This document shows positions 1 through 34,125 of a DNA stretch of 34,125 nucleotides, piece by piece. Below the pieces are notes generated by a model, which was not told where the DNA came from, did not search any database, and saw only the letters and a list, made by a program, of their open reading frames with translations. The position numbers and the translations under genes are program-made. Numbering within the stretch: position 1 is the stretch's first letter; every line of letters starts with the position of its first letter. This stretch comes from an uncultured Bacilli bacterium (GTDB lineage: Bacteria; Bacillota_I; Bacilli_A; ML615J-28; CAG-313), in NCBI GenBank assembly GCA_944326155.1, contig CALVCV010000016.1, positions 1 through 34,125 on the forward strand. Reading direction: 5' to 3'.

Positions 1-100
1 AGTTCATATTTCTAGCTATTTTATTTTTGCTTGGTTTTAAGACTTATCTATAGAGTACTACTTTTTCAGCAGCCTCGTATAGCGTTTCTTTTTTTATATT

Positions 101-1489
101 TTAAAATTCACAATTTTTAGGCGTTCTTGGATAAGGAATAACATCTCTAATATTTTCTACTCCTGTTAAGTACATAATTAATCTTTCAAATCCCATACCA
201 AAACCAGAATGTACACAACCGCCATAACGTCTTGTATCTAAATACCAATTAATTTCTTGTTTATTAATATGAAATTCTTCCATTCTAGCAAGTAATTTTT
301 CTAAATTTTCTTCTCTTTGTGATCCACCCATTAATTCACCTGCTTCAGGAACGACCAAATCCACTGCAGCAACAGTTTTATTATCATCATTTAATTTCAT
401 ATAATAGGCTTTAATAGTTTTAGGCCAGTCAGTAATAAATACAGGACCATTAAAATATTCGGTAATATACTTTTCATGTTCTTTAGCAATGTCCTCATTA
501 TAATCAGGCTCAAATTCCCAATTCTTTTTAGCCTTTTTTAAAATATCAATTACATCATGGTGAGTAATTCTAACGAAGTTGCTATTTAAAAGTTTATTTA
601 ATTTATTTTTTAGACCTTTTTCAACAAATTGATCACAAAAATCAATTTCTTTAAGACATCTATCCATCACAAACTGCACAACATATTTTAACATTTCTTC
701 TTCAATATCCATTAGACCATTTAAATCACAAAAAGCCATCTCAGGTTCAATCATCCAAAATTCATTAGCATGAGTTTTGGTATTAGAATTTTCAGTTCTA
801 AAGGTTGGACCAAACGTATAAATATCAGCAAAAGCCATCGCAAAAGTTTCACCATGTAATTGTCCAGATCCTGTAATAAAAGCTTGTTTGCCAAATAAAT
901 CTTTAGTAAAATCAACTTTACCTTCTTTGTCATATGGTAACTTATTATAATTAAGGGTGGTAATCTTAAACATTTGATCTGAACCTTCACAATCTGCACA
1001 AGTAATCAAAGGTGTATGCACATATACATATCCTCTTTCTTGAAAATAGGTATGGATTGCATATGCCGCAACACTTCTAATTCTAAAAATAGCCGAAAAT
1101 AGATTTGTTCTTGGTCTTAAGTGAGCAACTTCTCTTAAAAACTCTCTAGTATGTCTTTTAGGCTGAATAGGATATCCTTCTGGGCAATCACCTAAAAGTA
1201 CAACTTTTGTCGCATGTAATTCTAATGGTTGTTTTAACTCAGGAGTTAATTTAACAACTCCTACAATATAAACAGAAACTCCTACCCTAAATTTAGAAAT
1301 ATCCGAAAAATTATTAATTTTATCATTATATACAACTTGTAGACTATCAAAATATGATCCATCATTAACATTTAAAAAACCAAATTGAGCTTGGGCACGA
1401 TTGTTTCTTACCCATCCATAAATCTCTACTTTTTTTTGGTCAAAATTTTGTTTGTTTAAAAATAGCTCTTTTATTTTTGTTCTTTTCAT
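101..1489 (-). CDS. asnS: Asparaginyl-tRNA synthetase
   Basis: Charges tRNA-Asn with asparagine in the cytoplasm. The 462-residue protein has an N-terminal OB-fold anticodon-binding domain (about residues 15-105) and a class II catalytic core. Motif 2 is visible as FRTENSNTKTHANEF and motif 3 as GFGMGFERLIMYLTG near the C-terminus. The length and the HSGFGMGFERL signature fit AsnRS better than AspRS, which is longer and has a GAD insertion. The start is supported by an AGGAGG-type ribosome site just upstream on the minus strand. It is the last gene of the leftward series visible here and has its own promoter and T-box leader with an AAC specifier, which independently supports the Asn assignment. 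Identity is firm. Confidence 0.97.
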   Translation of the reverse strand: MKRTKIKELFLNKQNFDQKKVEIYGWVRNNRAQAQFGFLNVNDGSYFDSLQVVYNDKINNFSDISKFRVGVSVYIVGVVKLTPELKQPLELHATKVVLLGDCPEGYPIQPKRHTREFLREVAHLRPRTNLFSAIFRIRSVAAYAIHTYFQERGYVYVHTPLITCADCEGSDQMFKITTLNYNKLPYDKEGKVDFTKDLFGKQAFITGSGQLHGETFAMAFADIYTFGPTFRTENSNTKTHANEFWMIEPEMAFCDLNGLMDIEEEMLKYVVQFVMDRCLKEIDFCDQFVEKGLKNKLNKLLNSNFVRITHHDVIDILKKAKKNWEFEPDYNEDIAKEHEKYITEYFNGPVFITDWPKTIKAYYMKLNDDNKTVAAVDLVVPEAGELMGGSQREENLEKLLARMEEFHINKQEINWYLDTRRYGGCVHSGFGMGFERLIMYLTGVENIRDVIPYPRTPKNCEF

Positions 1490-1505
1490 AAAAACCTCCT
1501 AATAA

Positions 1506-1762
1506 AAAAATCCTTAGGTATTAAACCTAAGGACGAAATCTCGCGGTGCCACCTTAGTTCAAAAGTAAAATGATATGTGCTTTACTTTTGCCCTTTGTTC
1601 CTTTAACGCAGGAAAGACGAATAGTTCTACTAAAATGTTGCCATTTGTTCTTCTATTTGCTCAAAGTGTTCTTTCAATTAAAATTCTTCCTAATTTTTCA
1701 CTATCACTAGGTCACTTTTTTAAGAATTTATAATCTACTTTTCTTATCAACGCATTATCTAT
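1506..1762 (-). promoter_or_regulatory. T-box riboswitch leader of asnS
   Basis: The leader RNA carries the T-box core AAGGTGGCACCGCG (complement of 1542-1555), followed by a terminator hairpin, TCCTTAGGT pairing with ACCTAAGGA (1511-1533), and a run of seven T on the minus strand. Near the 3' side of Stem I, GAAAG is followed by AAC then A (complement of 1668-1670), in the position expected for the specifier; AAC is an Asn codon. Known role of the class: uncharged tRNA pairs with specifier and T-box bulge, stabilises the antiterminator and allows asnS transcription. The exact 5' end is inferred from the promoter. Confidence 0.93.
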
Positions 1763-1766
1763 AAAG

Positions 1767-1795
1767 ATTATAGTATATTTTACCCTCTTTGTCAA
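1767..1795 (-). promoter_or_regulatory. Consensus SigA promoter of asnS
   Basis: On the minus strand TTGACA (1795-1790) is followed after exactly 17 bases by TATAAT (1772-1767): a perfect housekeeping promoter. Transcription would begin near 1760 and run through the T-box leader. Confidence 0.9.
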
Positions 1796-1805
1796 ATTTA
1801 ATTCT

Positions 1806-3167
1806 TTATTTTCCTAAACAAAATTTTGAAAAAAGCTCATCTAATAAACTATCAGTACTAGTTTGGCCAACAATTTCACCTAAATATAGCCAAGCTTTTC
1901 TTAAATAAATATCAACAAAGTCAATTTGATAACCACTTTTTATCACATCTAATGCTTCATCTAACGATACAATTGCACTATGTAATTTTTCAATTTGTCT
2001 TGCATTACTCATATATGTGATATCTTTATTACTGATATTGTTTAAACATAATTTTTTCACAATATGAGATTCTAATTTTTGAATACTAGTTTGATCTTTA
2101 GTACTAATGATAATTGCCTCTTCTTGTTGTAAAACAAGTTTTTGTTCTAAATCAGATTTGTTTACTATTACTAAATGACATTTATTTTTAATAAGATTGA
2201 AGATTTCCTCATCTTCTTTTTGATAAGTCATACTACCATCTAAAACAAATAAAATAATGTCTGCCGTATCTAAAACTTCCTTTGATTTTTTAACTCCTAT
2301 TTGTTCTACAACATCTTTGGTATCTCTAATTCCTGCTGTATCAATCAAATTTAATGTTACATTTTCAAGTTGTATGGTTGCTTCAACTATATCTCTTGTT
2401 GTACCTGGTACATCTGTTACAATCGCTTTATTTTCATTGATAATGGCATTTAAAAGACTACTTTTACCTACATTAGGACGACCAACAATTACTGTATTAA
2501 TTCCATTTTTCAAAAGTTTAGCACTCTTTGCATTTTGTAAAGTAGTATTTAGCTCACTTCTTAGTTTTTTTACTTTTGGTAAAATATCTTTATTGGTTAA
2601 TTCTACAACATCATCATATTCAGGATAGTCAATATTAACCGAAATAGTTGCAATAATATCTAATAATTCTTGCCTTTTATTTAAAACAAAATTACTAATT
2701 TTACCATTTAAGGCACTTGTAGCGATTTTTAAAGCATTTTTGTTTTCAGCAGTAATGACATCCATAACAGCCTCAGCCTTTGTTAAATCAATTCTACCAG
2801 CTAAAAAAGCTCTTTTAGTAAATTCACCTGCTTCGGCTGCTCTTGCACCAATAGTCAATAACAATTCAAAAACTTGATTAGTAACAAATAATCCACCATG
2901 ACAGTTAATTTCTACAACATTTTCTGTTGTATAAGATTTAGGAGCAAGGAATACTGATACTAAAACTTCATCAATTGTTTGTTTTGTCTTATTATCAACA
3001 ATATGGCCATAATGAATAGTATGAGATTTAACTTTAGTTAAATCTCTTCCTTTAAAAACTTGATTTACAATTTGAACAGCTTGATCACCACTTACTCTAA
3101 TTATAGATATAGCGCCTTTGCTTTGTGCTGTCGCAATGCCTACTATTGTATCTTCAAAAAGTTTCAT
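1806..3167 (-). CDS. mnmE: tRNA modification GTPase MnmE (TrmE)
   Basis: GTPase that works with MnmG to build the carboxymethylaminomethyl group on wobble uridine 34 of certain tRNAs. The 453-residue protein has the N-terminal tetrahydrofolate-binding domain (start IVGIATAQSKGAISIIRVSG), a helical domain, and a G domain inserted from about residue 215, with G1 VGRPNVGKSS, the G2/G3 region VPGTTRD and DTAG, and G4 NKSD. It ends in the diagnostic FCLGK (FCxGK) with the catalytic cysteine. A GAGGTG ribosome site precedes the ATG. In Bacillus the order is rpmH-rnpA-yidC-jag-mnmE-mnmG; here jag is followed by mnmE after a gap, and asnS stands where mnmG would be expected. Confidence 0.97.
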   Translation of the reverse strand: MKLFEDTIVGIATAQSKGAISIIRVSGDQAVQIVNQVFKGRDLTKVKSHTIHYGHIVDNKTKQTIDEVLVSVFLAPKSYTTENVVEINCHGGLFVTNQVFELLLTIGARAAEAGEFTKRAFLAGRIDLTKAEAVMDVITAENKNALKIATSALNGKISNFVLNKRQELLDIIATISVNIDYPEYDDVVELTNKDILPKVKKLRSELNTTLQNAKSAKLLKNGINTVIVGRPNVGKSSLLNAIINENKAIVTDVPGTTRDIVEATIQLENVTLNLIDTAGIRDTKDVVEQIGVKKSKEVLDTADIILFVLDGSMTYQKEDEEIFNLIKNKCHLVIVNKSDLEQKLVLQQEEAIIISTKDQTSIQKLESHIVKKLCLNNISNKDITYMSNARQIEKLHSAIVSLDEALDVIKSGYQIDFVDIYLRKAWLYLGEIVGQTSTDSLLDELFSKFCLGK

Positions 3168-3341
3168 TTTTACACCTCATTATCATTATATCAAAAAGGT
3201 TCTTCTTATGTATTTTTTTTACTTAAAAATAAATTTTACAATTTTATTTTTTTACCTTTATTTAAGTTTTTAAAAAAAGTGTAAACATTTTCAAAAGCAT
3301 AAAAAAAATATTTTTTTTAAATTCATATTATAATTCTATTG

Positions 3342-3410
3342 CTCTTTGTGATATTCCTACCATAATTGCAAAGAGAATCCTTAATTTTTATTCAATTCTC
3401 GTTTCTTTTT
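3342..3410 (+). other. Possible structured RNA: two competing hairpins and T-run between mnmE and jag
   Basis: In the 284-base gap between jag and mnmE the plus strand has CTCTTTG (3342-3348) pairing with CAAAGAG (3369-3375), and GAGAAT (3373-3378) pairing with ATTCTC (3395-3400), followed by GTTTCTTTTT. The two hairpins share GAG at 3373-3375, so they exclude each other, as in an attenuator or a small RNA with a terminator. A TATAAT lies upstream at 3329-3334 but has no good -35. No known family is recognised. Structure is seen; function is unknown. Confidence 0.3.
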
Positions 3411-3411
3411 A

Positions 3412-3450
3412 AAATAAAATACTTACCTATTTTCGGTAAGTATTTTATTT
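3412..3450 (-). terminator. Terminator after jag (probably bidirectional)
   Basis: A perfect 16-base inverted repeat (3412-3427 and 3435-3450) with a 7-base loop. Each side is A-rich or T-rich at its end, so it can act in either direction. It lies directly beyond the jag stop codon and closes the rpmH-rnpA-yidC-jag transcript. Confidence 0.85.
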
Positions 3451-3451
3451 T

Positions 3452-4090
3452 TTATTCATTATTTGTTTTTGAGACTGTTTTGGGTTCAATAACCAAATAT
3501 CTACGTGGTTCTACACCTTCTGAATGAGTAGTAACATCTTTCCAATTTGAAAGTTTTGTGTGAATTACTTTTCTTTCATATGCGTTCATATACCTTAGAT
3601 TAACTGGTATTTTCGTTTTAGCAACTTCGCGAGCAATTCTAACTGCCATTTTTTCTAATTTTTCATCACGATTTTTGCGATAATCACCAATATCAACTTT
3701 TACAATTAAACCACTTTCTGTTTCATGATCAAAATATTGATTAACAATTAAAGATGTAACATATTGTAATGCAGCTAATGTTTGTGAATTGTGTCCTATT
3801 AAAGCGCCGTTAGCATCTGTTGTAGTGATTGCATATTCTACAACATTATCACGCATTTTTCTTTCAACAAATCCATCAATACAAGCTTCTTTTAAGAAAG
3901 TCTCTAAAAAATCTTTACCTTTTTTAACCGGATTGGCATCGACTAAAACTTGAACTTGAATTTCATCTCTTGAGCCAACGTTTTCACTAATTACATCAAA
4001 ATACATATCTTTTTTAGCAACACCTAATTCTTTAACTGCTAATTGTTCAATCTCAGCTAAATTTTTACCGATATACATTTTTTCTTTCAT
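3452..4090 (-). CDS. jag: Jag/KhpB RNA-binding protein (Jag-N, KH, R3H)
   Basis: RNA-binding protein known in Firmicutes as Jag (SpoIIIJ-associated) or KhpB, linked to cell elongation and division through RNA binding. The 212-residue protein shows a short Jag-N domain at residues 1-50 (ending ELGVAKKDMYFDVISE), a KH domain around ALIGHNSQTLAALQYVTSL, and a C-terminal R3H domain with the signature NAYERKVIHTKLSNW and EPRRYLVIEP. The KH loop reads IGHNSQ rather than the usual IGKxGxT, so the GxxG loop is altered. It lies 18 bases after yidC, the classical partner, and is the last gene before the terminator. Start at 4090; an in-frame ATG four codons later is an alternative. Confidence 0.93.
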   Translation of the reverse strand: MKEKMYIGKNLAEIEQLAVKELGVAKKDMYFDVISENVGSRDEIQVQVLVDANPVKKGKDFLETFLKEACIDGFVERKMRDNVVEYAITTTDANGALIGHNSQTLAALQYVTSLIVNQYFDHETESGLIVKVDIGDYRKNRDEKLEKMAVRIAREVAKTKIPVNLRYMNAYERKVIHTKLSNWKDVTTHSEGVEPRRYLVIEPKTVSKTNNE

Positions 4091-4108
4091 AATTATTCAC
4101 TCTTTCCT

Positions 4109-5509
4109 CTATAGTTTTTTCTTTAACTTTTCCATTCGTTTACTACTTGTTTTACTATTTAAAGCCATTTGACCCATTGAATATAAGTTACCAATACACC
4201 AATAGATACCAAGTCCTGCTTTACTTGTAAAAACAAATAGGCCCATCATTAACATCATTGTATATAACATAATTTTCATTGATGACTGAGCTCCCCCTCT
4301 TGTTTGTTCATAAGATTGCCTACGATATGCAGGAATATCAGCTTGTGATGCTTGTTGATTTTTCTTTTGTCTTAATTGTGATAACCATTGACTTAAAAAT
4401 TGAGTACCCACAACAATTATCATAAGAATAATAATACCTATAAGTTGTCCAGTGCCAGCAGTTCTATCTTCAAATAAGTTAATACCTAAAAAATGAGGAT
4501 TAATTTCATTTGCCCAGTTATTGTTATAAATTGTTCCTTCATAAGCAATCGTGTAAGGAATTCTAGAAACTGCACGATAAATTGCCATAAATATTGGAAA
4601 TTGAACAAAAGGCATTAAACATCCACCTAAACCTAGTTTATATTTTCTATAAATTTGGGCCATTTCCATTTGCATCATTTGTTTAGATTGTGCGTCTTGT
4701 CGAGTAGCATATTTTTCTTGAATTTTATTAAGTTCGGGTTGCATTAATTGCATTTTTAGAGTCATATCATTTGTTTTGGCATAAATTGGCCATGCAATAG
4801 TACGTACTAAAATAGTTGTTATTAATAAACCAATAATGTAGAAACCTCCAAGTAAATTAGATATTTGTACCATTAACCATGCAATTGGAAAAACTAATAA
4901 ATTATTAAATAAATGACTCCAAAAAGCTTTTCCTGTATAAAAAACAATTGGTTCTGCCTCAACAGTACTAATTCGATCTGATACTTTCAACGCAAATGCA
5001 CAAACTACATCGTTTAAATTTAAATCACTACCTTGATTTTCTTCTATTGATTTAATCAGCCCAGCACTATCAGCATTTGATGCTCCAGTACAATTTCTAA
5101 CATATGTTGCAGCTTTAACCCATCTACTTTCCGTAGAATTATCAGTTGGGACGGCTTTTGTTGCTTTATCAATTAAGTCAAGATACAGCGGAATATCATG
5201 ATTCCTAATAATATCTACTTGATATTGATTTTTTTTACGACTAGCTATTGCTTCATCTTTTATATAATTGTTTACTAGTTCTTTTGCAAAAACTTTTTTA
5301 TCATCTAAAATTTGTTGTTCAGTCTTATCATCAGTTGCTACACCTTCTTCAATTTCTTTATTGATCCAATCAATTAAGTTTAAATCTGTATCATCCGCAT
5401 CAAAAGATGTTTTTGGTGCTGCATTTCCTGTACAACTACAAGATGTAATAAAAAGTAATAAAAAGAGCATAGTCACAAAAAAAAGTTGTTTATATTTCTT
5501 GGTTTTCAC
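4109..5509 (-). CDS. yidC: Membrane protein insertase YidC/SpoIIIJ, lipoprotein form with long outer domain
   Basis: Inserts proteins into the cytoplasmic membrane, alone or with Sec. The 466-residue protein starts with a lipoprotein signal (hydrophobic residues 9-21, lipobox ITSC, Cys24). The conserved core has five membrane segments at about 203-240, 298-313, 357-376, 412-430 and 432-450, with the conserved groove arginine in ILVRTIAWPIY (R236), the coiled cytoplasmic hairpin QPELNKIQEKYATRQ, and a basic C-terminal tail. About 165 extracytoplasmic residues separate the lipobox from the first membrane segment, much longer than in Bacillus SpoIIIJ (261 residues in total). Its start overlaps the end of rnpA by four bases (translational coupling). 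Confidence 0.95.
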   Translation of the reverse strand: MKTKKYKQLFFVTMLFLLLFITSCSCTGNAAPKTSFDADDTDLNLIDWINKEIEEGVATDDKTEQQILDDKKVFAKELVNNYIKDEAIASRKKNQYQVDIIRNHDIPLYLDLIDKATKAVPTDNSTESRWVKAATYVRNCTGASNADSAGLIKSIEENQGSDLNLNDVVCAFALKVSDRISTVEAEPIVFYTGKAFWSHLFNNLLVFPIAWLMVQISNLLGGFYIIGLLITTILVRTIAWPIYAKTNDMTLKMQLMQPELNKIQEKYATRQDAQSKQMMQMEMAQIYRKYKLGLGGCLMPFVQFPIFMAIYRAVSRIPYTIAYEGTIYNNNWANEINPHFLGINLFEDRTAGTGQLIGIIILMIIVVGTQFLSQWLSQLRQKKNQQASQADIPAYRRQSYEQTRGGAQSSMKIMLYTMMLMMGLFVFTSKAGLGIYWCIGNLYSMGQMALNSKTSSKRMEKLKKKL

Positions 5510-5853
5510 TTTTTACCTCCTAAGTATTTTTTACCAATTAAATCGAAAAGAAATATCGTTTCTTGTTCTAATTCAGTGTAATTTGCGCTTTTAGCGCTTG
5601 TTTTAATTACGACAACAAAATCTATATTATGATATAAGTTTAAATATTTAGAAAAAATACTTCTCGCAATTCTTTTTGCCTTGTTTCTTTCAACTGCTTT
5701 TCCATATTTTTTAGAAACTGAAAAAGCAAATCTAGCTATTTTAGTTTCTGTTTTTTTTAAGTAAATAAGATAGTTTTTACTACTTACCTTTTTTCTCATG
5801 TTCACAATTGAGGCTATTTCATGGTTTTTCTTAATTCGATATTTTTTTTTCAT
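5506..5853 (-). CDS. rnpA: Ribonuclease P protein component
   Basis: Protein cofactor of the RNase P ribozyme, which removes 5' leaders from precursor tRNAs. The 115-residue basic protein carries the family signature around GKAVERNKAKRIARSIF (the RNR motif RNxxKRxxR) and an N-terminal RIKKNHEI segment that matches the substrate-binding start of the family. Normal length. It lies between rpmH and yidC, the classic order, and overlaps yidC by four bases. The ribosome site is GAGGTGA upstream of the ATG. A hairpin terminator or attenuator precedes it. Confidence 0.96.
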   Translation of the reverse strand: MKKKYRIKKNHEIASIVNMRKKVSSKNYLIYLKKTETKIARFAFSVSKKYGKAVERNKAKRIARSIFSKYLNLYHNIDFVVVIKTSAKSANYTELEQETIFLFDLIGKKYLGGKK

Positions 5854-5869
5854 TTACTCACCTCAAACT

Positions 5870-5908
5870 AAAAAAAGACCACTCTATACAAAAATGACAG
5901 AAGTGGTC
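5870..5908 (-). terminator. Hairpin with T-run between rpmH and rnpA
   Basis: On the minus strand GACCACT (5908-5902) pairs with AGTGGTC (5883-5877), followed by seven T. It lies between rpmH and rnpA, so it would end most rpmH transcripts and let a fraction through to rnpA-yidC-jag. That would suit the much higher need for ribosomal protein than for RnpA; the attenuation role is inferred. Confidence 0.7.
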
Positions 5909-5932
5909 CAAGTTTTAATATATTATTTTTTA

Positions 5933-6067
5933 CTATGCTGATAATACAGCTCTACCTTTTGAACGTCTACGCGCTAATACTTTTCTTCCGCCAACAGTTG
6001 CCATACGTGCACGGAAACCATGAGTTTTACTATGTTTACGTTTGTTAGGTTGGTATGTTCTTTTCAT
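5933..6067 (-). CDS. rpmH: Ribosomal protein bL34
   Basis: Small 50S subunit protein of 44 residues, unmistakable from [18 protein letters not shown] at the start and [18 protein letters not shown] at the end. Very basic, ends TAG. Preceded by a GGAGGTG ribosome site and a perfect promoter. It sits next to the origin as in most bacteria. Confidence 0.98.
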
Positions 6068-6100
6068 ATGAGCACCTCCAATTCAAAACCATGCTTTCTT

Positions 6101-6129
6101 ATTATACTATAATTTGTTATGATTGTCAA
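6101..6129 (-). promoter_or_regulatory. Consensus SigA promoter of rpmH
   Basis: On the minus strand TTGACA (6129-6124), 17-base spacer, TATAAT (6106-6101). Perfect match to the housekeeping consensus. It lies about 35 bases upstream of the rpmH start, so the leader is short, and it should drive rpmH-rnpA-yidC-jag. Confidence 0.9.
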
Positions 6130-6148
6130 ATATTTTTGCTTCTTTGTT

Positions 6149-7264
6149 TTAAATACTAGGTAGTTGTTCAACATCAATCTTATAAATTGTTTTAAAACTA
6201 CCTTCTACACCATTATAAATGCCTCCTGTAGCAACAATATATAATGTTTCAATATTAAACAATTCATCTATTTTATATGTTGCAATAGATAAAGATCTAT
6301 TCTTACTAAAGAAACCATAAATAGAATATACTTTTACATAATTTGAAAAGTTTTCGTCAGTCCCATTAATTTTACCATAAACTTCAAATTTAATATCACT
6401 AATTTCAGGATCAACATTCCATGGATCGGTAGCATTTTCAGCTTTTGGCAATTCGATACTAACTAATCTATTTTCTTTCAAGTAATCCTCTTCAAATTTA
6501 TATTGATTTAGATTAGGAACATCTACTTTAAATTCAAACCTCAAAGAATCTTCTTTAATAGAACCAAGTGCACTTTCTTCCGAGGTTAAAGTTTTAGAAA
6601 CTTTTAAGCGAATGGGTTCTTCTTTATTATCTATATAGTTTGAATTATTCGAATCAATTGTTCTTTCTTCTACATCTTTAAAATCTTTTTCAGGATTTAA
6701 AGAAAGAGTGCTTGTTTTGTATTCTAAAATTCTTGTTGTATCTTCTTCATTGATTTGATATTCAACTCTAATATAATATTCTACTGGAGTTTGATCAAAT
6801 AAATATTCTTCTGTATTGCCATCTTTGGTTATCTCATCGAATTCTTTGGTGGCAAAAGTAGTAAAAGAAGTCAAAGAAGTATAAGTTAAAGTACTCATTT
6901 CTTTTGATGAACTAGTATATTCATCATATCGATAATCATTACTAATTGTTTTTGCGGCTAAATAAATTTTAATGTTTTTAACCGAAGTATTACTTCTTAA
7001 TTTTACAATAGTTAATTGTAAGTCAAAGACACTTTTTTCGTGTTCACCTGTTTTCTCACTTGTTCCAGTAGAAAGTTTTGATTTACGATTTTCGATACTT
7101 CTTAATGTCAAAGCAATTTGGTCATCGTAAGGTTTTTCTTGATAGGATGAAAATCTATTTATTTTAGAATCTCCAAATGAAATTAATATTACACTAAATA
7201 ATATTATTGTATATGCCGCAATTATAAGTATTTTTGTTTTGGCATTTAATCCTTTATTGTTCAT
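6149..7264 (-). CDS. Uncharacterised single-pass membrane protein beside oriC
   Basis: 371 residues of unknown function. An N-terminal membrane segment at about residues 12-29 (ILIIAAYTIILFSVILISFG) follows a short basic stretch (NNKGLNAKTK), with no lipobox or clear cleavage site, so the rest (about 340 residues) is probably outside the cell and anchored. The outer part is rich in Ser, Thr, Glu and Lys and looks beta-rich (alternating stretches such as TRILEYKTSTLSLNPEK). I recognise no motif or catalytic residue. A GAGGTGA ribosome site and a good extended -10 promoter precede the start. It is transcribed away from dnaA toward rpmH and ends just beyond the rpmH promoter, with no clear terminator between. 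Confidence 0.85.
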   Translation of the reverse strand: MNNKGLNAKTKILIIAAYTIILFSVILISFGDSKINRFSSYQEKPYDDQIALTLRSIENRKSKLSTGTSEKTGEHEKSVFDLQLTIVKLRSNTSVKNIKIYLAAKTISNDYRYDEYTSSSKEMSTLTYTSLTSFTTFATKEFDEITKDGNTEEYLFDQTPVEYYIRVEYQINEEDTTRILEYKTSTLSLNPEKDFKDVEERTIDSNNSNYIDNKEEPIRLKVSKTLTSEESALGSIKEDSLRFEFKVDVPNLNQYKFEEDYLKENRLVSIELPKAENATDPWNVDPEISDIKFEVYGKINGTDENFSNYVKVYSIYGFFSKNRSLSIATYKIDELFNIETLYIVATGGIYNGVEGSFKTIYKIDVEQLPSI

Positions 7265-7287
7265 AATTCACCTCATTAGTTGTTATT

Positions 7288-7316
7288 ATTTTATCATATT
7301 ATATTGTTTTTTGCAA
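7288..7316 (-). promoter_or_regulatory. Promoter of the unknown membrane protein
   Basis: On the minus strand TTGCAA (7316-7311), 17-base spacer ending in TGA, then TAAAAT (7293-7288). The TGn before the -10 makes it an extended -10 promoter. It diverges from the dnaA promoter across the DnaA-box cluster. Confidence 0.7.
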
Positions 7317-7360
7317 GTTATATAATTTATGATATTTTTTAACTTTCAACATATCAACAA

Positions 7361-7426
7361 TGTGGAAAAAATGTTTATAATTTTATATTTCTTTTGTGGA
7401 TAAAATGTGGATAACTATGTGGAAAA
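7361..7426 (-). other. oriC: oriC: DnaA-box cluster upstream of dnaA
   Basis: Four DnaA boxes in the same orientation, reading TTATCCACA on the minus strand: TTTTCCACA at 7361-7369 and 7418-7426 (one mismatch each), and exact TTATCCACA at 7395-7403 and 7406-7414. The last three are spaced 11 and 12 bases start to start, about one helix turn. By analogy with Bacillus incA/B this is the upstream half of a bipartite origin and probably also represses the dnaA promoter 20-50 bases downstream. Flanking DNA is AT-rich. Confidence 0.92.
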
Positions 7427-7443
7427 GAATTTTAACTAACTAC

Positions 7444-7472
7444 TTTATATTTTTGTCAAAATATGCTATGAT
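7444..7472 (+). promoter_or_regulatory. dnaA promoter (extended -10)
   Basis: TTTATA (7444-7449), 17-base spacer ending TGC, then TATGAT (7467-7472). The weak -35 is compensated by TGn. The start of transcription would fall only a few bases before the ribosome site AAGAGGTGA, giving a very short leader. DnaA boxes directly upstream suggest autorepression (inference). Confidence 0.65.
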
Positions 7473-7490
7473 ATTTAAGAGGTGATTTTA

Positions 7491-8873
7491 GTGCAACAAG
7501 CATATGTTTTGTTAAATAAAGTCAAAGAAGAATTAAAAGAAAAATTTATACCTGCTCAATATAATACAATTTTCAATGAAATAACCCAAATTTATAAAGT
7601 TCAAGGTGGTAATATTTATCTAGTTGTGGCAAACAGTTTAGAAAAATTTCGATTAGAAAAAATATATTTAAATCAAATGAATGAAATTCTAAACACTTTT
7701 ACTACAGAGCCAATGCAATTTAAATTTATTACCGCCTCTGATGCAAACAAAGAAAAAGAAAAAAACAATACAATTGGTTTAACAAATGTTGATGCAAGCG
7801 AAAAAGCTGTAAAAGAAAGAGTATTAAGGCCTGAATATACTTTTGATAACTTTGTAACTGGTGAGGCCAATCGTGAAGCATTTACTTTTTCAGTAAAGGT
7901 TGCTGAATCTCCTCATGTAACCATCAATCCTTTTTATATTTTTGGTGATGTTGGACTAGGAAAAACACATTTAATGATGGCTATAGGTCACTATATACTT
8001 GATAATAACTTAAATACTAAGATTATTTATACAACAGCACAACAATTTGTTGAAGATTATTTTAAATCCAAGAATAAAAATCAAAAATCAACAACTATAT
8101 CAGATTATTTTGATACCTACTATCGTAGTGCTGATGTTTTATTGGTTGATGATATTCAATATCTTGCTGATAGACAAGGTTCACAAGATGAATTTTTTAA
8201 ATTATTTGAATATCTTTTTGAAAATAACAAACAAATTATTGTTACATCAGATCGTAAAGCTAGTGAATTAAATATTATGGATCGTCTAAAATCACGATTT
8301 ACTTGGGGTATGCAAGTTGATATTAGAAAGCCAAATCAAGATTTAAGAAAAGCAATTTTAAAAAGAAAACTGGCAACTTTAATTGCAAATGTTGATGATG
8401 TATCTAATGATGCATTGGATTATATCGCAACTAATTTTGAAGAAAATGTTCGTGAATTAGAAGGAGCACTACGTCGTTTTGTGAATTATTGTGTAGCATT
8501 TAATATTGATTATACTTTAGAAAATGCCAAACTTGCTTTAGAATCCATTATTTCTTCTAACAAAAATACATCTGAAGAAATGTCTTCTAACCAAGTAGAA
8601 AAAGTAAAATCTATTATTTCTTCCTATTTTAACATTCCTGTAAAAGAACTTTCTGGCTCTTCTAGAAAACAAGAAATAGTTTACGCAAGAAGTGTTACAA
8701 TCTATTTATTAAGAACTATATACAATATTGGACTTAAAAAAATTGGTGAATATTTAGGAAATAGAGATCATTCTACCATAGCTCATGCAATTGATAAAAT
8801 CGAAGACGGTATAAAAACTGATGAATTTATTAGTCAAGATGTTCGTAATTTAATTGATAAATTGAATAAATAA
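7491..8873 (+). CDS. dnaA: Chromosomal replication initiator DnaA
   Basis: AAA+ ATPase that binds DnaA boxes, melts the origin and loads helicase. I place the start at GTG 7491, because the ribosome site AAGAGGTGA (7477-7485) is correctly spaced for it; an in-frame GTG at 7482 lies inside that site. This gives 460 residues. Domain I at about 1-75, a linker rich in Lys/Asn/Glu to about 112, AAA+ domain III with Walker A GDVGLGKTH (152-160) and Walker B VLLVDD (216-221), and domain IV with the DnaA-box signature GNRDHSTIAHAIDKIE near the C-terminus. Ends TAA. It is flanked on both sides by DnaA boxes and followed by dnaN. Confidence 0.98.
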   Translation: MQQAYVLLNKVKEELKEKFIPAQYNTIFNEITQIYKVQGGNIYLVVANSLEKFRLEKIYLNQMNEILNTFTTEPMQFKFITASDANKEKEKNNTIGLTNVDASEKAVKERVLRPEYTFDNFVTGEANREAFTFSVKVAESPHVTINPFYIFGDVGLGKTHLMMAIGHYILDNNLNTKIIYTTAQQFVEDYFKSKNKNQKSTTISDYFDTYYRSADVLLVDDIQYLADRQGSQDEFFKLFEYLFENNKQIIVTSDRKASELNIMDRLKSRFTWGMQVDIRKPNQDLRKAILKRKLATLIANVDDVSNDALDYIATNFEENVRELEGALRRFVNYCVAFNIDYTLENAKLALESIISSNKNTSEEMSSNQVEKVKSIISSYFNIPVKELSGSSRKQEIVYARSVTIYLLRTIYNIGLKKIGEYLGNRDHSTIAHAIDKIEDGIKTDEFISQDVRNLIDKLNK

Positions 8874-8917
8874 TTTTTTTATATAATAAGGACTGAAAAA
8901 ATGTTAAAATAAAAAAG

Positions 8918-8985
8918 TTATCCACATTTCAACATTACTAATAATAATTATAAATAATATTATAAATAAAAAAATATAGAGGTGA
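8918..8985 (+). other. oriC: downstream DnaA box and AT-rich unwinding element
   Basis: An exact DnaA box TTATCCACA (8918-8926) lies in the dnaA-dnaN gap in the orientation opposite to the upstream cluster. It is followed by ATTACTAATAATAATTA and about 40 more bases that are almost all A or T. Read 3' to 5' on the other strand, the trinucleotides after the box keep a central A (AAT, GAT, TAT, TAT, TAA), resembling the DnaA-trio elements on which DnaA opens single strands in Bacillus. This is the probable unwinding site. The box is seen; the trio role is inferred. Confidence 0.8.
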
Positions 8986-8991
8986 TTAAAA

Positions 8992-10113
8992 ATGAAATTT
9001 ACAATCGATAGAGAAGTTCTACTTACAACTTTACAAAATGTATCAAAAGGACTATCACAAAAAACACCTATGCCTGTTTTAACAGGTATTCAAATTACAA
9101 TTATTGGTGGCAAAATTATTTTTGTTTCTACAAATAAAGAAATTGCAATTAAAGTTACACTTGAAAAAAGTAATAAAGTAAGATTATATGAAGATGGTGA
9201 ATGTGTTGTCCCTGGTAAATATTTTTTAGATATTACAAAAAAAGTTGAAGGTAAAGATATTGAATTTACATTATTTGAAAAAAACTCAATTAAGATTATT
9301 TCTGATAAATCAGATTTTACCTTAATTGCTTATGATAAAACAACCTATCCACAAACTAATTTTAATGTAACTAGTAATGCAATTTTGTTTGATAGTAAAG
9401 AATTAAAAAAGATTGTTCGTCAAACATCATTTGCATGTTCACTTTCTGAATCTAGAATTGTTTTAACCAGTTTGAATTTTAAAGCCAAAAATGGGGTATT
9501 AGATATTGTTGCAACAGATAGTTTTAGACTTGCTAAGAAGCAATCAAAACTTGCAGAAGAAGCAGAAATTAATGCTAATATTCCAAGTAAAGCATTAGAA
9601 GAATTTTGTAAAATTTTAGAAGATGATTCAACGTATGTAAAAATGTATTTAGAAAATAGTAAAGCTTTATTTGAATATAAAAATATAATTTTTGTTACAA
9701 GATTAATAGAAGGATCATATCCTGATACTTCATCACTTTTCCCTAAAGAGTATTTGTATAAAGTTGATTTTAATAAAAACGAGTTAATAAATGCGGTTGA
9801 TAGAGCATCACTATTTGCTAGTTTGGATAATTTAAGCATTGTTAAGTTTACTTTTAGTAATTCTAATCACGTTGAAATTGCTTCAAACTCATCAGAGATT
9901 GGAAAAGTTGTCGAAGAAATCTCAATTTTAAACGAAATGGATATTGTAAATTTCCAAATTGCGTTTAGTACAAGGTATTTACTAGATGCTCTTAGAGCGT
10001 TTGAAAAAGATATTGTATCCTTCTTTTTTACAGGTGAAATCAAACCAGCTATTATAAAAGAGAAAGATAATGATAATTTAATGCAGTTATTATTGCCAGT
10101 TAGAGTTTTTTAA
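8992..10113 (+). CDS. dnaN: DNA polymerase III beta sliding clamp
   Basis: Ring-shaped clamp that tethers the replicative polymerase to DNA. The 373-residue protein follows the three-fold clamp layout: N-terminal domain (MKFTIDREVLLTTLQNVSKG), middle domain with ATDSFRLAKK, and C-terminal end in MQLLLPVRVF, close to the usual QLLLPVR(L/F) ending. GAGGTGA ribosome site upstream. It follows dnaA across the unwinding region. Unlike the common order dnaA-dnaN-yaaA-recF, it is separated from yaaA-recF here by a ParA/RHH pair and 1.3 kb of AT-rich DNA, and a terminator ends its transcript. Confidence 0.98.
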   Translation: MKFTIDREVLLTTLQNVSKGLSQKTPMPVLTGIQITIIGGKIIFVSTNKEIAIKVTLEKSNKVRLYEDGECVVPGKYFLDITKKVEGKDIEFTLFEKNSIKIISDKSDFTLIAYDKTTYPQTNFNVTSNAILFDSKELKKIVRQTSFACSLSESRIVLTSLNFKAKNGVLDIVATDSFRLAKKQSKLAEEAEINANIPSKALEEFCKILEDDSTYVKMYLENSKALFEYKNIIFVTRLIEGSYPDTSSLFPKEYLYKVDFNKNELINAVDRASLFASLDNLSIVKFTFSNSNHVEIASNSSEIGKVVEEISILNEMDIVNFQIAFSTRYLLDALRAFEKDIVSFFFTGEIKPAIIKEKDNDNLMQLLLPVRVF

Positions 10114-10124
10114 GATTAAAAAAT

Positions 10125-10154
10125 AAAAAAAGCGCCTAAAAAAGGCGCTTTTTT
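10125..10154 (+). terminator. Bidirectional terminator between dnaN and parA
   Basis: AGCGCC (10131-10136) pairs with GGCGCT (10144-10149), extended by A5/T5 on the outer side, loop of seven bases. It serves convergent dnaN and parA. Confidence 0.92.
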
Positions 10155-10161
10155 GCATTTT

Positions 10162-10950
10162 TTAATCAAGTTTTACGTCTTTAAAAATAGAAATTAAGTC
10201 TTTTTTTATCTCATCAAAATTCTTTTGGTGGAATCGGTCTTTCATTGGTTGATTATCAAAGATTGAAATACCATCTGACTGAATGTTTTTGATTTCTGCT
10301 TTATCCTTGATTGGAGAGGTAATTTCTGCATCTGGAGTAAGAGTTTTTGCTTGCTCTTTTAACTCTTTCAAACATTTGATTGGAGCACGTCTTCCTTTGA
10401 TGTATCCAACGGGTACAACGTACCGAATTTTAGCTAAATCAATGTCAGTATCTACAAAATACTGAATTGTGTTCGAAAAACCTTGTAAACCAAGCGTGTC
10501 TAAGCCGACAACAATTAAAATAGAGTCACTAATATCTAATAGAATTTCACTTAATCTACTACTAGAAGGTGGAAAATCAATAAAAATATAGTCAAAAAAA
10601 TTACGAAAACTCTCAATAATTTGTCTTAAATGCTTTTCTTCAGACCTTTTTAGCGTTAAATTAAGCGAAAGTCTGTCAGTATTTAAGGTTTTCATTAAAT
10701 ACATATTTATTCTTGCTTCAAAAGTAATATCTTGAGGCTTTTTTTCACCAACCAAGAGATGTTCAAAGAAATCATCATCACGATCAGTAACAAAATTATC
10801 AACACCAAAAATTTTAAAAATACTATTTTGATCATCAGCACTAATAACAAGAACTGTTTTTCCTTGAGTTGCGTGATAGTGTGCAAGATATCCTAAAAAA
10901 GTAGTCTTGCCTACGCCACCTTTTTTACAAAATACAGAAATGATTGACAT
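10162..10950 (-). CDS. parA: ParA-family partition ATPase
   Basis: ATPase of the ParA/Soj/MinD class that drives DNA or cargo segregation on the nucleoid. 262 residues, with the deviant Walker A near the start (CKKGGVGKTTFLGYLAH), the DxDxQN-like SADDQNSIFKIFG, a Walker B region YIFIDFPPSSS, and a C-terminal half with SPIKDKAEIKNIQSDG, typical of ParA switch and DNA-binding segments. No N-terminal helix-turn-helix, so it is not a P1-type ParA. Its upstream partner is a ribbon-helix-helix protein whose stop overlaps this start by one base, an arrangement known from plasmid partition cassettes (ParA with ParG-like proteins). No ParB homologue is visible. The role in chromosome segregation is inferred from its position beside oriC. 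Confidence 0.93.
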   Translation of the reverse strand: MSIISVFCKKGGVGKTTFLGYLAHYHATQGKTVLVISADDQNSIFKIFGVDNFVTDRDDDFFEHLLVGEKKPQDITFEARINMYLMKTLNTDRLSLNLTLKRSEEKHLRQIIESFRNFFDYIFIDFPPSSSRLSEILLDISDSILIVVGLDTLGLQGFSNTIQYFVDTDIDLAKIRYVVPVGYIKGRRAPIKCLKELKEQAKTLTPDAEITSPIKDKAEIKNIQSDGISIFDNQPMKDRFHQKNFDEIKKDLISIFKDVKLD

Positions 10951-11300
10951 TATCTACCGCCTTCTCTCTGCAATTTTTCACGGCATGCATCTTCCACAAA
11001 CTTTGCAAACATGATTCCGCGAGTTGCACAAGCTATTTTAATCTGTCTTCTTAAAGTTACATCCATTGTTGAAGTGTATTTTTCTCTATTAACGTCTATA
11101 GGCTCATAATATTGTTGTCTCACAACTTGCTTTGGTTGTCTTTGTGTAGAACGAGCGGTATATGAATTAGTTTGAGATGGCTTTTGTGGTTCAACTTCTT
11201 CTATGACCTCTTCAATATTAGCTTTTTCCTCACTAAGTTGCTCTTCGAAACCTCTGGGTTCATCAAATGGATTTCTTCTTTTAATGGGTTGTTGATTCAT
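10950..11300 (-). CDS. ParG-like ribbon-helix-helix DNA-binding protein (candidate centromere binder)
   Basis: 116 residues. Residues 1-70 are charged and low in hydrophobic residues (Glu-rich EEQLSEEKANIEEVIEEVE, then Gln/Ser/Thr-rich), probably disordered. The C-terminal 40 residues form a ribbon-helix-helix: strand TSTMDVTL, helix RRQIKIACATRG, turn IMFAKF, helix VEDACREKLQ. A mobile N-terminal tail plus C-terminal RHH is the layout of ParG-type centromere-binding proteins, whose tail stimulates the ParA ATPase. It is co-transcribed with parA (TAATG overlap) and has a strong promoter facing a large non-coding region that may hold its binding sites. Plasmid ParG proteins also repress their own promoter. 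Function is inferred; the fold is fairly clear. Confidence 0.85.
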   Translation of the reverse strand: MNQQPIKRRNPFDEPRGFEEQLSEEKANIEEVIEEVEPQKPSQTNSYTARSTQRQPKQVVRQQYYEPIDVNREKYTSTMDVTLRRQIKIACATRGIMFAKFVEDACREKLQREGGR

Positions 11301-11327
11301 ATTTATGTTCCTCCTTTATTCAAAAAC

Positions 11328-11356
11328 ATTATAACAAAATAAAAAAATATTTACAA
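11328..11356 (-). promoter_or_regulatory. Promoter of the RHH-parA operon
   Basis: On the minus strand TTGTAA (11356-11351), 17-base spacer ending TGT, TATAAT (11333-11328). A consensus -10 with extended TGn. The ribosome site AAAGGAGGAA follows close to the RHH start. No clear operator repeat stands out from the AT-rich background. Confidence 0.8.
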
Positions 11357-11359
11357 GTA

Positions 11360-12545
11360 ATTTGCTGTATTTATTTAGATAACTATATAAGTATAACCAT
11401 AAATATTTTGTTGGTATATTTTTAATAAATCTAGGTTCAATTCAAAAAATAAAAAAACAAATTAAAAAAGCACTAAATATTTTAAAATGAGCCTAAAAAA
11501 ACGGCTAAAAATCAATTTTTGTTAAAAAGATGAAAAATTATAAGCCCCCTGGGGGGTAAAATTAAATTTTTATTGTTTTTCAAAGAGGCAAAAAAAATAA
11601 TTTTATGCTTTGCAGTAGAAAAAAATTTTTGTATGTCTAGAAATAAATACATAAAAACATAATTACGTTTTTAAATTTTTTGTTTCAGAATGTAATAATA
11701 ATTTTTAATTTAAAAATTATTTATTTTAATATAAAAACAATATAGATTAATTATTTTTATATTAAATGTTTATTTTTTTAATTTAAAAATATAATACTTA
11801 AAAAAATATTTTTTAATATAAAACAAAAATATTTTAATTTATAAATAAAAAACTAATAAATATTTAATATAAAACTTTTTATTTTTAAAATAAAATATAT
11901 TTTTTTGCTTAAAAACATTTTGTTTTAAAAAATAGTAATGTATTAAAAGTAATTATATTTATTTTAAAATAATATTTAAATATTTAATTATTGTTTTAAA
12001 TATAATAATAAAAAAATAATTAAAGAAAAATTTAATATTTTTAAATTAAAAATAAAAAACATTCTATAAATAAATATTTAAATAAGTAAAGAAATAAATA
12101 AATTTTTATTTAAAGTGTATTTATTTAAATAAATAAAGTAATAAAAAAATAAAAAAATAAATAATTAATTAAATATAATAATATAAACTTAATTATTATA
12201 ATATTTAATTAAACAAAAAAATAATTAAAGTTATATTATTATACATATTATATAAAAACTTATAAATTAAAAGTATTAAAAAAAACGACGTTTTTTATAA
12301 AAAACTTTATTTAAAATTAAAATAATAATATTTTTTTTTAGAGTTAATTTTAAATAAATAATATATTATATATATAATAAGGAATATACTTATTTACATA
12401 AAAAAACAATCAAAACTACATTTAAAGTACTAAATGTCAATTTTTTAATAGGAAAAAATCGATTAACAATAATTAAATAAAAAAAATAAAAAAAACTATA
12501 AAATTTTAAGTTTTTTTAAGCTTAATTATTGTTAAAAAAAGAAGT
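11360..12545. other. Long non-coding, extremely AT-rich region between the ParA operon and recF operon
   Basis: No plausible gene on either strand over almost 1.2 kb. By hand count 11701-12300 contains 33 G or C in 600 bases (about 5.5%), far below the flanking genes. The sequence is made of short A and T runs and TTTAAAT-like words. Exceptions stand out: CCCCCTGGGGGG at 11545-11556 near the left edge, AAAAAACGACGTTTTTT at 12280-12296, and a long inverted repeat at 12463-12535. It could be a centromere for the neighbouring ParA/RHH pair, an auxiliary unwinding or strand-opening zone of the origin, or simply decayed DNA. It does not look like an insertion sequence or tRNA/rRNA gene. Confidence 0.75.
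12463..12535. repeat. 14-base perfect inverted repeat upstream of the recF operon
   Basis: TTAACAATAATTAA (12463-12476) and its exact reverse complement TTAATTATTGTTAA (12522-12535) are separated by 45 bases. The spacer itself contains an imperfect A-run/T-run hairpin (around CTATAAAATTTTAAG). Together they can form one long interrupted hairpin or cruciform that ends about 18 bases before the -35 of the yaaA promoter. Role unknown: operator, cruciform or leftward terminator. Confidence 0.7.
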
Positions 12546-12553
12546 CAAAAAAA

Positions 12554-12582
12554 TTGAAAAAAAAACACATTTATGATATAAT
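12554..12582 (+). promoter_or_regulatory. Promoter of the yaaA-recF-gyrB-gyrA operon
   Basis: TTGAAA (12554-12559), 17-base spacer ending TGA, TATAAT (12577-12582). Near-consensus with extended -10. Transcription should start near 12589, 19 bases before the start codon. Confidence 0.88.
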
Positions 12583-12607
12583 AAAAATAGTAAAAAAGAG
12601 GTTTCAA

Positions 12608-12818
12608 ATGAAGGTTGTTAAAATTGTTACTAATTCAATAAAATTGGGCCAATTTTTGAAGTTTTTGGGCTTAGTATCTATGGGTGGAGAGGTCAAAAAT
12701 TTTTTGGTTCAAAATACTATAAAAGTTAATAATGTTGTGATAAAACAAAGAGGAAAACAATTGTTTATAGGTGATATTATTGAAATAAATCGTGAAAAAT
12801 TTATTTTAGAGGAGAAAA

Positions 12819-12829
<11 letters not shown>
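12608..12829 (+). CDS. yaaA: S4-domain RNA-binding protein, YaaA type
   Basis: 73-residue protein with a single S4 RNA-binding domain: LGQFLKFLGLVSMGGEVKNF and then IKVNNVVIKQRGKQLFIGDIIEI, the usual VNGxxExRRGxKLxxGD pattern. The start is ATG 12608, preceded by AAGAGG; a longer reading frame beginning at 12554 would start inside the promoter. It overlaps recF by 11 bases, the conserved arrangement with recF in Firmicutes. Known homologues bind RNA, possibly on the ribosome; the exact role is not established. Confidence 0.93.
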
Positions 12830-15843
<3,014 letters not shown>

Positions 15844-15853
15844 GAGGTTAACT

Positions 15854-18556
15854 ATGTCAGAAATTGATAGCAAAAAAGATGAATTTAAAAATGATGAAAA
15901 TGATTTTGATGACGAATATGTCACTGAAGATACAGAAGAAAATAATCCTGATATAGATCCTGAATTAACAAAAATTGATCAATCGTTACTTGATGAAAAA
16001 GAAGATTATGACAAAGTACAACCTGTAAATCTTTCTAATGAAATGCAAAACTCTTTTTTAAGTTATGCCATGAGCGTTATTGTTTCACGTGCTTTACCAG
16101 ATGTAAGAGATGGTTTAAAACCTGTTCATAGAAGAATTTTATATGCAATGAATGAACTTGGTGTTTATAGCGATAGAGCACATAAAAAATCAGCTCGTAT
16201 TGTTGGTGATGTTATTGGTAAATATCATCCACATGGTGACACAGCAGTTTATGATGCAATGGTTAGAATGGCGCAAGATTTTAGTTATCGTTATCCTCTT
16301 GTTGATGGACATGGCAACTTTGGTTCTATTGATGGTGATGGTGCAGCCGCAATGCGTTATACCGAAGCAAGAATGAGTAAACTTGCAGGTGAAATGCTTA
16401 GAGATTTAAATAAAAATACTGTTGATTTTGGGGATAACTATGATGGTTCTGAAAAAGAACCACTTGTTTTGCCTGCTAGATTTCCTAACTTATTGGTAAA
16501 TGGAGCATCTGGTATTGCTGTAGGTATGGCAACTAGTATTCCAACCCATAATTTAACTGAAGTAATTAATGGTACACTTGCTTTAATCGAAAATCCTAAT
16601 ATTACAATTGATGAATTAATGGAGTATATTTTAGCTCCTGATTTTCCTACTGGTGCTACCATTATGGGTCTTAGCAGTGTAAAAAAAGCTTATCAAACAG
16701 GTGTAGGTACAGTCACTGTTCGTGCTAAAGTAAAAACTGAAACTTTACAAAATGGTAAAAAAGAATTAATTATTACTGAAATTCCTTATCAAGTAAACAA
16801 AACAAGATTAATTGAAAGAATTGCTGAACTTGCTAAAGATAAAATTATTGATGGAATTACGGATTTAAGAGATGAATCAAACCGTAAGGGGATGCGTATT
16901 ATTATTGAATTAAGACGTGATGCCAATGTAAATGTTATTTTAAATAATCTTTATAAGCATACACAAATGCAAACTACTTATGGTGTAAACATGATTGCCC
17001 TAGATCATGGTCAACCTAGAGTCTTAAATTTAAAACAAATTTTAGAGTGTTACGTTAAACATCAAGTTGAAGTTGTAACTAGAAGAACCCAATTTGATTT
17101 AGATAAGGCGAAAGCAAGATGTCATATTGTTGAGGGGTTGTTAATTGCACTTGCTAATATTGATGAAGTTGTTGCAACAATTAAGGCATCTAAAAATACC
17201 GATGAAGCTGTTGAACAGTTAGTTAATAAATTTTTATTAACCGAAATCCAGGCAAAAGCAATTCTTGATATGAAACTACAACGTTTAACAGGTCTTGAAA
17301 TTGAAAAATTACAGCAAGAAAAAAAAGAACTTGTTGATATTATTGATTATTTAGAAGAGATTTTATCTAATCATAGTAAATTAATGAACGTTATTGTTTC
17401 TGAATTAAAAGAGGTTCAAAGAAAATATGGGGATGAAAGAAGGACAGAAATTGACTTAAGTGAAGATTTAGAAGTTGAAGATGCTGATTTAATTCCTGAA
17501 GAAGATGTCATTATTACTATTACAAATCGTGGATATATTAAACGAATGACGGTAGATACATACCGGGCACAACGTCGTGGAGGTAAAGGAATTACAGGTA
17601 GTAAGATGCAAGAAGATGATTTTATTGAAAAAGTAATCTATACATCTACACATGATAATTTATTATTCTTTAGTAATTTTGGTCAAGTTTACTTATTAAA
17701 AGCCTTTCAAATTCCGGCAGCAAGTCGTATATCAAAAGGATTACCTATCATTAACTTATTAAAATTTGATGAAGGTGAAAAACTTGCAGCAGTCATCAAT
17801 GTAAAATCACTTGAAGAGCCTGGATATATTATTTTTGGTACTAAAAATGGTATTATCAAAAAGACTGAAATTGTTCAATATAAGAATATTAGAAGTACTG
17901 GTATTAGAGCTTTAATTTTAAATGATGATGATGAATTAATAGCTGTAGCAAAAACAAATGGTACGCAAGATATTATTTTTGGAGCATCAAATGGCAAGGC
18001 AGCTTGCTTTAACGAAGAAACTGTTCGTGCAACCAATCGTGCCGCAAGCGGTGTAAAAGGTATTCGTGTAGCAGAAGGAGAAAAAGCTATAGGGCTTGTT
18101 GTTGTAGATGGGGAAGAAGATGAAATTACTGTTGTAACTGAAAATGGTTTTGGTAAAAGAACTCCAACTAGTGATTTTAAGATTAAAGGCAGAAACGGCA
18201 AAGGCGTAAAATATATGAATATTACTGAAAAAAGTGGTAGACCTGTCAGTCTTGCTTCTTCAACACCAGATGATGATTTGATTATTATTACTGATAAAGG
18301 TATGATTATTAGAACATATTTAAAAGATATTTCTTTAATTGGTCGTGATACACAAGGAGTCAAACTCATCAAATTAAATGAAGGCCATCTTGTTTCTACT
18401 ATAGCTATTGTTCCTCATCAAGAAGAACAACCTGATGAAGAGTTGAATGAAGAAGAACAAATTGCTGAAAAGTTATCCTATATGAATCAAGTTTTAGACC
18501 AAAACGAAGATGAAGATAGTGAAGACGAAGATAATGAAGAAATAAATGAAGAATAA
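15854..18556 (+). CDS. gyrA: DNA gyrase subunit A with acidic N- and C-terminal extensions
   Basis: DNA-breaking subunit of gyrase. I take ATG 15854, since TAGGAGG lies just upstream; a longer frame from 15836 would start before the ribosome site. That gives 900 residues. The catalytic tyrosine is Y169 in [15 protein letters not shown]. The six-bladed C-terminal domain has the GyrA box QRRGGKG, which distinguishes it from ParC. The quinolone region reads [10 protein letters not shown], so Thr130 stands where E. coli has Ser83; the Asp87 equivalent is D134. Odd features: about 55 acidic residues before the usual start region (core begins near [16 protein letters not shown]) and a C-terminal tail of about 45 mostly acidic residues. 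Confidence 0.97.
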
Positions 18557-18568
18557 GTTTTGCTTTTC

Positions 18569-18597
18569 TTGACAAAATAAAAAAAAGATACTATACT
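18569..18597 (+). promoter_or_regulatory. Promoter of serS
   Basis: TTGACA (18569-18574), 17-base spacer, TATACT (18592-18597), immediately after the gyrA stop. Strong SigA promoter feeding the T-box leader. No clear terminator separates gyrA from it. Confidence 0.88.
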
Positions 18598-18603
18598 AAT
18601 GTA

Positions 18604-18841
18604 AAAGATCCGTTGATGGGGAAAAGTAATTAAAACAATTTATGAAAAAGAGACTTGATGGCAGGTGAAAAATCAAGATAAATCTTTAATGAATCTACCC
18701 CGTAGGAGAAGTATGAAAATACTTCCGGTTAAGAACCGTTAACTTCTTATTTGAGTGAGAGATAAATCTAATCAGGGTGGCACCGCGGATAGAAAATTCG
18801 TCCCTGTTACAAAGAAAAAAAACCTTTGTAGCAGGTTTTTT
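18604..18841 (+). promoter_or_regulatory. T-box riboswitch leader of serS
   Basis: T-box core AGGGTGGCACCGCGG at 18774-18788. A terminator follows: CCTGTTACAAAG pairing with CTTTGTAGCAGG and seven T, ending near 18841. Stem I closes with GGGG and CCCC. On its 3' side GAA is followed by TCT and A (specifier 18694-18696), giving UCU, a serine codon, as expected for seryl-tRNA synthetase. Uncharged tRNA-Ser would favour read-through into serS. Confidence 0.94.
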
Positions 18842-18863
18842 TATACAAAAAAAAGGAGAAAAT

Positions 18864-20153
18864 ATGTTAGATATTAAATTAATAAGAGATAATGTTGAAG
18901 AAGTTATTCGTAGACTAAATACAAGAGGAGGCGACTTTTCTTATCTAAGAGATGTAAAACTTTTTGATGAGAAAAAAAGAACTCTTTTAAGCCAAGTTGA
19001 AAATTTAAAAAATGAAAAAAACCAAAAGAGTAAATTAATTGGCGAATATAAAAGAAATAAAATGGATACTACTGAATTATTAAAAGTTGTTAATAATGCA
19101 GGTGTAGAAATTGCAAGTTTAGAAAAAGAAGTTGCTGAACTTGAGGAAAAAATTAAATACTATATGTTAAGAACACCCAATCTAGTAAGTCTTACAACCA
19201 AGGTAGGTAAAGATGAAACTGAAAATAGGGAAATTAGAAAATTCAAAGAACCAACGAAATTTAATTTTACGCCTAAAGATCATGTTGAATTAGCAGAAAA
19301 ATTAGGTATTCTTGATTTTGATCGTGCCACAAAAATTACAGGTGCTCGTTTTGTTATCTATAAAGGATTAGGTGCACGTCTTGAAAGAGCTTTAATTAGC
19401 TTTATGATGGATTTACATTCAAATCAACATGGATATACTGAAATTATTCCACCATATATTGTAAATGGTGCAAGTATGTTAGGAACTGGTCAATTTCCTA
19501 AATTTAAAGATGATGCATACAAAGTAACAGCAGGGCAAGAAGATGATGGAGATTGGTATTTAAATCCAACCGCTGAAGTACCTACTATTAATATGTATCG
19601 TGATGAAATTATTGATGGTGATAAATTACCACTGAAATATTGTTCATATACTACCGCATTTCGAGCTGAGGCAGGTTCAGCAGGTCGTGACACAAGAGGC
19701 ATTTTAAGACAACATCAATTTAATAAAGTTGAATTAATCAAATTTACAAAACCTGAAGATTCTTATGACGAATTAGAAAAAATGTTAAATAATTCCGAAG
19801 AGGTATTAAAACAATTAAATATACCTTATCATGTTGTAGAACTTTGCACAGGTGATATGGGATTTGGCATGGCTAAAACTTTTGATATTGAAGTTTGGTT
19901 ACCAGGTCAAAATCGTTATAGAGAAATTGGTTCTATTTCAAATGCAGAAGATTTCCAAGCAAGAAGAGCTAATATTAGATTTAGAAGAACTAAAGATAGT
20001 AAAACAGAATATGTTCATACTCTAAATGGTTCAGGATTAGCAGTTGGAAGAACTGTTATTGCTATTTTAGAAAATTATCAGCAAGAAGATGGTTCAATTA
20101 AAATCCCTGATGTTTTAGTTCCTTATATGGGTGGTATAAAAGAAATTAGATAA
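18864..20153 (+). CDS. serS: Seryl-tRNA synthetase
   Basis: Charges tRNA-Ser (and tRNA-Sec where present). The true start is ATG 18864, after AAAAGGAG; the frame is open further upstream but there it runs through the T-box. 429 residues, the usual size. N-terminal long coiled-coil arm (about 30-105) that grips the tRNA variable arm, then the class II core: TAEVPTINMYRDEI, motif 2 FRAEAGSAGRDTRGILRQHQF, motif 3 LNGSGLAVGRTVIAILENYQ. The end PDVLVPYMGG is typical. Preceded by its own promoter and Ser-specific T-box and followed by a strong terminator, so it is a single-gene unit. Confidence 0.97.
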   Translation: MLDIKLIRDNVEEVIRRLNTRGGDFSYLRDVKLFDEKKRTLLSQVENLKNEKNQKSKLIGEYKRNKMDTTELLKVVNNAGVEIASLEKEVAELEEKIKYYMLRTPNLVSLTTKVGKDETENREIRKFKEPTKFNFTPKDHVELAEKLGILDFDRATKITGARFVIYKGLGARLERALISFMMDLHSNQHGYTEIIPPYIVNGASMLGTGQFPKFKDDAYKVTAGQEDDGDWYLNPTAEVPTINMYRDEIIDGDKLPLKYCSYTTAFRAEAGSAGRDTRGILRQHQFNKVELIKFTKPEDSYDELEKMLNNSEEVLKQLNIPYHVVELCTGDMGFGMAKTFDIEVWLPGQNRYREIGSISNAEDFQARRANIRFRRTKDSKTEYVHTLNGSGLAVGRTVIAILENYQQEDGSIKIPDVLVPYMGGIKEIR

Positions 20154-20185
20154 AAAAAAATAGATTCTTATGAATCTATTTTTTT
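20154..20185 (+). terminator. Bidirectional terminator between serS and hit
   Basis: AAAAAATAGATTC and GAATCTATTTTTT form a stem with a TTAT loop directly after the serS stop. The convergent HIT gene ends in its right arm, so it serves both. Confidence 0.9.
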
Positions 20186-20582
20186 ATGCTTTTAAAATGG
20201 CATATAATTTATCTAAATCTTCAAAATTTGGTTCATGCTCTACTTGATGAAAATCTATTTCATCATTTCCATAACGTGGTAAAACATGTAGATGAAAATG
20301 CATAACAGTTTGCCCTGCAAGTACACCAGAATTATTTAAAAGATTAATGTTTTCAACATGTAATTTTTCTTTTAAAATATTGGATACAAGTACTGTTGCT
20401 TTCATAATTTCTGCTGCTTCAATTTCATCTAATTCAAAAATGTTTTGCACATGTTTTTTCGGAACCACAAGCGTATGACCTTTGGTTGCTTGTGAGATAT
20501 CTAAAAAACAAAATACATAATCATTTTCATATAGCGTATAAGATGGAATTTCTTTATTTATAATTTTACAAAACACACACAT
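20184..20582 (-). CDS. HIT-family nucleotide hydrolase/transferase
   Basis: 132 residues of the histidine-triad superfamily, HinT/Hit group, which hydrolyses nucleoside phosphoramidates or related nucleotides. N-terminal CVFCKIINKEIPSYTLYEND is typical. The triad is HFHLHVLPRY near residues 95-105. Cys2, Cys5, and further histidines fit the zinc-binding forms. It has a GGAGGT ribosome site and its own extended -10 promoter. The same strand carries gerQ and cwlJ upstream, but HIT probably is not part of the spore unit. The physiological substrate is not evident. Confidence 0.95.
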   Translation of the reverse strand: MCVFCKIINKEIPSYTLYENDYVFCFLDISQATKGHTLVVPKKHVQNIFELDEIEAAEIMKATVLVSNILKEKLHVENINLLNNSGVLAGQTVMHFHLHVLPRYGNDEIDFHQVEHEPNFEDLDKLYAILKA

Positions 20583-20605
20583 AATTTTACCTCCAAGATA
20601 AAATT

Positions 20606-20634
20606 ATTCTATCATAATTTTAAAAAATAGTAAA
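20606..20634 (-). promoter_or_regulatory. Promoter of the HIT gene
   Basis: On the minus strand TTTACT (20634-20629), 17-base spacer ending TGA, TAGAAT (20611-20606): one-mismatch -10 with extended TGn, about 25 bases before the start codon. Confidence 0.65.
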
Positions 20635-20653
20635 GATAATTAAAAAATATTGT

Positions 20654-21013
20654 TTAATTAAATGGATATTCATATTCAATATCTTCATCAAAACTAATAT
20701 AACAAAGATAAATTCTAAGTAATAAATAAGTAATGTTGGTTTGATTATCTTTTAGTAAAATATGATCTCGTCCTGCACCAACTAACTCACCTTTAAATAT
20801 TTTAGAACCCCACTGGCTATTTTCAAAATTCATATAAATCGTAACAGTTTTACCAAGATTAAGTCTTAAAATGTTTTCAATAAACGAATTTTCAAATGGT
20901 CTAAAGGTTGGTTGATACTGGTTAGAGTAGGGCATTTGTCCCATAGGATTATAACCTGTCTGAGGGGGATATTGATTATATGGATAATAAGGAAATTGAT
21001 AATTAATCGTCAT
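20654..21013 (-). CDS. gerQ: Spore coat protein GerQ
   Basis: Coat protein needed, in Bacillus, to hold the cortex-lytic enzyme CwlJ in the spore coat; it is cross-linked there by transglutaminase. 119 residues. The N-terminal 40 are rich in Tyr, Pro, Gln and Asn (YPYNQYPPQTGYNPMGQM), and the conserved part runs from FIENILRLNLGKTVTIYM through GRDHILLKDNQTN to YISFDEDIEYEYPF, which I recognise as the GerQ (YwdL) signature. It follows cwlJ after 56 bases, as in Bacillus (cwlJ-ywdL). Ribosome site AAAGGAGTT. Strong evidence for an endospore-forming host. Confidence 0.92.
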   Translation of the reverse strand: MTINYQFPYYPYNQYPPQTGYNPMGQMPYSNQYQPTFRPFENSFIENILRLNLGKTVTIYMNFENSQWGSKIFKGELVGAGRDHILLKDNQTNITYLLLRIYLCYISFDEDIEYEYPFN

Positions 21014-21069
21014 ATAACTCCTTTCTATAAGATTTATTTAACAATACATTATATAAGGCAATTTAAAAT

Positions 21070-21492
21070 TTATACATAACAATTTTCACTTTCTACTGGA
21101 GCATAAAAACAATGAGATTTGTATCTACCAGTATTCCATTGTCCCCACCACTGTGCCATACAGTCATTACTTGCTGCATTATAAAACCACAAAGCTTGGC
21201 TTGCGGGATGAAACTTCTCCCCTTTTAACACTCTCTTGGCTAAATTTATATCTGATTTGCGTGCTGGTTCATAAAAATAAGAATAAAGTGTTGATTCAAA
21301 GCCTCCAGGATGTTGATAAACCATTTGTTCAATAGAAGTAATCTCTTTAAAATCAAGACAATTTGCAAGGACACGATTTACTCCAACATTACCTACCATT
21401 AACATTCCAAGAGCACCTTCACTTTCTGCTTCTGCACGCATTAATCTTGCTAAGAGCTCAAGTTCTTTTTGATTATAAGAAATAATTGACAT
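21070..21492 (-). CDS. cwlJ: Spore cortex-lytic enzyme CwlJ
   Basis: Cell wall hydrolase of the SleB/CwlJ family (Hydrolase_2), which degrades cortex peptidoglycan during germination. Start ATG 21492, preceded by GGTGAT; the frame is open further upstream, but that part is a hydrophobic non-conserved reading through the promoter. 140 residues with no signal peptide, as in Bacillus CwlJ (about 142). Visible: LARLMRAEAESEGALGMLMV with the likely catalytic glutamate in RAEAE, VGNVGVNRV, HPGGFES and FHPASQALWFYNA, and the end WGQWNTGRYKSHCFY. It lies upstream of gerQ, its localisation partner, and diverges from ppa. Confidence 0.95.
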   Translation of the reverse strand: MSIISYNQKELELLARLMRAEAESEGALGMLMVGNVGVNRVLANCLDFKEITSIEQMVYQHPGGFESTLYSYFYEPARKSDINLAKRVLKGEKFHPASQALWFYNAASNDCMAQWWGQWNTGRYKSHCFYAPVESENCYV

Positions 21493-21506
21493 TCTATCAC
21501 CAATAT

Positions 21507-21532
21507 AGTATATGAATTGTTGTTTAAAATAT
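21507..21532 (-). promoter_or_regulatory. Possible SigE-type (mother-cell) promoter of cwlJ-gerQ
   Basis: On the minus strand ATATT (21532-21528), 13 bases, then CATATACT (21514-21507), about 15 bases before the cwlJ start. The -10 fits the SigE form CATAnnnT, and the -35 fits the ATATT core; the spacer is about one base shorter than usual. Homologous cwlJ genes are mother-cell expressed. The match is short in AT-rich DNA, so moderate support only. Confidence 0.4.
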
Positions 21533-21539
21533 AATATCA

Positions 21540-21568
21540 TTGCAAAAAAAATAAAAGTAATGTATAAT
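21540..21568 (+). promoter_or_regulatory. Promoter of ppa-folD-pth-mfd
   Basis: TTGCAA (21540-21545), 17-base spacer, TATAAT (21563-21568). Good SigA promoter facing away from cwlJ; leader of about 55 bases before the ppa start. Confidence 0.8.
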
Positions 21569-21628
21569 AATAAAAAAAGAAAAGAAGGATATAAATATAA
21601 AAGATGAAAGAAAAGAAAGGAAATAAAT

Positions 21629-22174
21629 ATGAACATTTGGCACGATATGGATTCTCAAAAAATTAAGCCTAATGATTTTTATGCGGTTGTTGAAATCAGC
21701 AAAGGCAGTAAAAATAAATATGAATTAGACAAATCCACAGGTCTTATTATGCTTGATAGAATTTTATATACTTCTACGCATTATCCAGCAAATTATGGAT
21801 TTATTCCACTTACATATGCGAATGATTTAGACCCTCTTGATGTGCTTGTTTTATGTAGTGAATCGCTCATACCAATGAGTCTTGTAAGATGTTATCCTGT
21901 GGGAGTGATTCGTATGATTGATGGTAAATATGATGATGATAAAATACTTGCTATCCCATATAATGATCCTAATATGAATCATTACAAAACGTTAGATGAT
22001 GTACCGAAGCACATGATTAGTGAAATTGAACATTTTTTTATGGTATATAAAAACCTAGAACATAAAAGTACAACTGGTTTTAAATTAGATGGTAAAGAAG
22101 AAGCAATGAACATTATCAAAAAAGCCCTTGATGATTATCAACAAAATAAAGAACAACTTATTATAAAACATTAG
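21629..22174 (+). CDS. ppa: Inorganic pyrophosphatase, family I
   Basis: Hydrolyses pyrophosphate to two phosphates, pulling biosynthetic reactions forward. 181 residues. Motifs: the metal-binding DLDPLDVLVL (family pattern DxDPxDVL), YPANYGFIPLTYAND, DGKYDDDKILAIP and the late KSTTGFKLDGKEEAMNII. This is the soluble family I enzyme (EC 3.6.1.1), notable because many Bacilli use the unrelated family II Mn-dependent enzyme instead. Ribosome site AAAGGA. A hairpin follows the stop and then folD begins after 50 bases. Confidence 0.94.
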   Translation: MNIWHDMDSQKIKPNDFYAVVEISKGSKNKYELDKSTGLIMLDRILYTSTHYPANYGFIPLTYANDLDPLDVLVLCSESLIPMSLVRCYPVGVIRMIDGKYDDDKILAIPYNDPNMNHYKTLDDVPKHMISEIEHFFMVYKNLEHKSTTGFKLDGKEEAMNIIKKALDDYQQNKEQLIIKH

Positions 22175-22191
22175 GATAAGCCTAATGTTTT
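22166..22191 (+). terminator. Weak terminator or attenuator between ppa and folD
   Basis: AAACATTAGG (22166-22175) pairs with CCTAATGTTT (22181-22190), loop of five. The T-run is short (TTTT then CC), so partial read-through to folD is likely. The ppa stop codon lies in the left arm. Confidence 0.55.
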
Positions 22192-22224
22192 CCTCATATA
22201 TAAAGCTATAAAGGAGACATACAA

Positions 22225-23076
22225 ATGATATTATTAGATGGTAAAAATTATAGTAAAAAGCTAAAAAATGAATTAAGAGAAGAAGTAGATCAACTAATTG
22301 AAAAAGTAGGTATTGCGCCAGGACTTGCAATAGTTTTGGTTGGTGAGGATCCTGCAAGTTGTATCTATGTTAGAAATAAAATGAAAGCAGCAAATTTTTG
22401 TCATATTAAAGCTGATTTAATACAAGTAACAAAAACTATTTCAGAAAATGAATTACTAGATTTAGTATATAAACTGAATCAAGATGATACTTATCATGGT
22501 ATAATTGTGCAACTTCCACTTCCTAAACATATTAACGAACAAGCAATTATTGATGCAATTATTGATAAAAAAGATGTAGATGGTTTTGGCATTATCAATA
22601 AAGGTAAATTATTTAGTGGGTTACCATGTATTAAAAGTGCTACCCCTAAAGGAATCATGAAGTTACTCGAAGAATACGACATTGAATTAGAAGGCAAAAA
22701 TGCTGTTGTGGTAGGTAGAAGTAACATTGTGGGTAAACCAATGGCCATGATGCTATTAGAAAAAAACGCAACAGTGACAATTTGCCATTCTAGAACCAAA
22801 AAATTAGGTGAAATTACTAAACAAGCCGATATTTTAATAGTAGCAATTGGTAAAGATCGCTTTATTAAAGAAAATATGGTCAAAGATGGTGCTGTTGTAA
22901 TTGACGTGGGTACCAATCGTGTAGATGAAAAATTATATGGTGATGTTGATTTTGAAAATGTGAAAGATAAATGTGCTTATATTAGCCCTGTACCAGGAGG
23001 AGTAGGTCCATTAACTATTTCATCATTACTTGAAAATACAATTATTGCATATAAAAATATATTAAACATAAAATAA
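22225..23076 (+). CDS. folD: Bifunctional methylene-THF dehydrogenase / methenyl-THF cyclohydrolase
   Basis: Interconverts 5,10-methylene-, methenyl- and 10-formyl-tetrahydrofolate, supplying one-carbon units. 283 residues. N-terminal catalytic part with YVRNKMKAA (the Tyr/Lys signature YxxxK) and GIIVQLPLPKH; NADP-binding part with VVVGRSNIVGKPMAMMLL and CHSRTK; C-terminal PVPGGVGPLTISSLLENT. Ribosome site AAAGGAG. It is followed after 12 bases by pth, so the two are in one transcript. Confidence 0.97.
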   Translation: MILLDGKNYSKKLKNELREEVDQLIEKVGIAPGLAIVLVGEDPASCIYVRNKMKAANFCHIKADLIQVTKTISENELLDLVYKLNQDDTYHGIIVQLPLPKHINEQAIIDAIIDKKDVDGFGIINKGKLFSGLPCIKSATPKGIMKLLEEYDIELEGKNAVVVGRSNIVGKPMAMMLLEKNATVTICHSRTKKLGEITKQADILIVAIGKDRFIKENMVKDGAVVIDVGTNRVDEKLYGDVDFENVKDKCAYISPVPGGVGPLTISSLLENTIIAYKNILNIK

Positions 23077-23088
23077 GAAGGTGGAAAA

Positions 23089-23664
23089 ATGATTATCGTG
23101 GGTTTAGGAAACATAGGGAAGGAATATGAAAATACACATCATAATGTAGGATTTATGGCTATTGATGTTGTCGCAAAAGCCAATCAATTAGAATTTAAAT
23201 TAGAAAAAAAATTTCAAGCTTTTGTTTGCGAATATATATATCAAAATGAAAAACATTTGTTGGTTAAACCTACGACATATATGAATAATTCTGGTCTTGC
23301 AGTAAAAAATATATTAGATTATTATAAAAAAACATCAGAAGATTTATTTGTTATCTATGATGATTTAGATTTGCCTTTAGGTAGTGTTAGAATTCGCAAA
23401 ACTGGATCATCAGGTGGCCATAATGGTATAAAATCAATTATACAGTATATAGGCACTGAAGCATTTGCTCGCCTTAGAATTGGAATTCAAAAACAAAAAG
23501 AAATAGATACGATTGAATATGTTCTTTCTAAGTTTTCCAAAAAAGAAAAAACTGAAATTAATAAAACCTTAGGTTATATGCCAAATATAGTTGATGATTT
23601 GCTTAGTAAAGGAGTAAATTATATTATGAATCACTATAATGGAGTAGGTCATGAAATATCTTGA
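23089..23664 (+). CDS. pth: Peptidyl-tRNA hydrolase
   Basis: Releases tRNA from stalled peptidyl-tRNAs. 191 residues of bacterial Pth: IVGLGNIGKEYENTHHNVGF with catalytic His18 (the family usually reads GNPG and TRHN), KPTTYMNNSGLAV, DDLDLPLGSVRIRKTGSSGG and HNGIKSI. AAGAAGGTGG ribosome site. It ends with TGA inside the start region of mfd, a 14-base overlap, so the two are translationally coupled; the order pth-mfd-spoVT matches Bacillus (minus fin). Confidence 0.97.
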   Translation: MIIVGLGNIGKEYENTHHNVGFMAIDVVAKANQLEFKLEKKFQAFVCEYIYQNEKHLLVKPTTYMNNSGLAVKNILDYYKKTSEDLFVIYDDLDLPLGSVRIRKTGSSGGHNGIKSIIQYIGTEAFARLRIGIQKQKEIDTIEYVLSKFSKKEKTEINKTLGYMPNIVDDLLSKGVNYIMNHYNGVGHEIS

Positions 23665-26600
23665 TTTAGTTCATTTTGATGCGCAATATGCAAAAATAAT
23701 TCAACAAATAGTAAATTTAGAAGTTGATAAAACTCTAAATATTTATCTTTCTGAATGTGCACAAAATGTTACAAAACTTTTTACTAGTTATTTATTTAAT
23801 AAAAAGAATCAAACTATTATTTATGTTGCTCAATCAGTTTATGAAGCTTCACGAGCTTATGAAGTTTTATCAGATATCTTAGGAACTGACAAAGTCAGTT
23901 TTTTTCCCGTTGAGGAATTTGTTTCTAGTGAATTAGTTGCTACCACGGCTGCATTTCGTCTTGCGAGAATGCTTACGATATATCACATTATAAATGAAAT
24001 ACCGCAAGTTATTGTCACCAATACAGAAGGTTTGACAAGACAACTTTTTTCTAAAGAAAGCCTAAAAAAAGCCATTTTAACCTATCATCAAAATGATGTT
24101 ATTAATAGAGATACCTTAATTAAAGATTTGGTAATTAGAGGATACAAAAAAGTAGCTATTACATCAACGAGTGGAACTTTCAGTGTAAGAGGAAGTTTAA
24201 TTGATGTTTTTCCAATTAATGAAGATCAGCCCATTAGAATTAGTTTTTTTGATGATGAAATAGAGACAATAAAAAAAATAGATGTTAATACACAACTTTC
24301 TATTCAAAAAATATTGAGTGTCGAAATTTTTCCTTTGTATGAAATTTATTATGAACAAAATCAAATAGAACAAATTAAAGAGGCAATTCTTGCTAAAAAT
24401 GAACTAACTGATCACATAAAAATTGCGTTAGAAAATTTAGAAAATTATCAAAATATGGATCAGTTATATATGTATATTCCTTATATAGCAAAAGTCTATC
24501 AACCCTTTATTCGACTTATCAATCAGCCTATTTGTATATATGAAGATTATCAAGGTTGCTTAGAACATGAAAAAGCCATGATGATAGAAATTTCTGAATA
24601 TTTTGCTCAAAATCATATTAAAGCTGAAAAGAATTTTTTTATCGAATTTAAAGATGTATTATATGATAGTAAAATGAATATTTTTACTAGTTTATTTCGT
24701 AATGCTTTAAATGATATTGTTTTAGATTTACATTATCCTTTAGATACTTTGAATTGCTTCGAATATAACAACAATATTCGTTCCATGATTGCTGACTTAA
24801 AAACAAATTTGGAAAAAAAATATTTAATTACTCATATAGATGAGAAAAAATTACTTTTTATTAAAGAAACTTTTGACGCAAACAATATTTGTTATAAATT
24901 AATTGATGATATATCACAAATTAATCAAAGTGGCATATACTTAGCAGTTATTGAAAATGCATATGGCTTTGAAGATTTGAGCAATCACTTTGAAATCATT
25001 ACACCAAATGAGTTTGCACCGGGAAAGATTGTTAAAAGTTCAAAATATCAAAAATTTTTAAAAGATTCTGTCAAAATTTATAACAAAGAAGAATTAAATC
25101 CTGGAGACTATGTAGTTCATCAAGACTATGGAATTGGTAAATATTTAGGAATTAGAACACGTGAGATTCGTAATACATTAAATGATTACTTGTGCGTGGA
25201 ATATGCGCAAGGAGGTTGTTTATATATTCCTGTTGAAAATATCTATGTTTTAGAAAAATATATCGGTTCTAAAGACAGTCTTCCTAAATTAAACAACTTA
25301 AATTCTAAAGAATGGCAAAAGAAAAAAGAAAAGATTAAAGAAAAAACCAAAGATATTGCTAAAAAACTGATTAAAATTCAAGCTGAACGAGAAGCAAAAA
25401 AAGGTTTTATATACAAAGGTGATTCCTTAGAACAAATTGAGTTCGAAAACGACTTTGTATATAAAGAAACCCCAGATCAAAAAAAGGCCATAGAAGATGT
25501 TAAAAAAGATATGGAATCAACTCATCCATTAGATCGTTTGATATGTGGAGATGTTGGATTTGGCAAAACTGAAGTTGCCATGAGAGCGGCTTTTAAAGCT
25601 GTAGATAATGGTAAACAAGTTGCTTTTTTGGCTCCTACCACAGTTCTTACTAGACAGCATTATTTAACTTTTAAAGAACGATTTGAAAAGTTTGGTGTAC
25701 GAGTTGAACTATTAAATCGTTTTATACCTCTTTCTTTACAAAAAAATATTATTGATGGATTGAAAAATGGTTATGTTGATATTATAATTGGAACACATAG
25801 GATTTTATCTAATGATATTCATTTTAAAGATTTAGGACTTTTAATAATTGATGAAGAGCAACGTTTTGGTGTTGAACACAAAGAAAAAATAAAAACGATT
25901 AAATCAATGGTTGACGTTTTAACCTTAACTGCAACACCAATTCCAAGAACCTTACAAATGGCCTTATCTGGTATTAGAGATTTATCTTTAATTGAAACCG
26001 CACCCAATAATCGTTTACCAATTCAAACCTATGTTTTAGAAAGTAATGATTCAGTAATTCGGGAAGCGATTAATAGAGAAATGGGCAGAAAAGGCCAAGT
26101 TTTCTATCTATTAAATCGTATTTCAGAACTAGATCATATTAGAACAAAAGTTCACAGGCTTGTTCCAAAGGCTAAAATTGGTTTAATTCATGGTAAAATG
26201 GATAAAGATGAAATTGAAGATGAACTTGTTCATTTTCTTGATGGTGAATATGATGTATTAATTTGTACTACAATTATTGAAACGGGTATTGATATTCCTA
26301 ACGTAAATACTTTAATCATTGAAAGAGCAGATACCCTAGGATTGTCACAACTTTATCAAATTAGAGGTAGAGTAGGTAGAAGCGATCGTATCTCTTATGC
26401 TTATTTAATGTATGATAAAAGTAAAGTCATCACGCAAAATGCCACTAAACGTTTAGAAGCCATTAAAGAATTTACCGAACTTGGTAGTGGTTATAAAATT
26501 GCAATGCGTGATCTTGCAATAAGAGGCTCTGGTGATATTCTTGGTAGTGAACAATCTGGTTATATTGATGCAATTGGTATGGATTTATATATGAAACTAT

Positions 26601-27115
26601 TAAACGAAGCAATAAATGAAGAAAAAGGAATTGCAAAACAAGAAGATCATCTAAGAAAATATCAAGTTTCTATTTCAAGGCATGTTGAAGAAAATTATGT
26701 TGGTGATGATGCAATTCGAATTGAAATGCACCAATCAATTAATAAAATCAAATCGCGTGATCAAATTCAAGCATTAATCAACGAGTATACGGATCGTTAT
26801 GGTCAATTAAGTGAGGATATTATTTTATATATGGAAGAAAAATATCTTGAATATTTATTAAAATCGACTGGTGTTGAAAAATTTAGTGAAACTGAAAATG
26901 AGGTCATGTTTTGGTTTGACGAAGATTCATCTTCTCGTATAAATGCAAAAAAGATATTTGAACTTTCTGTCAAATTATACTTAAAATATAAATTTGCATA
27001 TCGCAGTAGAAAAATTATTGTAAGATTAAATCCTAAAGATAGTACAAAAAGTTATATATATGGTTTAACAAAATTTTTAGAGAATTTAAAAAATATAATT
27101 GTGTATAAAGAATAA
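23651..27115 (+). CDS. mfd: Transcription-repair coupling factor Mfd
   Basis: Removes RNA polymerase stalled at DNA lesions and recruits UvrA/B. 1154 residues, the normal size: N-terminal UvrB-like part (TSTSGTFSVRGSLIDVFPIN), RNA-polymerase-interaction domain near 490 (PGDYVVHQDYGIGKYLGI), RecG-like helicase with Walker A CGDVGFGKTEVAMRAA near 635, DEEQ box IIDEEQRFGV near 735, TATPIPRTLQMALSG, ETGIDIPNVNTLIIERAD, and QIRGRVGRS; then the TRCF C-terminal domain. The frame is uninterrupted. The spoVT SigG-like promoter begins within its last codons. Confidence 0.98.
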   Translation: MKYLDLVHFDAQYAKIIQQIVNLEVDKTLNIYLSECAQNVTKLFTSYLFNKKNQTIIYVAQSVYEASRAYEVLSDILGTDKVSFFPVEEFVSSELVATTAAFRLARMLTIYHIINEIPQVIVTNTEGLTRQLFSKESLKKAILTYHQNDVINRDTLIKDLVIRGYKKVAITSTSGTFSVRGSLIDVFPINEDQPIRISFFDDEIETIKKIDVNTQLSIQKILSVEIFPLYEIYYEQNQIEQIKEAILAKNELTDHIKIALENLENYQNMDQLYMYIPYIAKVYQPFIRLINQPICIYEDYQGCLEHEKAMMIEISEYFAQNHIKAEKNFFIEFKDVLYDSKMNIFTSLFRNALNDIVLDLHYPLDTLNCFEYNNNIRSMIADLKTNLEKKYLITHIDEKKLLFIKETFDANNICYKLIDDISQINQSGIYLAVIENAYGFEDLSNHFEIITPNEFAPGKIVKSSKYQKFLKDSVKIYNKEELNPGDYVVHQDYGIGKYLGIRTREIRNTLNDYLCVEYAQGGCLYIPVENIYVLEKYIGSKDSLPKLNNLNSKEWQKKKEKIKEKTKDIAKKLIKIQAEREAKKGFIYKGDSLEQIEFENDFVYKETPDQKKAIEDVKKDMESTHPLDRLICGDVGFGKTEVAMRAAFKAVDNGKQVAFLAPTTVLTRQHYLTFKERFEKFGVRVELLNRFIPLSLQKNIIDGLKNGYVDIIIGTHRILSNDIHFKDLGLLIIDEEQRFGVEHKEKIKTIKSMVDVLTLTATPIPRTLQMALSGIRDLSLIETAPNNRLPIQTYVLESNDSVIREAINREMGRKGQVFYLLNRISELDHIRTKVHRLVPKAKIGLIHGKMDKDEIEDELVHFLDGEYDVLICTTIIETGIDIPNVNTLIIERADTLGLSQLYQIRGRVGRSDRISYAYLMYDKSKVITQNATKRLEAIKEFTELGSGYKIAMRDLAIRGSGDILGSEQSGYIDAIGMDLYMKLLNEAINEEKGIAKQEDHLRKYQVSISRHVEENYVGDDAIRIEMHQSINKIKSRDQIQALINEYTDRYGQLSEDIILYMEEKYLEYLLKSTGVEKFSETENEVMFWFDEDSSSRINAKKIFELSVKLYLKYKFAYRSRKIIVRLNPKDSTKSYIYGLTKFLENLKNIIVYKE

Positions 27116-27131
27116 AATTTTTTCCATAATA
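27103..27131 (+). promoter_or_regulatory. Forespore SigG-type promoter of spoVT
   Basis: GTATA (27103-27107), 17-base spacer, CATAATA (27125-27131). This fits the forespore pattern GHATR-N(17-18)-CATnHTA. It lies 35 bases before the spoVT start, giving a leader of nearly 30 bases with the TGGAGG ribosome site. Bacillus spoVT is SigG-dependent, so context and sequence agree. Confidence 0.6.
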
Positions 27132-27165
27132 ATATTAGACAATAAGTTGTTATGGAGGTTTTATT

Positions 27166-27693
27166 TTGAAAGCAACAGGAGTAGTAAGAAGAATTGATGA
27201 TTTAGGTAGAATTGTTTTACCTAAAGAATTAAGAAGAACGATGCGTATCAAAGAAGGTGAATCTTTAGAAATATATACCGATGGTACAGACAGAATTGTT
27301 TTGAAAAAATATTCGCCTGTCCAAAATGTTAATGATTTTGTTGAAGAATTTGTAGAAAGTGTATATGCATCAAATAAAAAAGATATTATTATTACGGATA
27401 ACGAAAAAGTAATTGCTTATGCAGGCAATTTTAAAACTGATTTAAGTAATAAAAGAATTTCAATGAGATTAGAAGAAAAAATGAGTAAGCGACAAACACA
27501 AGTAATAGATAAAGCTGAAAATTTTGAATTTTTCGAGAATTTTCCTATTAACAAAGCTGCGATTATTAAACCAATTAATGTAATGGGAGATATTTCGGGG
27601 TCAGTGATTGTTTTAAGTGATACTATTACTGATGTTGAAAAATCGCTTGCAGAATTTGGTGGTATGTTTATGGGAAGATATTTAGAAGGATAA
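27166..27693 (+). CDS. spoVT: Stage V sporulation regulator SpoVT
   Basis: AbrB-family transcription factor that adjusts SigG-dependent genes in the forespore. 175 residues. N-terminal swapped-hairpin DNA-binding domain (residues 1-50: MKATGVVRRIDDLGRIVLPK, ELRRTMRIKEGESLEIY), and a C-terminal GAF-like domain of about 115 residues, which separates SpoVT from AbrB and Abh. Starts with TTG, preceded by ATGGAGG at good spacing. It directly follows mfd, as in Bacillus, and ends at a strong terminator. Confidence 0.94.
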   Translation: MKATGVVRRIDDLGRIVLPKELRRTMRIKEGESLEIYTDGTDRIVLKKYSPVQNVNDFVEEFVESVYASNKKDIIITDNEKVIAYAGNFKTDLSNKRISMRLEEKMSKRQTQVIDKAENFEFFENFPINKAAIIKPINVMGDISGSVIVLSDTITDVEKSLAEFGGMFMGRYLEG

Positions 27694-27730
27694 AAAAAGT
27701 TTGTAGGATAAAAACCTACAAACTTTTTTT
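27692..27730 (+). terminator. Terminator after spoVT
   Basis: Perfect 16-base stem (27692-27707 and 27715-27730) with a 7-base loop, ending in seven T. Confidence 0.95.
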
Positions 27731-27748
27731 GGAATAAAATAAGAAAAT

Positions 27749-27777
27749 TCAACAATTTTCGACCATATCAATATAAT
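27749..27777 (+). promoter_or_regulatory. Promoter of the broken protease gene
   Basis: TCAACA (27749-27754, four of six to consensus), 17-base spacer, TATAAT (27772-27777), then GAAGGAG ahead of the start at 27812. The control signals are intact although the gene is not. Confidence 0.55.
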
Positions 27778-27811
27778 ATAATAAAACAAATAATATGAAG
27801 GAGAAAATAAA

Positions 27812-29436
27812 ATGAAAAAAATATGTTTAATAGTATTTGTAACATCTTTATTTTTTTTAATTCACTTAAATGATGTAAAAGCTGAGCAATATGAAAATAT
27901 AGATATTGTAACAGTAGCAAATTATTATATTAATGAATATTTTGATTGTAGTTATCACCTAAAAAACTATGAATATATTTATGATTTAGACAATAAGTGG
28001 CATTATTTAATTCATGTTGATCCTATATGATATATGATTATAGATAAAGATACTTTCAATTTACAAGAGGCATCTGTTAGTATGAATAGCCCATATAGTG
28101 AATATGATAGTAGTGATTTAAAAATATATTTAGGTCCTACTAATTATTATATATATGATAATAATCAACTTATAAATGTACATACTAAACATGAGATAAC
28201 TATAGATAGTGAACTAAATAATACTTTGAGTTTGCTAGAGAATAATTTTACTACAATAAACGAGATGCAGATGATCTCTATCGGTGGTGATGGTGGCGAA
28301 GATAACGATAGAACGTATGATACAAGTGGGTTTATATTAATCCCCAATGCTCAATATATGAAAAATTTAACCTTTTATCCTGATAATCAAAATGGTACTT
28401 GTGGTTATGTATCATTAAGTATTTTGTTAGGTTATCTTAATACTTTTTATAATCCTTATACTATTCCCGATGGTACTATCACTCATATAAGACCTGATGG
28501 TTCTAGTGAAACTAGTACTGGATTTATTACAAGTGCACCTAAAAACTATACATTAAATTTACCAAATGATTTATCTATTTATGATTGGGCAACAATGCCT
28601 GGTACTACTAATATAATATACGACATTTTACAAGATTATGAACATTATTTATTACAAACATCTAATGGAAATGCCGTAGCGTCTAATCAATTTGAAGATA
28701 CTTTTTTAGATTATAAGGATGATTATATACCAAGTGAATATCAAAATAATTATGAAATAGTGAATATTCCTTTTAGTTCATTGCAAAATAAAAAAATAAA
28801 GCTAAAGAATTAATAGATGAAGGCATTCCTGTTGTTTTGTCGCTTACAAATTATGATTACACAACAAATATTGGGACAGGTAATGGTAATTTGCAAGAAG
28901 CTCATAATGTTATTGCTTATGGATATAAAAACGATATGTTTTTGACTCATTTTGGTTGGAAAGGCGAGGCTAATTATAGAGAAGTGATATTAAATAGTTA
29001 TTCTATTTATTCAGTTTTTGCTATTAAATATATATCAGAACATATTCATAATGACTTTTTTGAGTGGAAAACCATATATGGAAATGGAACTTATTGTTCC
29101 TGTGGGTATTTGAATTGCAGTCATCCATCGAATAATTTTGTTCAAAATAATAACGAAAATCATCAATTTGTTGTGGGAGAAACTACAATGATTTGTAACC
29201 GATGTGGATTTGAGAAATCGTTACCATGTTCACATAATTATATCTATAATAATTATTATGATAAAATAGGCCATCAAATGAAATGTACAATATGTGGTGA
29301 TATAAAAAAAGAGTCTCATAAATGTATTTCAATTCAAGGAGTATATAGTTGTACAATTTGTCCATATGAAAATAAAAATATAGTAATTGGGCCTACTAAT
29401 TTATTTTTGAAAAAGGAGGAAAACGATGAAGAATAG
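27812..29436 (+). pseudogene. Secreted papain-like cysteine protease, broken by a stop and a frameshift
   Basis: Read through, this is one secreted protein of about 540 residues in three pieces: 27812-28030 (signal peptide MKKICLIVFVTSLFFLIHLN, cut near VKA/EQ), 28034-28813 and 28837-29436. TGA at 28028-28030 is exactly in frame; the downstream text continues YMIIDKDTF, suggesting an original GGA (GYMIID). At an A7 run (28790-28796) a one-base loss shifts the frame; restoring one A gives NKAKELIDEGIPVVLSLTNY. Catalytic Cys is in NGTCGYVSLSILLGYL; the His is in EAHNVIAYGY. The C-terminal part has repeated CxxC pairs (CNRCG, CTICG, CTICP), possibly metal binding. TGA is a stop elsewhere in this genome, so it is not Trp. 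Probably a recent pseudogene; slippage at A7 could repair only one lesion. Confidence 0.85.
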
Positions 29437-30175
29437 AACTAAAATAATTCTATCAGTTGTACCTGCCATCCTTTTGGTTGTTATAATTGGATGTGTTGGT
29501 TTTGGAATTTGGTTTTACCATAATTTTGAAGGTGGGAATCCTCCTAAAAATACTTATTTTTGTTTTGACAAATATGAAGATGTGGCGTCTTTATTAAATA
29601 AAAATTATCAAAATGATGATTATTTCTTCGTTGATCTTCATAATTATGATCAACATATAGTAGATTCTTGCTATGTTGTTTCTAGCAGTGGTGAACAAAT
29701 AGAATTGGATGATATTACTAAAATCAATAGTTTGAGTTCTTATTATCAAGTAGATAATCAAAATGGCCTAATTGGTATTTATATTAAATATATTTATGCT
29801 GATGATGAAGAAAAGGAAAAAATAAATCATATTCAAATGGACAACATTGGGATCAGTCAAATTGCTCAATTCAAAAATTATTATTTTGATTCTCAATTTT
29901 GGTTAAATATAGACGATGTAAATGAAAAGTATAACTATCCTGAATTTGTTTTTAATTTTAAACAACAACTAGATAAGTTTAGCTTTGTTGAATATACGAC
30001 AAATTATTCTCATTTAGGAATAACTAAAAGTAGTGATTTGTATGTGATGTTTATGTATGAAAATGAATCTATTTCAATAAAACAAGATAAAATGGAAAGA
30101 TTAGATAGCCAACAAACATCACTTCAAGAAGCATATGAACTGCAACTTATTGATTATTTAATTCACAATTGGTAA
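29426..30175 (+). CDS. Membrane-anchored protein of unknown function
   Basis: 249 residues, not recognised. Residues 7-31 form one membrane segment (IILSVVPAILLVVIIGCVGF); the remaining 215 residues are hydrophilic, acidic and rich in Tyr, Asp and Asn, probably outside the cell. No catalytic motif seen. A good AAGGAGG site precedes the start, which overlaps the end of the protease gene by 11 bases, so the two were co-transcribed. It may have been an immunity, chaperone or inhibitor partner of the protease, but that rests only on position. The frame is intact although the upstream gene is broken. Confidence 0.8.
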   Translation: MKNRTKIILSVVPAILLVVIIGCVGFGIWFYHNFEGGNPPKNTYFCFDKYEDVASLLNKNYQNDDYFFVDLHNYDQHIVDSCYVVSSSGEQIELDDITKINSLSSYYQVDNQNGLIGIYIKYIYADDEEKEKINHIQMDNIGISQIAQFKNYYFDSQFWLNIDDVNEKYNYPEFVFNFKQQLDKFSFVEYTTNYSHLGITKSSDLYVMFMYENESISIKQDKMERLDSQQTSLQEAYELQLIDYLIHNW

Positions 30176-30192
30176 GTATAAATAACTAGTCT

Positions 30193-30228
30193 AAACTATT
30201 AGTAAAATATTTTACTAATAGTTTTTTT
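30193..30228 (+). terminator. Terminator after the protease locus
   Basis: A perfect 15-base stem, AAACTATTAGTAAAA with TTTTACTAATAGTTT, loop TA (effectively 13 pairs with a larger loop), ending in seven T. Confidence 0.92.
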
Positions 30229-30531
30229 ATTGCTATACTATAGTCGGTAATAAAGAAGTAATGAAGGAAAAATAAATGATAGGTATACTTTATTCAAAAA
30301 ATTTAGTTTTATAATACTAAAATTTATGTCGCTTTAACAAAAGCAAAGATTTTGAAAATGAAAAACTGTTGATTATGGTATTGTTTTATTCAGTAATGGT
30401 ACTTATGATAATGGAACAAGAAGGGATATTTTATTAGAATAATATACATATTTTTTCATATAGACCACCTAAAACTTTAAGATTTGTTTGGTGTTGTAAA
30501 GAAGAAAATAAAAAATAAAAGGGTGTAATAT
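30229..30531 (+). other. Non-coding stretch with possible decayed gene fragments
   Basis: No intact gene. A ribosome-site-like AAGGAAAAATAA before ATG 30275 opens a frame of only a dozen codons (MIGILYSKNLVL). Further on, 30371-30442 reads DYGIVLFSNGTYDNGTRRDI with a normal-looking composition before a stop. These could be pieces of one small gene broken by several stops and shifts, but no family is recognised and chance is possible. Confidence 0.3.
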
Positions 30532-30560
30532 TTTACAATTTATTGAATTTGAAGTAATAT
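30532..30560 (+). promoter_or_regulatory. Promoter of fba
   Basis: TTTACA (30532-30537), 17-base spacer, TAATAT (30555-30560), with AGGAGG (30590-30595) nine bases before the fba start. SigA type. Confidence 0.7.
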
Positions 30561-30604
30561 ATATATGTTTGAAAGATAAATTTAAGATTAGGAGGAAAAT
30601 ATAA

Positions 30605-31468
30605 ATGCCATTAGTAAATATGTGTAAAATGCTAAATGAGGCAAGAAAAGGTAAATATGCTGTGGGTCAATTCAATATTAACAATCTTGAATGGACGAAA
30701 ACAATTCTTGAAACAGCACAAAAAAATCAATCACCCGTTATTCTTGGAGTGTCTGAAGGTGCTGCAAAATATATGGGCGGATTTGATACTGTTGTTGGTA
30801 TGGTAAAAGGTTTAATGAAGTACTTAAATGTAACAGTTGAAGTTGCAATTCATTTAGATCATGGATCTACTTTTGAAAGTTGTAAAAATGCAATTGAAGC
30901 TGGTTTTACATCTGTTATGATTGATGGTTCACATCATCCAATTGAAGAAAACATTAAAATGACTAAAGAAGTTGTTGATTTTGCGCATGCAAGAGGAGTA
31001 AGTGTTGAGGCAGAAGTTGGTACGGTTGGTGGCAATGAAGATGGTGTTATTGGTGGTATTAAATATGCTGATTTAAATGAATGTGTGCGTCTTGTAAAGG
31101 AAGCAAAAGTTGATGCCCTTGCACCAGCACTAGGATCTGTTCATGGACCATATCAAGGTGAACCTGTTCTTGGTTTTACAGAAATGGAAGCCATTGGTAA
31201 TGCAACAAATATGCCACTTGTATTACATGGAGGAACTGGTATACCTGATGATAAAATCAAAAAGGCTATTGCTTGTGGAACTTGCAAAATTAATGTAAAT
31301 ACTGAATGCCAATTAGCTTTTAACAAATTATTAAGAGAATTCTTAGCAGATGAAAAGAATGCTAAAGTTTATGATCCACGTAAACTTCTTGGACCTGCAA
31401 CAAAAGGTATTGCAGCAGCAGTTACTGAAAAAATGACAGTTTTTGGTTCAGTCGGTAAAAATAACTAA
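30605..31468 (+). CDS. fba: Class II fructose-bisphosphate aldolase
   Basis: Zinc-dependent aldolase of glycolysis and gluconeogenesis, splitting fructose 1,6-bisphosphate to glyceraldehyde-3-phosphate and dihydroxyacetone phosphate. 287 residues, the short class IIB size typical of Firmicutes. Visible: [31 protein letters not shown] with H83, D85 (catalytic) and H86 (zinc), [41 protein letters not shown] and KINVNTE. The last motif is usually NIDTD in this family; NVNTE is a common variant. Related tagatose-bisphosphate aldolases are similar, but no tagatose or galactitol genes are nearby. Single-gene unit with promoter and terminator. Confidence 0.95.
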
Positions 31469-31475
31469 ACAACAA

Positions 31476-31509
31476 AAAAAGAATACAAAATTTAATTTGT
31501 ATTCTTTTT
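31476..31509 (+). terminator. Terminator after fba
   Basis: AAAAAGAATACAAA (31476-31489) pairs exactly with TTTGTATTCTTTTT (31496-31509), six-base loop, then GTTTTTTT. Confidence 0.93.
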
Positions 31510-31528
31510 GTTTTTTTATAAGTTATGA

Positions 31529-31534
31529 TATAAT
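31529..31534 (+). promoter_or_regulatory. Extended -10 promoter of the glycosyltransferase-like gene
   Basis: TGATATAAT: consensus -10 TATAAT (31529-31534) with TGn in front. No good -35; that position falls in the fba terminator's T-run. GAGGT ribosome site follows before ATG 31552. Confidence 0.5.
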
Positions 31535-31551
31535 AATATAGAGGTAATCCT

Positions 31552-32463
31552 ATGGAAAATATAAAGATACAATTTAAAGATATTGTCGTTGATGTTGCAT
31601 TAATTATTGACAAAAGAATAGGCGATGAAATAGAAGAAAACGAATATGTAAAGCATATTGAAACCTACATTAGACAAACTGACAATTTATATATATATAA
31701 TATGACAAATCAAGATTTAACATCTTTTTACCAAAAGTTAGAAAAATATGACAATATTTTATATACTAATTGTGAAAATCTTGGCGAAGTACAAAATTAT
31801 CAAAGAATCTTAGAATATTTTTTAGCGAAAAATTGTGATTTTGGTGTTGTTATGCAACAAGGATATTACTATGAAGAAGGTGCCTTTTTAGCTTTACGTC
31901 GGTATGCGACAGAACATGATACAAGTAAGATTGCGGTTATTACACCAATGCCTCTTAGAGGATGTGAACCATTCCTCACTCAAGTTGAAGATGAAAGAAC
32001 ATGTAAGGGTTGTAATTTAGTAGGTACATTTATTAATATGCATATTTTTAAGGAGTTATCTCCATTAAAATTAGAATATTATCAATCTACTTTTGATTAT
32101 GAATATTGCCTTCGAGCAAGAAAAAATGGCTATCAAGTTGTGCTTTTACAAAATCAAGTATTACGTAATCAAAATTATCGTATTGTGGAAAAAAAGTTTT
32201 TCTTTATTAATTTAACTACTTATGATTATGACTTAGTGGATTTATACTATCAAACAAGAAATCGATATTATTTATGGGATGAATACAAAGATATTGATTC
32301 TGACTTTGTAAAATTGGATAAAAAATTATTTAAAGGGGAGCGTCATATGTTAAAAGTAAGAGATAAAAATTATCGTGATAAATTTTATATGATGGAAGAA
32401 GCACACTTTGATTATTTAAAAGGTAAAAAAGGTAAATATAAAGGAGAAAATAAGAATGAATAA
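31552..32463 (+). CDS. Glycosyltransferase-like protein (GT2 / rhamnosyltransferase-type), degenerate N-terminus
   Basis: 303 residues, cytoplasmic (no signal). The C-terminal half resembles GT2 rhamnosyltransferases of the RfbF type: the acceptor/base region GCNLVGTFINMHIFKELSPL and then FDYEYCLRARKNGYQVVLLQ, equivalent to the usual FID-xDxEwclRlrxxGy. The N-terminal half has a fold-like pattern (VDVALIIDKRI, DNILYTNCENLGE, CDFGVVMQQGYYYEEGAF) but lacks the usual LDxDt nucleotide-sugar motif; QQGYY stands in its place. It overlaps the following phosphodiester glycosidase by 8 bases, so both probably act in cell-surface polysaccharide metabolism. Whether it is catalytically active is open. 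Confidence 0.6.
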   Translation: MENIKIQFKDIVVDVALIIDKRIGDEIEENEYVKHIETYIRQTDNLYIYNMTNQDLTSFYQKLEKYDNILYTNCENLGEVQNYQRILEYFLAKNCDFGVVMQQGYYYEEGAFLALRRYATEHDTSKIAVITPMPLRGCEPFLTQVEDERTCKGCNLVGTFINMHIFKELSPLKLEYYQSTFDYEYCLRARKNGYQVVLLQNQVLRNQNYRIVEKKFFFINLTTYDYDLVDLYYQTRNRYYLWDEYKDIDSDFVKLDKKLFKGERHMLKVRDKNYRDKFYMMEEAHFDYLKGKKGKYKGENKNE

Positions 32464-34125
32464 AATAAGTAAAGTATTGTGTAGTCTAGTGATTTGTTAT
32501 TTAATTGGTTTATTTTTGACAACCAATATGCATGATTATTTAGCATATGATAGTATAGATTCAACAGGCGTAACCCAGTGGAATATTGCAAATGAGCAAA
32601 TAGTTGATAAGTATGGGTTACATTATTCACATATGACGGGTACCCCTACTACAAACGGCATAAAAGGTAGCGAAAAAAATGTAAATTACTTTAGTATGAA
32701 AACAGATGACATCAATTCTAAACTTGTAACATGGATTAAACCAATGAGCAATGGGTCTTTTGGTACTTCAAGACTTACTACTTTAGCAAAAGATTATGAA
32801 GAAAAAAATCCTGGTTGGATTGTTGTTGCGGGAATTAATGCTGATCAGTGGTATTATAGTACAAATAAGTATGGACAAAAAGGTGGATATTTCTTCTTTC
32901 CTAATCAAACTTACTATCCATTAACAGTAGGAGGTGAAAATTTATTTACGATTAATCCCTTAGGCGGCACAGGTAATGGCATAGGTATAACCAATAATCC
33001 AGAAAATCCGCTTATGGATGTATCGGGAAGTGCAAATGTCTTAATTAAAATTTATGATGAGAATAATAACATGATAGCTTCATTTCCGGTTGATGGATTT
33101 AACCAAACACCAAATACTACACAAACTATTGTATGGAGTGGTAGATATAGCGAAGAACAAACAGGTAATTATATTGCTAAAGAAGTAACTTCAAATAATG
33201 ATTTATATATTGTTGAATATGCTGATCTTGCTTATATGAATAATTCAAAAGAATATGCATATGAAGGAACAATTTATGCTCCAGTTGACTCTTTTTATGG
33301 TAGAGGTGTCATTTCGTCAGTTTCATCTAAAGCAACATTAAAACTTGGTCAATTTGCCGTTGAAACCAATAATACTGCCCTTAAAGAATTATTAGATGTT
33401 GGTGTAAAAATAATAGTTGAGCATCAATATACGCAAGATGCAGCAAACGAGTTAGAATCAGTTACAGGTTACCATACAACACATGTTAAAAATGGTGAGT
33501 ATGTTGATTTTATGCCAGGCGATACATATAATTCAAACACAAGACCACGTTCAATTTTTGGGGTTAAAGAAGATGGCACATATTTTTTAATGACAACAAG
33601 AGATGTACTTAGCACTTCACTTGGTGGTACAACTTATACTGAAACTAATGCGATTTTAGATTACTATGATACCTATACCGCTTACCAAGATGATGGAGGA
33701 GGTTCTGTTACAGCAATTTATCGCAATAACTCAGGTGAATTTGATGTTGTTAGTGAATCATGTGACCCTGGTGTGACTGAAAGAAATATATGTACAGCTT
33801 TATTTTTTGTTATTAGAGACCCAGGTTATACAACTCAATTTGCTAAATCAACGCCTACTACTATTGAATTAAATAAGAAAAATAATCTATTTACAAAAGA
33901 TATGCAAAATGTTAAGTTTACCATTGATGGTACAACTTATGAAGCAACAGGTGATACAACAATTATAACAAATTTAAAAGAAAATACTGAATATCCAATT
34001 ACTGTAGAATATACCTATCTTGATAAATTTTACCAAACAATTATGTATGCAACAACTAAAGCATATTATCCAGGCTTAGATTTTATACCACGAAGTCATG
34101 GTTTTATCGTTCAAAAAAGAAGTAC
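32456..34125 (+). CDS. Phosphodiester glycosidase (NAGPA domain), partial at window end
   Basis: Runs off the right edge: 556 codons seen, no stop. Start ATG 32456 after AAAGGAG, overlapping the previous gene by 8 bases. N-terminal hydrophobic segment KVLCSLVICYLIGLFLTTN (signal peptide or anchor). Then a large exported domain with WIVVAGINADQWY, GGYFFFPNQTYYPLTVG, RPRSIFGVKEDGTYFLMTT, a Glu/Ala-rich segment around TETNAILDYY, the DDGGGSVTAIY turn, and a closing ERNICTALFFVI. The GINAD, RxxxG and DGGGS elements fit the NAGPA (formerly DUF2233) family, which cleaves sugar-phosphodiester bonds. A C-terminal beta-domain starts near residue 470. Probably acts on surface phosphopolysaccharide or wall teichoic material; substrate unknown. 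Confidence 0.75.
   Translation, partial: MNKISKVLCSLVICYLIGLFLTTNMHDYLAYDSIDSTGVTQWNIANEQIVDKYGLHYSHMTGTPTTNGIKGSEKNVNYFSMKTDDINSKLVTWIKPMSNGSFGTSRLTTLAKDYEEKNPGWIVVAGINADQWYYSTNKYGQKGGYFFFPNQTYYPLTVGGENLFTINPLGGTGNGIGITNNPENPLMDVSGSANVLIKIYDENNNMIASFPVDGFNQTPNTTQTIVWSGRYSEEQTGNYIAKEVTSNNDLYIVEYADLAYMNNSKEYAYEGTIYAPVDSFYGRGVISSVSSKATLKLGQFAVETNNTALKELLDVGVKIIVEHQYTQDAANELESVTGYHTTHVKNGEYVDFMPGDTYNSNTRPRSIFGVKEDGTYFLMTTRDVLSTSLGGTTYTETNAILDYYDTYTAYQDDGGGSVTAIYRNNSGEFDVVSESCDPGVTERNICTALFFVIRDPGYTTQFAKSTPTTIELNKKNNLFTKDMQNVKFTIDGTTYEATGDTTIITNLKENTEYPITVEYTYLDKFYQTIMYATTKAYYPGLDFIPRSHGFIVQKRS

Follow-up and report, generated by a model that had tools for sequence, protein, structure and literature searches.

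A candidate ParA and ribbon-helix-helix chromosome partition cassette with octamer iterons beside the replication origin of an Anaeroplasma-like order of Bacilli

The locus analyzed here raises the question of whether a bacterial chromosome can be segregated by a ParA ATPase and a ribbon-helix-helix (RHH) adaptor instead of ParB and parS, as the preliminary description of this DNA had proposed. Nearly all related bacteria use ParB together with SMC. From our analysis, we consider it likely that the cassette serves the order to which the genome belongs as its chromosomal partition system, laid out on the plan of plasmid type Ib systems and standing in for a lost Spo0J/parS. This reading builds on the genes, their synteny, the iterons, the absence of ParB and SMC, and the lack of parS in the genome itself, all of which were seen directly; iteron binding by the RHH protein, stimulation of the ATPase, and origin movement are inferred.

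The window, by which we mean the whole stretch of DNA analyzed, is one complete contig (C16; 34,125 bp) from a genome of 1.44 Mb that is 96% complete. The sign of the GC skew changes at about 6.5 to 8 kb of the window, roughly 3 kb from the cassette, which places the origin at dnaA (7482 to 8873, plus strand). DnaA boxes are found at 7395 to 7414 and at 8918; parA ends 1.2 kb away from them, and the first repeat array is at a distance of 2.4 kb. Beyond dnaN (8992 to 10113, plus strand), a neighbor that is conserved across relatives, the cassette is formed by two genes on the minus strand, parA (10162 to 10950) and rhh (10950 to 11300), with a bidirectional terminator-like hairpin (10126 to 10154) between the convergent dnaN and parA. 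The coupling of ParA to a small protein is borne out by a TAATG overlap in which the two genes share one base. The start of rhh is preceded by AGGAGG, and a promoter-like site for the operon, by consensus match only, is located at 11328 to 11356 on the minus strand (TTGTAA, 17 nt, TATAAT). The non-coding DNA that had been described upstream of the operon extends over 1.25 kb (11301 to 12553; 89% AT) and is treated here as the candidate centromere region. It ends at yaaA (12554 to 12829, plus strand; TIGR02988, 3e-18), which encodes an S4-domain protein and may really start at an ATG at 12609. The placement of the cassette between dnaN and recF (12819 to 13907, plus strand), close to the DnaA boxes, is thus upheld, with the addition that yaaA sits between the intergenic region and recF.

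The parA product is a 262-amino-acid ATPase of the ParA/MinD superfamily (AAA_31, 1.7e-25). Its Walker A motif (KKGGVGKTT), A' motif (DDQ, followed by N), and Walker B motif (DFPP) are conserved in 19 orthologues, and as Walker A begins at residue 9, the protein is a small ParA without an N-terminal helix-turn-helix domain, the kind found in type Ib systems. The predicted structure resembles Soj, McdA, and Delta, with TM scores of about 0.7. In the phylogeny, the clade of this ParA groups with a clostridial clade (support 99/97), apart from the order's own Soj. These clostridial relatives are encoded at non-origin loci without arrays, next to partners with KRxNPL-type tails, and a canonical ParB is present in all nine of their genomes, from which it follows that ParA proteins of this family do not act exclusively at origins; the sister system possibly serves another cargo. 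Among the Clostridia metagenome-assembled genomes (MAGs) that carry this sister clade (L111 to L120), the adaptors share an N-terminal QKRTNPL motif and differ in their C termini. One adaptor (L116) has two copies of the motif, and in another (L119) the C-terminal end is basic and looks amphipathic.

The partner of ParA is a 116-amino-acid adaptor with an N-terminal KRRNPF motif (residues 7 to 12), a disordered linker, and a C-terminal RHH at about residues 72 to 113. Across orthologues, the consensus of the motif is PFKKRENPF, and the linker that follows varies in length. A single-sequence Pfam search of the window protein did not match the C-terminal RHH and a PDB search was likewise uninformative, so that a profile of the orthologue family, from an alignment of 24 members, was needed to recognize the fold. 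This profile matches the solved RHH protein 2kel (7.9e-8), and the AlphaFold model shows two helices (residues 81 to 94 and 98 to 113; pLDDT about 94) after an unstructured N terminus of low confidence. The architecture that had been described, with a disordered N terminus and a C-terminal RHH, is therefore confirmed by model and profile, and an adjacent RHH protein with a flexible N terminus, here the candidate centromere-binding protein, is characteristic of type Ib systems. Its description as ParG-like stands for the fold and not for family membership. Individual members match several RHH families of Pfam weakly: Omega_Repress at best at 1e-3 (5 of 24 members) and ParG at 0.016 (2 of 24), with no match to either for the window protein. 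Judged by sequence, the RHH protein is outside both the ParG and the Omega families.

The distribution of the cassette places these two genes into context. An RHH orthologue is encoded in 37 of the 43 genomes of the order, whereas the other 352 genomes of the class have none. Each of the 30 cassettes retrieved has ParA adjoining the RHH gene and dnaN beyond, and the 12-kb loci of named genomes read gyrB-recF-yaaA-gap-rhh-parA-dnaN-dnaA, so that the same neighbors recur throughout the order, close relatives included. Among the genomes of the order inspected, the locus was never away from the origin. A recently integrated plasmid, or a cassette absent from close relatives, is not what these comparisons reveal, and where type Ib systems are carried by low-copy plasmids, this one is chromosomal, in the dnaN-recF interval throughout the order. 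The genomes surveyed include MAGs, and of the six that yielded no RHH gene most are incomplete or fragmented, although two are 95 to 97% complete. One locus (L090) was rejected as a true absence of the RHH gene, as the stretch is masked. Records within the order are labeled Anaeroplasma bactoclasticum, Acholeplasmatales, Mollicutes, and Bacilli MAGs; we infer that it comprises Anaeroplasmataceae and UBA5453. It is an order of small-genome, Anaeroplasma-like Bacilli, for the most part uncultured gut bacteria.

The gap between rhh and yaaA/recF is conserved at about 1 to 2.7 kb wherever both ends are present, and it contains the candidate centromere. Upstream of rhh in 36 species, the spacing of ATGT/ACAT shows sharp peaks at 8, 16, 24, 32, and 40 bp, with 78 pairs at 8 bp observed against 2.4 expected. 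The repeat is an 8-bp iteron (ATGTATAT / ATGTAAAT) that occurs in both orientations, and in family f2 it forms a plain octamer array, with units such as ATGTATAT, ATGTTTTT, ATGTAAAT, and the inverted ACATATAT. In nearly all species, a proximal array reaches into the promoter region or directly borders it, an arrangement shared with type Ib systems, where an array of short repeats lies at the operon promoter; in many, further distal arrays are found about 430 to 690 bp upstream. Within the 12-kb loci, the arrays are confined to the rhh-recF gap, as a five-unit pattern has 92 matches in 54.6 kb of this intergenic DNA and none in the surrounding 394.6 kb. Genome-wide, in the 43 genomes, 92 of 103 pattern rows fall in the gap (counted by hand), and the remaining 11 are mostly AT-only matches of the ATAT type.

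When only the window was searched, no ATGT/ACAT arrays emerged, and the autocorrelation of its intergenic DNA is weak. The arrays in the family of the window are degenerate and were exposed only by a position weight matrix (PWM) learned from family f2. Under this model, the six best sites in the 34 kb, both strands included, are all in the rhh-recF gap. The top site (11625 to 11672) falls at repeat array B (11621 to 11668), which consists of ACGTAATT ATGTTTTT ATGTATTT ATTTCTAG ACATACAA AAATTTTT; it is followed by three near-equal sites at 12115, 12064, and 11365. Array A (11361 to 11408) is made of degenerate 8-bp units that abut the -35 hexamer, has an alignable counterpart in nine relatives, and is putatively both operator and centromere. 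Arrays A and B score 12.1 and 24.2, compared with a maximum of 4.4 among 60 shuffles, and two weaker array-like stretches (12064 to 12111 and 12115 to 12162; 10.6 and 11.2) complete the top four of the window. The adjoining candidate centromere that had been suggested thus takes the form of 8-bp iteron arrays in the gap, degenerate in the window itself.

Between two repeat arrays, in very AT-rich DNA, sits a GC-rich conserved element that is itself promoter-like (TTAATT-TTACCCCCCAGGGGGCT-TATAAT; 11537 to 11565, minus strand) and has a palindromic spacer. Its order-wide form, TTGATTTT-(CCCCCnGGGGG)-nAATAAnTTT, occupies positions of roughly -265 to -390 in the majority of species, often with a palindromic spacer, and nothing comparable was found elsewhere in the window. 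The palindrome was rejected as an unusually stable DNA hairpin (z of -0.5), and an Rfam search of the region returned no RNA.

The statement that no ParB is visible can be extended from the window to the whole of its genome, which yields no match to ParB_N and none to parB_part. Across the class, 245 of 395 genomes have a ParB that passes the cut-off, and the E-values are typically very low. Eight relatives have ParB_N matches, mostly fusions to DNA methyltransferases and otherwise short proteins, some of them beside PAPS-reductase-like genes. On inspection, none of these is Spo0J-like; the fusions and ParB-like proteins of relatives (L037 to L046) probably belong to mobile elements. The methyltransferase fusions among them are often found beside a SAM-synthetase-like gene.

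A normal soj-spo0J pair with parS sites elsewhere in the genome was not found either. The genome encodes soj on contig C12 (L006:5743-6519), in the order gidA-gidB-soj and without spo0J, and such an orphan soj follows gidA-gidB in 39 of the 43 genomes of the order (L144 to L173). In the loci read, the gene after soj, at the place expected for spo0J, is mscS (family f2) or spoIIE (family f1), which indicates that spo0J dropped out while soj was kept. A parS search at two mismatches gave three matches in the window's genome, each with two mismatches and none with the CACGTG core, and hence no recognizable parS. At this threshold chance matches arise in most genomes, so that sites in relatives were counted only and the counts are not used as evidence. 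Finally, SMC above the TIGR02168 cut-off is present in 0 of the 43 genomes of the order versus 10 of 14 control genomes, and ParB and SMC, the latter by TIGR02168 only, have apparently been lost jointly.

When these observations are combined, it can be hypothesized that RHH dimers coat the contiguous 8-bp iterons (ATGTAWAT-like, in both orientations) of the rhh-recF gap, forming a centromere complex about 2.5 to 4 kb from dnaA, and that the RHH protein would also repress its own promoter. Its disordered tail with the PFKKRENPF motif may then contact nucleoid-bound ParA-ATP and stimulate the ATPase, whereupon ParA would be released from the nucleoid and the resulting gradient could separate sister origins, comparable to the movement of plasmids by Delta/Omega or ParF/ParG.

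Alternatively, the cassette could chiefly control DnaA initiation or transcription of the origin region, with ParA acting like monomeric Soj, which we regard as unlikely. In Bacillus subtilis, DnaA is regulated by Soj, and both the proximity of the cassette to dnaA and dnaN and the retention of an orphan Soj in the order would suit such a function; however, that orphan is the likelier DnaA regulator, and the multi-unit arrays, some of them 430 to 690 bp from the promoter, together with the conserved tail resembling a ParA contact, suggest a partition complex. Less probable still is that the arrays are merely the autoregulatory operator of rhh-parA and that ParA and the RHH protein position some other cargo. 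The proximal array at the promoter in nearly all species would agree with this, as would the McdA-like ParA model and the clostridial relatives with their varied partner C termini and no arrays, but the additional distal arrays in many species, the practical absence of such arrays elsewhere in the genomes, the invariable location at the origin in the order, and the failure to find a Spo0J-type ParB speak against it. Although the type Ib layout is typical of plasmids (PMC9499535), it is very improbable that the cassette is a functionless remnant of a plasmid integrated at the origin: it is intact in 20 genera and two families of the order, its ATPase motifs are invariant, and the plasmid and viral collections searched contain no close relative, only distant ones of its ParA.

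A wider reading, which we hold with only slightly better than even confidence, is that across the whole order, possibly including spore-makers, ParB-parS-SMC has been replaced by ParA, RHH protein, and an octamer-iteron centromere as the only active segregation system, with no origin-loaded SMC condensin. As a counterweight to the proposed role in partition, the orphan Soj of 39 of the 43 genomes could share the work, two fairly complete genomes yielded no RHH gene, the arrays in the window's family are degenerate, and the clostridial relatives of the ParA seem to serve other cargo.

Comparison with known systems illustrates what is shared and what is distinct. Delta/Omega of pSM19035 likewise combines a small ParA with an RHH protein bearing an N-terminal tail and has contiguous short repeats, in both orientations, that overlap promoters; at least four contiguous 7-bp heptads are needed there to activate ParA (PMC9499535). 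It differs in being plasmid borne, with 7-bp WATCACW repeats at six parS sites instead of 8-bp ATGTAWAT-like units at one chromosomal locus, and the Omega_Repress match of the RHH family is weak, as given above. ParF-ParG of TP228 has the same type Ib layout of a ParA and an RHH partner with a flexible tail, and TP228 ParA and ParG are among the structural matches, but parG follows parF on a plasmid, whereas rhh precedes parA on a chromosome, and the ParG match is no better than 0.016. In Sulfolobales, SegA and SegB, a ParA homologue and an RHH protein, segregate the chromosome (PMC12284271); that system is archaeal and uses palindromic TCTAGA-type sites scattered on the chromosome, in contrast to tandem octamers at a bacterial origin. 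Soj-Spo0J-parS with SMC has in common a ParA-type ATPase and an origin-proximal centromere, here a candidate one, yet its helix-turn-helix ParB, parS, and SMC are all missing here, where just an orphan soj is left.

Chromosomal centromere-binding proteins of bacteria have been reviewed as all belonging to the helix-turn-helix class (PMC5002424). If our reading is true, the order would be an exception to this rule for chromosomal partition, one in which a plasmid-style RHH system took over a chromosome and ParB and SMC were jointly lost. As SMC is normally loaded by ParB, the lineage could then serve as a natural experiment on the minimal needs of chromosome segregation. In the open-licence literature, we met no chromosomal ParA-RHH system other than SegAB and no earlier report of the present system. 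Anaeroplasma bactoclasticum, to use the record's own label, may allow testing in culture.

The findings also bear on how an origin is captured without Spo0J in a possible spore-former. The majority of Anaeroplasmataceae genomes have sporulation genes (PMC10868615), and the characterization of this bacterium as spore-forming is supported by SpoVT (27166 to 27693) and a SleB-like protein (21070 to 21636) in the window and by a divergent SpoIIE (L006:6835-9063) that adjoins soj. These proteins are consistent with predicted sporulation in uncultured relatives of the wall-less Anaeroplasma. Elsewhere in the window, two open reading frames (28034 to 28813 and 28837 to 29436) match different parts of the mycoplasma cysteine peptidase family NF045837 and are perhaps one broken or split gene.
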